A DNA stretch of 64,000 nt from a virus. The notes below the pieces were generated by a model. That model made no database searches, had not been told where the DNA came from, and was given only the letters and a program-made list of their open reading frames with translations. Location: the IMG/VR virus record IMGVR_UViG_3300008107_000043, positions 1 to 64,000 of that record; one strand, written 5' to 3'. Position 1 is the stretch's first letter. Every line of letters begins with the position of its first letter. Position numbers and translations under genes: made by a program. Shown piece by piece: positions 1 through 64,000 of the stretch.

Positions 1-1
1 C

Positions 2-673
2 CAATATATTGATTGTGGCACTAGCGGTGGTGTTTATGGTTTGGATCGTGGATACTGTCTTATGGTTGGAGGTGGAGATACTGCAGTCGCCACTTGTAAA
101 AGCATTTTTAATGCCCTCTCCCCAGGAATTGACGCTGCCCCCAGGACTCAATTTGACTCGGACATAACTTCTGCCGAATATGGATGGTTACATTGTGGTG
201 GTCCAGGTGCAGGACATTTTGTGAAGATGGTGCATAATGGCATTGAGTATGGTATTATGCAGGCATATGCAGAGGGATTTAACATCATCAAGAACGCTAA
301 TGCAGGTGCTCAGTATGTTAGAGAAGGTGATGCTGAGGTTGCCCCAATGGCAGATCCAGAAAGTTACTGCTATGATATTGATGTTGCTGAGGTTGCTGAG
401 TTATGGCGTCGTGGTAGCGTGGTTGGGTCTTGGTTACTTGACCTTACTGCTGATGTGTTACGCAGGGATGGTAGCCTTAAACAGTTCTCTGGAGGCGTAT
501 CCGACAGTGGTGAGGGTCGTTGGACTGTTTCTGCCGCTGTGGATCTGGGGGTTCCCGCTCCTGTTATTACTACTGCCTTATTTGAAAGATTTAACTCACG
601 CAATCTCGGATCGTTCGGAGCAAAGATTCTAAATGGAATGCGTTACATGTTCGGAGGACACCACGTTAGATAA
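2..673 (+). CDS. gnd: 6-phosphogluconate dehydrogenase, C-terminal part (5' end outside window)
   Basis: The frame is open from the window edge (QYIDCGTSGGVYGLDRGYCL) to TAA at 671-673, about 223 codons, so the N-terminal NADP-binding half starts upstream. The CGTSGG and GYCLMVGG segments, followed by GPGAGHFVKMVHNGIEYG with the catalytic Lys-Asn pair, are hallmarks of Gnd, which converts 6-phosphogluconate to ribulose-5-phosphate and makes NADPH. In cyanophages this auxiliary metabolic gene is thought to push the infected cell toward the pentose phosphate pathway for nucleotide synthesis. The C-terminus (RNLGSFGAKILNGMRYMFGG) looks complete. The identity is secure; only the missing N-terminus cannot be judged. 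Confidence 0.95.
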   Translation, partial: QYIDCGTSGGVYGLDRGYCLMVGGGDTAVATCKSIFNALSPGIDAAPRTQFDSDITSAEYGWLHCGGPGAGHFVKMVHNGIEYGIMQAYAEGFNIIKNANAGAQYVREGDAEVAPMADPESYCYDIDVAEVAELWRRGSVVGSWLLDLTADVLRRDGSLKQFSGGVSDSGEGRWTVSAAVDLGVPAPVITTALFERFNSRNLGSFGAKILNGMRYMFGGHHVR

Positions 674-681
674 AATAAATA
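674..681 (+). promoter_or_regulatory. Candidate T4-type late promoter (AATAAATA)
   Basis: AATAAATA follows the gnd stop codon directly and lies about 20 bases before the HNH start. It differs from the T4 late -10 octamer TATAAATA at one position. Confidence 0.45.
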
Positions 682-701
682 TTCACAAGTCGCAGGTACT
701 T

Positions 702-1073
702 ATGGATATTCTCCAATCGCCTCAAGAATACTTGTTTAATTTGCAGACAACAAGTTCATCTGAAGCAAAACGATTATGGAGAAAACACATAAAAGAAAGT
801 TGGAATCATAAATGTGCGTATTGTAACTCTGAAGAGAATTTAACATTAGACCACGTTGTTCCCCAATCAAAAGGTGGTTTAGATATTACAAAAAATGTGG
901 TATGCTGTTGCCATTCTTGTAATCAATCCAAGGGACACGAGTATTGGAAGTTGTGGTATGTCCAACAAGACTTCTATAATGAAGATAGTCTGAATAAAAT
1001 AGAAGACTGGATGAAACCACCAAAACCTACTAATCTTTACATTTATCGCCCAAGAAGGAATAATGCTTCATGA
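702..1073 (+). CDS. HNH endonuclease
   Basis: The 123-residue protein has two CxxC zinc knuckles (CAYC and CHSC) around LTLDHVVPQSKGG, then a CN..KG motif. This is the compact HNH/McrA fold of metal-dependent DNA nucleases. ATG 702 was chosen because an upstream in-frame alternative would overlap gnd, and because 702 lies just after the AATAAATA late-promoter-like box. It is a free-standing HNH protein. It could act as a homing-type nuclease or in DNA processing or packaging; the sequence does not say which. Confidence 0.85.
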   Translation: MDILQSPQEYLFNLQTTSSSEAKRLWRKHIKESWNHKCAYCNSEENLTLDHVVPQSKGGLDITKNVVCCCHSCNQSKGHEYWKLWYVQQDFYNEDSLNKIEDWMKPPKPTNLYIYRPRRNNAS

Positions 1074-1213
1074 TAAGTTCAACAACTCCATATAAACTTG
1101 CAGAAGTCATCAGAGACACTTGGCCTGGACTTTACAACTCTCCAAAAAAGACTTATAATGAGAAACCACCATCTACATCAAATGAATCAGATACAAAAAC
1201 TTCAACAGATTGA
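1070..1213 (+). CDS. Small hypothetical protein (47 aa)
   Basis: ATG 1070 overlaps the HNH stop in an ATGA arrangement, which suggests translational coupling. The product starts MISSTTPYKLAEVIRDTWPG and ends in a Thr/Ser/Lys-rich tail. Its 3' end overlaps the next reading frame by about 30 bases. No family is recognised. Coupling supports a real gene, but its short length leaves doubt. Confidence 0.45.
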   Translation: MISSTTPYKLAEVIRDTWPGLYNSPKKTYNEKPPSTSNESDTKTSTD

Positions 1214-1445
1214 ATATACTGATCATTATTCAGTCTTTGATAGGAATGGTAAAAAAATTTGTGATACTGCAACCATTCAAGATGCTATGTTGATGGTATC
1301 TTTTGCAGAGGGGAGGACTTACAAGCAAGTTAAAATTCTTCTTGATCAGGTTGTAAATATTCCATCAACAAGAATGGAAGATGATAAACAACTTGAAGCA
1401 CAAAATGTTTTGCCCGAAAGAATGGCAGAACCTGTAATTGTATAA
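1182..1445 (+). CDS. Conserved cyanophage hypothetical protein (87 aa)
   Basis: The product begins MNQIQKLQQIEYTDHYSVF and continues with FDRNGKKICDT, a compact mixed alpha/beta protein without membrane segments. ATG 1182 is preferred over ATG 1158 because the conserved-looking part begins at Met-Asn-Gln, but either start overlaps the upstream small gene. The glutaredoxin gene follows 23 bases later. Function unknown. Confidence 0.6.
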   Translation: MNQIQKLQQIEYTDHYSVFDRNGKKICDTATIQDAMLMVSFAEGRTYKQVKILLDQVVNIPSTRMEDDKQLEAQNVLPERMAEPVIV

Positions 1446-1468
1446 ATTACCTTATATACTTAACAATC

Positions 1469-1708
1469 ATGAAATTTACAGTTTATTCAAAAGACGGTTG
1501 CCCATATTGCAGCAAAATCAAGCAGGTGCTAGAGTTAGCAAATCTTGAGCATGTAGTTTATACTCTAGGGACTAACTTTGATCGTGAAGGATTTTATTCT
1601 GAATTTGGGGAAGGTTCTACATTTCCTCAAGTTATCCTGAATGATCAAACACATCTTGGAGGATGTACGGACACAGTTCAATATCTTAAGGAGCAAAATC
1701 TAGTCTAA
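1469..1708 (+). CDS. Glutaredoxin
   Basis: The 79-residue thioredoxin-fold protein has the CPYC redox active site at residues 11-14 (DGCPYCSKIKQVL), the cis-proline segment STFPQV and a C-terminal LGGCTDT glutathione-site motif. It would reduce disulfides, most plausibly serving ribonucleotide reductase during phage DNA synthesis, as NrdC does in T4. Its TAA stop overlaps the ATG of the next gene (TAATG), so the two are probably translated together. Confidence 0.92.
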   Translation: MKFTVYSKDGCPYCSKIKQVLELANLEHVVYTLGTNFDREGFYSEFGEGSTFPQVILNDQTHLGGCTDTVQYLKEQNLV

Positions 1709-2067
1709 TGGAATCTACTTTTCACGAAGTTTATTTTGATGTTGAAAAGGCAATCGATCTTGCTTTCAATGGACAATTTGTTTTAAAGTTTTATGATTAC
1801 TTAAAAATTCGTGGAACACTTAGGCGTGAGGTAGAAGAGTTTATTGAAAGTACCACTGCAACTGAAATTAGTAATCTTGTGATGGATCTGGACGAATATC
1901 TAGAAGGTGGTGCTGATGAAATACATAAACAATTGCGTGAAGGTTATGGTCATATTCCAAAACCACAAGCAAGAAAGATAAGAAATTATCTTTATGCAAT
2001 TCTTGAAGACGCTTGGAAATATAACCATGATAAACGACCAGGAAGACGGAAAAAGCAAACTAAATAA
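1708..2067 (+). CDS. Conserved hypothetical protein (119 aa)
   Basis: The start overlaps the glutaredoxin stop by one base. The protein is hydrophilic and predicted mostly helical, with an acidic middle (MDLDEYLEGGADEIHKQL) and a very basic C-terminus (KRPGRRKKQTK) that could bind nucleic acid. No family is recognised. It sits in a run of overlapping small genes with glutaredoxin. Confidence 0.7.
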   Translation: MESTFHEVYFDVEKAIDLAFNGQFVLKFYDYLKIRGTLRREVEEFIESTTATEISNLVMDLDEYLEGGADEIHKQLREGYGHIPKPQARKIRNYLYAILEDAWKYNHDKRPGRRKKQTK

Positions 2068-2236
2068 ACCAGAACCCCAGATTAATCGGGGTGTTGAACT
2101 GTTACTTAGGAATAGGAGGAAGAGAGAGTCATCAAAGCCAAAAACTTTTCAAGTGAAGTTTGGTAAAATGATTTCTCTCTTTCGTAGAGAGTTTCATTTC
2201 TTCATTGAATTTCACTTTGATATTAGAAAAAAATAA
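2027..2236 (+). CDS. Small basic hypothetical protein (69 aa)
   Basis: ATG 2027 lies inside the 3' end of the preceding gene and gives MINDQEDGKSKLNKPEPQ, then a strongly basic region and a Phe-rich end (SLFRREFHFFIEFHFDIRKK). No homology is recognised. The frame is open between its neighbours and fills the gap to the next gene. Existence is likely but not certain. Confidence 0.5.
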   Translation: MINDQEDGKSKLNKPEPQINRGVELLLRNRRKRESSKPKTFQVKFGKMISLFRREFHFFIEFHFDIRKK

Positions 2237-2254
2237 CTCTCTGGAGAAAGAAAA

Positions 2255-2485
2255 ATGTTAGCAGTAACTCTAACCATCGGCACATTAGTTTCAATAATGT
2301 TCTTTTTTGTTGGTGGTATGTTAGGATGGATGGCAAAGCAACATTTCTATGAAAGAAATTATATTGCTTCACTAAACACGCATCCAGAGATGTTTGATGA
2401 AAATGGGAATATTATTCCTGACGAAATTTTAGCAGTACGATTTGAGAATGACTATGACTACGACGAAGACGAAGAAGACGACTGA
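2255..2485 (+). CDS. Small single-pass membrane protein (76 aa)
   Basis: Residues 3-27 are hydrophobic (TLTIGTLVSIMFFFVGGMLG), a clear transmembrane helix or uncleaved signal anchor. A soluble domain follows, ending in a strongly acidic tail (YDYDEDEEDD). GGAG occurs about 10 bases before ATG (ctctggagaaag). The acidic-tail codons overlap the start of the next gene in another frame. Likely inserted in the host inner or thylakoid membrane; function unknown. Confidence 0.7.
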   Translation: MLAVTLTIGTLVSIMFFFVGGMLGWMAKQHFYERNYIASLNTHPEMFDENGNIIPDEILAVRFENDYDYDEDEEDD

Positions 2486-3020
2486 AAAACCTATTGACAG
2501 TCTTCCTCCAAATCCATTTGTTTTTGAAATTCTAGAACTTGCTTCTAAGCAACGCTCTACAGAAAAGAAAATCGAGGTTCTTAAAACCTACGAACACGAT
2601 TCTCTAAAGACTATTTTTATTTGGAATTTTGATGATACTGTAATCTCTCTTCTTCCTGAGGGAGATGTTCCTTATGGGGATCTAAAGGATCAGAATGTAT
2701 ATTCTGGAACTCTGTCACAAAATCTATCTAGAGAAGCAGTTGGTGGCGAATCTGCTACTGGACAAGATTTGGATGGTAGGGGACGCACTTCTTTGCGTAA
2801 AGAATATCAAAACCTTTATCACTATGTGAAGGGTGGTAATAATACACTTTCTACTATTCGTAGAGAGATGATGTTTATCAATCTTCTTCAGGGTCTTCAT
2901 CCGAAAGAAGCAGAGATTTTAATTCTTGTTAAAGACAGACGACTCATTGATAAATATAAAATCAATCACGAAATTGTAAAGAGTGCATATCCTGAAATTA
3001 CTTGGGGTGGTCGTTCGTGA
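2454..3020 (+). CDS. Conserved cyanophage protein (DUF6433-like)
   Basis: The 188-residue protein starts with a Thr/Lys-rich leader (MTTTKTKKTTEKPIDSLPPN). ATG 2454 was chosen over ATG 2448 and TTG 2442 because the conserved part starts there. The body carries FVFEILELASKQRSTEKKIE and ends with HPKEAEILILVKDRRL. I recall this as a conserved cyanomyovirus family (DUF6433) of unknown role. It overlaps the upstream membrane-protein gene by about 30 bases, and its TGA is shared with the GTG start of the next gene. Confidence 0.7.
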   Translation: MTTTKTKKTTEKPIDSLPPNPFVFEILELASKQRSTEKKIEVLKTYEHDSLKTIFIWNFDDTVISLLPEGDVPYGDLKDQNVYSGTLSQNLSREAVGGESATGQDLDGRGRTSLRKEYQNLYHYVKGGNNTLSTIRREMMFINLLQGLHPKEAEILILVKDRRLIDKYKINHEIVKSAYPEITWGGRS

Positions 3021-3370
3021 GTAGACTTCGTAATGTTGTAAGAAATGAACAGGAGGAGCAACAATTGGATAAGGTAAATGAAAATTATATTGTTCCTTCT
3101 CAATATGGTTGTGAGATTCTTTTAGAAAAAACTGCAATTGAAAAAACAAAAGATGCTTCTTTTCCCAGCGATGCATATCTAGTTTGGTATGTTGTTGATG
3201 GTAAAGAATGTATTGATCTTTGTCGTGCAGCAAAAAAAGTAAGTCTTTTTGATATGTACTATGACAAATATGGTCCTGGTTCTATTCAAAAAATTGACTT
3301 TGGTTATGGAAGAGTTAATCCCAAACTATGGGGATACAAAGCACCTGAGGCAAAAAAGAAAAGAAAATGA
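3017..3370 (+). CDS. Conserved hypothetical protein (117 aa, GTG start)
   Basis: GTG 3017 overlaps the preceding stop as GTGA, which suggests coupled translation; an in-frame TTG at 3002 is less likely. The product starts MSRLRNVVRNEQEEQQLDKV, contains FDMYYDKYGPGSIQKIDFGY, and ends in a basic tail (APEAKKKRK). Its ATGA overlap with the next gene continues the coupled series. No function is recognised. Confidence 0.65.
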   Translation: MSRLRNVVRNEQEEQQLDKVNENYIVPSQYGCEILLEKTAIEKTKDASFPSDAYLVWYVVDGKECIDLCRAAKKVSLFDMYYDKYGPGSIQKIDFGYGRVNPKLWGYKAPEAKKKRK

Positions 3371-3552
3371 GTGAAGGTTTTAGTGAAGAAAAGATTGAAG
3401 TCTCAATCTATAAAGATGAAGTTAAAAAGTTACTGAAGAAGTATAAAAAAGTTAAAAAGTATATGAAGTCTCCTCTGTTTACAGTCAAGACTATGGATGG
3501 TACGGAGAAATATGTAAGCAAACTAATTCAAGAAGCAGAGGAGAATCCATAG
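3367..3552 (+). CDS. Small Lys-rich hypothetical protein (61 aa)
   Basis: It overlaps the previous stop (ATGA). The first half is a charged helix rich in Lys and Glu (VKKLLKKYKKVKKYMKSP); the second half resembles a short beta-rich domain (FTVKTMDGTEKYVSKLI). No family is recognised. It sits just upstream of speD in the same operon. Confidence 0.65.
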   Translation: MSEGFSEEKIEVSIYKDEVKKLLKKYKKVKKYMKSPLFTVKTMDGTEKYVSKLIQEAEENP

Positions 3553-3556
3553 TCTA

Positions 3557-3883
3557 ATGGGGAAGCATTATTTACTTAACTTGTACGGATGCTCGTTTGT
3601 CCTTTTGGACGACGAGCGTTGTCTTATAGACTTACTAGAAAATGCAGCAGTTGCAAGCGGTGCTACTGTGATTCAAACTATTTCAAAGAAGTTTGAACCA
3701 CAAGGAGTCACCGTTATTTGTCTTCTTTCAGAAAGTCATATCTCAATTCATACTTGGCCTGAGGAAGGTAAAGCAGCAGTTGATGTCTATACTTGTGGTG
3801 ATTGCAACCCCAAAATTGGTTGTGACATCATTATTCAACAACTTTATGCTCAGAATCATACTCTGAGTTATATTGAACGGTAA
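3557..3883 (+). CDS. speD: S-adenosylmethionine decarboxylase proenzyme
   Basis: The 108-residue prokaryotic-type SpeD has the self-cleavage segment ESHISIHTWPEEGKAAVDVY. The conserved Ser after Glu becomes the pyruvoyl cofactor, and the His-Trp-Pro-Glu and CGDCNP segments complete the active site. It makes decarboxylated SAM, the aminopropyl donor for spermidine and spermine; polyamines may help condense or charge-neutralise phage DNA. Many cyanophages carry it as an auxiliary metabolic gene. The length matches the compact bacterial class. Confidence 0.93.
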   Translation: MGKHYLLNLYGCSFVLLDDERCLIDLLENAAVASGATVIQTISKKFEPQGVTVICLLSESHISIHTWPEEGKAAVDVYTCGDCNPKIGCDIIIQQLYAQNHTLSYIER

Positions 3884-3891
3884 AATAAATA
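3884..3891 (+). promoter_or_regulatory. Candidate late promoter (AATAAATA)
   Basis: The octamer begins directly after the speD stop codon, 22 bases before the next ATG. One mismatch to the T4 late consensus. Confidence 0.5.
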
Positions 3892-3912
3892 ACACTATAT
3901 CTGGTAAAGTTT

Positions 3913-4233
3913 ATGCTCTCTACACAATATCGTCTTCGGCTTGAAGCAATATGTGAACGAATTGTAAAAGGTGAATCAGTAGAATTGAGTGAAATGATCT
4001 GGGCAGAGAAACTTGCTCAGGCAAATAGAAGTGCAGGTACTCTGCTTCGTCAAGCAAGACGGAAAGCAGAAAATCCTGATATGCAAGAAGGTGGATTGGA
4101 TGATTTTTTGAACCAACTTGATATTGGTGGAATTGGTCACGAGTCCAAAGGAGTGTCTGGATTTGACACAGTGGATGATATTATAGATTTCTTCACTGAA
4201 GATAAACCAGATGACTGGAGACAAAGAGATTGA
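3913..4233 (+). CDS. Conserved cyanophage hypothetical protein (106 aa)
   Basis: The product starts MLSTQYRLRLEAICERIVKG, has a charged helical N-terminal half (EMIWAEKLAQANRSAGTLLR) and an acidic C-terminus ending FFTEDKPDDWRQRD. I recognise the general sequence as conserved in cyanomyoviruses but know no function. It is the last gene before a strong terminator and has its own late-promoter-like box, so it may be a single-gene unit. Confidence 0.7.
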   Translation: MLSTQYRLRLEAICERIVKGESVELSEMIWAEKLAQANRSAGTLLRQARRKAENPDMQEGGLDDFLNQLDIGGIGHESKGVSGFDTVDDIIDFFTEDKPDDWRQRD

Positions 4234-4235
4234 GA

Positions 4236-4266
4236 AAGAGGGGTACTTGACTACCCCTCTTTTTTT
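4236..4266 (+). terminator. Rho-independent terminator
   Basis: A perfect 10-bp stem, AAGAGGGGTA pairing with TACCCCTCTT, around a 6-base loop is followed by a run of T. It ends the speD-side transcription unit. Confidence 0.9.
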
Positions 4267-4298
4267 GTGTATAATTACCTTTGTCCGGGTTGATATGA

Positions 4299-4466
4299 AT
4301 GGATCAAGAAAAGCTTAAGTTAATTGTACAAAATCTTGAATCTCTGGTAGAATGCCTTAAGTCAGAGATTTGTTCTGATGTAGATGAATATAAACCTCTA
4401 CCATACGAACAAATCTCTCAGTACATTTCAGATTACGACGAAGTATTTTATGACGATGAAGTTTGA
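4299..4466 (+). CDS. Small acidic hypothetical protein (55 aa)
   Basis: ATG 4299 gives MDQEKLKLIVQNLESLVECL and ends in a Tyr/Asp-rich tail (SDYDEVFYDDEV). The N-terminal half looks like an amphipathic helix. It overlaps the thyX start by 17 bases, so the two genes are probably coupled. It is the first gene after the terminator at 4236-4266. No family is recognised. Confidence 0.55.
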   Translation: MDQEKLKLIVQNLESLVECLKSEICSDVDEYKPLPYEQISQYISDYDEVFYDDEV

Positions 4467-5169
4467 AGACTACGAACTTATGAAACCAGAAGTAAAACTA
4501 ATTAGTGTTACTCCTGATGCAGAGAAGCACATGGCATATTGTGCTCGCGTAAGTAATCCAAACAATCAAGAGAATGATAATTTCTCTGGATTACTTAAGT
4601 ATTGTATTAAGCATCAACACTGGAGTATTTTTGAACAGGCAACAATGACTGTTGAGATTAATACGACTCGTGGTATTGCAGCTCAGATACTGCGGCACAG
4701 GTCATTTACATTTCAGGAGTTTTCTCAACGGTATGCGGATACGAATCTGCTTGGTGGAACTATTCCTCTGCCAGAACTTCGTCGTCAGGATACAAAAAAT
4801 CGCCAGAACTCAATTAATGATATGGGCGATTATCTGAAACTGACATTGCTTGAAGATATTCGGATTCATTTTGCAGCTGCTCAGAGACTCTACGATCGCC
4901 TTCTAGAGGCAGGAGTGGCAAAGGAGTGTGCAAGGTTCGTTCTGCCTCTAGCAACGCCTACACGCCTCTATATGACGGGTTCTGTGAGGTCCTGGATTCA
5001 CTATATCGATCTTCGCTCTGGACACGGTACACAGAAAGAGCATAAGGATATTGCAGAAGCAATTCGTTGTCTCTTTACCTGTCAGTTTCCTGCTGTATCT
5101 TCTGCACTTGAATGGACTCGTGAAGGTTGTGCAGAATGTGTAGATGCACCTTCTATTTGCATAGAATAA
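4450..5169 (+). CDS. thyX: Flavin-dependent thymidylate synthase
   Basis: The 239-residue protein carries the ThyX signature RHRX7S at residues 82-92 (RHRSFTFQEFS), followed by QRYAD. A C-terminal RSWIHYIDLRSGHGTQKEH segment supplies further FAD/dUMP-binding residues. ThyX methylates dUMP to dTMP using methylene-THF and FADH2, supplying dTTP for phage replication. ATG 4450 is preferred to an upstream ATG at 4384, which would run through the preceding small gene; ATG 4456 is an alternative. Confidence 0.93.
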   Translation: MTMKFEDYELMKPEVKLISVTPDAEKHMAYCARVSNPNNQENDNFSGLLKYCIKHQHWSIFEQATMTVEINTTRGIAAQILRHRSFTFQEFSQRYADTNLLGGTIPLPELRRQDTKNRQNSINDMGDYLKLTLLEDIRIHFAAAQRLYDRLLEAGVAKECARFVLPLATPTRLYMTGSVRSWIHYIDLRSGHGTQKEHKDIAEAIRCLFTCQFPAVSSALEWTREGCAECVDAPSICIE

Positions 5170-5172
5170 ATA
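5165..5172 (+). promoter_or_regulatory. Candidate late promoter overlapping the thyX stop (AATAAATA)
   Basis: The TAA stop of thyX (5167-5169) forms the middle of the octamer. The next start is TTG 5199. Confidence 0.5.
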
Positions 5173-5198
5173 TCCTTATATAAAATGGAGTAATAAAG

Positions 5199-5447
5199 TT
5201 GGCAACTTATCCTGTTATTAATAAAGAAACTGGTGAACAAAAAGATGTTGTAATGAGTGTTCACGATTGGGATCAATGGAAAAAGGACAATCCAGAGTGG
5301 GATAGAGATTGGTCTGATCCATCTACTTGCCCAAGTTCAGGAGAACTGGGAGAAGTTTATGATAGACTGAAGAAATCTCATCCAGGATGGAATGATGTTC
5401 TTCACAGAGCATCAAAGGTTCCTGGTTCAAAAGTAAAATCTATCTGA
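5199..5447 (+). CDS. Conserved cyanophage protein next to phoH (82 aa, TTG start)
   Basis: The TTG at 5199 is taken as start: a Shine-Dalgarno GGAG lies about 10 bases upstream, and MATYPVINKETGEQKDV matches the form of a family regularly found beside cyanophage phoH. The protein is small, rich in Trp and Asp (WDQWKKDNPEWDRDWSDP) and ends in a basic tail. No catalytic motif is visible; function unknown. Confidence 0.75.
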   Translation: MATYPVINKETGEQKDVVMSVHDWDQWKKDNPEWDRDWSDPSTCPSSGELGEVYDRLKKSHPGWNDVLHRASKVPGSKVKSI

Positions 5448-5455
5448 CTCTTATT

Positions 5456-6208
5456 ATGGCAAGAAAAAATACTCCCAAGAATCCAGTTCCTTTTGGTATG
5501 AGTAATAGGCAAATGAAAAGGAAAAAACCAATTAGTTCTGATATTATAAGAGAGATTGAACCTCTCACAGATAATCAAGAAGCACTATTTAAGTCTTATA
5601 AGTTAGAACAAAATATTGTTGCTTATGGATGTGCTGGTACAGGTAAAACATTCATTACCTTGTATAATGCACTAAGAGATGTTCTTGATGAAAAAACTCC
5701 TTATGAGAAAATCTATATTGTAAGGTCTCTTGTTGCAACTCGTGAGATTGGTTTCCTTCCTGGAGACCATGAAGATAAGTCTTCTCTTTATCAGATTCCA
5801 TATAAGAATATGGTTAAGTATATGTTTGAGTTGCCTGATGAAGCATCGTTCGAAATGCTGTATGGAAACCTCAAAACTCAAGGAACGATTAGTTTTTGGA
5901 GTACTTCTTTTATTCGGGGAACTACTCTGGACAATGCAATCATTATTGTAGATGAGTTTCAGAATCTAAACTTTCACGAACTTGATAGTATCATTACTCG
6001 TGTTGGAGAGAATAGTAAAATTATGTTCTGTGGTGATGCTACTCAATCTGACTTAGTTAAAACAAACGAAAAGAATGGTATTATTGATTTTATGAAGATT
6101 CTCCGTGTAATGCCTTCAATTGATATTGTTGAATTTGGTGTAGGAGATATTGTCCGCTCTGGATTTGTTAAAGAGTATATTATTGCAAAAATGGAATCTG
6201 GTCTATGA
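5456..6208 (+). CDS. phoH: PhoH-like P-loop ATPase
   Basis: The 250-residue protein has a Walker A loop (GCAGTGKT, residues 58-65) and a Walker B segment IIIVDEFQN typical of PhoH. The following GDATQSDL resembles a helicase sensor motif. PhoH is very widespread in marine phages; proposed roles include RNA metabolism and response to phosphate stress, but its function in phages is unproven. The stop overlaps the next ATG (ATGA). No PHO-box-like regulatory repeat was seen upstream. Confidence 0.93.
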   Translation: MARKNTPKNPVPFGMSNRQMKRKKPISSDIIREIEPLTDNQEALFKSYKLEQNIVAYGCAGTGKTFITLYNALRDVLDEKTPYEKIYIVRSLVATREIGFLPGDHEDKSSLYQIPYKNMVKYMFELPDEASFEMLYGNLKTQGTISFWSTSFIRGTTLDNAIIIVDEFQNLNFHELDSIITRVGENSKIMFCGDATQSDLVKTNEKNGIIDFMKILRVMPSIDIVEFGVGDIVRSGFVKEYIIAKMESGL

Positions 6209-6885
6209 GTTTTATTCATCATAATTATCTGGGTGACATTGAACTAGAATGTAAAACTACAGAAAGCATCCGTCTCTATAATCTGCCCAATGGAGACTGG
6301 GTGCCTTCTATTACTTCTGTTACTTCCTTTTATAACAAAGATATCTTTGTTAAGTGGAGACAAAGAGTTGGTCTTGAAGAAGCAAACCGTATTACTAAAA
6401 GAGCAACGGCAAGAGGAACAGATTTTCACCAAGTCTGTCAGGACTATTTGGAAAACAAGGAATTGGATTGGAACAATTACCAACCAATGACAAAGATTAT
6501 GTTCATTCATGCTAAACCTTATCTTGATAAGATAAATAATATTCATGCAATTGAAAGGACTTTATATTCAGAATATCTTGGACTCGCTGGAAGAGTAGAT
6601 TGTATTGCAGAATATGAAGGAGAACTTGCGGTTATAGACTTTAAAACATCAGATAAGATTAAACCTGAGGAGTGGATTGAAAACTATTTCGTTCAAGAAA
6701 TGTTTTATGCTGCTGCTTACTATGAACTGACTAATATCGCTCCAGTTAAATTGATCACTTTAATGGTTACTCCTAGTGGTGAAGTTAAAGTATTTGACAA
6801 AAGGAACAAAGGCGATTATATTAAGTTATTAGTTCGGTATATCAAAAAATTTGTACATCACAATACTGGGTCAGATGGAGAATGA
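6205..6885 (+). CDS. PD-(D/E)XK-type exonuclease-like protein
   Basis: The 226-residue protein contains LAGRVDCIAEYEGELAVIDF followed by KTS, the D...(D/E)xK core of the PD-(D/E)XK nuclease fold. An N-terminal ITSVTSFYNKDIFVKWRQRVG and a central TARGTDFHQVCQDYL resemble the MGME1/RecB-like exonuclease arrangement. It overlaps phoH by 4 bases and gp33 by 11, in the replication gene block. Likely role: processing of DNA ends or recombination intermediates. Catalysis is inferred from the motif only. Confidence 0.78.
   Translation: MSFIHHNYLGDIELECKTTESIRLYNLPNGDWVPSITSVTSFYNKDIFVKWRQRVGLEEANRITKRATARGTDFHQVCQDYLENKELDWNNYQPMTKIMFIHAKPYLDKINNIHAIERTLYSEYLGLAGRVDCIAEYEGELAVIDFKTSDKIKPEEWIENYFVQEMFYAAAYYELTNIAPVKLITLMVTPSGEVKVFDKRNKGDYIKLLVRYIKKFVHHNTGSDGE
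6794..6822 (+). promoter_or_regulatory. Sigma70-type promoter for gp33
   Basis: TTGACA (6794-6799), a 17-base spacer and TATATT (6817-6822) lie inside the 3' end of the nuclease gene, about 50 bases before the gp33 start. This suits recognition by the host RNA polymerase. Confidence 0.6.
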
Positions 6886-7132
6886 ACTAGAAAAGGTACT
6901 GGAAAGTAAATTCTTTTGCCCATCAAGATTTGCTCAAGAGATTGAAAATCTTGTTCAAATTAATGGGGATATGAGTTACATTGATGCAATCATTCACTTT
7001 TGTGAGATGAATAGTATTGATGTGGAGTCGGTCCCCAAACTTATTTCTAAACCTCTTAAGGAAAAGATTAAGTACGAAGCAATGGAACTTAATTTTCTCA
7101 AGAGAAGTTCCAGGGCAAAATTACCCCTTTAA
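6875..7132 (+). CDS. gp33: gp33-like late transcription co-activator
   Basis: ATG 6875 gives an 85-residue protein (MENELEKVLESKFFCPSRFA), acidic at the N-terminus and basic at the C-terminus (FLKRSSRAKLPL). Size, position next to 59/32 and the helical pattern fit T4 gp33, which bridges RNA polymerase to the gp45 sliding clamp at late promoters. It would act on the TATAAATA-type boxes seen across the window. Its stop codon lies in the loop of a CCCC...GGGG hairpin (7124-7145) that is part of an intergenic cassette duplicated at 28.6 kb. Confidence 0.75.
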   Translation: MENELEKVLESKFFCPSRFAQEIENLVQINGDMSYIDAIIHFCEMNSIDVESVPKLISKPLKEKIKYEAMELNFLKRSSRAKLPL

Positions 7133-7186
7133 TTCATTTTAGGGGAGAAATTTTTCCCGGCAAAAAATCACTATATTACTTTTTTA
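7124..7186 (+). promoter_or_regulatory. Intergenic cassette copy A: stop-codon hairpin plus TCCCGGCAAAAA box
   Basis: CCCC (7124-7127) pairs with GGGG (7142-7145) around the gp33 stop. TCCCGGCAAAAA begins at 7155, a -10-like TATATT lies at 7172-7177, and the gp59 ATG follows at 7187. The same order occurs at 28634-28701. No -35 hexamer is visible, so the CCCGGC box may take its place as an activator site, in the way the MotA box does in T4 middle promoters. That role is inference. Confidence 0.5.
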
Positions 7187-7783
7187 ATGATGCCCTTCGA
7201 TGCCTATCGTGAATACCTTGCTCTAAAGAATCACTTTACAAAAGATTCTTATGACTATCACAAGTACTGTGGTAAAAGTAGAGCAACTCTTCAGTCTTTT
7301 TATAAGCGTAAAGATCGTTTCTGGTTTGAAAAGGTTACTCGCCAAAAGACAGATAAAGAAATCGTAGAGTTTTTTGTTGCAAATTTTGTATCTTGCAATG
7401 ATCCAGAATCTCTTTGGATTGGTGAGATTATGAAAGAAGGTGAAACAAGATATAAGGAATGGCAAAAGAAAGTTCAATCATTATCTTATATCTTTAAGGA
7501 AGAAACTCAAAAGATATTTGAAGAAAATAAGTTTGAGGAAGTCTTTGATTGTTCAAAAGGACACCCACCACTACTTAAAAAATTCCTGAGCGGGAAGATT
7601 TCTCTAGAGACTATGGTGATTTGTGATAGAATCTTCCAGTACGGTAATAACTTTGATAAGAAACTCAAAGACCCAGTGTGGGAAACCGTCAGTCGTAGAA
7701 TTAAAAAGTATAACCCGTTTCTAAATATTGATGTATTTCGTTATCGTAAAATTTTGAAAGAAGTAATTTTAGGAGATTCATGA
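7187..7783 (+). CDS. gp59: gp59-like DNA helicase loader
   Basis: The 198-residue, basic, helical protein starts at ATG 7187 (a second ATG is at 7190) with MMPFDAYREYLALKNHFTKD. It contains YDYHKYCGKSRATLQSFYKR and FVANFVSCNDPESLWIGEI, features of the T4 gp59 family. gp59 loads the replicative helicase gp41 onto forked DNA coated with gp32, and gp32 is encoded two genes downstream. The next gene starts inside its stop (ATGA). Length is close to T4 gp59 (217 residues). Confidence 0.85.
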   Translation: MMPFDAYREYLALKNHFTKDSYDYHKYCGKSRATLQSFYKRKDRFWFEKVTRQKTDKEIVEFFVANFVSCNDPESLWIGEIMKEGETRYKEWQKKVQSLSYIFKEETQKIFEENKFEEVFDCSKGHPPLLKKFLSGKISLETMVICDRIFQYGNNFDKKLKDPVWETVSRRIKKYNPFLNIDVFRYRKILKEVILGDS

Positions 7784-8124
7784 GTTTCTTTAATTCTGAA
7801 ATTGTTCGTGCAGAGATGGCAGAAATATCCGAACTGCAAGAGGAAATTTATGGAAGTGTCTTTAAATTTCCGACAATGACAACTGATGATAAAATTCGTC
7901 ATGTTAATCTTTTAGATAAACTTCTAAGTAAACAGCAAGTTCTTTATACTCGCTTGAGTCTTTCTGATGACCCTGAAGCAATTGAAATGAAAGAACGCAT
8001 TACGCAATCTGCAATTATGATGGGTATGCCACCAGGCACTGATATGAATATCATCTTGAACAATATGTCCAAGATGCTTGAAGTAATGAAAGAACAGATT
8101 GACAAAACTGGTTCTGACAAGTAG
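7780..8124 (+). CDS. DUF1825 family protein (114 aa)
   Basis: MSFFNSEIVRAEMAEISELQ at the N-terminus and MMGMPPGTDMNIILNNMSKM near the C-terminus match a small helical family (DUF1825) found in cyanobacteria and their phages. It is probably cyanobacterial in origin. The function is unknown. It sits between helicase loader and ssDNA-binding protein, overlapping gp59 by 4 bases. The promoter for gp32 lies in its last codons. Confidence 0.82.
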   Translation: MSFFNSEIVRAEMAEISELQEEIYGSVFKFPTMTTDDKIRHVNLLDKLLSKQQVLYTRLSLSDDPEAIEMKERITQSAIMMGMPPGTDMNIILNNMSKMLEVMKEQIDKTGSDK

Positions 8125-8127
8125 AAT
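8099..8127 (+). promoter_or_regulatory. Sigma70-type promoter for gp32
   Basis: TTGACA (8099-8104), 17-base spacer, TAGAAT (8122-8127). One mismatch in total to consensus. It begins in the end of the DUF1825 gene and lies 45 bases before the gp32 start. Confidence 0.65.
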
Positions 8128-8171
8128 AACGAAGTACCAAAAGCCAAATCCAATTAATCCGAGGTATACAA

Positions 8172-9119
8172 ATGTCTTTTTCTGATCTCAAAAAACAATC
8201 CAAACTGGGTTCCCTCACTTCCAAACTGGTAAAGGAAGTTGAGAAGATGAGCACTACTTCTGGTGGTGCTGATGAGCGTCTCTGGAAACCCGAGATGGAT
8301 AAAACTGGTAATGGATTCGCAGTGATTCGTTTCCTGCCTGCCCCTGAAGGTGAAGAACTTCCCTGGGCAAAGATGTATTCTCACGCTTTCCAAGGTCCTG
8401 GTGGTTGGTATATTGAGAACTCTCTCACCACCATTGGAGGTAAAGATCCTCTTGGTGAATACAACCGCGAACTGTGGAACACTGGTACTGAAGCAAATAA
8501 AGAAACTGTTCGTAAGCAGAAGCGTAAACTGTCTTACTACTCCAACATCTATGTTGTAAAGGATCCTGTAAATCCTGCAAACGAAGGTAAAGTCTTCCTG
8601 TTTAAGTACGGTAAGAAAATCTTTGACAAGATTATGGAAGCAATGCAACCTGAGTTTGAAGATGAGACTCCTATCAATCCCTTTGACTTCTGGCAAGGTG
8701 CAAACTTCAAACTGAAGATTGTCAAGAAAGATGGTTACTGGAACTATGATAAGTCTGAGTTTGGTCCTGTAGAACCCCTACTGGATGATGATGATGCTCT
8801 GGAAGCACTTTGGAAGAAAGAGTATTCTCTTGCTGCAGTAACTGCTCCTGACCAATTCAAGTCCTATGAAGACCTTGAGCGTCGTCTGAAGATGGTTCTG
8901 GGTCAGAAAGTTGCTCCTACACAGTCTCGTGCTGTTGTTGAGCAAGAGGATGATTACGAGTCCTATTCAGTAACTCCTACTGCAGAAAGTCGTGTCGTAG
9001 AAGAACTGGAGCAGTCTTATGCTCGTTCCAAGTCTCCTTCACTTCCTGTAGTTACTAAGGAAGTTGATGATGATGAAGATGATGCTCTTTCCTATTTCCA
9101 AAAATTGGCAGAAGAGTGA
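8172..9119 (+). CDS. gp32: Single-stranded DNA-binding protein
   Basis: The 315-residue gp32 homologue has a basic N-terminal cooperativity region (MSFSDLKKQSKLGSLTSKLV), a core OB-fold with KLSYYSNIYVVKDPVNPANE and GKVFLFKYGKKIFDKI, both very close to T4 gp32, and an acidic tail (VDDDEDDALSYF) for partner binding. It coats ssDNA in replication and recombination. The protein has no cysteine at all, so the T4 zinc site (one His and three Cys) is missing. It has its own sigma70-like promoter (8099-8127) and abuts the convergent gp53 gene with no gap. Confidence 0.95.
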   Translation: MSFSDLKKQSKLGSLTSKLVKEVEKMSTTSGGADERLWKPEMDKTGNGFAVIRFLPAPEGEELPWAKMYSHAFQGPGGWYIENSLTTIGGKDPLGEYNRELWNTGTEANKETVRKQKRKLSYYSNIYVVKDPVNPANEGKVFLFKYGKKIFDKIMEAMQPEFEDETPINPFDFWQGANFKLKIVKKDGYWNYDKSEFGPVEPLLDDDDALEALWKKEYSLAAVTAPDQFKSYEDLERRLKMVLGQKVAPTQSRAVVEQEDDYESYSVTPTAESRVVEELEQSYARSKSPSLPVVTKEVDDDEDDALSYFQKLAEE

Positions 9120-9818
9120 TTAACTAGTTAAACGGATATTATCTGCTCTCTTAAGGGTCTCGCTAACATACTGCGAAGACCCTTTTTTGTATTGCATATT
9201 ATCATTCATATCATTAAGGATAATATTTAAGTACGTAGATTTGAGAAGGTAGATATTTCTTTTATCATTATTCAATTTTTCTTCATACTCATAATTGGTG
9301 ACAGGCACTGCAATATTTCCACTATCAACTTGATTATCAATAAAGTAATCGTAATAACTTACTGAATAGTCTGAAGAGACTTGGAGACCTGCAGGAACAA
9401 TAACTACTCCTTGACTATTTTTTACTTCAGTTGTTTCGTAGTGATGTATTCCATTGTAGACTGAATTATAAACATCTTCTTCTGTATAATCATCTTGTTG
9501 CATATACTTGTTAAAAAGATATTCATCAAATGAATTTTGTGTTAATGGCCATTCTGATTGAATATTTACAATATTATTGGATAGAAGAACCACCCAATCT
9601 AATGTTGAATCTCCATAGACTTCAAATGCAACATTATCTGGTCTGTTATCTCCAAGAATCTTGTATTTCTCAAAGAATGCTAAGTTCTGAAAAATATCTT
9701 CCCTTAATTTTCCTTTCTTGAAAAGATTTTTTACTTGAATATAGTCTCCTATCTTAGCATTTGGAAGTCTGCTTACATAATCAAGGTTTGGAACTTGACG
9801 GAAATATGGATTTGCCAT
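9120..9818 (-). CDS. gp53: Baseplate wedge subunit gp53
   Basis: The 232-residue protein starts MANPYFRQVPNLDYVSRLPN, which with DWVVLLSNNIVNIQSEWPLT fits the gp53 family (T4 gp53 is 196 residues). gp53 joins baseplate wedges around the hub. Its stop codon abuts the gp32 stop; the last 20 or so codons also encode the gp32 terminator hairpin on the other strand. gp48 lies directly upstream with one base between them, so both are probably on one late message. Confidence 0.85.
   Translation of the reverse strand: MANPYFRQVPNLDYVSRLPNAKIGDYIQVKNLFKKGKLREDIFQNLAFFEKYKILGDNRPDNVAFEVYGDSTLDWVVLLSNNIVNIQSEWPLTQNSFDEYLFNKYMQQDDYTEEDVYNSVYNGIHHYETTEVKNSQGVVIVPAGLQVSSDYSVSYYDYFIDNQVDSGNIAVPVTNYEYEEKLNNDKRNIYLLKSTYLNIILNDMNDNMQYKKGSSQYVSETLKRADNIRLTS
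9153..9188 (+). terminator. Terminator of gp32 located inside convergent gp53
   Basis: AAGGGTCT-CGC pairs with GCG-A-AGACCCTT (one bulged A), followed by six T. The hairpin lies within the 3' coding part of gp53. Confidence 0.8.
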
Positions 9819-9819
9819 T

Positions 9820-11253
9820 TTAGTAACCTATGTTTAAATCTTGATCTTTATCAAGTTCGGTATAATCATCATTAAAGATTGGTTCAAGTTCTTGGAATTG
9901 TAATTGCAACTCATAAGATGTCATTGATGGTTCTGGTCCTGCATAAGTCATATACTGTCCATCTGGAGTATAATTAACATTGCACTGAGTTAATGCACAC
10001 TCTTTAAATTTATTTAAGTATTTGTGTGGATTTTGACCACTGGTTAGGTATTCTATTCCAAAAGTATTTGGTGCCCTTAAGAGAAGAATGGACTGACTTC
10101 TTTGAACTGACATTGCTTGTTTAAAATGTCTAATAATAGATCTAACTATTTTTGCTTCACTTTCACTCCTTGGTGACAATCTAAATGAGAAACTAAAACT
10201 TCTTAATGATGGTCCAGTAAATAATAGTTCTGAGTTTGGGTTTAAGACCTGCCCATATGCTCTTGAAAGAACATTTGTATTGGTTACTGCTTGGGCAGTT
10301 TTTACTGCAACGATTGATGCAAGAGTTTTTGAATCGGTTTCACTCAATGCACCAAGTGTTTCCTTTGCTGATGCAACACCAGCATCTTTACCCTTAGAGA
10401 CAAATTGTGTAATGAAGTCTGAAATTCCTGCGGTTGCAAGATCTAAATCTTCTTTTTGCCAATCAGCATTATTTGAATCACTAATTCCTGCGGGAACAGG
10501 AAGAACAATTGTTCCTATTGGAGTTTTTCTGTTTAGTCTTCTTCTCTCTCTATTTTCTGCAAGACTTAATCCTCTTGGTTCATATTTAAATATGCTAAAT
10601 TTTATGCAATCTTGATGTTCTAATTGAAGATTTTCTGGATATTTTAAAGGTTTTGCTTCACTTGCATATGAATTCCTAGCAACAGCAAGTTTATCGTCAG
10701 TTATTTTATCTAAAGACTCAAAATCCTCTGGTTTTATTGTACCTGCTGCTGGTGTGGGAGTTTGTGATGGTGAAGGAGTTGTGGTTCCTCCTGCACCTCC
10801 AGGAGGAACTGCTCTTTGCCCACCTTGGGCCTTATTTGCTAATGATTGATATCCTGGTCTTGTTTTTAATCTTTCAAAATCTGCGTTACTAACTGTATCA
10901 GTTCCAGTGTTAATTTGTGCCAGATCAAAAGTTGCTTCTTTTGACGACTTTAGTAATGCCTCAAATTGTTTTTTTCCAGAAGCACCATTATAATATTTGT
11001 TATATGCATTTTGACTTACTATTGTAATTTTATTATCAGATGCATTATAACTAAAAATTGGTTTATCAGGTCTTGGTCCAATCAATCTTGTTTCGTAGAT
11101 ATCAAAGTTTCCTGTTGATGTATTATTTACAATTTCAACGAGCTCTTGTCCCCCAGGTATTGCTGGTACTGCTTGATATGTTTTTGCTTTAAATATTTTG
11201 CTACTATTATTTGAATCGTCTAATTCCCATCCTTGGCGTAAAACAGGGGCCAT
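9820..11253 (-). CDS. gp48: Baseplate tail tube cap gp48
   Basis: The 477-residue protein has a variable N-terminal half with a Pro/Ala/Thr-rich linker (TTTPSPSQTPTPAAG). The C-terminal half has SLRSFSFSFRLSPRSESEAK and YLNKFKECALTQCNVNYTPD, typical of the tail-tube-like fold shared by gp48 and gp54. gp48 caps the baseplate hub and nucleates the tail tube. It is longer than T4 gp48 (364 residues), mostly because of the N-terminal addition. Confidence 0.82.
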   Translation of the reverse strand: MAPVLRQGWELDDSNNSSKIFKAKTYQAVPAIPGGQELVEIVNNTSTGNFDIYETRLIGPRPDKPIFSYNASDNKITIVSQNAYNKYYNGASGKKQFEALLKSSKEATFDLAQINTGTDTVSNADFERLKTRPGYQSLANKAQGGQRAVPPGGAGGTTTPSPSQTPTPAAGTIKPEDFESLDKITDDKLAVARNSYASEAKPLKYPENLQLEHQDCIKFSIFKYEPRGLSLAENRERRRLNRKTPIGTIVLPVPAGISDSNNADWQKEDLDLATAGISDFITQFVSKGKDAGVASAKETLGALSETDSKTLASIVAVKTAQAVTNTNVLSRAYGQVLNPNSELLFTGPSLRSFSFSFRLSPRSESEAKIVRSIIRHFKQAMSVQRSQSILLLRAPNTFGIEYLTSGQNPHKYLNKFKECALTQCNVNYTPDGQYMTYAGPEPSMTSYELQLQFQELEPIFNDDYTELDKDQDLNIGY

Positions 11254-11312
11254 CAGAAACTCCTCCCATTTTTAATGGAATTAAGTATCTCAATTTTTTG
11301 CAGAGTATGAGA

Positions 11313-11320
11313 CATTTATA
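11313..11320 (-). promoter_or_regulatory. Candidate late promoter for gp48-gp53 (TATAAATG on minus strand)
   Basis: CATTTATA on the plus strand reads TATAAATG on the minus strand, 60 bases before the gp48 start. An AATAAATA also overlaps the preceding stop at 11330-11337. One mismatch each. Confidence 0.4.
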
Positions 11321-11328
11321 AGGAGTTT

Positions 11329-11715
11329 TTATTTATTTAGACGAAATTTTGCATAAGGTATGGAGAGTAGTTCGTCAAGTTCTTCATATTTAACAACGTG
11401 AAGTTTTCCTGCAATTTCTTCCCAAGTATAGTTTCTAGATTCTCTCCAATGAAAATTGATTGCCTTAAATCCCCATTTTTGTAACTCTGTACAAGCAATT
11501 AGTGGATGCTGGTCATATTCAATATTTGGTGTTTTTGGATTGTATATAAAGGTATAGAATTTTCCTGGTTCTGGATATAGAACTTCTTCCTTAAGAACAT
11601 CCATAATGATGAGCATTAAGTCTTCTGGATCTTTTGTATCTACTTCATCTATTCTTTTTTTAAGTTCTCTTACTCTTGGAGTAGATCCAACATACTGTCC
11701 AAATCCTTGTGCCAT
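11329..11715 (-). CDS. Conserved hypothetical protein (128 aa)
   Basis: It starts MAQGFGQYVGSTPRVRELKK and contains PGKFYTFIYNPKTPNIEYDQ, followed by a Trp-rich SRNYTWEEIAGKLH segment. The position between gp48 and gp4, overlapping the gp4 stop by one base, suggests a virion or assembly role. I do not recognise a named family; it could be a small internal or completion protein. Confidence 0.65.
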   Translation of the reverse strand: MAQGFGQYVGSTPRVRELKKRIDEVDTKDPEDLMLIIMDVLKEEVLYPEPGKFYTFIYNPKTPNIEYDQHPLIACTELQKWGFKAINFHWRESRNYTWEEIAGKLHVVKYEELDELLSIPYAKFRLNK

Positions 11716-12158
11716 TACTTGATGCCTAATTCATTTTCGGTTATCACCTTAAACTCTAATCTTCTATCTTCGCACCATTCCACAGCAGATTTCCACTTTG
11801 CTTGATTGACTGCATATGTTTTTGCTTCGTATAGATATGATTTAGTCACTCTTGTTTTTTTCTTTGGAGGTTCCGTTTGTCTTTTTGGTTTGACTTCAAT
11901 CACATAAGTTTTAATCTGTCCAGTACTTTCTTTTACTTTAATTATAAAATCTGGAAAATATCTATGAACTCTATTATCAACTGGAGAAAGATATGGAATC
12001 CAAAATTCTTCGCTTCCCCATTCAATAATATTTTCATTTAAATCGCACCAATGGCAGAAACGCCTTTCCCAACTACTTCTGCATATGATATTATTAGGAT
12101 CACCTTTATACTTTTGAGGGAATGATGGTCTGTATTTGCTCTTAATACTTTCTGCCAT
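11715..12158 (-). CDS. gp4: Head completion protein gp4
   Basis: The 147-residue basic protein contains NIICRSSWERRFCHWCDLNE, VHRYFPDFIIKVKES and TYVIEVKPKRQTEPPKKK. The PDF...E.K arrangement is a PD-(D/E)XK nuclease-like core, and the pattern is characteristic of T4 gp4 (also called gp50), which finishes packaged heads before tail joining. Its size matches T4 gp4 (150 residues). A perfect TATAAATA late box lies 34 bases upstream on the minus strand. Confidence 0.85.
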   Translation of the reverse strand: MAESIKSKYRPSFPQKYKGDPNNIICRSSWERRFCHWCDLNENIIEWGSEEFWIPYLSPVDNRVHRYFPDFIIKVKESTGQIKTYVIEVKPKRQTEPPKKKTRVTKSYLYEAKTYAVNQAKWKSAVEWCEDRRLEFKVITENELGIK

Positions 12159-12191
12159 TATCCTTACTACATAATATAACGGATCAAAAAG

Positions 12192-12199
12192 TATTTATA
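12192..12199 (-). promoter_or_regulatory. Late promoter TATAAATA for the gp4-gp48-gp53 minus-strand block
   Basis: TATTTATA on the plus strand is a perfect TATAAATA on the minus strand, 34 bases from the gp4 ATG. It sits in the divergent gap to gp54. Confidence 0.65.
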
Positions 12200-12200
12200 A

Positions 12201-13055
12201 ATGCCTACTAATAGGACAGTAGACCAAATTAAGGCAAACCTTCTACAACCTGCTCTTACCTCTCATTTTGAGGTAAGTATTCCAAGACCTGGTGGATTAA
12301 CGTCAGATTATTTGTCGAGTAATGGAGTCAAGTACGATCAAATCAAATTGAATTTACTGTGTTCTGAGGCTTCTCTTCCTGGGTCAAGTCTAGCAACTCA
12401 CGAAATTAATAATGATTTTACAGGAGTAACTGAAAGACATGCATATAGAAGATTATATGATGACAGAATTGATTTGAGTTTTTATGTTGATGCAGAAAAT
12501 TATCTTCCTATTAGATACTTTGAAACCTGGATGAAATATATTGTCGGGGAAAATATTTCAGAAAAAGAAGGTGGTAGAGCGGGAACAACTGGCAGTAATT
12601 ATTTTTATAGAATGAACTATCCTGAGGGAACTGGTGGAAAAAATCCAAGTGGTGGATATGTTGCTAATGGAATGAAAGTTACAAAATTTGAAAGAACTGG
12701 TAAAAACTCAAACTATACTGGTGGGTCTTTGGAGTATACTTTTGTAAAAGTATTCCCTATCAGCGTCTCTTCAATACCGGTATCTTATGATACTGCTTCC
12801 TTATTAAAATGTACAGTTTCTCTTACATATCTTAGATATGTTGTAAATCCTGTCATTACCCCAAATACTAATGTGAATGGATCAACTCCACAACAACTTG
12901 CGGCAGCAAATAGTTTAATATTCGATCAATCTGTATTTACAAATCCACAGATTATTCCAAACCAAACAATTGGTGGAGTTTCATTGCCAGCATCTCAGTC
13001 ATCTGGAAATTCTATTAATTTGCAACAGGCAGCAAATTTTAATCTTGGATTTTGA
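12201..13055 (+). CDS. gp54: Baseplate tail tube initiator gp54
   Basis: The 284-residue protein has LTSHFEVSIPRPGG, LLCSEASLPGSSLATHEINN and YDDRIDLSFYVDAENYLPIR, the conserved blocks of tail-tube-fold proteins, with the gp54-type C-terminal SLTYLRYVV. gp54 sits on gp48 and starts tube (gp19) polymerisation. It is divergent from gp4. The C-terminus is Gln/Asn-rich and low in complexity. The length is slightly below T4 gp54 (320). Confidence 0.85.
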   Translation: MPTNRTVDQIKANLLQPALTSHFEVSIPRPGGLTSDYLSSNGVKYDQIKLNLLCSEASLPGSSLATHEINNDFTGVTERHAYRRLYDDRIDLSFYVDAENYLPIRYFETWMKYIVGENISEKEGGRAGTTGSNYFYRMNYPEGTGGKNPSGGYVANGMKVTKFERTGKNSNYTGGSLEYTFVKVFPISVSSIPVSYDTASLLKCTVSLTYLRYVVNPVITPNTNVNGSTPQQLAAANSLIFDQSVFTNPQIIPNQTIGGVSLPASQSSGNSINLQQAANFNLGF

Positions 13056-13056
13056 G

Positions 13057-13064
13057 AATAAATA
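13057..13064 (+). promoter_or_regulatory. Candidate late promoter (AATAAATA)
   Basis: The octamer lies two bases after the gp54 stop and 30 bases before the gp26 start. Confidence 0.5.
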
Positions 13065-13093
13065 ATCATACCTGAAATTTTCTATAGGACATT

Positions 13094-13813
13094 ATGCCTT
13101 TACCAAAGATTAGTACGCCAATTTATCAACTTGAATTGCCATCAACAGGGGAAACAGTTCAATACAGACCATTTCTAGTAAAAGAAGAAAAGGTACTAGT
13201 AATTGCTTTAGAGAGTGAAGATACTAAGCAAATTACTACTGCTATTAAGACAGTAATTAAAAATTGCATTATTACAAAAGGTGTTAAGGTAGAATCTCTT
13301 CCTACTTTTGATATTGAATATTTGTTCTTAAATATTCGTGGAAAGTCTGTAGGAGAAGAAATCGAAGTTAATGTTATTTGTCCTGACGACGAAGAAACTA
13401 ATGTTGCCGTCAGTATCAATCTAGACGACATTAAAGTTCAAAAGGAAGAAACTCATACAAATAAAATTAAAGTAGATCCTACTATTATAATGGAAATGAA
13501 GTATCCTTCATTGGATCAATTTATTAAGACTAATTTTGATTTTAAAAATGATAATGCAATGGATCAATCATTTGAATTGATTGCATCTTGTATTGATAAA
13601 ATTTATACTGAAGATGAAGTGTGGGCAGCATCTGATGTAACTAAAAAAGAACTTCTTGAATTTTTAGAGCAGATGAATTCTGCTCAGTTCAAAGAAATTG
13701 AAAAATTCTTTGAAACAATGCCAAGACTTTCTCATAAAATTACAGTTACAAATCCAAAAACTAAAGTAGAGAGTGAAGTAGTTCTAGAAGGGTTAGCATC
13801 TTTTTTCGCATAG
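13094..13813 (+). CDS. gp26: Baseplate hub assembly protein gp26 (also frame 0 of a gp26-51 fusion)
   Basis: The 239-residue protein starts MPLPKISTPIYQLELPSTGE and has QYRPFLVKEEKVLVIALESE, features of the T4 gp26/tail-assembly-chaperone group. T4 gp26 is a hub assembly protein of 208 residues. The gene ends in T-TTT-TTC-GCA-TAG, a perfect slippery heptamer just before the stop, so a fraction of ribosomes may shift to -1 and make a longer product containing the next small protein. It is the first gene of the hub operon and lies upstream of the tape-measure-like genes, the normal place for tail assembly chaperones. Confidence 0.85.
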   Translation: MPLPKISTPIYQLELPSTGETVQYRPFLVKEEKVLVIALESEDTKQITTAIKTVIKNCIITKGVKVESLPTFDIEYLFLNIRGKSVGEEIEVNVICPDDEETNVAVSINLDDIKVQKEETHTNKIKVDPTIIMEMKYPSLDQFIKTNFDFKNDNAMDQSFELIASCIDKIYTEDEVWAASDVTKKELLEFLEQMNSAQFKEIEKFFETMPRLSHKITVTNPKTKVESEVVLEGLASFFA

Positions 13814-13831
13814 CACTGGTCCATATGGACC
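13801..13831 (+). promoter_or_regulatory. Programmed -1 ribosomal frameshift signal
   Basis: The slippery heptamer TTTTTTC (13801-13807, read T TTT TTC in the gp26 frame) is followed, after a 10-base spacer holding the zero-frame TAG, by a hairpin GGTCC-ATAT-GGACC (13818-13831). Shifting back one base continues as CGC ATA GCA CTG GTC CAT ATG and reads into the 51-like frame, which is open to 13998. The predicted fusion is 302 residues. The ATG of the 51-like gene lies partly in the hairpin loop. Confidence 0.75.
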
Positions 13832-14001
13832 TTGAGAACTACTTCAGACTTAACTTTGCTTTAATGCAGTATCATAAATACTCATTAACAGAGATTGAAA
13901 ATATGATTCCTTGGGAAAGGGATGTTTATGTTGAATTATTGAAGCAACATCTGGAAGAAGAGAAACTCAAACAACAAGCAAATGGCGGTCAATCCTTCTA
14001 A
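13825..14001 (+). CDS. gp51-like hub assembly segment (58 aa, -1 frame of gp26)
   Basis: From ATG 13825 the product is MDLENYFRLNFALMQYHKYS followed by LTEIENMIPWERDVYVELLK and a charged helix. The MIPWERDVY motif resembles the second-frame domain of tail assembly chaperones and I read it as the counterpart of T4 gp51, which follows 26 in T4 as well. T4 gp51 is much longer (about 249 residues), so the assignment is tentative. It may be made alone from ATG 13825, as a -1 fusion to gp26, or both. It overlaps the next gene by 20 bases. Confidence 0.65.
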   Translation: MDLENYFRLNFALMQYHKYSLTEIENMIPWERDVYVELLKQHLEEEKLKQQANGGQSF

Positions 14002-16123
14002 AATTAGTTCTCTAGTTCTCTCTAATGGGAAGAAGGTATCTACTGAAAAAATTGATGAAAGGATTTTAGAACTGCTTGGTCTTCAGGATGAATATGAATT
14101 GTCCTATGATGAATATTCTGGACATCTAAAAGAAGCAATGGTTGCTTCCAGAATGTCTAAAACTAGATATTCAACCCTGGAAACAGAATTAATCACAAAT
14201 GAATGGAAGAGGGTAAAATCAAAGAAAGGTAGATTTAAACCAAAAAAAATTAGTGTAGAAAGTTTTAAAAAAGGAAGTGCTGTAGGAATCCAATTAGGAA
14301 AACAAAAATTACTTAAGGGAATATCAACTAAAAGATTGGCATTGCCTTCAGCGATTGATAATATGTCTGGGGCAAATGATATTAATGATATTAAAAATGC
14401 TCTATCTCAAATCATTGCCAATTTAACAGAACAGAATAAAATTCAGAAAAAGATATTAGAAAGAGAAAGAATACAGAGTGAAAAGGAAAAAAGAGCAGGA
14501 GCAGAAGCACTTTTAGAAAAAGGATTTACTAAGGCACTTGGCGTAGCACAAAAGATTTTGGCACCTATCAAGTCATTACTTGATAAAATTATTGATGCAA
14601 TCATTGCTATTTTTATTGGAAGGTCTATTGTAAAACTAATTGAATGGTTTGGTAATAAAGATAATCAAGAAAAAGTCAAGAGTATCTTTAAGTTTCTTGG
14701 TGAACATTGGCCAAAACTACTTGCACTGTATCTAAGATTTGGAACAGGTCTTGGTAAATTTATTGGAGGTTTATCCTCACTTCTAATCAGGGGAACTTTA
14801 AGACTTGTTCAAGCAGCAGCAGGATTGGCAGCAAGAGCAGGATTGAGAGGTGCTGGCAAGGTTGCAGGATTCCTTGGTGGTAGAGGTGGGAAACTATTAG
14901 GTGCTGGATTAGAAATCGGTGCAGCAGTTGCCGGTACTATGGCACTGAGTAAAGGTATTGAGGATTTTGGTGGAGTTAAATTTGCTGGTGGTGGACTTGC
15001 AAACTTTAAAAAATTATTTGGATTTTTTGGTGGTGGTACAAGACCTGGATACATCAGTGGACAAAAGGGTGTAGATAAAATTCCCGCAATGCTGAGTGAT
15101 GGTGAATTTGTTATGTCACGTGGTGCCGTCCAGAAGTACGGTACAAGCACTTTAGAGGCAATGAATGCTTCTGGTGGTGGTACAAACAGACCAAGAATGA
15201 TTACTGGAACAACTTATGCTGCAGGTGGGGGGCAGATTGGAACTCGTAGTGTTGATCCTCCATTGGGCGGAAATGAAAAAATTGCATACAATCAACTCAA
15301 ATTAAATTTCCCATCAGCAAAACCTTATCATATTGCTGCTGCTCTTGGCAATTTCTCAATTGAGGCACCTGGATTAAAACCAAATACTGCTCAAATTGGT
15401 GGAGGTCCTGGTAGAGGAGTGGCACAATGGGAAACTCCTGGAAGATGGGATACGGCAGTAAAAAGATATGGTCCTGGAGTTTTTAATAACCTGAAGCAGC
15501 AAATGGATTATGTTAAGTATGAAATGGATACTGGCAATCCAGACTCTCAGGGAAGACCTCAACTTCCTTGGGGAAGACAAACGAAGAGTGCCTGGTTGGG
15601 ATCAAAAAATTTAAGTGAAGCAACCAAGAATTTTATGCTTGGATATGAAGCACCAAGCGTACCGCACGAATCTGCAAGAATGGCAGCGGCTAAAAGAATA
15701 TTAAATTCAAGTTCATCTGCAAATATTGCATCAAAACCAAAACCAAAAGGTCAGCAACCAAATATGCTGCAGAAAGTTGGAACTGGTATTGCATCTATGT
15801 TTGGATTAAATCAACCAGCAAAAGCAGAACCAGTTTCTAAACCTAAACCCAGATTTGCAGGTGGACTTTCTCCAGATTCTTCTCAGAGAAAGTCATCATC
15901 AATTCCAACAATGACTTTCTCTGCATCAAAATCTAGAGCATCTCAAAGAAATATTTCTGCACCAACTAATTTTATGCCAGAAATAGTTTATGAAGTTGCT
16001 GTTCCAAGTTCAACAAAACCATCTATAGGTGGTCTTGGTGGTTCTCCTCAAGTACCATCATTTAGTAATGTTCATGCATCTAATAATGCAGTCAGAAATG
16101 CAAAGATATATGGAGTAAGATAA
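13982..16123 (+). CDS. Tape-measure-like tail protein with tail-lysozyme domain (713 aa)
   Basis: The N-terminal third is charged and helical, with a coiled coil at about residues 140-185. Hydrophobic segments follow (LDKIIDAIIAIFIGRSIVKL and a Gly/Ala-rich stretch at 280-325). Residues 358-385 hold GVDKIPAMLSDGEFVMSRGA, a motif common in phage tape measure proteins. A tail-lysozyme-like domain at about 428-570 has IAAALGNFSIEAPGL with the candidate catalytic Glu and GRGVAQWETPGRW. It probably spans or plugs the tube and helps digest peptidoglycan on entry, standing in for T4 gp29. The C-terminal 120 residues are low-complexity Ser/Pro/Lys. Confidence 0.72.
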   Translation: MAVNPSKISSLVLSNGKKVSTEKIDERILELLGLQDEYELSYDEYSGHLKEAMVASRMSKTRYSTLETELITNEWKRVKSKKGRFKPKKISVESFKKGSAVGIQLGKQKLLKGISTKRLALPSAIDNMSGANDINDIKNALSQIIANLTEQNKIQKKILERERIQSEKEKRAGAEALLEKGFTKALGVAQKILAPIKSLLDKIIDAIIAIFIGRSIVKLIEWFGNKDNQEKVKSIFKFLGEHWPKLLALYLRFGTGLGKFIGGLSSLLIRGTLRLVQAAAGLAARAGLRGAGKVAGFLGGRGGKLLGAGLEIGAAVAGTMALSKGIEDFGGVKFAGGGLANFKKLFGFFGGGTRPGYISGQKGVDKIPAMLSDGEFVMSRGAVQKYGTSTLEAMNASGGGTNRPRMITGTTYAAGGGQIGTRSVDPPLGGNEKIAYNQLKLNFPSAKPYHIAAALGNFSIEAPGLKPNTAQIGGGPGRGVAQWETPGRWDTAVKRYGPGVFNNLKQQMDYVKYEMDTGNPDSQGRPQLPWGRQTKSAWLGSKNLSEATKNFMLGYEAPSVPHESARMAAAKRILNSSSSANIASKPKPKGQQPNMLQKVGTGIASMFGLNQPAKAEPVSKPKPRFAGGLSPDSSQRKSSSIPTMTFSASKSRASQRNISAPTNFMPEIVYEVAVPSSTKPSIGGLGGSPQVPSFSNVHASNNAVRNAKIYGVR

Positions 16124-16127
16124 GTAA

Positions 16128-18857
16128 ATGGAACCAAAAGCACTAGCACCTGCAAAAATCAATCCAACAAAACTTCTAGGTGGTTCCTCCTTTGCAATTA
16201 AAAAAATTAGTGTATCAAACAATATTGGACCTCAAAAAGGTGATTTGGTAGTTATTAAAACTCAAGTTATAGAAGTAAAAAACTTGATCAAAAGTTCTAC
16301 TTTATTAAAGCAAGTAGAAATAACCAAAAAAAGAAAACAAGAAGAGAAGGATAAATTTTCAAAAAAAGAAGCAGAACTTGAAACAAAAAAAGAACAACCA
16401 GGAACAGAAAAAGTTAAAGTTCCTGGGGTTCCCAAATTGGGATTTTTAGAAAGAGTTAAAAATATTATCTTCGCAGTTTTACTTGGAAGATTTGTTGTTA
16501 AGATGCTTCCAAATCTTCCAAAATTACTTGGAGTAGTAAAAGCAGTTAGTACTGGTGTTGAATTTGCTGCAGATTTTTCTGTAGGATTGATTGATGCACT
16601 GGGAACTTTTATTCAAAAAACAGATGAAGCATCAAAACAAACTCGTGGATTTCTAAAGACTGTGGGTGGGGATAATGCAGTTAAAATTTTTGATGGATTT
16701 AATAATGCCGTTAATGCAGTTATTATTGCTGCAATTGCCGCAACACAATTACCCTCATTTGATAGACTTAAAACTGAACCAGCTGGCGGTGTTCCCTCAT
16801 CAGGATCTGGTCAAACAGCATCAAGATTTGGCAAAAGAACATTAATAAGAACACTTGGTAGGGGCGGTGCAAAAGTAGCACTCAGGGCTGCAAGACCACT
16901 TTTAAAAGCAATTCCCATAATTGGAGGTCTTATTGATTTTGCAATAAATTATTTTATTTTTAAAGAACCACTTGGAAGAGCAGCATTTAAATCTATTGGT
17001 GCTACACTTGGAGCGGTTCTTGGTGTAACACTTGGTTCTGCAATTCCTTTCTTTGGAAATATTGTTGGTGGTATTGCCGGTGGTAGTGTTGGTGATTGGT
17101 TAGGTGGACTTTTATACGATACTTTTTTTGGAAATAAAACCCCACAAAAACCAAAAGTTCAAGGTCGTGCTCAAGGTGGAGCAATAACAAGAGGTGGAAA
17201 GTTTACTGGTGGTCCTGCAAAAAGAGGAGTTTCTAAAACTAAAAAGAGAGGAGTAACTGCACAACCAACAAAATTAAAACCAGGTGCTGACATTGGTGGA
17301 CAAAAAAATGTTGAGAAAGTTTTTCCATCTCCTCAAGGTAAAGATAAAAATAAGCAAGTAAATCCTCTTGGATATATTAAAAAATCCAATGAAAAAATTA
17401 AGAATGCACCATTCTTTGGAGCACTATTATCACTCAGGGACAAGGCATTGGTTGGTCAAAAACCAACACCATTAGACTATAGTATTGCTGCACAAGGACT
17501 TAATGCTTGGATGAATATGACATTCAGTTCTGGTGTATTGAGAGGTGGTGCATTTGCTAGTGGTGGTGAAGTAAATGCTGATATGTTTTTAAGAGGCGAA
17601 GACTTAACTCAAGTAATTTCTAAGTCTCTGCAAGATAATATTTCAAAACAACTTGAAGGAAGTATCCAAGATTTGATGAAGCAGATGATGTTAAAACCTG
17701 CTGAAGGTGAAAAGAAAGAAAATGTTCCATCCACTACTCCAGATGTTGGTGGACAATATTCTCCAGAAGGACTTCAGGGCGAAATATATCAATACCTCCT
17801 CTCAAAGGGAATGAGTGACACTCATGCATTGGGTATTATGGCAAATATATTCAGAGAAAGTGGATTTAGACCTGGAGTTTCTGAAGCTGGAGGACCTGGA
17901 GTTGGTCTATTCCAATATTCAAGTGGTGGAAGAAAAGATGCTTTCCTAAAGGCAGTTCCTGATTATGCAACAAACTGGAAGGGGCAAATAGATTATGCAC
18001 TAAGAGAACCTGGTGAACCAGGACAACAGTACCTTTCTATGAAATTTTCTTCACCACAAGAAGCTGCGGATTGGTTTATGAGAGAATGGGAAAGACCTGC
18101 AAAATATATTCGAGATACTGAAGGTCCAAGAATACACAGAGAATATCTTGCTAGTTTGGAGAAATATAAAACTAAGAGTGGATATAATATTCCAACCGGT
18201 GTTGCTCTTGGTGCTGGTGTAGGAAATCTTTCTGTAGTAAAAAGTCTTGCTGAAAGTATGGGAGTTGATTTATATTCTCATGTAAGGAAAGATAATCCAG
18301 ATAGTTATCATTATGATGGAAGAGCAATGGATTTTTCAAATGACAGTGTTGGTAATGGAACACCACAACAACTTTCTCTGGCTAAAGAACTAGTCAAGAG
18401 ATATGGTGCCACAGCAAAAGAAATTTTTTATACTCCACTTGGATTTAGTATAAAAGATGGAAAGAAAGTTCCTCCAATTGCTGCTAGCACACACTACAAT
18501 CATGTTCATGTTGCATTCTTTGGTGGTGGTTCAACTGGAAAGGGTGGAATTGTAAGAACTCACCCTGGCGAATATATTATTGATAAAGATTCTGTAGATG
18601 CTTTTGGAATTGATTTCTTTGATATAATTAACCAAACTGAAAGTGTTGCACAAAGAAAAAATTCAGCAAAACAACTGATGAGTATTCTTCAGTTCTATGC
18701 AGGATATGAGGCAGGTGGAAGACAAAGAATTAAAGTCAAAGTTCCTGCACCACAAGTATCATATGTTCCTGTACCAGTTCCTGTTGGTGGTGGAATGCTG
18801 CCAGGAGGGTCTTCTGCAGTAGATTCTGATTATGATTCAACTTATATGGGCCATTAA
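16128..18857 (+). CDS. Second tape-measure-like protein with two lytic domains (909 aa)
   Basis: The N-terminus is a Lys/Glu coiled coil, followed by membrane-active Gly-rich helices (residues 255-335). A tail-lysozyme-like domain at about 545-680 has HALGIMANIFRESGFRPGVS and GVGLFQYSSGGR. A peptidase-M15-like domain at about 690-800 has SYHYDGRAMDFS and HYNHVHVAF, giving H...D...HxH zinc ligands. The protein ends with a tape-measure-type segment, GKGGIVRTHPGEYIIDKDSV. It would cut both glycan and peptide bonds of host peptidoglycan. It shares its plan with the preceding 713-residue protein, so the two may be diverged paralogues or act together. Confidence 0.72.
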   Translation: MEPKALAPAKINPTKLLGGSSFAIKKISVSNNIGPQKGDLVVIKTQVIEVKNLIKSSTLLKQVEITKKRKQEEKDKFSKKEAELETKKEQPGTEKVKVPGVPKLGFLERVKNIIFAVLLGRFVVKMLPNLPKLLGVVKAVSTGVEFAADFSVGLIDALGTFIQKTDEASKQTRGFLKTVGGDNAVKIFDGFNNAVNAVIIAAIAATQLPSFDRLKTEPAGGVPSSGSGQTASRFGKRTLIRTLGRGGAKVALRAARPLLKAIPIIGGLIDFAINYFIFKEPLGRAAFKSIGATLGAVLGVTLGSAIPFFGNIVGGIAGGSVGDWLGGLLYDTFFGNKTPQKPKVQGRAQGGAITRGGKFTGGPAKRGVSKTKKRGVTAQPTKLKPGADIGGQKNVEKVFPSPQGKDKNKQVNPLGYIKKSNEKIKNAPFFGALLSLRDKALVGQKPTPLDYSIAAQGLNAWMNMTFSSGVLRGGAFASGGEVNADMFLRGEDLTQVISKSLQDNISKQLEGSIQDLMKQMMLKPAEGEKKENVPSTTPDVGGQYSPEGLQGEIYQYLLSKGMSDTHALGIMANIFRESGFRPGVSEAGGPGVGLFQYSSGGRKDAFLKAVPDYATNWKGQIDYALREPGEPGQQYLSMKFSSPQEAADWFMREWERPAKYIRDTEGPRIHREYLASLEKYKTKSGYNIPTGVALGAGVGNLSVVKSLAESMGVDLYSHVRKDNPDSYHYDGRAMDFSNDSVGNGTPQQLSLAKELVKRYGATAKEIFYTPLGFSIKDGKKVPPIAASTHYNHVHVAFFGGGSTGKGGIVRTHPGEYIIDKDSVDAFGIDFFDIINQTESVAQRKNSAKQLMSILQFYAGYEAGGRQRIKVKVPAPQVSYVPVPVPVGGGMLPGGSSAVDSDYDSTYMGH

Positions 18858-18860
18858 ATA
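18853..18860 (+). promoter_or_regulatory. Candidate late promoter overlapping a stop codon (ATTAAATA)
   Basis: The TAA stop of the 909-residue protein (18855-18857) is part of the octamer, 20 bases before the gp27 start. Confidence 0.45.
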
Positions 18861-18879
18861 GTGTAGGAAATAAAGTCTT

Positions 18880-20229
18880 ATGAATAATCAAGTATTAACT
18901 ACAAGAGATGTTAGAAGTATTGATGTTCCAACCATCAATGTGATTTCAAATGATCAGAAAACAAATGCAGATATTAGAGATGTTTGGACTGACATCTACT
19001 ACTATGAAAGTGTCTTGCAGGAGACGATCAGAGCATCTGTAATGTATGTTGATGCTGGTACATCTATTGAAAAGGATGGCAAACAAAAGACAATTCTTGA
19101 GGGGCTGCCTATTGTTGGACAAGAAAAAGTATCCCTGAGAGTAAAAGATGCTAATAATGTTGAATTAAAACTGACTTTATATGTCAATAAAATAACTCCA
19201 GTAAAACAAGACACTACAAAGTCTTTTGTGGGACTTGATTTGATTTCTAAAGAAGGAATCTTAAATCATCAAATAAGACTTAATACTAGATTTGATGGAA
19301 AAATATCTGATCATATTTCAAGAATTTTGACAGATTCCAAATATTTGAATACTCAAAAAAATATTGATATTGAGGAAACTAATAATACTTATAATTTTAT
19401 AGGCAATAATAAGAAACCCTTTTATGCTGCCATTTGGTTGTCAAAAAAAGCAGTACCAAAAGGAATTCAACCAGGAAATACTGCAGGTTATTTTTTCTAT
19501 GAGACATCTGATGGATTTAAATTCAAATCTGTTGATAATCTTTTATCTACTACAGATTCAAAAACTGGTAATAAAAAGGAAATTAAAAGTTTAATCTATA
19601 ATCAGACTCCAGATGGTTCTGGGCAAAATATTCCACCTGGATATAGTGCAAAAATATTAGAGCATAATGTTGATGATGTAAGTGGAAATGTTCAGACAAA
19701 ACTTGAGATAGGAACATACTCAACAAAAACAATACTGTTTGATCCATTTAACTGTTACTATGAGGTAGTGTTACCAAAAACTGAAGTTACTGAAGAAAAA
19801 CTTCAACTTGCAGGTAAAGAACTTCCAAAGTTTAATCCGGAGTTTAAAACTAATTTTACAAGAACTCAATATATGTTGATTGATACTGGTACTCTTCCTA
19901 CTGGAGATACAAAACAGCAAATAGAAAAGTCAAAGTTAAAAAACTTTGACCCCAAAAATATTTTGAATCAATCAACAATGAGATATAATCAGTTGTTCAG
20001 TACAAGAACAACGATTACAATAGTTGCTGATTTTAGTTTGCACGCAGGAGATTTAGTTTTTATTGATGCTGGTGTTCCAGGACAAGAGTTAGGAACTCTT
20101 CATAGTGGTTCATATCTTATTGCGGATTTATGTCATTATATTAATAAGGCTCAGGGTGGATATACAAAACTAACATTAGTAAGAGATTCTGTAGGTAAGA
20201 AAGGATCTCCAACTTATAATGCAATTTAA
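18880..20229 (+). CDS. gp27: Baseplate hub subunit gp27
   Basis: The 449-residue protein contains DVWTDIYYYESVLQETIRAS and SRILTDSKYLNTQKNIDIEE, with AAIWLSKKAVPKGIQPGNTA and LHAGDLVFIDAGVPGQELGT later. This is the gp27-type hub fold (two tube-like domains plus inserts). The gp27 trimer forms the ring that joins gp5 to the tail tube. Position, length (T4 gp27 391) and the neighbouring gp5 support the call. Confidence 0.82.
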   Translation: MNNQVLTTRDVRSIDVPTINVISNDQKTNADIRDVWTDIYYYESVLQETIRASVMYVDAGTSIEKDGKQKTILEGLPIVGQEKVSLRVKDANNVELKLTLYVNKITPVKQDTTKSFVGLDLISKEGILNHQIRLNTRFDGKISDHISRILTDSKYLNTQKNIDIEETNNTYNFIGNNKKPFYAAIWLSKKAVPKGIQPGNTAGYFFYETSDGFKFKSVDNLLSTTDSKTGNKKEIKSLIYNQTPDGSGQNIPPGYSAKILEHNVDDVSGNVQTKLEIGTYSTKTILFDPFNCYYEVVLPKTEVTEEKLQLAGKELPKFNPEFKTNFTRTQYMLIDTGTLPTGDTKQQIEKSKLKNFDPKNILNQSTMRYNQLFSTRTTITIVADFSLHAGDLVFIDAGVPGQELGTLHSGSYLIADLCHYINKAQGGYTKLTLVRDSVGKKGSPTYNAI

Positions 20230-20233
20230 GTTT

Positions 20234-20241
20234 GTTAAATA
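20234..20241 (+). promoter_or_regulatory. Candidate late promoter (GTTAAATA)
   Basis: GTTAAATAGTAGTAC lies 23 bases before the next ATG. A nearly identical 11-base context (TTAAATAGTAC) recurs at 26336. Confidence 0.4.
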
Positions 20242-20263
20242 GTAGTACAATGCAATCACTAAA

Positions 20264-20476
20264 ATGGATAGTGTAGAAAAGCATATAGAGTATGATAAAA
20301 AACTTCTTGATGATCCTTTAATTTCTCCACAATCTCGTCGTCATACTGAAGAGGAATTGGAAGCATTAGAAAAGTGGGTTAAGAACCATCCAGAAGATCA
20401 TCACGATCCATCTTCTTTGGAACTTTATTGCGATTCAAATCCAGAAGCACTGGAATGTAGAGTATATGATGATTGA
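20264..20476 (+). CDS. Small conserved hub-cluster protein (70 aa)
   Basis: The acidic, helical protein starts MDSVEKHIEYDKKLLDDPLI and contains HTEEELEALEKWVKNHPEDH. It sits between gp27 and gp5 in the position where cyanophages keep a small conserved gene of unknown role. An assembly or chaperone function for the hub is possible but not shown by the sequence. Confidence 0.65.
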   Translation: MDSVEKHIEYDKKLLDDPLISPQSRRHTEEELEALEKWVKNHPEDHHDPSSLELYCDSNPEALECRVYDD

Positions 20477-20478
20477 TT

Positions 20479-22179
20479 ATGTCTGAAGGAACATTATTTA
20501 ATTCTGGATTTTTGGGTGCAGATTTCAATTGGTGGATTGGCCAAATTGCTGAGGATTCCACTTGGAGAGATAATATTCTTCCTGGAAAGTTTGAAAATAA
20601 AGATCAAATTGTTGGTTGGGGTCGTAGGTATAAAGTAAGAATCATTGGTCTTCACGACCAAGAGAGTACCATACTTCCTTCAGAAAAACTTCCTTGGGCA
20701 CAGGTAATGTATCCTGTGACTGCTGGTGGTGGTCAGTCAGGTTCTTCTGCAACTTCTGCATTAAGACAAGGAAATTTTGTATTTGGATTTTTCTTGGATG
20801 GACCTGACCAACAAGTTCCAGTTATTATGGGAGTTCTTGGTAATAACGCCCAAACTCAACTTGGTGTTAAAACTGGCGATAAGGGATTTGTTCCTTTAAC
20901 TGGATATAATCGTGTAGACGATCCTAATCCTGATGCAAACATTTCAGTTGCAGATAAAAATCTTGCAATTACTAAACCAAAAGGTTCTGAACAATCACAG
21001 GAATGTTCGCCCATAGTATCTGGGGTTACTCTGGATAAGTATGGACTTCCATATGGAAAAGCAACTAAAGCACAGTTGCAAGATATTCAAAGTGCATCTG
21101 CAGAAGCAAACGCAAGAAATTTAACTGGTAATGCTTTTGATGAGTTTGTCAAGAATGCGGTTCAAAACGGAATCAAAAATCGTTGTGAGCAGGCAAACTC
21201 TTCAACATCTTCAGCAAGACCTGGAGCAACAATAGAGCAACCTGATAATCCACACCAACAAAGTGTTGCTGATGTAAAGAAGAATGATCTTTATCATAGA
21301 AAGGTTGTTCTAATGTCTCCTTGTGATGTTACAAATTCATCATTAAAAGCAATGCAAGTTGTGATTGAAAATCTAACAAATGATATTAATAAAAAATTAA
21401 ATGCTGCAGTAAGTTATATTGATGCTGCTACTGATGTCCTTTCGCAAATTCAAACATTAATTTCAAATGCTGCTTGTGAAATTGCAAAGTATATGAAGAC
21501 TATCTTTGATAAAATTATGGAATATGTTTTGAAGAAAATTAATAAAGCAATGTCTCCAACTGTCAGTCTGATGTATCCAAATCAGAGACATAGGTACTTA
21601 GACATTAAAGAAAAAATTACTGAATTAATATACTGTCTTTATCAAAAAATTACTAATAACCTATGTGCATTAATCCAAGGAATTCTTGATAGCGAACTGG
21701 ATACAAAAACAATTCCACCAGAAACCTCTTCACCTACAACACCAATATGTTCTGTTGAATCTTTAACTGGTAAGGTAATTTCTGCAAATATGGGTGCTAT
21801 GAATCAGGGAATTGATGATGTCTTGACAAGTATTAATGGATTCTTGGGCGATATTATTGGGGAACTAAACGAAGTATCATCAGTAATAGGTAGCGTTAGT
21901 GAGTTGATTAATTCTATAAGTTCAAGTTTAACTTCTGCACTAAGTTTTCAAAATATAAGTCTTTCTGTTTTTGGTTGTGATATAACTCCAAATTGTGCAG
22001 CATCATCCTATTATACACTTCAAATTGGAAGTGGTGACGCTAAAGATTGTCAGATTCCCAAATTCCCGAATGTTGACTATCAGGCACAAATTTCGTTTAA
22101 GGCACCAAAAATTGGTAATGTTCAATTTGCAACTCCATCCACAAATGTTCCGGATGTAAATGTCCAATTGGGATGTTGA
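20479..22179 (+). CDS. gp5: Baseplate hub/spike protein gp5 without lysozyme domain
   Basis: ATG 20479 gives 566 residues, preferred to the upstream TTG at 20473. The N-terminal OB-fold has FNWWIGQIAEDSTWRDNILP, GWGRRYKVRIIGLHD and PWAQVMYPVTAGGGQSG, followed by VPVIMGVLGNN; these are gp5/VgrG-type features. The remainder is helical and Cys-containing, with no T4-lysozyme signature and no beta-helix. The beta-helical needle seems to be a separate gene (26369-26995), and muralytic domains lie in the two tape-measure-like proteins. The role is the central hub spike platform. Confidence 0.82.
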   Translation: MSEGTLFNSGFLGADFNWWIGQIAEDSTWRDNILPGKFENKDQIVGWGRRYKVRIIGLHDQESTILPSEKLPWAQVMYPVTAGGGQSGSSATSALRQGNFVFGFFLDGPDQQVPVIMGVLGNNAQTQLGVKTGDKGFVPLTGYNRVDDPNPDANISVADKNLAITKPKGSEQSQECSPIVSGVTLDKYGLPYGKATKAQLQDIQSASAEANARNLTGNAFDEFVKNAVQNGIKNRCEQANSSTSSARPGATIEQPDNPHQQSVADVKKNDLYHRKVVLMSPCDVTNSSLKAMQVVIENLTNDINKKLNAAVSYIDAATDVLSQIQTLISNAACEIAKYMKTIFDKIMEYVLKKINKAMSPTVSLMYPNQRHRYLDIKEKITELIYCLYQKITNNLCALIQGILDSELDTKTIPPETSSPTTPICSVESLTGKVISANMGAMNQGIDDVLTSINGFLGDIIGELNEVSSVIGSVSELINSISSSLTSALSFQNISLSVFGCDITPNCAASSYYTLQIGSGDAKDCQIPKFPNVDYQAQISFKAPKIGNVQFATPSTNVPDVNVQLGC

Positions 22180-22180
22180 T

Positions 22181-22188
22181 GATAAATA
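22181..22188 (+). promoter_or_regulatory. Candidate late promoter (GATAAATA)
   Basis: The octamer lies just after the gp5 stop and 40 bases before the next start. Confidence 0.5.
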
Positions 22189-22227
22189 AGGTTAATGGAA
22201 AGACTTTGAAATATAATACTACTAAAA

Positions 22228-25200
22228 ATGCCAAATAGTTTTAACACACCAATTAGTATAGATTCTATTAGAGTTGGATATGTTGATCCATCTCTTGGGT
22301 TTGTTGATGGCATTACAGTCTGTCAAGCAAATGATTACGCATACAAAAATCCTGGAACAGTATTTGTTTTTAGGGATGGTAGCAATAATATTAAGTACTT
22401 AACTATCAATGAAGTTAATAAATTAACTACAAATGATATTGTAACCACAGCAAGTACTTGTGGTGGATATCAACAAATAAAAGAATGTGGACCACCTAAG
22501 ATTCAAATTTTTGGTGGCGGTGGAGTAGGTGCTGTAGGGAATCCAGTTGTAGGAGAAGATGGTGCGATTCTTGCAGTAGATTTGGTAAGTGGTGGATTTG
22601 GATATCAGTTCCCTCCAATTACTCAGGCAAAGGATGAATGCCAATATGGAACTGGTTCAGTATTAAGAGCAATTCTTGGCGAAACTATAGAAGAATATGA
22701 AACCTTTGAGGGAGAAGAAGACTTTGAAGAATATGAATTATGTGAGGATACTAGTGTTGGATATGGTACAAAATACGGACCCAATGGAGAAAATTTAGGT
22801 GATTGGGACCCAGATTCATATACAAGCACGACAAAAGACCCCATTCAAAATGAGATTGAAAAGTATCAAGAGTCACTTACAAAATATAAAAATCCTTTTT
22901 GGACAACAAGAAAAAAACTACCAGTAAGAATTAGTTCTTTAGGCAAAGATTTTTCTTCTTATGAGGTGACATTTCCTACTTGGAATGACTTTATGAATTC
23001 TTATGCAATTTCTCCAGTTGCTCCTTCAAATGTTGCTGGCAGTGATTTTGCAGGAAGAATATTTACATTTGAATGGGAAGAAAATTTTCCGTATGATGGA
23101 GAGTATGTTTTTAGGGGACTGTGTGATAATCTTGCAAAACTGTATATTGATGGCGATTTAATCTCTGACTTAAAGGGATTTAATGATTCGGCACAGCCAA
23201 TTCAAAAAACATTAAAATCTGGTGTTTATCTTATTAGAATTGACTTATTGAATATTCCAATAACAACGAACACTTCAACAACAACTTCAGTTACTTCTAA
23301 AATAAATGCTAAATTTGTAAAGAGAGGAAATGATTTTTATCTCGATGTTACTGGAAGTGGCACGGGTGAAGTGGATTTATTGATGGAAATTGATGATTCA
23401 TCTTATATTGCAGGACTTGCTGCGAGAGAAATTATTATTCCTTCGGATAACGGCAAAGTAAAATTTACAAGGGCAGATGGCACACCTAAAGTAGAAAACA
23501 TTAAAAAGACTATTAATGTTACTGGAGGTCAATCTTATGGACCAATACAAATATTGGGAGCAACTATTGGGGTTGCAAAACCAACTGTAAATAGCAACAA
23601 AATTGCTTTATATGATGCTGCTGGAACTGATGAAAATATCAAGTTTCTTATTACAAATGTTAAAGGAAATGTAACTACAACTTCAATTAATACATCAGCA
23701 TCTACCCCAAATGTTGCATCAATTACTACTCAGAATCCTAAAGATTATGTAATACCAGAAGCAAAAATTATTGAGAAGAAAGGTCAATATTATATTCAAG
23801 TTGGTGGAACAGGTATAGTAAACATAACATTTAAAATGGATGTGAATGATGCCTACTATATTGCAGGAATAGCAGCATCAGAAATTAGAGTTCCTTCTGA
23901 AAGTGGTACTATTTCATTAAAAAGAAAGTCAACCATAAGTATCTCCGGGCAATCTTTTCCAAATGCATATGAAAAAGAAGAGACTATTAAAAAGTCTGGT
24001 AAATTTGCTGGAGGTAAAACTTATGGTCCTATTGAAATAATCAACCAAAATCCAACAGGTCTTCCTCCAAAACTATCTGGTTCAAAAAAACTTGAACTAA
24101 GAGATGCTGAAGGAGATGATGCAAATATTAAATTTGAAATTGATAATATAGAACCACAAAAATCGACGGTTTCGAATGTTGCTACAGGTACAGTTGTATC
24201 ATCAAAATCTTGGAATGAAAATCCAATGGGCATTTCGGTAACAATTGATGCTCCACCACAACCTGTTCCTCAAGAAAAACCTCCCGTACAAGAAGGTAGA
24301 TGTCCACCAAATCCTATTTGGTCTACAAGATTTCCAAGTGCAAAGGAAAATTGGTATCCAGTTCGTTTTCCCAAATGGTCTAAATTTTTGAATAGATATG
24401 CACTATCTCCAGTAAAACCATTAGACACTCCTGGAAGTGATAGTGGTGGAATATCTTATTCAAATTCTTGGAATGTTAATGCCCCTTTTAGGGGATATTA
24501 TAAGGTTCGTGGAGAGGTTGATGATATTGCAAAAATTTATGTTGATGGAAATTTAGTTCTAGATCTATCAAGAAGAGTTGGTAAAACTAGTGGATCGGAA
24601 AAAGTTTTATTGGAAGAAGGTAATCATACGATAAAAGTTGAGGTTGAAAATTATTCTTCAGAATCTTTCTCAACAATAAATCAAAAAATCTTTAGTACTC
24701 TTGACTGGCAATCTCCTCTGACATCTACATCTTCTAATATAAAAGCAAAGTTTATTCAGAAAGGAAAAGATTATTATTTGGATGTTTCTGGGTTTGGATC
24801 TGGTGAAATTTCTTTTGTGATGGATGTCAATGATGCACCTTACATCGCTGGTCTTGCTGCGAAGGAAGTTATTATTCCTTCAGACGGCGGTAAGTTAATG
24901 TTTACTAGAACTGGCATATCTCAAAGAGATTCTATTTCATATTTTAGTATCCCAAAAGAAGAGACTATTAAAAAGTCTGGTAAATTTACTGGAGGTAAAA
25001 TTTATGGACCAATACAAATATTAGGTGCTACAGTTGGTGCAGGAACTCCAAAAGTTTTCAATAATAAGTTATCTCTATTTGATGCTGCTGGGACTGATGA
25101 AAATATCAAACTTGAAATTTCTAAAATAGAACAAACTGCAAAAAATTCAGTTACATCAAGTTCTGTTTCTTCTGGTACATCAAAGGATGGTGTAATATAT

Positions 25201-26331
25201 CAGGGACCAGAAATTTTTCACCACATTCAAACCACAGGTGGTTCAACAGGTAAGGGTTGGGGAGACTTTATGAATAAGTATTCGGTCTCTCCAAAAGTGT
25301 TTAAGAGTATATCAGAACCTGATGAAAGAATAAATGGAACATTTACTTTAACTTGGAAAAACGTAAAATTTCCTGAAGATGGGGATTACAGAGTTAGATT
25401 TCAGGCAGATAATATTGGTGTTCTTAAAATTGGCGATAAACAAGTTCAAAAGACCACAGATTTTTATGGAGATCCTGCAACAATTCAAACAAATATAACT
25501 GCAGGAACATATGATATTGTAATTGAACTGACGAATATCAAAGATAGAACCAATAAGTTTTCGAATAATCCAACAGGAACTTCTTTGGTTATTGAAAAGG
25601 ATATATCTGTAAGAGATAGTTCATCAAAATCTTGGACAGAAAATCCGATTGGAGTTTCTGCAGTTTTAATTTCTCCACCCTGTCCAAAGAAAATTAGTGG
25701 TAAGGGCGTAGTAGAAAAAATTATTATAGATGATCCTGGTAACGGATATCTTGCACCACAAGATCCTAGTGGAGGATATCCAGTTATTGTTAAATTGAAA
25801 GAAGTGCTTGTTGATAATGGTGGGATCAATTATAATTGTGGTGGCGATCAACTTAAGATTACACCAGATAATGGTGCAAAATTGAGTTATACCTGCAATG
25901 CCTTTGGCGTTATTAATACAGTGACTGTTGATGATTCTGGCACACCTTTTACAAGTTATCCAAGAATCACTCTTCCATCAGAAACCGGAGTAAATGCAAA
26001 GTTTACACCAGTCTTTGAAGTTGTAAGAGATCCTTTAGATCCAGCAATATCACCAAATAATATTATTCAAGTTACTGATTTGGTTGGTCTCAAGCAAACT
26101 GGATATGTCGATGGTCGTGCATATTATGGTGCAGTATATTATGATGAAGGTGTTAAGTATGCAGGATACTATAAGACAATTGGTACACCAATTCGTGTCT
26201 ATAATACTCTTCAGGAGAGTATTACTGCTAAGGTGACTACTCCTGCAAGTGCAATTGAAAGATCTGGTACAGATGTTACAAGTAATGATCCGCGTCTTAA
26301 TATCCCAGGAACTCCAGAGAATTTAATTTGA
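22228..26331 (+). CDS. Large virion structural protein with three PA14-like modules (1367 aa)
   Basis: Three diverged modules start at about residues 221, 695 and 1005, each with a segment like FMNSYAISPV or FMNKYSVSPK. Each continues into a beta sandwich with DGEYVFRGLCDNLAKLYIDG or DGDYRVRFQADNIGVLKIGD. This resembles the PA14 fold, often used for glycan binding. A second repeat type occurs at about 362, 513 and 840 (DYYLDVSGFGSGEISFVMDV with GGxxYGPIQI). The N-terminal 200 residues are Gly-rich then acidic. It sits in the hub operon and may decorate the baseplate. Assigned as virion protein by context and composition. Confidence 0.7.
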   Translation: MPNSFNTPISIDSIRVGYVDPSLGFVDGITVCQANDYAYKNPGTVFVFRDGSNNIKYLTINEVNKLTTNDIVTTASTCGGYQQIKECGPPKIQIFGGGGVGAVGNPVVGEDGAILAVDLVSGGFGYQFPPITQAKDECQYGTGSVLRAILGETIEEYETFEGEEDFEEYELCEDTSVGYGTKYGPNGENLGDWDPDSYTSTTKDPIQNEIEKYQESLTKYKNPFWTTRKKLPVRISSLGKDFSSYEVTFPTWNDFMNSYAISPVAPSNVAGSDFAGRIFTFEWEENFPYDGEYVFRGLCDNLAKLYIDGDLISDLKGFNDSAQPIQKTLKSGVYLIRIDLLNIPITTNTSTTTSVTSKINAKFVKRGNDFYLDVTGSGTGEVDLLMEIDDSSYIAGLAAREIIIPSDNGKVKFTRADGTPKVENIKKTINVTGGQSYGPIQILGATIGVAKPTVNSNKIALYDAAGTDENIKFLITNVKGNVTTTSINTSASTPNVASITTQNPKDYVIPEAKIIEKKGQYYIQVGGTGIVNITFKMDVNDAYYIAGIAASEIRVPSESGTISLKRKSTISISGQSFPNAYEKEETIKKSGKFAGGKTYGPIEIINQNPTGLPPKLSGSKKLELRDAEGDDANIKFEIDNIEPQKSTVSNVATGTVVSSKSWNENPMGISVTIDAPPQPVPQEKPPVQEGRCPPNPIWSTRFPSAKENWYPVRFPKWSKFLNRYALSPVKPLDTPGSDSGGISYSNSWNVNAPFRGYYKVRGEVDDIAKIYVDGNLVLDLSRRVGKTSGSEKVLLEEGNHTIKVEVENYSSESFSTINQKIFSTLDWQSPLTSTSSNIKAKFIQKGKDYYLDVSGFGSGEISFVMDVNDAPYIAGLAAKEVIIPSDGGKLMFTRTGISQRDSISYFSIPKEETIKKSGKFTGGKIYGPIQILGATVGAGTPKVFNNKLSLFDAAGTDENIKLEISKIEQTAKNSVTSSSVSSGTSKDGVIYQGPEIFHHIQTTGGSTGKGWGDFMNKYSVSPKVFKSISEPDERINGTFTLTWKNVKFPEDGDYRVRFQADNIGVLKIGDKQVQKTTDFYGDPATIQTNITAGTYDIVIELTNIKDRTNKFSNNPTGTSLVIEKDISVRDSSSKSWTENPIGVSAVLISPPCPKKISGKGVVEKIIIDDPGNGYLAPQDPSGGYPVIVKLKEVLVDNGGINYNCGGDQLKITPDNGAKLSYTCNAFGVINTVTVDDSGTPFTSYPRITLPSETGVNAKFTPVFEVVRDPLDPAISPNNIIQVTDLVGLKQTGYVDGRAYYGAVYYDEGVKYAGYYKTIGTPIRVYNTLQESITAKVTTPASAIERSGTDVTSNDPRLNIPGTPENLI

Positions 26332-26335
26332 CCCT

Positions 26336-26343
26336 ATTAAATA
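26336..26343 (+). promoter_or_regulatory. Candidate late promoter (ATTAAATA)
   Basis: Located 4 bases after the preceding stop and 26 bases before the next ATG. Confidence 0.45.
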
Positions 26344-26368
26344 GTACTACATTGAATCCGAATTTCTG

Positions 26369-26995
26369 ATGGCAATTCCTCCAAATAGTAAACCAAATAA
26401 TACAAGAGTAAATAATACTACATCCAAACAAAACTATACTGATATTGCTTATGGAAATGACCATGGTTCAATTAACTTTGGTCATATTTCAAAACAAGGG
26501 GATGTGACTGCTGACGTACAACTTCAGGCATCTGATGGTCGTCATCAAATCACTTTAGATAAAGATGGTCCAAGAAAAGGATGTACCTCAATAACAGCTC
26601 CTGGCAATTTTCAAATTCAATGTGGTCTTGATAAGAATGAAGCAGAAGATACTCTGTTTATAAATGCTGTGAATGGCAATGTTTGTATCATTGCTAGTAA
26701 TGGAAAACTGAGACTTCAGGGAACTGATATTGAATTGGTTGCAATTGGTGAGGGTGGAAGCAAAGGAAATATTCGTATGAATGCAAAAGGTGGTTCTATT
26801 GAAATGGACGCCAAAAAGGTCTTGATAAATGCCTCAAGTTTGTGTAAAATGGCATCTAGTGGAAAAGTTGAGGTGGCAGCAAATAGTTGCTTAAGTATGT
26901 ACGGTTCTATAATTAGAGGAGTTACTGATGCTTGTGCAGTAAAAGACTCTAAAGTTGGTGGAAGAAGATTCCAAGTAAGTCAAGAAATTTTTTAA
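26369..26995 (+). CDS. gp5/gpV-type beta-helix needle protein (208 aa)
   Basis: Residues 45-180 have the short hydrophobic/polar alternation of a triple-stranded beta-helix (RHQITLDKDGPRKGCTSITA, INAVNGNVCIIASNGKLRLQ, GNIRMNAKGGSIEMDAKKVL), like the C-terminal needle of T4 gp5 and P2 gpV. It probably forms the membrane-piercing tip detached from gp5. The C-terminus (RGVTDACAVKDSKVGGRRFQ) could bind a tip protein. A strong Shine-Dalgarno sequence for the next gene follows (AAGGAG). Confidence 0.75.
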   Translation: MAIPPNSKPNNTRVNNTTSKQNYTDIAYGNDHGSINFGHISKQGDVTADVQLQASDGRHQITLDKDGPRKGCTSITAPGNFQIQCGLDKNEAEDTLFINAVNGNVCIIASNGKLRLQGTDIELVAIGEGGSKGNIRMNAKGGSIEMDAKKVLINASSLCKMASSGKVEVAANSCLSMYGSIIRGVTDACAVKDSKVGGRRFQVSQEIF

Positions 26996-27005
26996 GGAGA
27001 AATAA

Positions 27006-27665
27006 ATGTCATCTTGTCAAGACGATGTTGCAGTTGGTGGACAACTGATGGTAGGTGCGGGATTACCTCCCTCACTTGGAGTTGGTCCCTCAAAAATTAA
27101 CGGTTCTGCATTTGTTGAAGGACCAATGCAGGTTGGTGCAGCTCAGCAATTTGGAAAGGTTGATGCAACTTTAATGGTTGGTCAAACTTTTAATTCTGAA
27201 TCTAAGTCTCCACTATATTCTTTATGGGCAAGACTTTATTCACGGTTTCAAAATTTTGTTCGCGTTGATGTGCTATTGAAATCAAAATACATAGAAGCAG
27301 AAACAATTTATTGCAAACACTTTTATTGTCCAGACAAACATTTCCTAATTGATCACCCTTCAGAACAGGGAAAGAAGTTAGTTTATGGATGTTTGGAAGG
27401 ACCCGAGAATGGTGTTTATGTTCGGGGGAAAGTTTTAAATAGAGATTATATCGAACTTCCTCTTTATTGGAAAGATTTGGTGGATGAAACTACAATTACA
27501 GTTTCATTAACTCCGATTGGTTCTCATCAAGATATTATTGTAAAACGAATTGATGAGAGTAAGGTATACTTGCAAGCAAAACCCGGTATGCCAATTCATT
27601 GTTTTTATCATATTTTTGCTACAAGAAAAGATATTCCTAGATTAGAAGTAGAGGTTCAAGAATAA
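27006..27665 (+). CDS. Virion accessory protein with a shared C-terminal fibre domain (219 aa)
   Basis: AAGGAG lies 8 bases before ATG. The N-terminal half is repetitive (GGQLMVGAGLPPSLGVGPSK), resembling a short fibre shaft. The C-terminal half, from FLIDHPSEQGKKLVYGCLEG through NGVYVRGKVLNRDYIELPLY, is shared with the next gene. This domain recurs in tail-fibre-type proteins of marine phages and may be a folding or attachment module. The stop overlaps the next ATG by one base. Confidence 0.68.
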   Translation: MSSCQDDVAVGGQLMVGAGLPPSLGVGPSKINGSAFVEGPMQVGAAQQFGKVDATLMVGQTFNSESKSPLYSLWARLYSRFQNFVRVDVLLKSKYIEAETIYCKHFYCPDKHFLIDHPSEQGKKLVYGCLEGPENGVYVRGKVLNRDYIELPLYWKDLVDETTITVSLTPIGSHQDIIVKRIDESKVYLQAKPGMPIHCFYHIFATRKDIPRLEVEVQE

Positions 27666-28408
27666 TGGCAATTACATTCCAAAAATCAGGTTCCTTTACT
27701 GGACCGGGATTTGATTTTGAATATAGAGATAATGATGATTTTTCTTTACAATTTACTGACTTAACTTTTCCAGACGATGTTGGAATGATTCTTGTAAACA
27801 CATTATCTTCTCCAAATGATTATGTTTATATGCACCTTGCAGGAACAAGCACTGCCAACGTAACGCTTGAAGCAAGTTATGGGAACATTCCTGTTTTTAA
27901 TTTTAATGCAACACAAACTAATTTTAATGGCAATATCACCGCCACTGGAACAATATCTGCTCCTTCCTTTGCTGGTCTTGCTTGGTCAAATTTAGTCAGT
28001 GATGTAAATAGCAAAAAGTCTTTTGATATTTCTCATCCCTCAAAAGAAGGATACAGGCTCAGATATATCTGTGTAGAAGGTCCAGAGGCAGAAGTTTATT
28101 TTAGAGGAAAACTTTCTAATGGAAATGTTATAGAACTTCCAGATTATTGGAAAGATTTGGTTGATATTGAAACTGTAGGTGTGACTCTAACACCAATTGG
28201 ATGTTATCAAGAACTCTTCGTAGAAAAAATTGAATGGGGAAGTAAGATTATTGTGAAAAATAATGCAGGTGGTGCTGTTAATTGTTCTTATGTTGTCTAT
28301 GGAGAAAGAAAAGATGTTGATAAGAATATTTCAGAATATCAAGGAACAAGTCCTGCCGATTACCCAGGAGACAATTCTCAATATGTGATCAATGGTATAA
28401 GGGCTTGA
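27665..28408 (+). CDS. Fibre-like virion protein, paralogue of the preceding C-terminal domain (247 aa)
   Basis: The N-terminal half is beta-rich (GSFTGPGFDFEYRDNDDFSL) with NFNATQTNFNGNITATGTIS as a fibre-shaft segment. The C-terminal half aligns with the preceding protein (SFDISHPSKEGYRLRYICVE, then ELPDYWKDLVDIETVGVTLT). It was probably formed by duplication of that domain onto a new shaft. Its TGA stop is embedded in the TTGACA of the next promoter. Confidence 0.68.
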   Translation: MAITFQKSGSFTGPGFDFEYRDNDDFSLQFTDLTFPDDVGMILVNTLSSPNDYVYMHLAGTSTANVTLEASYGNIPVFNFNATQTNFNGNITATGTISAPSFAGLAWSNLVSDVNSKKSFDISHPSKEGYRLRYICVEGPEAEVYFRGKLSNGNVIELPDYWKDLVDIETVGVTLTPIGCYQELFVEKIEWGSKIIVKNNAGGAVNCSYVVYGERKDVDKNISEYQGTSPADYPGDNSQYVINGIRA

Positions 28409-28433
28409 CACCCTCCTCAGGACCTGCTATGAT
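28405..28433 (+). promoter_or_regulatory. Consensus sigma70 promoter of the early-type island
   Basis: TTGACA (28405-28410), exactly 17 bases, TATGAT (28428-28433). Perfect -35, one mismatch in -10. It starts within the last codons of the structural gene. It should be read by unmodified host polymerase and drive the small genes and tRNAs that follow. Confidence 0.8.
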
Positions 28434-28459
28434 ACTTGGGTAATCACGAAACGAACCGA

Positions 28460-28642
28460 ATGCAAGGTGAGTACCTCTCCCGCTGTGTCGTAGACCCTCT
28501 TAAGCGTACTGTGTATCTTTATTCCAGTGAAGGGTCGGAAAAGCAAGTGTCCTGTGATACTGTTGATGAGTTTATGAATGTGCTAGAATTTGTTCGTTCA
28601 ACACTTGATGAAAGTACTCTCTCATACGCAAATCCACTTTAA
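28460..28642 (+). CDS. Small hypothetical protein (60 aa)
   Basis: ATG 28460 gives MQGEYLSRCVVDPLKRTVYL and a helical acidic C-terminal half (TVDEFMNVLEFVRSTLDEST). An upstream in-frame TTG at 28436 lies at the predicted transcription start and is unlikely. It follows the consensus promoter by about 26 bases, so it is probably expressed early. Its stop codon lies in the loop of a CCAC/GTGG hairpin in the duplicated intergenic cassette. Function unknown. Confidence 0.6.
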   Translation: MQGEYLSRCVVDPLKRTVYLYSSEGSEKQVSCDTVDEFMNVLEFVRSTLDESTLSYANPL

Positions 28643-28701
28643 GTTCCATTTTTGGTGGTAAAAAATCCCGGCAAAAATTCTCACACGATACTTTTTTTAA
28701 A
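28634..28701 (+). promoter_or_regulatory. Intergenic cassette copy B: stop-codon hairpin plus TCCCGGCAAAAA box
   Basis: CCAC (28634-28637) pairs with GTGG (28655-28658) around the upstream stop. TCCCGGCAAAAA begins at 28666, a -10-like GATACT lies at 28687-28692, then a T/A-rich leader and ATG 28702. The same order is seen at 7124-7186 in front of gp59. No -35 element is visible. Confidence 0.5.
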
Positions 28702-28881
28702 ATGCGTCCAGAAACAAGAGAATCAATGGAAATGCTTTTCACAGCAAAGTGGAACGTTCCAAAAGCAGCAGAAAACTGTAATCTTACCAATAAAGAAATG
28801 AAGATTACCTTTAACGAATACTGCCGTTTACATCCTGCCACTTATATGGTAGAATGTAGCAATCAACTCAGTCTTCTCTGA
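28702..28881 (+). CDS. Small hypothetical protein (59 aa)
   Basis: ATG 28702 gives MRPETRESMEMLFTAKWNVP, then KAAENCNLTNKEMKITFNEY. The arrangement (WNVPKAAENCNLTNKEMK) looks like a small helix-turn-helix, so a DNA-binding role is possible. Its last codons form part of a terminator hairpin. The gene lies between the duplicated cassette and tRNA-Leu. No named family is recognised. Confidence 0.6.
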   Translation: MRPETRESMEMLFTAKWNVPKAAENCNLTNKEMKITFNEYCRLHPATYMVECSNQLSLL

Positions 28882-28888
28882 GTTTTTT
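28865..28888 (+). terminator. Rho-independent terminator before tRNA-Leu
   Basis: AACTCAG pairs with CTGAGTT around a 6-base loop, then TTTT. It overlaps the end of the 59-residue gene and stops 2 bases before the tRNA, so read-through or processing is needed for tRNA expression. Confidence 0.7.
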
Positions 28889-28890
28889 AT

Positions 28891-28963
28891 GCCCGTGTAG
28901 TCCAGCGGAAGAGACAGAGCACTTAAAATGCTTCCAGGGTCGGTTCGAATCCGACCACGGGTA
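28891..28963 (+). tRNA. tRNA-Leu (anticodon UAA)
   Basis: The 73-base cloverleaf has acceptor GCCCGTG/CACGGGT (G-U first pair) and discriminator A. The D arm is short (GTC/GAC). The anticodon stem GAGCA/TGCTT has loop CTTAAAA, giving anticodon TAA. The T arm is GTCGG-TTCGAAT-CCGAC. The variable loop is only 5 bases, whereas bacterial leucine tRNAs normally have a long variable arm. CCA is not encoded. It reads UUA codons, which are common in this AT-rich phage. Confidence 0.85.
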
Positions 28964-28987
28964 TTAGAGGATATAAACCTCCTCTAA
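28964..28987 (+). terminator. Hairpin directly after tRNA-Leu
   Basis: TTAGAGGA pairs with TCCTCTAA (8 bp, 8-base loop), starting one base after the tRNA. There is no T-run, so it may be a 3' processing or weak termination structure. Its 3' arm overlaps a TCTAAATA late-type box (28983-28990). Confidence 0.5.
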
Positions 28988-28990
28988 ATA
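28983..28990 (+). promoter_or_regulatory. Candidate late promoter (TCTAAATA)
   Basis: The octamer lies 23 bases before ATG 29013. Two mismatches to TATAAATA, but the same variant precedes several other genes in the window. Confidence 0.35.
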
Positions 28991-29012
28991 AACAAAAGTA
29001 GGAAAAGTTCCT

Positions 29013-29282
29013 ATGAAGTACAGAATTGATGCCAGGTATTGTTGGTATAATAAGGAAACACAAATTGTTCTAATGTACTTTATAAATCAAATTCCTTTTA
29101 CTTTTGATGAACTTCCAGATGACTCAATTTATGATCTGGAATTAATCAAATTAGCAGACACTGAAAGAAGATTTGAACCAGAGGATTTATACAGAACATC
29201 ATTCTATTTGATTGATGAAGAGTGCCATCCTCTTATGTTTGAACTTGAACTGGAAAATCCAGAAATGTTGCCTGTTGATTAA
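29013..29282 (+). CDS. Hypothetical protein between tRNAs (89 aa)
   Basis: The acidic protein starts MKYRIDARYCWYNKETQIVL and contains PFTFDELPDDSIYDLELIKL. A small hairpin (TAGGAA...TTCCTA, 28999-29013) encloses the Shine-Dalgarno sequence and touches the ATG, so initiation might be regulated. The stop lies 3 bases before tRNA-Thr. No family is recognised. Confidence 0.65.
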   Translation: MKYRIDARYCWYNKETQIVLMYFINQIPFTFDELPDDSIYDLELIKLADTERRFEPEDLYRTSFYLIDEECHPLMFELELENPEMLPVD

Positions 29283-29285
29283 TTT

Positions 29286-29357
29286 GCCCTTGTAGCTCAG
29301 TGGTAGAGCAACGGTTTTGTAAACCGTTGGTCGTCTGTTCAAATCAGATCGGGGGCT
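29286..29357 (+). tRNA. tRNA-Thr (anticodon UGU)
   Basis: The 72-base cloverleaf has acceptor GCCCTTG/CGGGGGC, D arm GCTC-AGTGGTA-GAGC, anticodon stem ACGGT/ACCGT with loop TTTGTAA (anticodon TGT), and T arm TCTG-TTCAAAT-CAGA. Two T-G pairs lie in the acceptor stem. CCA is not encoded. It reads ACA codons, which are frequent in the phage structural genes. Confidence 0.9.
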
Positions 29358-29379
29358 CTAAATTCTTTATAACTCCAAA

Positions 29380-29553
29380 ATGAACATTAATCTCTGGTAC
29401 TGCGAGTCTATGAAGCAATGGCGTTGGACTCTCACTGACAGTTCTCGTCCTATTCGCAGACAAGAATCAGGACAACAACCATTTCTTCGTGATGCTATGA
29501 ATGATGTAGCAAATACTGTAGAATATATGTTAGAATGCAAACAAAATGAGTAA
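29380..29553 (+). CDS. Small hypothetical protein (57 aa)
   Basis: ATG 29380, 22 bases after tRNA-Thr, gives MNINLWYCESMKQWRWTLTD and an Arg/Gln-rich middle (SSRPIRRQESGQQPFLRDAM). The frame is open to TAA 29553, filling the space up to the Mom-like gene. It is rich in Trp at the N-terminus. No function is recognised. Confidence 0.55.
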   Translation: MNINLWYCESMKQWRWTLTDSSRPIRRQESGQQPFLRDAMNDVANTVEYMLECKQNE

Positions 29554-29563
29554 TAATACTTAA

Positions 29564-30193
29564 ATGAAGTCGGATTTTTATATAGATAGAGTTGGAAAGG
29601 ATAAAGTAAAAAACTTGCTTTACACTTACCATTATCTAAAAGACGAATCCAAAGATTTCAAAAGTGGTTATAACTACGGTTTATTCAAATCCAGTGTTTC
29701 TGACATTTTGCATATTGGTGACTGCCTCGCTGCTTGCATCTTTACTAAGATCCCCGTCCCAGAAATAGCAGTAGGGGCGTTTGGACTAGAAAGGCATGAA
29801 CAGGAAGGACTTTATGAGTTATCAAGACTTTGCATAGATCCAGAAGTGCAAAAGGAAGAATATAATATCACATCCTGGTTTGTAAGTAGATGTATCAAAA
29901 GGTTTAGGAAAGATGCCACAGTTCGTGCTGTTCTTAGTTACGCTGACTCTAATCACCACTCTGGAACTATATACAGAGCTTGTAATTTTCAGTACTACGG
30001 TTTAACAGACGCCAAAAAAGATTTTTACTATGCTGATGGAACCAAACATTCACGAGGTAGTATCAAAGGTGCTGATGGTGAGTGGCGTAATAGGAGTCGT
30101 AAACATCGGTATCTTATGGTTTTCGACAAGAAACTCAAAGAACAGTTGACTTGGCAAGAACAAGAGTGGTATAATATTAAAGGCGATACTTAA
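29564..30193 (+). CDS. Mom-like DNA modification protein (GNAT fold)
   Basis: The 209-residue protein has YELSRLCIDPEVQKEEYNIT, SWFVSRCIKRF, VRAVLSYADSNHHSGTIYRA and CNFQYYGLTDAKKDFYYADG. The E-SRL...S-F...SYAD..H.GTIY..A.F.Y.G order is the pattern I know from phage Mu Mom-family proteins. Mom adds a methylcarbamoyl group to adenine, which blocks host restriction. It is encoded in the early-type island with the tRNAs. Another GNAT acetyltransferase is the main alternative. Confidence 0.65.
   Translation: MKSDFYIDRVGKDKVKNLLYTYHYLKDESKDFKSGYNYGLFKSSVSDILHIGDCLAACIFTKIPVPEIAVGAFGLERHEQEGLYELSRLCIDPEVQKEEYNITSWFVSRCIKRFRKDATVRAVLSYADSNHHSGTIYRACNFQYYGLTDAKKDFYYADGTKHSRGSIKGADGEWRNRSRKHRYLMVFDKKLKEQLTWQEQEWYNIKGDT
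30146..30175 (+). promoter_or_regulatory. Possible sigma70 promoter at the 3' end of the Mom-like gene
   Basis: TTGACT, an 18-base spacer and a perfect TATAAT. A strong terminator follows about 45 bases downstream, so transcripts starting here would be very short unless they read through. Confidence 0.35.
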
Positions 30194-30217
30194 CCAAATC
30201 CCTTCCGTGTGCTTCAG

Positions 30218-30242
30218 AACCTCCCTTGTGGAGGTTTTGTTG
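30218..30242 (+). terminator. Rho-independent terminator of the early-type island
   Basis: AACCTCC pairs with GGAGGTT around CTTGT, followed by a T-rich tract. It separates the Mom-like gene from the following late promoter. Confidence 0.85.
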
Positions 30243-30245
30243 TAT

Positions 30246-30253
30246 GATAAATA
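30246..30253 (+). promoter_or_regulatory. Candidate late promoter (GATAAATA)
   Basis: The octamer follows directly after the island terminator, 30 bases before the start of the 1944-residue structural protein. Confidence 0.5.
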
Positions 30254-30282
30254 ATCCATAACGGAACTTATAATAAAATAAG

Positions 30283-33200
30283 ATGGGTCTCTCTCGTTTA
30301 GATAATTTTCTAAAGTCTGTTCGTGGTACAATCATATATGTTGATCCAAACAGTCTTGATTCTACGGATAGTATTGAGAATCAAGGAAACTCACTGACTC
30401 GTCCATTTAAAACGATTCAAAGAGCACTAATTGAGGCATCAAGATTCTCTTACCAAAGAGGACTGAATAATGATAGATTTGGCAAAACAACAATTCTTCT
30501 ATACCCAGGCGATCACCTTGTAGATAATCGTCCAGGATGGATTCCTGATGGTTCTAATAATTTTAGACTTAGAAATGGGTCTACAAGTAATAATTTTCCT
30601 GCTTGGGATTTAACATCAAACTTTGATCTCACTACCGCAGATAATGTACTTTATAAAATGAATAGTATTCACGGTGGAGTTATTATTCCTCGTGGTACTT
30701 CAATTGTTGGACTCGATTTAAGAAAGACTAAAATTCGCCCAAAGTATGTTCCCAATCCAACTAACGATAATATTGAAAGATCGTCTATTTTCCGCGTAAC
30801 TGGCGGATGTTATATATGGCAGTTTTCTTTATTTGATGCTGATCCAAATGGACAGTGTTATCTTGATTACACTGAAAATCTTTTTGTACCTAACTTCTCC
30901 CATCACAAATTATCTTGCTTTGAATATGCTGATGGAGTAAATGATGTAAATATTAATGATGTTTTTCAAACATATTCAACAGATCGTACTGACCTGGATA
31001 TGTATTATGAGAAAGTTGGACTTGCGTATGGACAATCATCTGGTCGTGCAATTGAACCAGATTATCCTTCATCTAGTATCGATATTCAACCCAAGATTGA
31101 TGAATATCGTATTGTAGGTTCTACTGGAGCATCTGTTGGTATTTCGAGTATTATTTCTGGCGATGGAATTACTCCATCAAAAATAATTACAGTTACTACT
31201 GAATCTAGCGTATCTGGCCTTGATGTAGATACTCCATTCAGAATTTCTGGTATTATTGCAGAAGGTTATAATGGACAATTTGTTGTAACAGAAAAATTAA
31301 GTGACACTGTAATTAAATATCAAGTTCAAAATGCCCCAGCAGTTGCTTTTCCATCAACGACGGGATCAACTTTATCACTCACTTCCGATACTGTAACTTC
31401 AGCATCTCCATACATCTTTAACATCTCTTTACGTTCTGTTTATGGAATGTGTGGAGTTCTTGCTGATGGTGACAAGGCATCAGGATTTAAATCAATGGTT
31501 ATTGCCCAATTCACGGGCATTGGATTGCAGAAAGATGATAATGCGTTTGTATTGTATAATTCATCTACAGGAACTTATGATGATAATACAGTTCCTGGAA
31601 ATGAGACAATTAGTACAAATTCACGAGCAATCTTTAAACCTGCATATAGGAATTTTCATATTAAGGCAATTAATGATGCATTTGTTCAGAATGTTTCAAT
31701 CTTTGCGATTGGTTATGCTGAACATTTTGTGGTAGAAAGTGGTGGTGACTTTTCCGTTACCAACTCAAACCCTAACTTTGGAGCAAAGGCACTTGTTGCT
31801 TCAGGTTTTAGAAGAAATGCATTTCCTCAAGATGATCTTGGTTATATCACTCATATTATTCCACCAAAAGAAATTTCAAAAGTTGAAACTGCAATTGAAT
31901 TTAATTCAATTGACGTAAGTAAGACCGTTGGTGTTGCATCAACAGGATATCTGTATCTGTATAACCAAACAAACTCTGATGTTGCACCAGAAAATGTTCT
32001 AGAAGGATATCGTATTGGTGCTAGAGAAAATGATACTCTAAAAGTTATAATTTCAGCAGGAAGCACTGCATCCGAATATAGTGCTCGTATTGTAATGCCT
32101 GGATCTCAGACAACTTCTGAGAAGAAATTCTATGTAAGTCGTAGTATTTCTGGTATTAATAATATTTCCAGCAATACACTTTCATTAACACAAAATCATA
32201 CATTTATAAATGGAGAATCTGTTCGCATATTGAGTGATAATGGACAACTTCCTGATGGTTTGTTGCCAAATACAGTTTATTATGCAATTACAAGTAGTAA
32301 TGCAAGTAGTGGACTTACAACAACCACAGAACTGAAACTTGCAAAAACTCAAAACGATGCCATCAGTGCAAGTGAAATTTTAATTAACAACAAAGGAGGT
32401 ATTCTAAGTGTTGTAAGTAGAGTATCTGATAAGAATTCTGGGGACATTGGACACCCAGTTCAGTTTGATTACAGTAATTCGCAATGGTATATTCAAGTAT
32501 CAAACAGTGAAACCGATAATAAGATTTATCCAGCAATCGTAAGTTTTGGTTCAACTATTCTTGGTGCAGCAACTCCTAGAACATATATCAATCGTAAGCA
32601 AGATTCAAGAAGTGCAAATGATATAATTTATCGTCTAAGATATGTAATTCCAGCATCTTCTGGAGTGTATGCAAGACCTCCAAGTGATGGATTTGTTATC
32701 CAAGAATCTAATACCACTATTGGAGCAACTAGCGGAGAGATTCAAACTTATTTTGGTACTGGTTCGATTTCAAATGTAAATCAGCAAAGAAACTTTAGAT
32801 TCGTTGCTGATGCCCAGTGGCAAGCAGGTATTGCATATATCACTACAGAACTTCCTCATAATTTATCAGTAGGATCTGAAGTTAGATTTTTTAATATTAA
32901 GAGTTCGAATAATGTAACTGGTGCAAGTGATTCCGGATATAATGGAACTTATGTGGTAAGTACAATTACAAATGCTAAAGTATTTACATTTGCTTTAGAT
33001 ACTGATCCAGGTGCATTTACAAGTGATATTTCAGCAAGAGATTCTTCTCTCCCATATTTTAAAAGAAGTAAGTATAAGAATACCTATTATAATCTCAAAA
33101 CTCAAGAAGCACAAAAATATATTGCAGGACAACAAGATGGAGTCTATTACTTAACTTTACTAAATTCATCAAATTCTCCAAGTGTTGATCCTTTTGCTGA

Positions 33201-36117
33201 TGAAAAATATTCTCAACCAGTAAAAGAACTTTATCCACAAACAAATCGTGATAATCCGGAATCAGATCCGGATGAGACTCAATCGTTTGCATCTTCCTCA
33301 GTAATTGGTGAAGTTGTAGTTAATGATGTCCGTAAGAGTATTACAAAAGAAACAATCTCCAAAGTTTTATCTGATAGTAATGTAGGTATTGCTATTACTG
33401 ATATTTCTTCAGCAGATGCATCTACACATACTGTACATACTGCTATTGATCATGGATTAAATCGTATCACGCGAGTTAGTATTACTAATCCTGGATCTGG
33501 ATATGGATACGGAAGTGCTACAAGTTTATATAATGCAAGTCTTGTGGGATTTGCTGGATCCACTACTGGAATCTTTGCTACTGCCAAAATAACAGTAGAT
33601 GGATCAGGATCTATTTCTGACATTGCAATTATGGATGGTGGGTCTTCTTATGGAATTGGAAATACTCTTTCTGTTGTAGGTGTTGCAACAACCACAGGTT
33701 ATTCTCCAGCGGTAGTGACAGTTACTCAAATCTATAATAATGTTGGAGATACAATCAGAATTTCTGGAGTATCGTCGGAAGGTTATTCTGCATTTAATGA
33801 TCTTTATAGAATTACAAATGTTACTGTTGGAGCTGGGTATAGATTTGCAGTTTCTTCCGCATCTTCAATCTCAGTTGGTTCAACAACTGGTATCGGAACG
33901 CAATTTACATCAAATGCATTTGCTAACTTAACTGGCGAATCAATTAGAGTTGGTTCATTGGCATATGATAATAATTCAGGAATTGCAACCATTACAACTT
34001 CTAACCGTCATGGATTAAAGGTTGATAATAAGATTCGTTTAATCGGATCTACTGAAGAAATATACAACGGAGATTTTGTTGTTAAAGAAAATCTCAGTTT
34101 AAATTCATTCTCTGTTACGATTGGTGTTGGAACATTTTCTCCGTCAGCCGCAGGAACTCTTTATGCATATCGTGAAGGTGTAACATCAAATGGTGGTACA
34201 ATTACAGTCGATAATGAAAATTTAAATGGTAGAATGATTCCAACTTATGCTGGAATCACAACTACTTTATCAGCACTTATTCCAGATGCACTTACGGACC
34301 AGATTAACATTCAAAACATTGAAAATCTTGATATTAAAATCGGTGATTATTTGACAATTGACGAAGAAATTGTGAGAGTAAAAACAACCATTCCAAGCAC
34401 TCCAACAAATCCAATTTATGTTTTCCGTGGAGTTCTTGGAACAAAGGCAGTTAGTCATGCAGTAAACTCTGTTGTAAGAAGAATTTATGCCAGTCCAATT
34501 GAGTTTCGTAGGCATTCAATTATTCGTGCATCTGGTCATACATTTGAATATGTTGGATTTGGTCCTGGCAACTATTCAACTGCATTCCCCGATAAACAAG
34601 ATCGTCAGATTTCTTCAATAGAGGAACTCCTTGCACAATCAACCAGAAAGGATGGTGGTATTAACTTCTATACTGGTATGAATGATAAAGGCATTTCATA
34701 TTCAGGAAATAAGAAATTAAGTTCAGTTACCGGTCAAGAAGAAATCTTTGATACTCCTGTCCAAACTGTAACTGGTGAAGATATTGGAGGACTTCCTGGA
34801 TTAAATGTTATTACTCCAGTTCAAGGAACATTTAGTCGTTCAATCCGTGTTGATGGTGGTAGTGATGGCAAATCAATTTCTGAGTTTAATGGACCTGTTG
34901 TATTTGGAAATAAGATAACATCAACTTCCAATAAAGGTATTGAAGCATTTTCACTGTTCTTACAGGGTGATGCTACAGTTTCTAGAAAATATACTGTTGG
35001 AGTTACTACACCAACACTTTCAGGTAACCCAGGTGATGTAATTTACTATCAAAATCCAACGAAGGGTGGATATCTTGGATGGGTTTATACTACTGATAAT
35101 GAATGGTATCGTTTTGGTGCTGTCAGCCTTTCCAAAGATTTAAATATTGCTCTCTTTGATCAGGTTGGTATTGCAACTATAAGTCCCGGATCTAATCTTC
35201 TCCAGATTGGTGCAGGTTCTTCACTTGTTTCTATTAATTCAAATGGTGGTGTTGGTATTGGAACCAGTGCAAATCAATTCAAACTTCAGGTAAATGGTAG
35301 TGCAAATTTTATCGGCACTTGCTACGGTTCTTACTTCTCTGGCGATGGAAGTGCATTAACAAATATAAATGTAAGTGCTGCTGGGTGGTCACAAATTAGT
35401 GGTGGAATTTATAATACCTTATTGAGTACTGTTGGTATTGGTACATCAGTTCCTAGATTTAATCTTGAAGTTGGTCCTGTTGGAACATCTGCAACGACAC
35501 TTTATGTTAATGGGCAGGCAGTATTTGCTGGAATTATCACGGCAAATAATGCATTTGTAAGTGGAATGTTAACTGCAACAGCATTTGATCTAAAGTCAAC
35601 ATCAGGTCAAATCAGAGCAGGTATTGTTACTACAACAAATCTTGTAGTTGGTAGTGCTGGAACTACACTCACAACTAATGGTCCATTAATTGGTATTGGA
35701 ACAGCAGTACCAAGAGCAAAACTTGATATTGAAGGGCATACAAGATTTAAGACATATTCTGAAGTTGTTCAAACAATATCAAGTTCGTCTAATATTCTCA
35801 CAATTGATCTGTCTCAGGCACAGTCATTTGATTTTACATTATCGGAAACAGTCAATCAATTTACGATTATTAATGCACCATCTGGAGCAAGTTCATTTGT
35901 TATTAAAATTGCACAAAATGCAACTGGTGGATATCTAGTTGATATTGATGACTTTAGAAATTCTAGTGGAGGAATTTTACCGGTTTATTGGCCAGGTGGT
36001 GGTGTTCTACCAACCGTAACACCAACTGCAAATAGAGCGGATATATATTCATTCAAGACTTTTGATGGTGGGTCATCTTGGTACGGTTTCGTTGACGGAC
36101 AAAACTTTGTTAACTAA
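30283..36117 (+). CDS. Giant fibre/baseplate structural protein (1944 aa)
   Basis: The N-terminal 150 residues look like a pectin-lyase-type beta-helix (GTIIYVDPNSLDSTDSIENQ, PFKTIQRALIEASRFSYQRG, YPGDHLVDNRPGW). The middle has repeated beta modules (ITNPGSGYGYGSATSLYNAS, GSTTGIGTQFTSNAFANLTG). The C-terminal 350 residues have the VGIGT/NGSANFIG shaft repeats of tail fibres and end with GGSSWYGFVDGQNFVN. Proteins of this plan are large virion components of cyanomyoviruses. Adsorption or baseplate function is inferred from composition and position; no enzymatic motif was recognised. Confidence 0.72.
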   Translation: MGLSRLDNFLKSVRGTIIYVDPNSLDSTDSIENQGNSLTRPFKTIQRALIEASRFSYQRGLNNDRFGKTTILLYPGDHLVDNRPGWIPDGSNNFRLRNGSTSNNFPAWDLTSNFDLTTADNVLYKMNSIHGGVIIPRGTSIVGLDLRKTKIRPKYVPNPTNDNIERSSIFRVTGGCYIWQFSLFDADPNGQCYLDYTENLFVPNFSHHKLSCFEYADGVNDVNINDVFQTYSTDRTDLDMYYEKVGLAYGQSSGRAIEPDYPSSSIDIQPKIDEYRIVGSTGASVGISSIISGDGITPSKIITVTTESSVSGLDVDTPFRISGIIAEGYNGQFVVTEKLSDTVIKYQVQNAPAVAFPSTTGSTLSLTSDTVTSASPYIFNISLRSVYGMCGVLADGDKASGFKSMVIAQFTGIGLQKDDNAFVLYNSSTGTYDDNTVPGNETISTNSRAIFKPAYRNFHIKAINDAFVQNVSIFAIGYAEHFVVESGGDFSVTNSNPNFGAKALVASGFRRNAFPQDDLGYITHIIPPKEISKVETAIEFNSIDVSKTVGVASTGYLYLYNQTNSDVAPENVLEGYRIGARENDTLKVIISAGSTASEYSARIVMPGSQTTSEKKFYVSRSISGINNISSNTLSLTQNHTFINGESVRILSDNGQLPDGLLPNTVYYAITSSNASSGLTTTTELKLAKTQNDAISASEILINNKGGILSVVSRVSDKNSGDIGHPVQFDYSNSQWYIQVSNSETDNKIYPAIVSFGSTILGAATPRTYINRKQDSRSANDIIYRLRYVIPASSGVYARPPSDGFVIQESNTTIGATSGEIQTYFGTGSISNVNQQRNFRFVADAQWQAGIAYITTELPHNLSVGSEVRFFNIKSSNNVTGASDSGYNGTYVVSTITNAKVFTFALDTDPGAFTSDISARDSSLPYFKRSKYKNTYYNLKTQEAQKYIAGQQDGVYYLTLLNSSNSPSVDPFADEKYSQPVKELYPQTNRDNPESDPDETQSFASSSVIGEVVVNDVRKSITKETISKVLSDSNVGIAITDISSADASTHTVHTAIDHGLNRITRVSITNPGSGYGYGSATSLYNASLVGFAGSTTGIFATAKITVDGSGSISDIAIMDGGSSYGIGNTLSVVGVATTTGYSPAVVTVTQIYNNVGDTIRISGVSSEGYSAFNDLYRITNVTVGAGYRFAVSSASSISVGSTTGIGTQFTSNAFANLTGESIRVGSLAYDNNSGIATITTSNRHGLKVDNKIRLIGSTEEIYNGDFVVKENLSLNSFSVTIGVGTFSPSAAGTLYAYREGVTSNGGTITVDNENLNGRMIPTYAGITTTLSALIPDALTDQINIQNIENLDIKIGDYLTIDEEIVRVKTTIPSTPTNPIYVFRGVLGTKAVSHAVNSVVRRIYASPIEFRRHSIIRASGHTFEYVGFGPGNYSTAFPDKQDRQISSIEELLAQSTRKDGGINFYTGMNDKGISYSGNKKLSSVTGQEEIFDTPVQTVTGEDIGGLPGLNVITPVQGTFSRSIRVDGGSDGKSISEFNGPVVFGNKITSTSNKGIEAFSLFLQGDATVSRKYTVGVTTPTLSGNPGDVIYYQNPTKGGYLGWVYTTDNEWYRFGAVSLSKDLNIALFDQVGIATISPGSNLLQIGAGSSLVSINSNGGVGIGTSANQFKLQVNGSANFIGTCYGSYFSGDGSALTNINVSAAGWSQISGGIYNTLLSTVGIGTSVPRFNLEVGPVGTSATTLYVNGQAVFAGIITANNAFVSGMLTATAFDLKSTSGQIRAGIVTTTNLVVGSAGTTLTTNGPLIGIGTAVPRAKLDIEGHTRFKTYSEVVQTISSSSNILTIDLSQAQSFDFTLSETVNQFTIINAPSGASSFVIKIAQNATGGYLVDIDDFRNSSGGILPVYWPGGGVLPTVTPTANRADIYSFKTFDGGSSWYGFVDGQNFVN

Positions 36118-36128
36118 AGGAGATTGAT

Positions 36129-39100
36129 ATGTTAAACAAACAGACAACTTTAGATCTAAACGGTCCAATTCTATCATTTACTACAAATCCTGTTGGAGCA
36201 GCAACTACTAATGGTGGGTCTGCAACTTTTATAGGTATTGCAACCGCAACATTTCCCATACAAACCCCACCAAATCCTGCAATACCTACTGGATATATTT
36301 CTTACCGATGGTATGATCAAAATGGACCATTAACTGATGGTGCAAATGTAACTGGATCTGCAACTACAACATTAACTATTTCTAATGCAGTTAGTCCAAC
36401 TGATCATAATAGACAATTTTATTTAAATGCGGATTATATACCATCTGCATATGGAGAAAATCCAATTACAGTTGGTACTGCAAGATCAACTGGAAATGCA
36501 ATAAATGACCCAATTGTATCTAGTAGTGCGGTTTTAACGGTCTATCCAATACTATCAGTAACAAGACAACCTGTTAGTAGTACTATTGGACAAAACTCAG
36601 ATACGAGATTTGTTACTGATGCATCAATTACAGATACTAGTCGAGGAAATATTTCTTATCAATGGCAATTAAATGGTTCTGATCTTTCAGACACTCTAAC
36701 TATACAAGGTTCTAAAACAAAAGAACTTTTAATTTCTTTACCAAATATTGGGATTAATACTGTTAGAGCAAAAATTACTCATCCCACTGCTTCAAACTCT
36801 CCATTATATACAAATAATGCCAATCTTGATGTAGTTGCTCCTAGAAAAATTCTTAATGTCGAAGTAATTCGGGATGATAACAGTGCTGAGGCACTATTAT
36901 ATTCTTGGAATATTGTTACTCAAGGTCCATATACAATAAATCCAGACCAAGTACCGCCAGGAAGTATTCTTACATTTTATGCACCAGAACTAAGTATTGA
37001 TGCATATATCGATATGTACGGAACTGCTGGTGCAAATTATGGAACTTTTGTTGGAGGAAGAGGTGGAGTATCTACAATCAGATTAACATTAAATAAAAAT
37101 CAAGAATATGCTGTCACACCTCTTTCTCCAATTAAAAATGGTGGAGGTGTTTTTCTATATAAAAAAGCAAAATTAATTGCTGTTGTTGGTGGGGGAGGAA
37201 ATGCGGGAAAAAATGGTAGTGGTGGTGATGGTGGTGGTGTTAACGTAGCAGGTCAAGATGGTAGTGGTGGTAGTAAAGGTGGAAGTCTAGGAACATTATC
37301 TCCAAATGGTATATTTGGTTCTACTGTTCAATTCGTAACACTTAAATCTGGAGATACTTTAGCAATTGCTCCCAACGGAGGTAGAGTACTGCCCTGCACT
37401 AAAGGAGAATATTGGGCCGCCCAAGGATTTTCTGCTTGTACTGATGTTGGAAATACAAAATATTATACACCTACTGCAGGAGTAAGTACAAATACAGCAA
37501 CAATTACAAGAGGATATAAGCCAGGATATGGAATTACTGGCACTGCAGGACTAGGAATAAATTTTGGAGGCAATGGTGGCAGTGGTGCAACTGGAGGCAA
37601 TGGTGGTAACGGTGGTGGTGGAGGAGGTGGAAGTGGATATAGTGATGGGTCTGTAATAATTACTTCTACGCAACAAGGTGGTAATGCTGGTCTTGGAAAA
37701 GTTGTAATTCGCGAATATGTACCACCGCCACCACCACCACCGCCTCCACCACCACCGCCACCGCCATCTTGTCCTGCTCCATGGACAAAGATCTTAATGT
37801 CTGATGGAACTCTTAAGAATGCTGGTGATTTAGTGGTTGGAGATATTCTCAAAACACAGCATAAAGATACCTTAGAATGGGGAGAGTATCCAATTACATA
37901 TAAAAAAGTAAGTCCTTCAGAAAGATTAAAACTCACTTTTGAAGAGTCTAACTTTACTTGCTCTCCAACTCATAAAATGTATGTTGAGGGTAAAGGTTGG
38001 ATATTAGTTACTGATATGGTAATTGGTGATGTTGTAAGTAACCAAAAATTATTGTCGGTAGAACCTGATGAAAGTGGTGATGTTATTGTTATTGAAGTTG
38101 ATGAGGCATATACTTTTATTGGTGAAGGATTGTTATCTCGTACAGTGAAGATAGAATTAACAGAATCTCCACTGCCAATTTTTAATCAATTTCCAAAGAT
38201 TTTGATGTCAGATGAGACTCAAAAAAATGCTAGAGATTTGAAAGTTGGTGATTTAATTAAAACTCAACATGAACATACTTTAGAATGGGGAGAGTATCCA
38301 ATTACACATAATTCAACATTACAGTCGGAAAGATTAAAACTTACTTTTGATAATGCTAAGGTTATTTTTTCTCCAACTCATAAAATGTATGTTGAAAATA
38401 AAGGTTGGATTAGAGTTTGTGATATGGTAATTGGTGATATTGTAAGTAATCAAAAATTAATAAGTGTGGAGAATGTTGAATATGGTGATGTTGTTTCAAT
38501 TGAAGTTGATGACGCACATACTTTTATTAGTGATGGATTATTATCGCACAATAGAAGAAATTCACCTCCACCACCGCCACCACCATTTACATTACCACGA
38601 ACGCAGCAAGACCCCTTGTTAGCATTTGTGTCACCACCACCTCCTCCACCGCCACCAAAAGCACCGCCACCACCTCCTCCACCGCCACCAAAGCCACCCC
38701 CACCACCGCCGCCACCGCCGCCACCACCTCAGCTGGCACCATCTTGTCCTGCACCCTGGGCAAAGATATTAATGACTGACGGGACCCTTAAGAATGCAGG
38801 TGATCTAAAAGTTGGTGATTTAATAAAAACTCAAGATGAACACACTTTAGAATGGGGTGAATACTCTGTATTAAAAGTTTCTATCGTTCAAGAAGATAGA
38901 TTTAAAATGAAATTTGACCACAAAGATTTGGTCTGCTCAACATCTCATAAAATGTATGTTGAAAATAAAGGTTGGACTAGAGTTTGTGATATGGTAATTG
39001 GGGATATTATAAGTGGACATACCTTACTTGAAATTGATGATTATGAATATGGAGATGTCGTTGCAATTCAAATTAAGGGTGCTCATACTTATATCTGTGA

Positions 39101-39593
39101 AGGATTATTATCTCACAATTTAAAGATAGTTACTCCACCACCTCCTCCACCAGCACAACCTCCTCCACCACCACCATTTACATCCTGTCCTGCTCCATGG
39201 ACAAAGATATTAATGGCAGATGGAACTCAAAAGAATGCTGGAGACCTAAAAGTTGGTGATTTAATCAGAACTCGACATGAGCATACTTTAGAATGGGGTG
39301 AATACTTAATTGATTATGTTAAGCAAGTTGATTCTGAAAGATTGAAAATTATCTTTGATCATGTTGAATTTACTTGCTCACCTACTCACACATTTTATAG
39401 TGAAGAAAATGGTTGGATTTTAGCTTGTAGTTTAAAAATAGGTGATATTATTTCTGGACATACGATTATAAAAATTGAAAGTGCAGAACCTGGAAAGGTT
39501 GTTGCAATTCAAGTTGATGGTGGTCACACCTATATCTCAGAAAACTTATTATCTCACAATAAACTAGTTGCACCCCCACCAACAGTCAAATAA
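36129..39593 (+). CDS. Ig-like/Gly-rich/polyproline virion protein with four tandem Hint domains (1154 aa)
   Basis: AAGGAG lies 7 bases before ATG. Two Ig-like sandwiches (about residues 1-245; SYRWYDQNGPL and SYQWQLNGSDL) lead to a beta domain and a glycine-rich region (about 350-520), like Gly-rich adhesin loops. Fifteen prolines (532-546) then precede four Hint domains at 548-672, 684-808, 873-997 and 1020-1144, each exactly 125 residues. Domains 1, 3 and 4 start with Cys (SCPAPW). Domains 2, 3 and 4 end LLSHN. Block-B SxxH (SPTH or STSH) is present in all four. The residue after HN is Arg, Leu or Lys, so ordinary intein splicing is not expected; self-cleavage or cross-linking is. Polyproline linkers separate 2-3 and 3-4. 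Confidence 0.85.
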   Translation: MLNKQTTLDLNGPILSFTTNPVGAATTNGGSATFIGIATATFPIQTPPNPAIPTGYISYRWYDQNGPLTDGANVTGSATTTLTISNAVSPTDHNRQFYLNADYIPSAYGENPITVGTARSTGNAINDPIVSSSAVLTVYPILSVTRQPVSSTIGQNSDTRFVTDASITDTSRGNISYQWQLNGSDLSDTLTIQGSKTKELLISLPNIGINTVRAKITHPTASNSPLYTNNANLDVVAPRKILNVEVIRDDNSAEALLYSWNIVTQGPYTINPDQVPPGSILTFYAPELSIDAYIDMYGTAGANYGTFVGGRGGVSTIRLTLNKNQEYAVTPLSPIKNGGGVFLYKKAKLIAVVGGGGNAGKNGSGGDGGGVNVAGQDGSGGSKGGSLGTLSPNGIFGSTVQFVTLKSGDTLAIAPNGGRVLPCTKGEYWAAQGFSACTDVGNTKYYTPTAGVSTNTATITRGYKPGYGITGTAGLGINFGGNGGSGATGGNGGNGGGGGGGSGYSDGSVIITSTQQGGNAGLGKVVIREYVPPPPPPPPPPPPPPPSCPAPWTKILMSDGTLKNAGDLVVGDILKTQHKDTLEWGEYPITYKKVSPSERLKLTFEESNFTCSPTHKMYVEGKGWILVTDMVIGDVVSNQKLLSVEPDESGDVIVIEVDEAYTFIGEGLLSRTVKIELTESPLPIFNQFPKILMSDETQKNARDLKVGDLIKTQHEHTLEWGEYPITHNSTLQSERLKLTFDNAKVIFSPTHKMYVENKGWIRVCDMVIGDIVSNQKLISVENVEYGDVVSIEVDDAHTFISDGLLSHNRRNSPPPPPPPFTLPRTQQDPLLAFVSPPPPPPPPKAPPPPPPPPPKPPPPPPPPPPPPQLAPSCPAPWAKILMTDGTLKNAGDLKVGDLIKTQDEHTLEWGEYSVLKVSIVQEDRFKMKFDHKDLVCSTSHKMYVENKGWTRVCDMVIGDIISGHTLLEIDDYEYGDVVAIQIKGAHTYICEGLLSHNLKIVTPPPPPPAQPPPPPPFTSCPAPWTKILMADGTQKNAGDLKVGDLIRTRHEHTLEWGEYLIDYVKQVDSERLKIIFDHVEFTCSPTHTFYSEENGWILACSLKIGDIISGHTIIKIESAEPGKVVAIQVDGGHTYISENLLSHNKLVAPPPTVK
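37770..39560 (+). repeat. Four-copy Hint (bacterial-intein-like) domain array with polyproline linkers
   Basis: Copy boundaries by codon: 37770-38144, 38178-38552, 38745-39119 and 39186-39560, each 375 bases. Copies share KILM(S/T/A)D, VGDxIKT, HTLEWGEY, RLKxTFD, KGW, VxxMVIGDI and a final HTxIxxxLLSHN. Copy 1 has Arg-Thr where the others have His-Asn; copy 2 has Ile where the others have the first Cys. Linkers are 11, 64 and 22 residues; the last two are mostly proline. Confidence 0.85.
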
Positions 39594-39597
39594 AAAT

Positions 39598-40167
39598 TCA
39601 ATCGTTATAAACGGGAGCGGCATGTGGATCATAAGTCAAAAAAACGCTTAATGTCTGCCTAACGCCGCTCTCAACTTTTTTAACTCCATGTGTAAATTTT
39701 AAATCTGCTGGATGAACAACTAGCATTCTTGGTTCTGGTTTAACTTCTATATTCAAATTTGGATAATATAGTTCTCCTCCAACAAAAGAACTATTAAAAT
39801 AAAGAACACTTCCGTGCGATCTCCAAGGAGATGCATTTGGAGTAACTCCATCTTGCTCAATATTATCTGCATGTGGAGTAAGTTCTACTTTATTTTCCCA
39901 CCTAACAAATTGTGGATATTCTATAAAAAGTTTTTGGTCAGATATAGAAGTTTTCTCTACAACACTTCTAATTGATACAATTAACTTAATTAATTTTTCT
40001 CTAACTTCTTCTTCCTTAATTGAAGAATAATATATGCATCTTTTGGACCAGTAATCTTCTGAACTTATATGTTGATCATATGAAGATTTATTTTCTTCTA
40101 CCCAGTTTAAAAAATAATCATTTTCTTCTTCTGTAATAAAATTTCTAATTACCAATGGATAAGACAT
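39598..40167 (-). CDS. 2OG-Fe(II) oxygenase, prolyl-4-hydroxylase type (189 aa)
   Basis: The iron ligands are H99 and D101 (ELTPHADNIE) and H160 (LKFTHGVKKV), with R170 for 2-oxoglutarate (GVRQTLSVFL). SWRSHGS-VLYFN and FVGGELYYPNLN complete the double-stranded beta-helix pattern. The family hydroxylates proline or other side chains. The gene converges with the polyproline/Hint protein gene, with 4 bases between the two stops. Its own late-type box is at 40198-40205. Substrate is unknown; the neighbour's polyproline tracts are the obvious candidate. Confidence 0.85.
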   Translation of the reverse strand: MSYPLVIRNFITEEENDYFLNWVEENKSSYDQHISSEDYWSKRCIYYSSIKEEEVREKLIKLIVSIRSVVEKTSISDQKLFIEYPQFVRWENKVELTPHADNIEQDGVTPNASPWRSHGSVLYFNSSFVGGELYYPNLNIEVKPEPRMLVVHPADLKFTHGVKKVESGVRQTLSVFLTYDPHAAPVYND

Positions 40168-40197
40168 AAATGTGAATTTTAAAATTGTTCATATTCG

Positions 40198-40205
40198 TAT
40201 TTATT
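40198..40205 (-). promoter_or_regulatory. Candidate late promoter for the oxygenase (AATAAATA, minus strand)
   Basis: TATTTATT on the plus strand, 31 bases from the oxygenase start. It is divergent from the perfect TATAAATA at 40213. Confidence 0.5.
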
Positions 40206-40212
40206 TCTTTAT

Positions 40213-40220
40213 TATAAATA
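40213..40220 (+). promoter_or_regulatory. Late promoter TATAAATA
   Basis: Perfect match to the T4 late octamer, 29 bases before the S74 fibre start. Confidence 0.7.
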
Positions 40221-40248
40221 CTTAAAATAAGGTTGGCGTTCTCCACCT

Positions 40249-42345
40249 ATGGCAATTAAAAAAGCGTTTGTTATAAAAGACGGATTAGAAGTTAATTCCG
40301 ACGTTCTTATTGTAAGCAGTCAAACTAAAAATGTTGGCATAGGTTCTACTATTCCGAGAGTAGAATTAGATCTACGTGGTAGGTTTATTGCAACAGATTC
40401 TTATCTAACAGGAATCTCAACTGTTATAAACGAATTAAACGTAGGATCAAATGGAACGGTTCTTACAGCATTAGGTAGTGGTTCTGTTGGTGTAGGAACA
40501 GCACTGCCAAACTACTTATTAGATGTTCGTTCTTCAGTCTCTACAGGACAAACAGCACTCTATGTTCAAGGTGATTCAAATATTACTGGAAAGTTGGATA
40601 TTGGGGGTAGTATATCCTTTAGTGGGTTTACTGCACTTAATGCCAATATCACTGGTATTGCAACAATTGGAACAGTACAAATATCTTCAGGTATTGTAAC
40701 TGCTACAAGTACAAGTGGTGTTGTAACTTATTATGGTGATGGTTCTAAACTTACTAATGTTGCTGCTTCTTCTGCTGTCTATGCTATAAATTCTGGTATA
40801 GCAACTTATGCTACCTCTAGTGGTATTTCTAGTACTGCTACTTATGCTACTTCTAGTGGTATTGCTACTTATGCTACCAGAGCAGGAATATCAACTTATG
40901 CTACTAATGCTGGAGTAAGTACCTATGCTACCTCTAGTGGTATAGCAACTTATGCTACTTCTAGTGGTATTTCTACTACTGCAACTTATGCTACCTCTAG
41001 TGGTATAGCAACTTATGCTACTTCTAGTGGTATTGCTACTTATGCTACCAGAGCAGGAGTAAGTACCTATGCAACCTCTAGTGGTATTGCTACTTATGCT
41101 ACCTCTAGTGGTATTTCTTCCACACTTACTGCAACCGCATCAGTTAATACTACTGGCATCATAACAGCATCATCATTCGTTGGAAATGGTTCTGGATTAA
41201 CAAATTTACCAACAGTTTTTAGTGGTATTGCTACATCAGTTATAGGTGGTATTGCATCTGTTACACAATTAAATGTTTCTGGTGTTTCTACATTTACAAA
41301 TGGACCTGTATTAGTCGGAGTAGCAACAGCAACAGGAACTGCATCACAACCACTTCAAGTAACTGGTGGTGCTTATGTAAGTGGTAATCTTGGAGTTGGC
41401 GTCACAAATCCACAAGAAAAACTTCACATTTATGGAGGAAACGTTACTAGTCTTGAGATAACGGCAGATTCTGAACCAAACATTAATTTTAATACCACTG
41501 ATGGTTTAAGAAACGCTACTTTATTCAATTCTTATGGTAGTGTAGGACTTGTTGGATATGGTCCATCATCCAATTATATTTTATATCATAATAATAGCAG
41601 TGGAGTTCTTAACAATCAATACACTTATTTCCAAGTAGCTGGACAGGAGGTATTAAGACTTGTACCCGGTACAGCACTTATTGGTTCTGGAACTTCAACA
41701 GGAACTGCATCACAAAAACTTCAAGTAACTGGTGGCGCTTATGTTTCCGGTAATTTTGGAATTGGGTCCACAAATCCATCTCAACCTCTACACGTTCAAG
41801 GTAATGCAAGAGTTACTGGAGGAATTTATGATTCCAATAATCAAATAGGTACTTCAGGACAAGTTTTACAATCTATTGGAACTGGTATAAGTTGGACAAC
41901 ATTTTCTGGTGGTGCTACATTATCAAATGATACAACTACTAATGCATCATATTATCCAACATTCAGTTCTGCTACTTCTGGTACATATACTACAGCATAT
42001 GTTTCTGATACTAAATGTACATTTAACCCATCAACGGGTACATTATCAGCAACTCAATTTACATCACTATCAGACGCAACTCAAAAAACTAACGTAAGAC
42101 CTATAGAAAATCCAATTGAAATTACAAAACAACTTGATGGAGTTAGGTTTGATTGGATAAATACCAATAAACCTTCACTTGGTCTGATTGCTCAAGAAGT
42201 TGAAAAAGTACTTCCAGAACTCGTTGAAACTAATAGTGATGGTATTAAGTCAGTAAGTTATTCTAATATGGTTGGACTTTTAATTGAAGCAATCAAAGAA
42301 CAACAAATTCGTATTGAAGAACTGGAGAGAAAGTTAAATGTCTAG
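40249..42345 (+). CDS. Tail fibre with C-terminal S74 intramolecular chaperone (698 aa)
   Basis: The N-terminus (MAIKKAFVIKDGLEVNSDVL) and GIGSTIPRVELDLRG/VGTALPNYLLDVRS shaft segments are typical fibre repeats. Residues 180-290 are a low-complexity run of ATYATSSGI units. The last 105 residues start SDATQKTNVRPIENP and contain FDWINTNKPSLGLIAQEVEK and VLPELVE, a Peptidase_S74/endosialidase chaperone that trimerises fibres and then cleaves itself off. The Ser-Asp of SDATQKTN is the expected cleavage site. It overlaps the following RCC1 gene by 8 bases. Confidence 0.88.
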   Translation: MAIKKAFVIKDGLEVNSDVLIVSSQTKNVGIGSTIPRVELDLRGRFIATDSYLTGISTVINELNVGSNGTVLTALGSGSVGVGTALPNYLLDVRSSVSTGQTALYVQGDSNITGKLDIGGSISFSGFTALNANITGIATIGTVQISSGIVTATSTSGVVTYYGDGSKLTNVAASSAVYAINSGIATYATSSGISSTATYATSSGIATYATRAGISTYATNAGVSTYATSSGIATYATSSGISTTATYATSSGIATYATSSGIATYATRAGVSTYATSSGIATYATSSGISSTLTATASVNTTGIITASSFVGNGSGLTNLPTVFSGIATSVIGGIASVTQLNVSGVSTFTNGPVLVGVATATGTASQPLQVTGGAYVSGNLGVGVTNPQEKLHIYGGNVTSLEITADSEPNINFNTTDGLRNATLFNSYGSVGLVGYGPSSNYILYHNNSSGVLNNQYTYFQVAGQEVLRLVPGTALIGSGTSTGTASQKLQVTGGAYVSGNFGIGSTNPSQPLHVQGNARVTGGIYDSNNQIGTSGQVLQSIGTGISWTTFSGGATLSNDTTTNASYYPTFSSATSGTYTTAYVSDTKCTFNPSTGTLSATQFTSLSDATQKTNVRPIENPIEITKQLDGVRFDWINTNKPSLGLIAQEVEKVLPELVETNSDGIKSVSYSNMVGLLIEAIKEQQIRIEELERKLNV
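40795..41115 (+). repeat. Tandem low-complexity repeats coding ATYATSSGI units
   Basis: About ten imperfect units of 24-39 bases built on TATGCTACCTCTAGTGGTAT lie inside the fibre gene. They are in frame and are likely to vary in number by slippage or recombination. Confidence 0.85.
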
Positions 42346-43555
42346 ACCCAATCAGTTTTTATCTCCGGAAGGTGATTTGGAAGATTATTTTGTAGATGAA
42401 TATTGGTTAATTGACCAGTATGTTGGTGATACTTTATGGGTTTGGGGTGGAAATAATTCAAATCAATCGGGATCATTGGGAGACAATACATCAGTCTCTA
42501 GATCTACTCCAGTTACTACAATTGCGGGAGGAGCAAACTGGAAATCTGTTGCTGTTGGATATGGACATAAGTTTGGAATTAAAACTGATGGAACTTTGTG
42601 GGGTTGGGGGGCAGATTATGATGCTATGTTGGGGACCAATGCCAGTAATTTGCTTGCAAGATCTACTCCAGTCACCACATTTGCAGGAGGAACCGACTGG
42701 AAACAAGTTTCTTGTGGTTATTATTTTTCTGCAGCGATTAAAACTGATGGAACTCTATGGACTTGGGGAGCTAATACCGCTGGACAACTTGGAATTAATA
42801 GTACAATTAAGAAATGTACTCCAGTCACCACATTCGCAGGAGGAAACAACTGGAAACAACTTTCTTGTGGATATGCAAGAATAGCAGCAATCAAGACTGA
42901 TGGAACTTTGTGGACTTGGGGAGTTGGTAATAGTGGAGAGATGGGAAGTAATACTGCAATAGATAGATCCACTCCAGTTACTACATTCGCGGGAGGAACC
43001 AACTGGAAACAAGTTGCTTGTGGAACTTATCATACTGCAGCAATCAAGACTGATGGAACTCTATGGACTTGGGGAAGTAATTTTGCATCACTAGGAGACA
43101 ATACGGTAATCAATAGATCCACTCCAGTCACTACATTCGCAGGAGGAACCAACTGGAAACAAGTTGCTTGTGGGTTTAGTTATACTGCAGCAATAAAAAC
43201 TGATGGAACTCTATGGGGTTGGGGAAATAATAGTAATGGTCAACTAGGAGACAATACTTCAACCAGTAGATCCACTCCTGTCACCACATTTGTAGGAGGG
43301 ACCAACTGGAAACAAGTTGCTGCTTCCAATAGCAGTTATCATACGGCAGCAATAAAAACTGATGGAACTCTATGGGCTTGGGGTGATAATGGATTTAGTG
43401 GTTCTGGTGGGATGATAGGAGACAACACAATATCCTCTAGACTCACTCCAGTTACAACATTTGCAGGAGGATCAAACTGGAAACAAGTTTTTGTGGGAAG
43501 GTCTCAAACTGCAGCAGTCACATCAGGTACTGATCCCACCTACTTCATCTCATAA
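42338..43555 (+). CDS. RCC1-type seven-repeat beta-propeller fibre protein, copy 1 (405 aa)
   Basis: After a 30-residue anchor (MSRPNQFLSPEGDLEDYFVD) come seven repeats of about 50 residues. Each has a TLWxWG core, an xLGDN(T) loop, STPVTTFAGG and NWKQVxCG.xHTAAIKTDG. Seven is the blade number of a closed RCC1/UVR8-type propeller. Virion adhesin is the likely role, since the gene overlaps an S74 fibre gene and precedes a fibre-associated DUF4376-like gene. The fold is clear from the repeats; ligand is unknown. Confidence 0.82.
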   Translation: MSRPNQFLSPEGDLEDYFVDEYWLIDQYVGDTLWVWGGNNSNQSGSLGDNTSVSRSTPVTTIAGGANWKSVAVGYGHKFGIKTDGTLWGWGADYDAMLGTNASNLLARSTPVTTFAGGTDWKQVSCGYYFSAAIKTDGTLWTWGANTAGQLGINSTIKKCTPVTTFAGGNNWKQLSCGYARIAAIKTDGTLWTWGVGNSGEMGSNTAIDRSTPVTTFAGGTNWKQVACGTYHTAAIKTDGTLWTWGSNFASLGDNTVINRSTPVTTFAGGTNWKQVACGFSYTAAIKTDGTLWGWGNNSNGQLGDNTSTSRSTPVTTFVGGTNWKQVAASNSSYHTAAIKTDGTLWAWGDNGFSGSGGMIGDNTISSRLTPVTTFAGGSNWKQVFVGRSQTAAVTSGTDPTYFIS

Positions 43556-43558
43556 ATA
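43551..43558 (+). promoter_or_regulatory. Candidate late promoter overlapping a stop codon (CATAAATA)
   Basis: The TAA stop of RCC1 copy 1 (43553-43555) is inside the octamer; the next start is 15 bases downstream. Confidence 0.5.
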
Positions 43559-43572
43559 ATTAAAAAAGTCAT

Positions 43573-44235
43573 ATGTACGCACTAGTTAATGGTCAAGAAT
43601 TACTTTTAGGACCAATCACATTCAACTACAGAATGATTAATTCAGTTCTTGAAGATGAACTTGAAGTAGATTATAGGGTGACTTCACAAGACTATCAATC
43701 AGTTCCTATTATTTTTAATGAAGAGATTAAAATTCTTCCAGCAAGAAATGAGATTCCAGAGTTTGATCCAAGATTTCAAACAGTATCCCAAACAAGTCAT
43801 ACAATTGCAGATGATGAAGTAGTCTTTGTTTATACTGTTTCCGATAAACCACTTGAGCAAATTAAAGACGAATACAAAGCAGGTGTAAAACCAGAAAGAC
43901 AAAGAAGAGAAAGTACTAGGGTTGAAGTTACTATTAATAATTCTACAATTACAGTAGCAACAGACAGAGAAAATCGTTTAGCACTTACTTCAAAGTACAT
44001 TGCAGGACCTGGACCTCATAACTTTAAGTTTGATAATGGAACTTGGTTAGAAATCACCACAGAAGATTTGCAAACCATTATTCAAGCAGTGGATTCAAAA
44101 GTTCAAGAAGCATATGATTGGGAACTTGCAAAACTTCAAGAGATTGATGCTTGTGAGACTAAAGAATCTGTTTATGAAGTAGAGATTGTTCCACCTGTAG
44201 AAATGCCTGGAGTAGTTCAAAATGCCCAATCCTAA
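43573..44235 (+). CDS. Tail-fibre-associated protein with DUF4376-like C-terminus (220 aa)
   Basis: The N-terminal half (MYALVNGQELLLGPITFNYR) is beta-rich, followed by a helical linker (EQIKDEYKAGVKPERQRRES). The C-terminal NFKFDNGTWLEITTEDLQTI plus a helix (VDSKVQEAYDWELAKLQEID) resembles DUF4376, common in phage tail fibres and fibre assembly proteins. It lies between two RCC1 propeller genes and overlaps the second by 14 bases, so it may be an assembly or adaptor protein for them. Confidence 0.65.
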   Translation: MYALVNGQELLLGPITFNYRMINSVLEDELEVDYRVTSQDYQSVPIIFNEEIKILPARNEIPEFDPRFQTVSQTSHTIADDEVVFVYTVSDKPLEQIKDEYKAGVKPERQRRESTRVEVTINNSTITVATDRENRLALTSKYIAGPGPHNFKFDNGTWLEITTEDLQTIIQAVDSKVQEAYDWELAKLQEIDACETKESVYEVEIVPPVEMPGVVQNAQS

Positions 44236-45484
44236 TACCAACTTTAAAGATTCTTTTGGTACTGATTTAGGCAATAAACTCATTACCAAAGAATACTTAA
44301 TGACTGTGTATCCACAGATTGCAAATCAGTTGATTACTCCAGAACTTTGGGTTTGGGGATATAGTGGTTTTGGACAATTAGGAAACAATAATTCATTAGT
44401 AAATATATCTACACCAATCACAACAATAGCAGGAGGAGCAAACTGGAAACAAGTTTCTTGTGGATATCGGCATACGGCAGCAATCAAAACTGATGGAACT
44501 TTGTGGACTTGGGGATTTTCCAATAGTAATAATAAAGGTTCTGTAGTTGTTGTAGGAACACTTGGTATAAATGACACAACTACATTTATTAGATCCACTC
44601 CAGTTACTACATTTGCAGGAGGAACCAACTGGAAACAAGTTTCTTGTGGAGGTAATTTTACAGCAGCAATCAAAACTGATGGAACCTTATGGACTTGGGG
44701 AAATAATAGTAATGGACAACTAGGAGACAATACAGGAACCAATAGACTTACTCCAGTCACAACATTTGCAGGTGGAACCAACTGGAAACAAGTTGCTGGG
44801 GGGGGATACAGTACAGCAGCAATCAAGACTGATGGAACACTATGGACTTGGGGATATGGTGCATTTGGGCAACTAGGAGACAATACAACTACATTTATTA
44901 AATCCACTCCAGTCACAACATTCGCAGGAGGAACCAACTGGAAACAAGTTTCTTGTGGACAATATCATACAGCAGCAATCAAAACTGATGGAACTTTGTG
45001 GGGTTGGGGTGAGCCTGGTGGAGGGAGACTTGGAGATAATACAAATCTAACAAGTAAACTTACTCCAGTCACAACATTTGCAGGAGGAACTAACTGGAAA
45101 CAAGTTTCTGGTGGAAATAATCATACCGCAGCAATCAAGACTGATGGAACCTTATGGACTTGGGGTAGTAATACTTCAGCAGGAGTACTTGGGATTAATA
45201 GTTCAAATGCCGCTCTTAATATATCTACTCCTGTTACTACATTCGCAGGAGGAACCAACTGGAAACAAGTTGCTTGTGTATCCGGTACTATAAATGCAAT
45301 CAAAACTGATGGAACTTTATGGATTTGGGGATCTAATAATCTTGGACAACTAGGAGATAATACAATAATCTCCAGATCCACTCCAGTCACAACATTCGCT
45401 GGAGGGACCAATTGGAAACAAGTTTCTGCTGGACCTAATTATACTGCAGCAATCAAAACTTCAGATGATTTGCAAGGTATCTAA
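44222..45484 (+). CDS. RCC1-type seven-repeat beta-propeller fibre protein, copy 2 (420 aa)
   Basis: The anchor of about 40 residues (MPNPNTNFKDSFGTDLGNKL) shares the D.L...Y pattern of copy 1. Seven TLWxWG repeats follow (cores WVWGYSG, WTWGFSN, WTWGNNS, WTWGYGA, WGWGEPG, WTWGSNT, WIWGSNN). Framework residues are nearly identical to copies 1 and 3. Differences cluster after WG and around the CGxxHT segment. The second blade has an insert (NNKGSVVVVG). Probable virion adhesin. Confidence 0.82.
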   Translation: MPNPNTNFKDSFGTDLGNKLITKEYLMTVYPQIANQLITPELWVWGYSGFGQLGNNNSLVNISTPITTIAGGANWKQVSCGYRHTAAIKTDGTLWTWGFSNSNNKGSVVVVGTLGINDTTTFIRSTPVTTFAGGTNWKQVSCGGNFTAAIKTDGTLWTWGNNSNGQLGDNTGTNRLTPVTTFAGGTNWKQVAGGGYSTAAIKTDGTLWTWGYGAFGQLGDNTTTFIKSTPVTTFAGGTNWKQVSCGQYHTAAIKTDGTLWGWGEPGGGRLGDNTNLTSKLTPVTTFAGGTNWKQVSGGNNHTAAIKTDGTLWTWGSNTSAGVLGINSSNAALNISTPVTTFAGGTNWKQVACVSGTINAIKTDGTLWIWGSNNLGQLGDNTIISRSTPVTTFAGGTNWKQVSAGPNYTAAIKTSDDLQGI

Positions 45485-45487
45485 ATA
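45480..45487 (+). promoter_or_regulatory. Candidate late promoter overlapping a stop codon (TCTAAATA)
   Basis: The TAA of RCC1 copy 2 (45482-45484) forms the centre; the start of the glycosyltransferase gene is 23 bases downstream. Confidence 0.4.
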
Positions 45488-45509
45488 CCTTCAAATACAT
45501 TATTCTTAT

Positions 45510-46874
45510 ATGAACCCCCTTGAGTTAGTTGCAAAAACATTATATTCCTTTCAAGAACATCAACTTACATTTGAACTTCTAGATGCTTTTGGAAAAAGAG
45601 CACAAGTATTCTCACAATATGATGAGATTGCAAAGTGCTTTTTTGAACTTAAGAACTTCTCCAAAGCAATTGAGTATGGAGAAAAAGGTCTTAAATTAGC
45701 ACAAACAAAAGAAGAAAAATATACAACAGCAAAGAACCTGATTAATGCCTATAATCAGTCTAATATTCCAGAGAAATCAATTACTCAGATTGAAAAACTA
45801 AAGAAACAAAATCCTCAAGATACTGAACTTCTTCTTGAGGAAACTTTTGCTTATTCTGCAATTAATCAAAAAGAAAAATCAGAAAAACTTTTATTCAATC
45901 TTCTTCAAAAGAAACTACCAGAAGAAATTGAAAGAAAAGCATATCACAACTTATCGGGACATTATTTTAGGAAGGATGATATTCGTACAGGACTTCAACA
46001 TTTTCTCAAAGCAGGAGAAGTAGAAGCATATAAGAATAGAAAACTTCCTGAATATGAGAAATGGGATGGAACCATTACACCAGGAAGAACAATTATTGTA
46101 GATAATGAATGTGGTGCTGGTGATGAAGTGATTCATATCAGGTTTATGAAGCATCTCAAAGAACTTGGAATGAAACCGATTTGGAGTTCAACCAGAAGAG
46201 AACTTGTAGAACTCTTTCAGCATAATAGGTATGATGCTGTTTGTGTTTATGATAATCCAGAGTTTCCTAAAGATGCCTGCTGGGTTTATGGACTTGCACT
46301 TCCCTATTATCTTAATCTAACAATAGAAGATTTGGGACAAGAACCTTATCTTCAAACCATTCCAAAGTATGATGAGAAGTGGAAATGGATGCAGGAAGAT
46401 ACTGGATATAAGATTGGAATGTTCTGGGCATCTAGCTCTGGATTTGAACAGAACTCATTTAGAAGTGTAGAACTTAAAGACTATATGAATGTGCTGGGAA
46501 ATAAAGGGTACTCATTATACTCACTACAAACTCATAGTGATAATAAGGATGCTGATGAGTATCCAGAAATCAAACAATCACTTTCAGTTCAAGGTAGAGA
46601 ATTTGCTGATACATTCTCCATCATTAAGAACCTTGATATGGTTGTGACTTCTTGTAGTTTTGTAGCACACGTTGCAGCATCATTAGGAAAACAAGTCTGT
46701 GTCTTTGTTCCTATTATGGAATACTATGTTTGGACAAGTTCAACAGGAAAATCTATGTGGTATGGAGATAATGTTCATTTATTTCGTCAAAAGAAACCAA
46801 GAACCTGGGATGCCCCTATTAAAGAATTTAAAGAGTTTATGAACAGTAAATTGGAGGTAAATTATGTTTCGTGA
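45510..46874 (+). CDS. TPR-glycosyltransferase protein (GT9/heptosyltransferase-like, 454 aa)
   Basis: ATG 45510 is chosen over an upstream TTG (45465) that lies within the RCC1 gene. Residues 1-170 are TPR-like helical repeats (ELKNFSKAIEYGEKGLKLAQ). The C-terminal domain has ECGAGDEVIHIRFMKHLKEL, IGMFWASSSGFEQNSFRSVE and DMVVTSCSFVAHVAASLGKQ, a GT-B donor-binding pattern found in heptosyltransferase-like proteins. It likely transfers a sugar to a protein or glycan. It begins the modification cassette between RCC1 copies 2 and 3. Confidence 0.72.
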   Translation: MNPLELVAKTLYSFQEHQLTFELLDAFGKRAQVFSQYDEIAKCFFELKNFSKAIEYGEKGLKLAQTKEEKYTTAKNLINAYNQSNIPEKSITQIEKLKKQNPQDTELLLEETFAYSAINQKEKSEKLLFNLLQKKLPEEIERKAYHNLSGHYFRKDDIRTGLQHFLKAGEVEAYKNRKLPEYEKWDGTITPGRTIIVDNECGAGDEVIHIRFMKHLKELGMKPIWSSTRRELVELFQHNRYDAVCVYDNPEFPKDACWVYGLALPYYLNLTIEDLGQEPYLQTIPKYDEKWKWMQEDTGYKIGMFWASSSGFEQNSFRSVELKDYMNVLGNKGYSLYSLQTHSDNKDADEYPEIKQSLSVQGREFADTFSIIKNLDMVVTSCSFVAHVAASLGKQVCVFVPIMEYYVWTSSTGKSMWYGDNVHLFRQKKPRTWDAPIKEFKEFMNSKLEVNYVS

Positions 46875-47241
46875 ATGTGGAGAATGTAAAGAATGCTGTA
46901 TTTGGCCCAATGATACTGCTTTTGGGTGGGAATTTGGTGGGGGGAAAAAATGTAAATTTTTAGATGATGATGGTTGTAGCATTTATAAATTAAGACCAAA
47001 ATGCTGTAGTCACTATCAATGTGTATGGAGTCAAAATTTACTTCCAGAAGAAATGAGACCTGATAAATGTAATTTTTTAGTTAATGCAAGAAATAATGAA
47101 TATGGATTGTATTTTCAGGTAGTAGTAATAAATGGTAAGCAAATAAGTGATGATGAAATTTTTTGGTTTAAAGATTGGGCAAAAAAATTAAATATTCCCA
47201 TATTATTTGAAAATCCTTCTCTAAAAATGGAGAGTTTATGA
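46864..47241 (+). CDS. YkgJ-type Cys-cluster protein A (125 aa)
   Basis: The N-terminal CGECKECC cluster and the later CKFLDDDGCSIYKLRPKCC-HYQC arrangement place it in the YkgJ-like metal-binding Cys-cluster family (zinc or iron). RPKCC and EEMRPDKCNF are conserved with a second copy at 49832-50200. No activity has been established for such proteins; maturation or metal delivery for a partner oxygenase is a guess. It overlaps the glycosyltransferase gene by 11 bases and is followed directly by an oxygenase gene. Confidence 0.8.
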   Translation: MFRECGECKECCIWPNDTAFGWEFGGGKKCKFLDDDGCSIYKLRPKCCSHYQCVWSQNLLPEEMRPDKCNFLVNARNNEYGLYFQVVVINGKQISDDEIFWFKDWAKKLNIPILFENPSLKMESL

Positions 47242-47700
47242 ATGATAGGGGAGTATGATTTATCTTTTCTGAATCTCAATACTATTAAGAGTAAACTTTT
47301 ACAGATAGAAACCAATTCTCACGGTCTTGTAAGCAAAGGTGTTTCTACTTACAATCACGGAATGCCTACTCTAATGTATCCAGAATTAACTGGATTAAAA
47401 AATACAATCAAACAATATGTGAGATTGTATTGCAATAAGTATGAGATTCCTCCACTCAAGTTTATCAACAGTTGGTTCAATATCTCACAACCAGGAAACA
47501 AACTCAAAGCACATAAGCACGAAGAAAGTATTGTAAGTGGAGCATTTTATATTTCTGGAAAAACTCCTTTGATATTTCCAGATACATCAATCAATCCTTA
47601 TCCAGGATTATTAGTCATCTTCTCAAGTGATTTGGTTCATTATACAGAAGAAGAAACAGAAGAACGAATTATTATTAGTTTTAATACAGATTACCTATGA
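47242..47700 (+). CDS. Putative 2OG-Fe(II) oxygenase (2OG-FeII_Oxy_5-like, 152 aa)
   Basis: NSWFNISQPGNKLKAHKHEE and SIVSGAFYISG give the first His ligand region (HKHE). PGLLVIFSSDLVHYTEEETE followed by ERIIISFNT gives the distal His and the co-substrate Arg. This is the plan of a small 2OG oxygenase group common in T4-like cyanophages. It follows a Cys-cluster protein and overlaps the next glycosyltransferase-like gene by 4 bases. Substrate unknown; fibre proteins or glycans are possible. Confidence 0.75.
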   Translation: MIGEYDLSFLNLNTIKSKLLQIETNSHGLVSKGVSTYNHGMPTLMYPELTGLKNTIKQYVRLYCNKYEIPPLKFINSWFNISQPGNKLKAHKHEESIVSGAFYISGKTPLIFPDTSINPYPGLLVIFSSDLVHYTEEETEERIIISFNTDYL

Positions 47701-48377
47701 AATTTCATACATTTTATACAGACAATCTTCCAGAACAACTGATAGAAGACCATAAAAAAGTTTGTAATCATATAGGTATTGAAGTTCAATATCATAGTGA
47801 AGAATTTACTGATTATGATAATGTTTATACTGCTCACGGAAAGTTTATGACTTCTGTGATGGAACAAGAAGAAGTTGCTTGTTTTCTTGATATTGATTGC
47901 CTTCCTCACAACAAAGAACTTCTGGGGAAAGCATATTCCTGGGCAGTAGATAATCAATCATTTGTGGGTAATGCTCAAAACATTTCTCACACACAAATGA
48001 GAAATCATATCTATGCTGCTGCTTCTTGTTTGATTGTGACAAAAGATGCTTGGAATACATTAGGCAATCCAGACTTTTCTTGGTTTATGCAGAATGGAGT
48101 ACAGATAGATACTGCACAACTTTTAACACTAAGAGCAGACCAAATTGGAATGTCTTATCAGTTAATGTATTCAGTTGGGTATGATGGTCCTGAAGAATAT
48201 AAACTCTCTGGTTATGGAATGTATGGAACAGGAACTTTATATCCAGCAACCTGGCATTATTTTAGAATTAGTAAGTTTAAAGATTCAATTCCAGACCTCT
48301 GGACAACTCGTGTAAATAATATATTAGAAGATCAAAAAATCATTCCACATCATTCATCGTGTTTTTATGAACTATAA
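47697..48377 (+). CDS. Glycosyltransferase-like protein (GT-A type, 226 aa)
   Basis: EEVACFLDIDCLPHNKELLG provides a DxD motif (Asp-Ile-Asp), the metal/nucleotide-sugar site of GT-A glycosyltransferases. The surrounding VGNAQNISHTQMRNHIYAAA and SYQLMYSVGYDGPEEYKLSG are acceptor-domain-like. It overlaps both neighbours by 4 and 11 bases, so expression within one operon is likely. Assignment rests on the DxD motif and context. Confidence 0.6.
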   Translation: MKFHTFYTDNLPEQLIEDHKKVCNHIGIEVQYHSEEFTDYDNVYTAHGKFMTSVMEQEEVACFLDIDCLPHNKELLGKAYSWAVDNQSFVGNAQNISHTQMRNHIYAAASCLIVTKDAWNTLGNPDFSWFMQNGVQIDTAQLLTLRADQIGMSYQLMYSVGYDGPEEYKLSGYGMYGTGTLYPATWHYFRISKFKDSIPDLWTTRVNNILEDQKIIPHHSSCFYEL

Positions 48378-49134
48378 GTTTTTGTTTTTAGTTGGGTCTG
48401 CAATCAATCATTTCAACGAAGAACATATAAGTGCTTTCAAAGCAGAAGAAAGATTTCAGCAGACATTAGACACCATTCAATCTATTAGAGATAAAGCTCC
48501 TGATGCTTATATTTTAATCTATGAAGCATCAGAAACTTCAATTAAGGAAGAATACAAAGACATCTTAAGAGAAAAGTCTGATTTGTTTATGGAGTGTGGA
48601 AATGACCCATATATGAAATCTCTTTATGAAAATGTTCATAGAGACCCAGATAAGTTTACATTTGTAAAGTCTATGCTTGAGTGTAGATGTTTAGAACTTG
48701 TTCTTCATCATATGATGGAACATAATGTCTTTAGTGATGTAACCAGAGTATTCAAGTTAAGTGGTAGATATAAACTGAACGAATACTTTGATATTAATGA
48801 CTATAAGACTAGATTCTTAACAAATAAGTATGTGATGAAGTATTATGATTATGAGGAAAGATTTGAAGATATTGAAAATATTTACTCCACTCTTTATGGG
48901 TGCAAAGGAAGTATTGTAACTGGGTTGTGGTCATTTGATAGGTTCTTGTTTAATGATATTTTTAGTGTTCTTCAAAGAAGTTTTCAGTATATGGAAAGAG
49001 CAATTCAATTAACTGCTGGAATTGATATTGAGCATTCTTTCTATCATTTTATTGATAGAGATAAAATTCTAAATGTTCCAATACTTGGATTGGATTTGAT
49101 TAAGGGTATGGATGGAGATAGATATTCATTATGA
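48367..49134 (+). CDS. Glycan-cassette protein of unknown function (255 aa)
   Basis: It starts MNYKFLFLVGSAINHFNEEH, contains TLDTIQSIRDKAPDAYILIY and DVTRVFKLSGRYKLNEYFDI. These look like a nucleotide-sugar-processing Rossmann-like fold, but no DxD motif is evident. It overlaps neighbouring glycosyltransferase-like genes at both ends. Most probably another glycosyltransferase or polysaccharide enzyme; confidence in the exact role is low. Confidence 0.5.
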   Translation: MNYKFLFLVGSAINHFNEEHISAFKAEERFQQTLDTIQSIRDKAPDAYILIYEASETSIKEEYKDILREKSDLFMECGNDPYMKSLYENVHRDPDKFTFVKSMLECRCLELVLHHMMEHNVFSDVTRVFKLSGRYKLNEYFDINDYKTRFLTNKYVMKYYDYEERFEDIENIYSTLYGCKGSIVTGLWSFDRFLFNDIFSVLQRSFQYMERAIQLTAGIDIEHSFYHFIDRDKILNVPILGLDLIKGMDGDRYSL

Positions 49135-49835
49135 AAATCGCAATCTTCTATCATACCTTTCAATCTGGTATGAGTGCTTTTGTCTATCAATCTCAAATTC
49201 ATAGGTTGTATTGTTCTGGACTGATTGATGCTGCTGATTATATTCATATTGGCGTGAATGGTGACCAGGAAATGTTTAATGTTCCAGAAAAAGCAAAAGT
49301 TGTTTATAACAGTAACTGGAAAGAAGAAACAGAAACTCTAATTGCACTCAAGAACTTTGCATATGAAAATCCAGATTATAAGATTTTATATTTTCATATG
49401 AAAGGAACAAGTAAAGAAACTCTTGTTGCAAATTCTTGGAGATTGATGATGGAATATTTTGTAATTGATAAATGGAAAGAGTGTGTAGAGTATCTAAATG
49501 ATTATGATTGTGTTGGACAGACATTCAAACCACTAGGACCAACAATATGGGGTGATGGATCTATTACTTCTAATGAGGGTATAAGTTGTTATTGCGGAAA
49601 CTTCTGGTGGGCAAATGCATCTTATATTCAAACATTAGACCACAATTATTTGAATACTGATTATCGTTTTGATAGAGAGTTCTGGATAGGAACCAATAAA
49701 AATGCAAAAGCAAAATCCTTTATGGAATATGGACAAGATGATTATGTTGCGGACAATCATCCAATTCCATTAAAGAAAGGTATGAGTGACTATGAACCTT
49801 ATACTCATTATTTTAAAGAGGTAGAATACTTATGA
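49131..49835 (+). CDS. Glycosyltransferase-like protein (234 aa)
   Basis: MKIAIFYHTFQSGMSAFVYQ at the N-terminus, KILYFHMKGTSKETLVANSW in the middle and CYCGNFWWANASYIQTLDHN match a class of capsule/LPS glycan proteins with the YFHxKG signature and a G(N/S)FWWA motif. It may synthesise or elongate a surface or fibre glycan. ATGA overlaps at both ends keep it in the coupled cassette. Confidence 0.6.
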   Translation: MKIAIFYHTFQSGMSAFVYQSQIHRLYCSGLIDAADYIHIGVNGDQEMFNVPEKAKVVYNSNWKEETETLIALKNFAYENPDYKILYFHMKGTSKETLVANSWRLMMEYFVIDKWKECVEYLNDYDCVGQTFKPLGPTIWGDGSITSNEGISCYCGNFWWANASYIQTLDHNYLNTDYRFDREFWIGTNKNAKAKSFMEYGQDDYVADNHPIPLKKGMSDYEPYTHYFKEVEYL

Positions 49836-50200
49836 GACCTTGTGGAGATTGTACTGCTTGCTGCACTTGGTTAAAAGGAAGTGCTTATGGTTATGAGTTT
49901 GGTGGTGGAAAGTCCTGTAAATTCTTATGTGAAAGTGGATGTAGTGTTCATAAGGTAAGACCAAAAGTATGCGAGGGGTATTTTTGTGCTTGGTCTCAAG
50001 AATTAATATCAGAAGAACTGAGACCTGATAAATGTGGAGTTCTTGCTTCTGTTGAAAATAATGAGAATGGTCAGTATTTAAGATTGACTTTAATGAGAAA
50101 AGAGATAAATACTGATATATTAGAATATTTTAAGGAGTGGAGTATCAAGATGAACACTCCAGTTTTGTATCTAAACAATCATATTTGGGAAGTTCTCTAA
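49832..50200 (+). CDS. YkgJ-type Cys-cluster protein B (122 aa)
   Basis: CGDCTACC at residues 4-11, CKFLCESGCSVHKVRPKVCE and EELRPDKCGVL match copy A (46864-47241) at all major cysteines. Both share (Y/W)EFGGGK(S/K)CKF. The copies flank the oxygenase and glycosyltransferase genes, consistent with duplication of a module. This one precedes RCC1 copy 3 by one base. Metal binding is inferred from the family. Confidence 0.8.
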   Translation: MRPCGDCTACCTWLKGSAYGYEFGGGKSCKFLCESGCSVHKVRPKVCEGYFCAWSQELISEELRPDKCGVLASVENNENGQYLRLTLMRKEINTDILEYFKEWSIKMNTPVLYLNNHIWEVL

Positions 50201-50201
50201 G

Positions 50202-51392
50202 ATGCCTACTTTTTACAACTATACGGAAGGTGGTCAAGTATATTCTTTTGATGATGTTTTTGTGCCTGCTGATGCTTTTAGGCAAGGGAACTTGTGGTCT
50301 TGGGGATATAATTATAATGGACAGCTGGGAGATAATACAAATCTAACAAGTAAACTTACTCCAGTCACAACATTTGCAGGAGGAACCAACTGGAAACAAG
50401 TTGCTGATGGAGGTAGTCATACAGCAGCAATCAAAACTGATGGAACACTATGGACTTGGGGATATAATTATAATGGACGACTAGGAGACAATACAGGCAA
50501 TACAGGATTCAATAGACGCACTCCACTCACCACATTTGCTGGTGGAACCAATTGGAAACAAGTTTCTGCTGGATTTGTTCATACAGCAGCAATCAAGACT
50601 GATGGAACCTTATGGACTTGGGGTCGTGCTGATAGTGGGCAACTAGGAATCAATAACACAAACCAAAGACTCACTCCAGTCACAACATTTGCAGGAGGAA
50701 CCAACTGGAAACAAGTTTCTTGTGGTGGATATTTTACAGCAGCAATCAAAACTGATGGAACTTTATGGAATTGGGGACGTAATTATAATGGACAACTAGG
50801 AAACAATACAACAACTAATGGACTTACTCCAATCACCACATTTGCAGGTGGAACCAATTGGAAACAAGTTGCTTGTGGAAATAACCATACATCAGCAATC
50901 AAGACTGATGGAACTCTTTGGACTTGGGGATATAATTATAATGGGCAACTAGGAGACCTTACATCAACCCAAAGAAACACTCCAGTCACCACATTTTTTG
51001 GAGGAACCAACTGGAAACAAGTTTCTTGTGGACAAAATTATGCAGCAGCAATCAAAACTGATGGAACTTTGTGGGGTTGGGGTGCTACTGGTTATGGGCG
51101 ACTGGGAGCTGGTGAAACCTTTTTTGATTCAGTATTCATACCAATAGAAACATTTGCAGGAGGAACCAACTGGAAACAAGTTGCTTGTGGTGAATCTCAC
51201 ACTGCAGCAATCAAAACTGATGGAACCTTATGGACTTGGGGTGGGAATGGTTATGGAGCACTAGGAAATAATACATCAGGAATCAATAGACTCACTCCAG
51301 TCACCACATTTGCAGGAGGAACCAACTGGAAACAAGTTTCTTGTGGACAATATCATACAGCAGCAATCACATACATAGATGATTATCAGTAA
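50202..51392 (+). CDS. RCC1-type seven-repeat beta-propeller fibre protein, copy 3 (396 aa)
   Basis: A short anchor (MPTFYNYTEGGQVYSFDDVF) is followed by seven TLWxWG repeats (WSWGYNY, WTWGYNY, WTWGRAD, WNWGRNY, WTWGYNY, WGWGATG, WTWGGNG). The frequent WGYNYNGQLGDNT and the invariant TFAGGTNWKQV show recent spread or recombination between copies. It is next to Cys-cluster protein B and upstream of the sulfotransferase. Probable virion adhesin; the ligand is unknown. Confidence 0.82.
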   Translation: MPTFYNYTEGGQVYSFDDVFVPADAFRQGNLWSWGYNYNGQLGDNTNLTSKLTPVTTFAGGTNWKQVADGGSHTAAIKTDGTLWTWGYNYNGRLGDNTGNTGFNRRTPLTTFAGGTNWKQVSAGFVHTAAIKTDGTLWTWGRADSGQLGINNTNQRLTPVTTFAGGTNWKQVSCGGYFTAAIKTDGTLWNWGRNYNGQLGNNTTTNGLTPITTFAGGTNWKQVACGNNHTSAIKTDGTLWTWGYNYNGQLGDLTSTQRNTPVTTFFGGTNWKQVSCGQNYAAAIKTDGTLWGWGATGYGRLGAGETFFDSVFIPIETFAGGTNWKQVACGESHTAAIKTDGTLWTWGGNGYGALGNNTSGINRLTPVTTFAGGTNWKQVSCGQYHTAAITYIDDYQ

Positions 51393-51409
51393 AATATTAT
51401 TCTTTAATT

Positions 51410-52192
51410 ATGAAAACATTATTCTTTCTTTCTGGTCTTCCAAGATCAGGTTCTACTTTACTTGGATCAATTCTTTCACAACATCCAAAACTACAAGCAA
51501 CTCCAACATCACCACTTGCAGATTTGCTTTGTTGGATTGATGAAGGTTTTTCTAAACTGGATCTTCAATATACTTATGATAAGCAACAAATTCAATACAA
51601 TACTTATAATTCAATTCTAGAAAACTTTTATAATCACATAGAGAAACCTTGCATACTTGACAAACATCGTGGTTGGTGCAAGAATGTACCTTCTATTGAA
51701 AAGTTTCTACATCAAACTCCAAAAATCATAGCAACCAACCGTAGAATAAGTGAAGTTCTTGCTTCTTATATTCTACTCATTCAAAGAAATAATGAAGCAG
51801 ATAATTTTGTAGATGCTCATTTAAGAAGAGAAGGAAAACCAATTACAACAGATAATCGTATTGAATGTCTTTGGAAGAATTATGTCTGCGATCCTTATGA
51901 AAGTTTGGTTTATGGATTGACACATAACAGATCAAATATTCATCTAGTAGATTATAATGATCTTACACAAAAACCAGAAAGAGAATTGAATAAGATCTAT
52001 GAGTTTCTAGAAATAGAATCTCATTCACACGATCTTTCCAGCATCTTTAATACTTGTGCCGAAGAAAAAGACCACGAATGGGGTATTGATAATCTTCATC
52101 AAATTCGTTCAAAACTTCAAAGAACTTCACCACCTCCTGAAGAAGTGATTGGTGAAGAAAACACTAAACTTTATGATAAATTTAACATATGA
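51410..52192 (+). CDS. Sulfotransferase (260 aa)
   Basis: FFLSGLPRSGSTLLGSILSQ at residues 5-24 is the 5'-phosphosulfate-binding loop (PRSGST). CILDKHRGWCKN and IIATNRRISEVLASYILLIQ fit the 3'-phosphate-binding region. The protein would transfer sulfate from PAPS to a hydroxyl on sugar or protein. It lies between RCC1 copy 3 and two glycosyltransferase-like genes; overlap of its stop with the next ATG indicates coupling. Confidence 0.85.
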   Translation: MKTLFFLSGLPRSGSTLLGSILSQHPKLQATPTSPLADLLCWIDEGFSKLDLQYTYDKQQIQYNTYNSILENFYNHIEKPCILDKHRGWCKNVPSIEKFLHQTPKIIATNRRISEVLASYILLIQRNNEADNFVDAHLRREGKPITTDNRIECLWKNYVCDPYESLVYGLTHNRSNIHLVDYNDLTQKPERELNKIYEFLEIESHSHDLSSIFNTCAEEKDHEWGIDNLHQIRSKLQRTSPPPEEVIGEENTKLYDKFNI

Positions 52193-52875
52193 TTGAAGTA
52201 TTTTTAAGACATTGTTATACATCCAAAGTTAATCTTTCAGGAGCAAATCGTCCAGATTGGTGGGATAAAGAAAAGGTATTTGAGAATTTCAAGAATACAC
52301 TCAATCCAGAAACTACCAACTATACAATCATCTTTGATGAGTGTTATGGAAAGCAAGAAGACACTTTCCTCAAAGATGAAGAGTCAATTACAATTAACTG
52401 CGGTAAAGAAAGTTCTAGTTTTTGTAAGACACTAGACCATATTCTTTCTCAAGACTTTGATAATGATACAATCATCTATTTTCTTGAAGATGATTATGTA
52501 CACCGTCCAGAATGGGATAGGGCTCTCATAGATGCATTTACTCTTCCAGTTCAGTACGCAACCTTATACGACCACGGAGATAAGTATCAGGAGATGTATA
52601 AGGACTTTATGACTAAAGTTCTAGCAACAAAATATTCTCATTGGATGCCAACTCCTTCAACAACAAATACTTTTGCTGTTAAGTTTAAAACACTCAAAGA
52701 AGATAAAGAAATTCATAGACACTTCTCAACAGGATTTGAACCTTCTGCAGACCACGGTAAATTTTTAGAACTACATAAGAAAGGAAGGAATTTAATCTCA
52801 AGTATTCCTGGTTATTCTACACACTGTCATTCACAATTTTTATCCCCGTGTATTGATTGGAGCACATACTTATGA
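52189..52875 (+). CDS. Glycosyltransferase-like protein (GT-A type, 228 aa)
   Basis: DTIIYFLEDDYVHRPEWDRA has an E-D-D motif in the position of a GT-A metal site, preceded by KTLDHILSQDFDN. HRHFSTGFEPSADHGKFLEL resembles an acceptor region. It overlaps the sulfotransferase and the following GT2 gene by 4 bases each. Sugar transfer to a fibre or host glycan is inferred. Confidence 0.65.
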   Translation: MIEVFLRHCYTSKVNLSGANRPDWWDKEKVFENFKNTLNPETTNYTIIFDECYGKQEDTFLKDEESITINCGKESSSFCKTLDHILSQDFDNDTIIYFLEDDYVHRPEWDRALIDAFTLPVQYATLYDHGDKYQEMYKDFMTKVLATKYSHWMPTPSTTNTFAVKFKTLKEDKEIHRHFSTGFEPSADHGKFLELHKKGRNLISSIPGYSTHCHSQFLSPCIDWSTYL

Positions 52876-54407
52876 AAGTTACACTATACGCAATTGCAAA
52901 GAACGAAGAAAAGAATATTGAAAAGTTTCTCAAGAATGCAGAGAAGTTTGATGATGTAGTTGTAGTTGATACTGGAAGCACAGATGATACAGTTCAACTA
53001 CTGAAGGATGCTGGTATTAAAGTTTATGAGCATTCACAAACTCGTGAAGAGTTTGATTTTTCAGTTGCAAGAAATCAGGCACTTTCTTATGTAGAAACTG
53101 ATTGGGCATTTGCACTTGATTTTAATGAGGATGTTTCTGAGTTTCATCCAGAAGGTTTTGGTGTGATTGCTGGTGAATTTACCACATTCAGACATTTGAG
53201 ATATGATGATAATGGTGGTGATGAACCAGTTCAGTCTAATGAAGTTCATACTCGTCTTCATAGAACCAAGAATTATACTTGGGTGAATGCTGTTCACGAA
53301 GTTCCAAACTTTATTCCAACAGAAGAATATCTGAATGAAGTTTGTGTAGATACTACCATTAAGATTACTAAGAAAATTAATAAGACTGTAGATAAGGAAT
53401 TATTCTACTTTAATATTTGTGAAAGAGAGCATAAAAAAAATCCTACTGACTGGTATTGGATTTGGTTTATTTTCAATCATTATTATAATGTCCAAAATGC
53501 ACAAAAAGCACTTGAATATGGTCAAGAGTTTCTAAACGTATCTAAACCTTACTTTGATAGTTTTAGAATTCTTGCTTTTATTCGCTGCAGTCAAATTCTA
53601 CTGAATACGGGTGATATGCAACGAGGAATGAATTATGCATTCCACGCAGTTAGTGAAGGAATGAATATGGGAGGTTCTCATTTATCTCAAGCATTTGGAT
53701 ATTTGTTTGAACTTTCTAAGAGATTGAATAATCCCAATCTTACAATTTTTGCAACTGGATTCAATCCAGATATGCTTTCATCACCAGAAAGACTTAGTGC
53801 AATTGATAAACTATTCTTAACCAATCTTGAAGATATTCCTTCTTGCTGGAGAGGTCATCGTAGATTTGCTGAATGGTTGGTAACGCAAGTCAATCCAGAA
53901 GTAACTGTGGATCTTGGAGTTGATTGGGGATTCTCAACTTTCTGTTTTGCAATGCCTCGTATTGGGCAAGTTTATGGTGTTGATACTTTTGAAGGAGATC
54001 AATTTACTGGTGGAAATCACGGTTCTTATGAGTATGTTCTCAATAAGCAAGAGAAGTTGTTTATGAAAGATAATGTGACTTTCATCAAAGGACTTTTTGA
54101 TGAGGTTGCAAAGACTTGGGATAAGCAAATAGACATCTTACATATTGATGGTGATCACGCTTATGAATCAGTAAAGCACGATTATGAAACTTGGAGTCCG
54201 TTTGTAAAAGAAAATGGTGTGATACTATTCCACGATACTTGTATTGAAGAACTGAATGGAAATCAATATGGTGTGAAGAAATTTTTTGATGAACTGGATC
54301 TTCCAAAAGTAACCTTTACTCATACTTTTGGTCTTGGAGTTGCCTCTAAAAACAAAGATCTGATTGAGTTTATTCAGAATAACTTTGATTTAAATAATCC
54401 ACTATGA
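52872..54407 (+). CDS. GT2 glycosyltransferase-TPR-methyltransferase fusion (511 aa)
   Basis: ATG 52872 overlaps the previous stop (ATGA). Residues 1-110 are a GT2 domain (VTLYAIAKNEEKNIEKFLKN; VVVDTGSTDDTVQLLKDAG; DWAFALDFNEDVS). Helical TPR-like repeats occupy about 180-300. The C-terminal 200 residues are a class I SAM methyltransferase (VTVDLGVDWGFSTFCFAMPR; ILHIDGDHAYESVKHDYETW; GVILFHDTC), like Methyltransf_24. One chain could add a sugar and methylate a sugar. The fusion is unusual; each domain looks intact. Confidence 0.78.
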   Translation: MKVTLYAIAKNEEKNIEKFLKNAEKFDDVVVVDTGSTDDTVQLLKDAGIKVYEHSQTREEFDFSVARNQALSYVETDWAFALDFNEDVSEFHPEGFGVIAGEFTTFRHLRYDDNGGDEPVQSNEVHTRLHRTKNYTWVNAVHEVPNFIPTEEYLNEVCVDTTIKITKKINKTVDKELFYFNICEREHKKNPTDWYWIWFIFNHYYNVQNAQKALEYGQEFLNVSKPYFDSFRILAFIRCSQILLNTGDMQRGMNYAFHAVSEGMNMGGSHLSQAFGYLFELSKRLNNPNLTIFATGFNPDMLSSPERLSAIDKLFLTNLEDIPSCWRGHRRFAEWLVTQVNPEVTVDLGVDWGFSTFCFAMPRIGQVYGVDTFEGDQFTGGNHGSYEYVLNKQEKLFMKDNVTFIKGLFDEVAKTWDKQIDILHIDGDHAYESVKHDYETWSPFVKENGVILFHDTCIEELNGNQYGVKKFFDELDLPKVTFTHTFGLGVASKNKDLIEFIQNNFDLNNPL

Positions 54408-54760
54408 AAGTAGTAGTTCCTATATCAGTTGGAGAACTTTTAGATAAGATTACTATCTTAGAAATAAAATCTATGTTCACTAACAACGAATATGTTTTGA
54501 AAGAGTTAGCAGATCTCAATTTAATTAAAAGTTGTCTAACTCAATATACTTTAGGGTATGAAGTCCAACTCAAAAAAGTGAATGAAAAACTTTGGAAAAT
54601 AGAAGATAGACTCAGAGAAAAGGAAAAATTACAACACTTTGATGAAGAGTTTATTGAACTTGCTCGCAGTGTTTATATCACTAATGATGAAAGAGCAAAG
54701 ATTAAAAAAGAAGTCAATGAGTTATGTAATTCTGATTATAGAGAAGTAAAGGTATACTAA
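54404..54760 (+). CDS. DUF6165-like protein (118 aa)
   Basis: MKVVVPISVGELLDKITILE and a long helical middle (NEKLWKIEDRLREKEKLQHF) match a small family found beside glycan and fibre clusters in cyanophages and bacteria (I recall it as DUF6165). It closes the modification cassette; its TAA stop forms part of a late-promoter-like box. Confidence 0.7.
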   Translation: MKVVVPISVGELLDKITILEIKSMFTNNEYVLKELADLNLIKSCLTQYTLGYEVQLKKVNEKLWKIEDRLREKEKLQHFDEEFIELARSVYITNDERAKIKKEVNELCNSDYREVKVY

Positions 54761-54763
54761 ATA
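54756..54763 (+). promoter_or_regulatory. Candidate late promoter overlapping a stop codon (ACTAAATA)
   Basis: The TAA stop (54758-54760) lies in the octamer; the next ATG is 20 bases downstream. Confidence 0.45.
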
Positions 54764-54783
54764 CTTAAAAGTTCTTAAGACAG

Positions 54784-55119
54784 ATGGCAGTTGCTGAAAT
54801 TACGAATATTGTAATCGATAAAGGAACTGATTTTGAAGCAACCTTTAATCTTTATGACCCGGACCAATCTCAAACATATTTGACGGGTCTTACAACAACT
54901 TATGCAAGTATTCGTAAGTATCCTGAAGCAACTTCATATGAAGAGTTTTCCAAGACTATTACTGCAGCAACCGGAACTATTTTATTAAGACTCACTGCAC
55001 AACAAACTGCAAATCTTAAGGCAGGAAGAAATTATTTTGATGTCATTTTAACAATTGATGGAAAGAAAACGAAGGTAATTAAAGGTACTGCAATTGTAGA
55101 AGAGAGTGTATCCCTATGA
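54784..55119 (+). CDS. Cyanophage structural-cluster protein (111 aa)
   Basis: The protein starts MAVAEITNIVIDKGTDFEAT and is beta-rich (YDPDQSQTYLTGLTTTYASI; AGRNYFDVILTIDGKKTKVI). It resembles an Ig-like domain of small virion proteins. The next gene overlaps by 4 bases. It has a candidate late promoter directly upstream, which fits a virion component. Confidence 0.65.
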   Translation: MAVAEITNIVIDKGTDFEATFNLYDPDQSQTYLTGLTTTYASIRKYPEATSYEEFSKTITAATGTILLRLTAQQTANLKAGRNYFDVILTIDGKKTKVIKGTAIVEESVSL

Positions 55120-55442
55120 CATATAAAGTTACCTTTTCTTCTGGTAATAATTATTCAGTCAAATCTTCACAACCAATCAATCCAAAAGTTTCTATCAGTT
55201 ATGGAATTCAAATTATGCCACAGAATTTAGATGAACTTACGGATGTAGAAATTAGTGGTAATAATGATAAGTATGTGTTGATGTATGATGCTGCATCGGG
55301 AAAATGGAGAGATGTAAATCCGGATGAAGTTCTTTCTGCTGCAACAAATGAACCTAATCAACCAGGATTGCCTGCCGACTTTGAAAATCAATTGGATATT
55401 GATTTAGACAATAAAATTGATCTTGATGCAGGTACTTTCTAG
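55116..55442 (+). CDS. Virion-cluster protein ending in a DAGTF tail (108 aa)
   Basis: An N-terminal beta-rich segment (MTYKVTFSSGNNYSVKSSQP) precedes NDKYVLMYDAASGKWRDVNP, a segment also common in fibre proteins. The C-terminus IDLDNKIDLDAGTF shares its final DAGTF with the next large protein (ITIDAGTF). This may be a shared assembly or attachment signal. Confidence 0.65.
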   Translation: MTYKVTFSSGNNYSVKSSQPINPKVSISYGIQIMPQNLDELTDVEISGNNDKYVLMYDAASGKWRDVNPDEVLSAATNEPNQPGLPADFENQLDIDLDNKIDLDAGTF

Positions 55443-55446
55443 TTAA

Positions 55447-55454
55447 ACTAAATA
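55447..55454 (+). promoter_or_regulatory. Candidate late promoter (ACTAAATA)
   Basis: It lies 5 bases after a stop and 25 bases before the next ATG. Confidence 0.45.
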
Positions 55455-55478
55455 ACTAAAAGTAAATAGCATAAAGAA

Positions 55479-57728
55479 ATGCCTGCACCAGTACTTCAGT
55501 TTAAAAGAGGTAATGCAGGGGTAGCAGGAACCGTACCTGCACTCCGTCCAGGTGAGCCAGCAATTTCATTAAATAACTTTGACCTTTTTATTGGTATTGA
55601 TACCTCAGTAGCGAACAATAAATTCTTTGGTTCTCATCGTTATTGGGAAAGAGAAGATGGAACAAATTCTTCAAAGTTAAAACTTGTTTCTAATAACGGG
55701 TCGCAATCAATAAATTTAAGAGCTCCTACAGGACTTGGTGCAACTTTTACTTACACTTTTCCAGCAACTGGTGTTGGAAATAGTGGAAAAGTATTGACTA
55801 CAAATGAAAGTGGACAATTATCTTGGGTTGACTCAATAAATAGTCTTACAATTATTGATATTGTTGGGGGTATTGGAACTTTTTATAATGATGTTGGATT
55901 TACTTCAACTACAAATAATGTTCTCGGCAACGAAAATACTGGTGCTGTCCAGATTGATGGTGGTGTGGGTATTGCCAAGAACCTAACAGTTAAAGAAAAT
56001 TTTTATGTTGGTGGGAATTCTCAATTTGTTGGTAGTTTAGATATAAATGGAGATTTAGATGTAGCTGGTAATGTTTATATTGGCGGAACCACAGTTACTC
56101 TTCGTGGTACTGATGTTTATATTGAAAACAAAGACATTATTCTTGGATATACAACATCAATCACGCCAAATGATAATACTGCAAATCACGCAGGTGTTGC
56201 AATTGCATCAACTGTAGGAAGTCCATTAGTATCTTTTAGTGCCTCGGGAATCAATACTCTTCCCGATACTTATAAGCAAATGATGTGGTTCAAGAGTGGA
56301 ACTCTTGGATTCTCAACTGATGCATTTGGTTTTAACTATGGTGTAGCAATTGGAACCACAACGATGGCGGATGGAGTTCGCCTTGCTGTCGGTTCAGGTA
56401 TCACAATGTCTGATACCACGATCACTGCATCAAATTTTTATGGTACTTTTAATGGTACTACATCAACCGCAACTAGAGCGACAACTGTTGATACTACATC
56501 AACTTCAACAAACACTAACTATCACTTAGTCTTTACTGATAATGCAACAAGCACTAATAGTGCAACGATGCGTGTTGATGCTGGTATTTACTATAACCCA
56601 TCATCAAATTACTTGTTCTCTAGTCTATTTGTAGGTGATGTTGCTGCAGGAATCATTAAGGCAGCAGATACAACTACAGCAATGACGCTGGCAAATAGCA
56701 CAGGTAATGTGACATTTAATGGCGATATTCAAATTGGTGGTAATGATATTAAGGCATCTGATGGAACAACAGCACTTACACTTTCAACATCAACTGGAAA
56801 TGTTGCGTTCCAAGGCAAAGTTATTGCAAATAGTTATAGAAGTTCAATAAATGCAAGTGATACATTAACATTCTCTGATTTAGATGCAACTTTTGCAAGA
56901 AATCTAGTTGTTACTGGTATTACTACAACAGGAACATTTAAACTTTCTGGCACTTCTGGTATTGGTATTACTGGTATTTCAGCAAGTACATCTCTTGCAG
57001 AAAATAGTGATAATTATCTACCAACTCAAAAGGCAGTTAAGGCATATGTTGATGCTGTTGATGTAACTCTTGGACTGAATGCTGATAGTGGTGGTCCAAG
57101 CACAGTCAACACATCACAGACATTAACGATTAGTGGAACTGCGAGTGAAGTAGAAACATCCGTTTCTGGACAGACTGTTACAATTGGTCTTCCAAATGAT
57201 GTTGTTGTCGGAACTTCTTTGAGTGCTCCAACACTCAGAACTGGCACAATTCAATCATCAAACACTGGTGCCACGGCAATTACGATTGTTGCAAATGATG
57301 TTACCATCGCAGATGATTTAACAGTTCAAGGAAATCTTTATGTAAACGGAAATACAACTCAAGTTAATACTACTTCAATTACTGTAGAAGATCGTACTAT
57401 TGAACTTGGTGTTGTTGATGGTTCTGCTCCTTCTTCATCAACTACTTGGGACCTTGGAGTTTTCTTTAACTATTATACGGATGCAGCAAAGAAATCTGCA
57501 GTTGTCTGGGAGCATTCTGATTCAAGATTTAAGTTTGGTTCAGTAGTTACTGATGGAGGTGGATCTGGAAATAATAACCCACAACTCACAGTATCTACAT
57601 TTGCTCCAATTGAAGTTGGAGAACTCTGGATTAATAATTCTTGTACAGGTGGTTCTGCTCAGGTGATTGGATGTGTAGGTTCTGAACTGCAACTCCAAAA
57701 TATCACGATTGACGCTGGAACTTTCTAA
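55479..57728 (+). CDS. Large fibre/virion structural protein (749 aa)
   Basis: The N-terminus (VLQFKRGNAGVAGTVPALRP then GEPAISLNNFDLFIGID) resembles the N-terminal attachment domain of Mtd-type phage tropism proteins. Repeated shaft segments follow (DGGVGIAKNLTVKENFYVGG, GDLDVAGNVYIGGTTVTLRG). A block at about residues 230-310 (NDNTANHAGVAIASTVGSPL, DTYKQMMWFKSGTLGFSTDA) is shared with the collagen-like fibre at 62328. It ends in DAGTF. Likely a long trimeric fibre. Confidence 0.7.
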   Translation: MPAPVLQFKRGNAGVAGTVPALRPGEPAISLNNFDLFIGIDTSVANNKFFGSHRYWEREDGTNSSKLKLVSNNGSQSINLRAPTGLGATFTYTFPATGVGNSGKVLTTNESGQLSWVDSINSLTIIDIVGGIGTFYNDVGFTSTTNNVLGNENTGAVQIDGGVGIAKNLTVKENFYVGGNSQFVGSLDINGDLDVAGNVYIGGTTVTLRGTDVYIENKDIILGYTTSITPNDNTANHAGVAIASTVGSPLVSFSASGINTLPDTYKQMMWFKSGTLGFSTDAFGFNYGVAIGTTTMADGVRLAVGSGITMSDTTITASNFYGTFNGTTSTATRATTVDTTSTSTNTNYHLVFTDNATSTNSATMRVDAGIYYNPSSNYLFSSLFVGDVAAGIIKAADTTTAMTLANSTGNVTFNGDIQIGGNDIKASDGTTALTLSTSTGNVAFQGKVIANSYRSSINASDTLTFSDLDATFARNLVVTGITTTGTFKLSGTSGIGITGISASTSLAENSDNYLPTQKAVKAYVDAVDVTLGLNADSGGPSTVNTSQTLTISGTASEVETSVSGQTVTIGLPNDVVVGTSLSAPTLRTGTIQSSNTGATAITIVANDVTIADDLTVQGNLYVNGNTTQVNTTSITVEDRTIELGVVDGSAPSSSTTWDLGVFFNYYTDAAKKSAVVWEHSDSRFKFGSVVTDGGGSGNNNPQLTVSTFAPIEVGELWINNSCTGGSAQVIGCVGSELQLQNITIDAGTF

Positions 57729-57743
57729 AGATTAATCACATAT

Positions 57744-57776
57744 TCTAAATAGGAGGAGATAACTCCTCCTATTTTT
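57744..57776 (+). terminator. Terminator/late-promoter overlap before a small coiled-coil gene
   Basis: TAGGAGGAG (57750-57758) pairs with CTCCTCCTA (57763-57771), loop ATAA, then TTTTT up to the next ATG at 57777. The TCTAAATA late-type box (57744-57751) overlaps the 5' arm, so a transcript starting there would lack most of the stem and escape termination. Confidence 0.75.
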
Positions 57777-57965
57777 ATGTCTGAAGATGATTTGAAATCA
57801 GTAATTGCAAAATATCAACAAAAATCATTTGAACTTTTTAATCAAAATATTGTATTGGAAACTCAAGTAGAAAAACTTAATATTACAGTAAGTGCTTTGA
57901 GTGCAGAACTTGAGAAATTAAAGAAACCAAAAAGAGGAACAAAGACAGAAGGAGAATTTGAATAA
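57777..57965 (+). CDS. Small coiled-coil protein (62 aa)
   Basis: The entire protein is a predicted coiled coil with heptad hydrophobics (NIVLETQVEKLNITVSALSA) and a basic tail (KKPKRGTKTEGEFE). The start codon lies directly after a terminator T-run and has no close Shine-Dalgarno sequence. It is followed by the LamG adhesin gene with no gap. A trimerisation or chaperone role for the adhesins is plausible but unproven. Confidence 0.65.
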   Translation: MSEDDLKSVIAKYQQKSFELFNQNIVLETQVEKLNITVSALSAELEKLKKPKRGTKTEGEFE

Positions 57966-58727
57966 ATGGCACTTGCTCACTCACCCTCAATAGTTACATC
58001 AGGATTAGTTCTTTGTTTAGATGCAGCAAATACAAAGTCTTATCCTGGAACAGGTGAAACTTGGACTGATTTGAGTGGTCGTGGAAATAATGCAACAAGA
58101 ACAAATAATGGTGGATATGGTGGTCAAGTAACATATAATTCTTCTGGTTATTTTGATTTTAGTGTGAATAGTCCTGCATCTACTTCTGGTGCTGGTGCTG
58201 GTAATGGATTTACTATGTCAAGTATGATTATCCCATCAACTGGTAGTTTTACTTTAAGTGCTTTTATACGAAGAAATCTATCAGTAAAAGCAGCAGGAGA
58301 TAGAGAAACTATCTTTAGTAATACTGCTAGTGCTGATGGATGGAGATTTGGGGTATTTGATACTGGAGGCATATACTATCTTATTGGTGGTGCTGGTGGT
58401 TCTGGATATCAAGAAGGTGGTCTTGGCGGAAGCACTCTAACAAATGGAAATTGGCATATGATGACTGCTGTGTTTGACCGTGCTGCTGTTCTTGGTTCTT
58501 ATACAATATATGGTTATATTGATGGTGTTGCATCTGGGAGTGCAACTATTTCTGCCGGTGCTGGTGGTAATGTTGCATTTAGTACTCAAAATCCTGGAGT
58601 TGGTTATGGTGGATGTTGTGATGTTTTTGCAGGACAAATAGCAACTGTTTCTGCATACAACAGAGCCCTCACGGCATCAGAAATACGACAAAACTTCAAC
58701 GCCCTTCGTAGTCGTTTCTCAATTTAA
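57966..58727 (+). CDS. LamG/concanavalin-A-like lectin protein (253 aa)
   Basis: The VLCLDAANTKSYPGTGETWT start and WTDLSGRGNNATRTN are typical of LamG-like phage adhesins. The middle holds NWHMMTAVFDRAAVLGSYTI and YGYIDGV, and the C-terminus SAYNRALTASEIRQNFNALR is the final strand pattern of LamG domains. It probably binds a cell surface sugar. It is the first of a LamG-PA14-PA14 adhesin series; a fragment of a second copy's tail lies at 59403-59477. Confidence 0.82.
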   Translation: MALAHSPSIVTSGLVLCLDAANTKSYPGTGETWTDLSGRGNNATRTNNGGYGGQVTYNSSGYFDFSVNSPASTSGAGAGNGFTMSSMIIPSTGSFTLSAFIRRNLSVKAAGDRETIFSNTASADGWRFGVFDTGGIYYLIGGAGGSGYQEGGLGGSTLTNGNWHMMTAVFDRAAVLGSYTIYGYIDGVASGSATISAGAGGNVAFSTQNPGVGYGGCCDVFAGQIATVSAYNRALTASEIRQNFNALRSRFSI

Positions 58728-58735
58728 CATAAATA
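58728..58735 (+). promoter_or_regulatory. Candidate late promoter (CATAAATA)
   Basis: It begins directly after the LamG stop and lies 26 bases before the next ATG. Confidence 0.5.
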
Positions 58736-58761
58736 CAAAAACGAAGAGGTATTGAGAGAGA

Positions 58762-59385
58762 ATGGGAGTACAATATAACACCCCTCGCACAACATTTGGA
58801 CTTGCTGGAAAGTTTTTTAACGGAAGTTGGAGAGCAACTATTGCTAATGGTAATATTGGAACTTTACCACTAACCACAGCAAACGACAGTAGTAATGTTA
58901 CTGGAACTACTGGACTACCATCAGCAAATCATAGATATGGAGTTAATTTGTGGACTTCCATAGCATTTGGTAATGATATTGGTAGTAATTATGGTTTTAT
59001 TGCTATTGGATATTTTTTACCACCATCTACAGGAACTTATACAATATATACTTCATCTGATGATTATAGTGGTGTTTGGATAGGAAATTTAGCACTACCA
59101 GAGGAAACAAGAACCTCTGCTAATGCAACATTAAATAATGGAATGAATTTGGGAAGTGGTGGTCAAGCAAACACTAAAAGGTCTGCAACTATATCTTTGA
59201 CTGGCAAAGTGATGTATCCAATCAGAATAGTAATGGAAGAAGCTGGTGGAGGAGACAATCTTACTTTTAGTTGGTCAGGTCCCGGAATAGCAGAGACAAC
59301 AGATTTATCAACACATTTTCGTACACCTATATCACCAAGTGGAGCACTAGCAGGAAATTACTTTTTTAGACCAAGCAATATCTAA
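58762..59385 (+). CDS. PA14-like adhesin A (207 aa)
   Basis: The pattern FIAIGYFLPPSTGTYTIYTS SDDYSGVWIGNLAL, split here by the 20-residue rule, and VMYPIRIVMEEAGGGDNLTF, SWSGPGIAET are the PA14 hallmark (SSDD...WIG...G.YPIRI...GGG...W.GPG). PA14 domains bind glycans. The protein shares its plan with adhesin B downstream. Its stop codon lies in a late-promoter-like box. Confidence 0.82.
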   Translation: MGVQYNTPRTTFGLAGKFFNGSWRATIANGNIGTLPLTTANDSSNVTGTTGLPSANHRYGVNLWTSIAFGNDIGSNYGFIAIGYFLPPSTGTYTIYTSSDDYSGVWIGNLALPEETRTSANATLNNGMNLGSGGQANTKRSATISLTGKVMYPIRIVMEEAGGGDNLTFSWSGPGIAETTDLSTHFRTPISPSGALAGNYFFRPSNI

Positions 59386-59388
59386 ATA
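59381..59388 (+). promoter_or_regulatory. Candidate late promoter overlapping a stop codon (TCTAAATA)
   Basis: The TAA of PA14 adhesin A (59383-59385) is within the octamer. Confidence 0.4.
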
Positions 59389-59402
59389 CTTCAAAAACCC
59401 AA

Positions 59403-59477
59403 ATGTACAGCAGAGCACTCACAGCGGCAGAAATCCAACAAAACTTCAATGCATTAAGAGGGAGGTTTGGAATCTAA
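59403..59477 (+). pseudogene. Remnant of a LamG C-terminus (24 codons)
   Basis: MYSRALTAAEIQQNFNALRG followed by RFGI and TAA matches the last 24 residues of the LamG protein at 57966-58727 (YNRALTASEIRQNFNALRSR). No LamG body lies upstream; instead there is a PA14 gene. It may be translated as a tiny peptide but is best read as a scar of a lost or replaced lectin gene. Its stop overlaps the ATG of PA14 adhesin B. Confidence 0.75.
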
Positions 59478-60007
59478 TGGGTGTTTATTGTGGCATTACA
59501 ACTAGTTGGATTAACTTACAATCTGGACTTTTAGGAAAAAGATATGTTAATTATTATAATGATGTTGTTTCATTTTTTTCCACCGCAACATTGCACGGTG
59601 ATATCAACTTAACAACATCTATTAATAACTTTACTAGCAGTGCTGATTTAGACAGTTGGATGTGGTTAGGATATTTTCTTGCACCTACAACAGGAACTTA
59701 TACTTTTTATACCTCCTCTGATGATGCAAGTCATTTATGGATAGGTTCTAATGCATTAACTGGATATACTACTGCAAATTCAACTGTTAATAATGGAGGT
59801 CTTCACGGAGTTGTGGAGAAAAGTGGAACTACAACATTAACAGCGGGAGTTTATTATCCAATTAGAATAATGTTTGGGGAAAATGGTGGTGGTGATGTTA
59901 TGACAGTTTCATTCGCTGGACCAGGAATAACAAAAACTACCAATGGTTTGGGGTATTATTTTGGTGGTAGAGATATTTTATTTACAGATAAGAGAACTTT
60001 TACATAA
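59477..60007 (+). CDS. PA14-like adhesin B (176 aa)
   Basis: SWMWLGYFLAPTTGTYTFYT, SSDDASHLWIG, GVYYPIRIMFGENGGGDVMT and FAGPG give the same PA14 core as adhesin A, with an otherwise different N-terminus (MGVYCGITTSWINLQSGLLG). The start overlaps the LamG remnant stop (TAATG). It probably recognises a different host glycan. Confidence 0.8.
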   Translation: MGVYCGITTSWINLQSGLLGKRYVNYYNDVVSFFSTATLHGDINLTTSINNFTSSADLDSWMWLGYFLAPTTGTYTFYTSSDDASHLWIGSNALTGYTTANSTVNNGGLHGVVEKSGTTTLTAGVYYPIRIMFGENGGGDVMTVSFAGPGITKTTNGLGYYFGGRDILFTDKRTFT

Positions 60008-60053
60008 TTAAATTTAACAAAATAACAACAAAATCTCGCTATGGTCTATAGGT

Positions 60054-60086
60054 TATAAATAATAAAAAACTCTTACATAAGAGTTT
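60054..60086 (+). promoter_or_regulatory. Late promoter TATAAATA followed by a leader hairpin
   Basis: Perfect TATAAATA at 60054-60061, then AAACTCTT-ACAT-AAGAGTTT (60067-60086). Transcripts from this promoter would start with the hairpin at their 5' end. No T-run follows. The next gene starts at 60120. Confidence 0.6.
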
Positions 60087-60119
60087 CTCTACGGTATATA
60101 CCATCAATGAGAGGATTGA

Positions 60120-61985
60120 ATGGCAGATCCAAATATTAGGATAAAAAGGTCAGCAGTTCCCGGTAAAGCACCGCAGGTAAGTGATTTGCCTTTGGGAGAA
60201 CTTGGCCTTAATACATATGATGCAGAGTTATATGCCCGTAGAGAAAGAGCAGGTATAGGCACCGATATTGTAAGACTTGGTGCTGGAGCAACAGTTACTA
60301 ATATTCTTTATGTCACACAAGATGGAAGCGACACCAATACAGGAAAAAAACTTGGAGACGCAAAACGAACAATTGGAGCAGCACTTACAACAGCAACAAC
60401 AGGAACAGTTATTAAAGTTAGTGCTGGATCTTATCTAGAAAATAATCCTCTCATTATTCCAGAGCAAGTTTCAATTGTTGGAGATAGTTTAAGAGAAGTA
60501 TCAGTATCTCCACAGAATGCAAATCAAGACTTGTTCTATGTTTCTAATGGAAATTATATTGCAGAGATGTCTTATACAGGCACTCTGAATTCTGGTAAGG
60601 CAATCTTTGCATTCAATCCAACTGAAGTAGGATATTTTAATCAGTCACCTTATATTCAGAACTGCACTAACTTTATTCCAAATAGTATTGGATTAAAGAT
60701 TGATGGTTCAAAGGCAATAGGACCATTAAAGTCAATGGTTCTGGATTCATATACGCAGTATAATCAAGGCGGTATTGGTTGCTCAATTACCAACGAAGGT
60801 TATGCACAGTTGGTTTCATTGTTTACCATCTGTAATGATACTGCAGTTTTTTGTGGTTCTGGGGCTGCTTGTGATTTAACCAACTCAAACTCATCGTTTG
60901 GAAATTATGCACTCGTTGCCGATGGAGTTGGTCCAAAAAAATATACAGGTATTGTTACAAGTTCTGCAGCAGCAAATGCAGATACTTTTGTTTTGGATTT
61001 AAATGTTCCAACATTCAGTGTAACCAACGCACTTTATAATAATACTACAGGTCTTACCACAATTACAGTAAACTCTAATCACAATTTTAATGTTGGAATG
61101 GGAGTTTCGATTGTTGGTCTTGCATTTACTTGCTCTTCTGGACCAGGAATTGTAACTTACCCATCAGGAAATAAAGGATATATTTTTGAAGTTGTAGGAA
61201 CTCCTTCTTCAACTTCTTTTGAGGTTTATGTTGGAGTTTCTACTCTCTCTCATACCTATCAATCTGGTGGAACTGCAAAAATAAATGTAGCAAGACCTTT
61301 TGATGGACAAGTGGTTTATTTTGAGGACTTATATTATACAGTTGGTGATATTACAGTTGGGTCTGGTGGAACTGGATATTCTGGAAATGCTGATGTGACA
61401 ATTGGTTCTCCTTCAACACCTTGGGGTATTCTTGCCACTGCTGTTGCTGAAGTTAGAAATGGTTCTGTTATTTCCGTTGAAATGGTTTCAAGTGGGAGAG
61501 GTTATGGTTCTACGCCACCTTTAGTATCTTTCAGTATGCCAAATGTTGGGGTTAATTCTGCAACAGGATCTGCAAATCTTGCTCCAACTTATTATGTTAT
61601 TCAAAGTTCTACACCAGTTTCTGCTGGAATATGTACGATTACACTAACTGATAATGTTCCTTATGCAGTTGGTGTAGGCACAACAGTTCCTTTCTTTAAA
61701 CAAAGTAGAGTATTAGCATCAGGTCATTCTCTTGAATATATTGGATCTGGAACAAACATTGCAACTGCACTTCCTCAAAATGGTGGTGTGCCAATTCAAA
61801 ATAATGAGACTAATTCTCGTAATGGTGGTCTTGTAGTATTCACATCTACTGACCAATCAGGAAACTTTAGAATTGGTGAGGGTGTTGCAATTAATCAACA
61901 AACAGGAACCATTAGTGGAACATTTTATTCCAAGAGTTTGTTTTCAACAATGACACCATTTATTTTAGCACTAGGGGGAGATTAA
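60120..61985 (+). CDS. Beta-helix virion protein (621 aa)
   Basis: The N-terminus (IRIKRSAVPGKAPQVSDLPL then GELGLNTYDAELYARRERAG) is an Mtd-type attachment domain. It is followed by a right-handed beta-helix-like body (LYVTQDGSDTNTGKKLGDAK, VSIVGDSLREVSVSPQNANQ). VGSGGTGYSGNADVTIGSPS and QSGNFRIGEGVAINQQTGTI are shared types with other large cyanophage structural proteins. It is probably a baseplate or fibre component. A tail-spike hydrolase role would need catalytic residues that cannot be picked out by eye. Confidence 0.7.
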   Translation: MADPNIRIKRSAVPGKAPQVSDLPLGELGLNTYDAELYARRERAGIGTDIVRLGAGATVTNILYVTQDGSDTNTGKKLGDAKRTIGAALTTATTGTVIKVSAGSYLENNPLIIPEQVSIVGDSLREVSVSPQNANQDLFYVSNGNYIAEMSYTGTLNSGKAIFAFNPTEVGYFNQSPYIQNCTNFIPNSIGLKIDGSKAIGPLKSMVLDSYTQYNQGGIGCSITNEGYAQLVSLFTICNDTAVFCGSGAACDLTNSNSSFGNYALVADGVGPKKYTGIVTSSAAANADTFVLDLNVPTFSVTNALYNNTTGLTTITVNSNHNFNVGMGVSIVGLAFTCSSGPGIVTYPSGNKGYIFEVVGTPSSTSFEVYVGVSTLSHTYQSGGTAKINVARPFDGQVVYFEDLYYTVGDITVGSGGTGYSGNADVTIGSPSTPWGILATAVAEVRNGSVISVEMVSSGRGYGSTPPLVSFSMPNVGVNSATGSANLAPTYYVIQSSTPVSAGICTITLTDNVPYAVGVGTTVPFFKQSRVLASGHSLEYIGSGTNIATALPQNGGVPIQNNETNSRNGGLVVFTSTDQSGNFRIGEGVAINQQTGTISGTFYSKSLFSTMTPFILALGGD

Positions 61986-61988
61986 GAA

Positions 61989-62318
61989 ATGGCTTTACCA
62001 TTAAATGTATTTCAAACTATTACTGCAGTTATATCCATAAGTCCAACAGAGGTTTATACGGCACCTGTCGGATATACGGGTGTTGTCCTTTTAGCACAAG
62101 TTGCAAATATTGGAGCAACTTCTGCGGATGTGACTTTAGTTCATCGTAGAAGTTCTACCGATACTGAATTGTTAAAAAATTATCCAATTTCGGCAACTGA
62201 TACTGCAAATCTTTTATCTGGAAAGTTAGTGCTTGAAAGTGGTGATAAATTAGTATTATCAGGTAGTAATGCAACTGACTTAAAATTTATCACAAGCATT
62301 TTAGAAACACTTAACTAA
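61989..62318 (+). CDS. Small beta-rich virion-cluster protein (109 aa)
   Basis: The protein begins MALPLNVFQTITAVISISPT and has EVYTAPVGYTGVVLLAQVAN and TDTELLKNYPISATDTANLL, a beta-sandwich pattern of small phage structural proteins. It lies 4 bases after the beta-helix gene and 9 bases before the collagen-like fibre gene, so it is probably co-expressed with them. Exact function is unknown. Confidence 0.65.
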   Translation: MALPLNVFQTITAVISISPTEVYTAPVGYTGVVLLAQVANIGATSADVTLVHRRSSTDTELLKNYPISATDTANLLSGKLVLESGDKLVLSGSNATDLKFITSILETLN

Positions 62319-62327
62319 TATAGAAAA

Positions 62328-64000
62328 ATGGCAAAGTACATCAGTAACCGTCAAAAAAATCTTAAGATTGGTATTAGTTCATATACCGAAAGTCAGACAG
62401 TACTTGAGGTTACTGGTAAAGTTGGAATTGGAACTACAAACGCAACACAAAAATTAGATATTGTAGGAAATATTAGAATTCGTGGTGGAATTTATGATAA
62501 GGACAATAATTCAGGTACAGATACTTATGTTCCAATTGCAGATGGTGTTGGAGGATGGAGTTGGCAACCAGTAACTTCTGCTGGAGCTGGTGTACTTGAT
62601 GGTATTACAATTAAAGAAGAAGGTTCAACAGTCGGAACTGCTGGAAGTGTTACATTTATTAACTTTGTTGGAGCAGGTGTAACAGCAACTGCAGCAGGTG
62701 CTGGAGCCACCATTACTTTTACTCAACAAGCTGGACCTCAGGGTATTCAGGGTTCTACAGGTAGTCAAGGTTCTGTTGGTGCTCAAGGATCAACAGGTTC
62801 TCAAGGATCAACAGGTGCTCAAGGTTCAACAGGTGCTCAAGGTTCAACAGGTAGTCAAGGTTCTACTGGAGCACAAGGTACATCAGGTATTCAAGGTGAT
62901 GTAGGTTCTCAAGGTTCTACTGGATCTCAAGGTGCATCAGGTTCTCAAGGTTCTACAGGTTCTCAAGGTTCTACAGGTAGTCAAGGTTCTGTTGGTGCTC
63001 AAGGTTCTACAGGTTCTCAAGGATCAACAGGTAGTCAAGGTTCTGTTGGTTCTCAAGGTACATTAGGTAGTCAAGGTTCTGTTGGTGCTCAAGGATCAAC
63101 AGGTTCTCAAGGTTCAGCAGGTGCTCAAGGTTCAACAGGTGCTCAAGGTTCAACAGGTTCTCAAGGTGCATCAGGTATTCAAGGTGATGTAGGTTCTCAA
63201 GGTTCTACTGGATCTCAAGGTGCATCAGGTGCTCAAGGTTCTACTGGAGCACAAGGTTCTACAGGTTCTCAAGGTTCTACAGGTTCTCAAGGTTCAACAG
63301 GTTCTCAAGGTTCAACAGGTGCTCAAGGTTCAACAGGTAGTCAAGGTTCTATAGGTAGTCAAGGTGTCCAGGGTACAACGGGACCAGTAGCAGGATCTGC
63401 AAATCAAATTGTTTATAAGGATGGTTCTAATAACCCTGCTGGATCTGTCAACTTAACTTTTGATGGTTCCAATCTTTATGTTGGTGGAAATATAACCATT
63501 GGTGGTACATCATCATATATTGTATCTAACGAACTTAGAATTAAGGATAAGGATCTTGTAGTTGGTATTGTTACAAATTCTCTTGGTAATGATACTTCTA
63601 CAGATACAACAGCAAATACTGGTGGTATTGCGATTGCTTCTACCGAAGGCAGTCCATTAGTTAGTTTAAGTTCTGCTGGAGAAGTAACACCAGATACCTA
63701 TAAGCAGTTAATGTGGTTTAAGTCTGGTTCCTTTACTGGTCTCAATACTGATGCTTGGATATTTAATTATGGTGTTGGTATTGGTTCTACACAAATTCCA
63801 TTAGGAGTTAGACTTGCTGCTGGAGGAATGCAAGTTACTGATACAACTTTAAGCATTCCACAATTGAATGTTTCTGGTGTTTCTACAATATCAGTTAATA
63901 GTTCAACTGATGCATTAAGAATTACTCAAGAAGGTTCTGGTAATGCATTAGTTGTAGAAGATAGTACAAATCCAGATTCAACTCCATTTGTAGTTACTGG
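62328..64000 (+). CDS. Collagen-like tail fibre (3' end outside window)
   Basis: ATG 62328 opens a frame that runs to the window edge (557 codons visible). Residues 1-135 are a fibre attachment/shaft region (MAKYISNRQKNLKIGISSYT; VLEVTGKVGIGTTNATQKLD). Residues 136-354 are about 73 Gly-X-Y triplets, mostly GSQ, GAQ and GST. Residues 355-557 are fibre shaft that includes a block shared with the 55479 protein (DTTANTGGIAIASTEGSPLV). Collagen-like segments give long flexible trimeric shafts in phages. The receptor-binding end is not visible. Confidence 0.85.
   Translation, partial: MAKYISNRQKNLKIGISSYTESQTVLEVTGKVGIGTTNATQKLDIVGNIRIRGGIYDKDNNSGTDTYVPIADGVGGWSWQPVTSAGAGVLDGITIKEEGSTVGTAGSVTFINFVGAGVTATAAGAGATITFTQQAGPQGIQGSTGSQGSVGAQGSTGSQGSTGAQGSTGAQGSTGSQGSTGAQGTSGIQGDVGSQGSTGSQGASGSQGSTGSQGSTGSQGSVGAQGSTGSQGSTGSQGSVGSQGTLGSQGSVGAQGSTGSQGSAGAQGSTGAQGSTGSQGASGIQGDVGSQGSTGSQGASGAQGSTGAQGSTGSQGSTGSQGSTGSQGSTGAQGSTGSQGSIGSQGVQGTTGPVAGSANQIVYKDGSNNPAGSVNLTFDGSNLYVGGNITIGGTSSYIVSNELRIKDKDLVVGIVTNSLGNDTSTDTTANTGGIAIASTEGSPLVSLSSAGEVTPDTYKQLMWFKSGSFTGLNTDAWIFNYGVGIGSTQIPLGVRLAAGGMQVTDTTLSIPQLNVSGVSTISVNSSTDALRITQEGSGNALVVEDSTNPDSTPFVVT
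62733..63389 (+). repeat. Collagen-like Gly-X-Y repeat region
   Basis: A 657-base stretch codes about 73 triplets. The DNA is built of near-identical 18-base units such as GGTTCTACAGGTTCTCAA, so copy number should change easily. Proline is nearly absent from the Y position. Confidence 0.9.

What the first reader, a model, noticed from the sequence alone, without database searches (positions are those of the whole stretch)
59403..59477. LamG tail fragment as a scar of adhesin gene exchange
A 24-codon piece almost identical in protein to the last residues of the LamG lectin at 57966 stands between two PA14 genes. It suggests that a second lectin gene once stood here and that its body was replaced by a PA14 gene, with the conserved tail serving as crossover point.
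Basis: partly seen in the sequence, partly recalled or inferred. Interest (0 to 1): 0.52.

Follow-up and report, generated by a model that had tools for sequence, protein, structure and literature searches.

The report
Leftover lectin tail between phage adhesins
In a T4-like aquatic phage, a 24-codon stub is the surviving end of a lectin gene whose body was lost when a different adhesin gene took its place; a related phage still carries the whole lectin gene at that spot, so it is a readable trace of how such phages change the proteins thought to bind their hosts.

Summary
ORF 59403-59477 encodes MYSRALTAAEIQQNFNALRGRFGI, the hallmark C-terminus of phage LamG proteins, between two PA14 genes. 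It is far above chance (62.7 bits; best of 20 shuffled windows 10.2). It is 78%, not 'almost', identical to the tail of the neighbouring LamG gene; its nearest match (94.4% DNA) is elsewhere. L007 also has an intact LamG before this PA14 gene. The upstream side shares a leader, found in 13 stretches, that follows a LamG tail and precedes five different adhesin bodies: an exchange slot. Correction: the right breakpoint is probably not tail-to-tail. PA14 is followed by the promoter-like leader of another small gene (as in L013), joined to the LamG tail within 59398-59408. Five further orphan tails occur in 314 loci, so such stubs recur but are rare. The retained tail still holds a Shine-Dalgarno-like sequence and overlaps the next gene's start (TAATG), probably why it was kept. 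Kind of process known; this instance new.

The parts
57966..58727 (+). LamG1, intact LamG/concanavalin-like protein, 253 aa; its own tail is 58656-58727
   Evidence: Pfam Laminin_G_3 4.5e-16; translation
58728..58761 (+). leader with late-promoter-like ATAAATA (58729-58735); the same leader precedes different adhesin bodies in relatives; likely left exchange arm
   Evidence: motif positions
58762..59385 (+). incoming PA14/GLEYA gene (PA14a), 207 aa, occupying the second-lectin slot
   Evidence: Pfam GLEYA 5.6e-16, PA14 3.4e-14; homolog in L013 88% protein, contiguous 83.5% DNA 58632-59398
59382..59402 (+). leader CTAAATACTTCAAAAAC..., the leader that precedes the small 'MYE' gene in relatives; late-promoter-like
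59398..59408 (+). recombination junction (position uncertain by about 10 nt)
   Evidence: similarity to L013 ends at 59398, similarity to L006 begins at 59403
59403..59477 (+). orphan LamG tail (the finding): last 23 codons of a lost LamG2 gene, in frame with an ATG
59457..59465 (+). Shine-Dalgarno-like AGAGGGAGG inside the LRGRF codons, 11 nt before the next ATG
   Evidence: sequence; SD census in LamG tails
59477..60007 (+). second PA14/GLEYA gene (PA14b), 176 aa; its ATG overlaps the tail's stop codon (TAATG)
   Evidence: Pfam GLEYA 4.9e-22; homologs preceded by intact LamG with the same overlap in L006/L007
60120..61985 (+). tail-fibre gene; right-hand synteny anchor shared with L006 and L174
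   Evidence: phrog_17885 1.5e-189

Best explanation
The 24-codon ORF is the 3' stub of a LamG lectin gene (LamG2) that stood between LamG1 and the PA14b gene, as it still does in relative L006. A recombination event removed the LamG2 body and put a PA14 gene (PA14a) with its 3' leader in its place. The left join lies in a leader shared by many adhesin genes of this slot. The right join is at 59398-59408, where the promoter-like leader (possibly with the start codon) of a small neighbour gene 'MYE' meets the LamG tail. Shown: the intact gene at the site in L006, the mosaic of L013-like and L006-like DNA, and the shared leader before several adhesin bodies. Inferred: that the event was an exchange between phages rather than a deletion; that the tail end was kept because it carries the ribosome-binding site and overlapping start of PA14b; that any peptide made is a by-product or serves only translational coupling.
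For: L006 has an intact LamG2 (5319-6001) ending YNRALTAAEIQQNFNALRGRFGI, then a PA14b homolog; window 59403-60300 aligns to L006 5927-6820 at 90.2%. L007 has a different intact LamG before a 94% PA14b homolog. L013 carries PA14a contiguous with the window from the LamG1 tail to 59398, then the MYE gene. Leader scan: 13 stretches in viral contigs; ten of these plus the window were read (the other three are the window lineage); always after a LamG tail and before PA14a or one of four LamG bodies. Five other orphan tails at independent sites, one (L127) a clear in-frame fusion of a MYE start with a LamG tail. SD of 6 or more nt in 35 of 162 tails overlapping or adjoining the next start versus 7 of 187 that do not, p=2.5e-7.
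Against: Only 1 of the 6 orphan tails overlaps the next gene (others end 22-69 nt before it), so coupling does not explain orphan tails in general. The within-locus SD comparison is not significant (27 loci higher, 22 lower, 16 ties). The stub is no more diverged from L006 (4 of 72 nt) than neighbouring coding DNA, so decay is not shown. The ATG may come from LamG's own Met-Tyr (for example QMYDRAL in L143) rather than from MYE. L013's third LamG tail is nearly as close (91.7%), which would fit a deletion. All contigs with the stub are one lineage (99.96-99.99% identical over 9.6 kb).
Confidence: 0.78

Rival explanations
1. Pure deletion: the ancestor had PA14a - MYE - LamG - PA14b in tandem, and one deletion from the MYE start into the LamG tail made the stub; no exchange between phages was needed at this step.
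For: L013 shows the order PA14a - MYE - LamG - LamG; its third LamG tail matches the window stub at 91.7%. L196 shows a deletion inside one LamG gene (start MGAYSGPDVV fused to the tail).
Against: No contig with PA14a - MYE - LamG2 - PA14b was found; L006 lacks PA14a and MYE and has LamG2 directly behind the shared leader.
Confidence: 0.35
2. The tail is retained as a working cis element: a leader cistron that holds the ribosome-binding site and overlapping start for PA14b, so a replacement must keep it. (Compatible with the scar reading.)
For: AGAGGGAGG 11 nt before the overlapping ATG. PA14b-type genes in L006, L007, L270-L273, L276, L262 and L248 directly follow an intact LamG with TAATG overlap. 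Strong SD 35 of 162 versus 7 of 187.
Against: Orphan tails elsewhere lie 22-69 nt before the next gene; paired within-locus test not significant.
Confidence: 0.5
3. A real small peptide gene with its own promoter.
For: In-frame ATG, late-promoter-like CTAAATA 14 nt upstream; 4 of 6 orphan tails have an in-frame ATG.
Against: Length and start differ at every site; two have no ATG; no conserved short gene found outside this one lineage.
Confidence: 0.07
4. Assembly chimera or read error.
For: Repetitive adhesin arrays are prone to mis-assembly; the sampled contigs are from metagenomes.
Against: The same junction is in the window record and in three other contigs from separately numbered assemblies (L003, L004, L005).
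Confidence: 0.05

Closest known systems
Adhesin swapping in T-even phages by recombination between conserved motifs (Tetart, Desplats and Krisch 1998, known here only from its title in the reference list of PMC3797505)
   Same: Host-binding gene bodies are exchanged while short conserved sequences at the edges stay
   Different: There the genes are gp37/gp38; here they are small LamG and PA14 genes, and the right edge is a leader-to-tail join rather than a shared motif on both partners
Mobile regulatory cassettes / PeSL promoter - stem-loop elements of T4-type phages (Arbiol 2010; Comeau 2014; seen only as titles in the reference list of PMC4503421)
   Same: A promoter-bearing intergenic segment serves as a boundary for module shuffling
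   Different: The leader here has a late-promoter-like motif and no convincing stem-loop (-0.8 kcal/mol)
Host recognition cluster / hypervariable tail-fibre island of cyano- and pelagimyophages (PMC7029224, passages read)
   Same: Variable structural region with concanavalin-like receptor-binding candidates
   Different: That work describes island-level gradual divergence; here a single-gene replacement is read at nucleotide level
Spontaneous deletion in cyanophage S-PM2 (PMC4503421, passages read)
   Same: Loss and gain of genes by imprecise, illegitimate events proposed in a T4-like cyanophage
   Different: An ORFan region lost by supposed mispackaging, not an adhesin gene body

Membership tests
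Laminin_G_3 (PF13385) / phage LamG proteins | concanavalin-like beta-sandwich domain | tested here: not met
   The stub has only the last 23 residues; it matches positions 1325-1348/1348 of phrog_8510. It is a remnant, not a member.
Adhesin exchange by recombination at conserved motifs (T-even type) | different adhesin bodies between the same conserved flanks | tested here: met
   One leader precedes PA14a, LamG2a, LamG2b, LamG2c and LamG1-like bodies; same right flank after LamG2 or the stub
Adhesin exchange by recombination at conserved motifs (T-even type) | genes are gp37/gp38 tail-fibre adhesins | tested here: not met
   Pfam gives LamG and PA14/GLEYA
Adhesin exchange by recombination at conserved motifs (T-even type) | same motif on both partners at each crossover | tested here: inconclusive
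   Left: shared leader, yes. Right: leader or MYE start versus LamG tail, at most a few shared bases
PeSL / mobile regulatory cassette | promoter plus stem-loop between modules | tested here: not met
   Leader 58728-58762 folds at -0.8 kcal/mol; NATAAATA-like motif present
Receptor-binding function of the LamG/PA14 proteins | binds a host surface glycan | not testable with these tools
   inferred from domain families only

The most novel reading that the evidence does not exclude
The slot between LamG1 and PA14b is a standing exchange site of T4-like phages: a fixed left arm (LamG tail plus late-promoter leader) and fixed right arms (LamG tail carrying the next gene's ribosome-binding site, or the MYE leader) let unrelated lectin bodies be swapped with expression preserved, and short similarity between the MYE leader (AAAACTATTATG) and LamG tail codons (AAAACTATAATG) seeds the right-hand joins.
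Probability: 0.25. Interest if true: 0.55.

Novelty: new variant of a known kind. Interest (0 to 1): 0.38.

Why it matters
It turns an inferred process, adhesin replacement in aquatic T4-like phages, into a concrete before-and-after pair at nucleotide level, and gives a simple signature (orphan LamG tails, shared leaders) with which replacements can be counted in metagenomes. It does not change the general picture of phage tail modularity.

Tried and rejected
Recent duplication of LamG1's tail: rejected, LamG1's tail is only 70.8% identical at DNA level while L006's LamG2 tail is 94.4%.

Tail-to-tail homologous crossover at the right join: not supported, since PA14a in L013 is followed by the MYE gene, not by a LamG tail.

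General rule that orphan tails couple to the next gene: rejected, 1 of 6 overlaps.

Promoter motif: MTAAATA is not enriched in the window as a whole (28 found, 42.6 expected); only its placement is (13 of 24 plus-strand sites within 60 nt of a start against 6% by chance; gene calls were my own crude ORF calls). The site at 59382-59388 is not among the 13, because the 24-codon ORF was below my gene-length cut.

DNA-only decayed tails: nhmmer gave nine weak candidates (E 0.007-0.6), not followed. The junction-pattern scan gave 13 stretches; three are the window lineage (L347, L352, L353); of the other ten, six lie inside intact LamG ORFs of 240 to 491 codons (L345, L348, L349, L351, L354, L355) and four (L344, L346, L350, L356) show no LamG; it found no new case.

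Papers: no paper found that describes orphan LamG tails in phages; searches were and 80 of the held library only. Papers seen: passages of PMC3037559, PMC2984593, PMC4503421, PMC7029224 and PMC3797505; listings only for the rest.

Ascertainment: the window lineage, L007 and L014 came from PA14 searches, L196 and L174 from the MYE search, L127 from the tail scan, so the link of orphan tails with PA14 genes is biased. From the census of 314 loci I had left out 30 loci that duplicate others; some contigs are still represented by more than one locus, so 520 intact tails is not a count of unique genes (349 unique by sequence under the stricter filter).

Full report
WHAT IS THERE. The window is bases 1-64000 of a 78,520-base virus record. 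It carries structural genes that match baseplate wedge, tail tube and tail-fibre families; the T4-like assignment rests on these and on relatives such as S-PM2 and S-SKS1. At 57966-60007 stand, all on the plus strand: LamG1 (253 aa), PA14a (207 aa), a 24-codon ORF, and PA14b (176 aa), followed by a tail-fibre gene at 60120. The short ORF reads MYSRALTAAEIQQNFNALRGRFGI. It matches the last 24 positions of two phage LamG-type PHROGs and scores 62.7 bits against an HMM of 144 LamG tails; the best score in 20 shuffled windows was 10.2. To LamG1's tail it is 78% identical in protein over 23 residues and 70.8% in DNA, so it is not a recent copy of its neighbour.

THE INTACT GENE AT THE SAME SITE. 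Searching viral contigs with PA14b found seven loci. Three (L003-L005) are near-identical to the window and hold the same stub. L006 (95% protein identity in PA14b) has an intact 227-aa LamG gene, starting at 5319, directly before PA14b, ending YNRALTAAEIQQNFNALRGRFGI, with the same TAATG overlap. Window 59403-60300 aligns to L006 5927-6820 at 90.2%, through PA14b into the tail-fibre gene. The tail itself is 94.4% identical. L007 has a different intact LamG in front of a 94% PA14b homolog. In a wider set of 46 PA14 loci that I listed, nine besides the window lineage show an intact LamG with the TAATG overlap directly before the PA14 gene (L267 = L006, L268 = L007, L270-L273, L276, L262, L248). 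So an upstream LamG gene is a usual neighbour, and the window has lost all but its end.

WHERE THE REPLACEMENT CAME FROM. PA14a searches found L013, which matches the window without interruption from LamG1's tail through PA14a to 59398 (83.5%). In L013 PA14a is followed by a leader, TAAATACTTCAAAAACT, and a small gene starting ATGTAC (MYESRNFAIF..., here called MYE). MYE is a family with no Pfam or PHROG hit; 180 relatives were found in viral contigs and the best 80 kept. It often stands right behind a LamG tail and often has such a leader. The window has this leader, then switches to LamG tail within 59398-59408. Whether ATG TAC comes from MYE or from a LamG Met-Tyr cannot be decided: several LamG tails have Met before Tyr, for example L143 QMYDRAL.

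THE LEFT SIDE. The stretch between LamG1 and PA14a is nearly the same in the window, L006 and L013. A scan for its core (AAAAACGAAGAGNNATTGAGAGAG) found 13 stretches. I read the window and ten of these (L357-L366; L347, L352 and L353 are the window lineage). The leader always follows a LamG tail, and precedes PA14a (window, L366), the L006 LamG2 (L363), a 217-aa LamG (L359, L362, L364), a 397-aa LamG (L360; L358 is cut off but begins alike), or a LamG resembling LamG1 (L357, L361, L365). This is direct evidence that adhesin bodies are exchanged behind one leader. The leader contains ATAAATA, like the NATAAATA late promoter reported for cyanophages (PMC2984593, passage read); it does not fold into a stem-loop worth the name.

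HOW OFTEN. In 314 loci (2.31 Mb, 30 duplicate loci left out) the tail HMM found 520 hits in ORFs of 130 codons or more and, away from contig ends, orphan tails at six independent sites: the window lineage; L007 (after its PA14b homolog, no ATG); L014 (after a PA14 ORF, no ATG); L127 (first 28 codons of a MYE gene fused in frame to the last 44 or so codons of a LamG gene); L196 (start of a LamG gene fused to a tail; L197 the same); and L174 (ATGTGCGG fused to the tail, just before the homolog of the window's 60120 gene). In L014 the MYE-type leader and the LamG tail share the run AAAACTAT at the join. Four of six are in frame with an ATG. The searches that found these loci were biased towards PA14 and MYE neighbours.

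WHY THE TAIL END STAYS. In the window the tail's LRGRF codons spell AGAGGGAGG, 11 nt before the overlapping PA14b start. Among 349 unique intact tails, matches of 6 nt or more to AAGGAGGT occur in 35 of 162 whose stop overlaps or adjoins the next start and in 7 of 187 others (p=2.5e-7). Within the 65 loci that have both kinds the difference is not significant (27 higher, 22 lower, 16 ties), so lineage effects may drive part of it. Only the window's orphan tail overlaps its next gene; the other five end 22-69 nt before it. I therefore give retention for PA14b translation as likely for the window only.

WHAT IT IS AND IS NOT. The crossover detail needs changing: shared DNA lies on the left, and the right join is between unlike sequences. 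A deletion in an ancestral tandem array would leave the same mark and remains open. Nothing suggests a conserved peptide gene. Adhesin exchange through short conserved edges is known for T-even phages (Tetart 1998, title seen in PMC3797505), so the kind is known and the instance and its arms are new as far as the searches reach.

Noticed in passing
L013:6630-6956; L160-L239: A small gene family (MYESRNFAIFSTTEIDKIDF..., about 80-108 aa), without Pfam or PHROG match, stands repeatedly right behind phage LamG genes; 180 relatives found in viral contigs. Possibly an assembly helper for the lectins.
   Followed up: partly
window 60050-60119; L006 6565-6642; L174 5655-5730: Conserved ATAAATA followed by an 8-bp hairpin (AAACTCTTA..TAAGAGTTT) just before the tail-fibre gene at 60120: a promoter plus stem-loop composite that may also act as an exchange boundary.
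   Followed up: partly
L042 near 2490, L082 near 1659, L108 near 3656, L157 near 155: In some phages the start codon of the MYE-type gene appears to lie inside the last codons of LamG (ATG within TATGG), i.e. overlapping reading frames.
   Followed up: no
window 62740-63380: Long run of collagen-like GSQGSTG / GAQGSTG repeats in a tail-fibre gene.
   Followed up: no
window 44222-45484 and 50202-51392: Two RCC1-like (regulator of chromosome condensation) repeat proteins lie among the structural genes, possibly further propeller-type adhesins.
   Followed up: no
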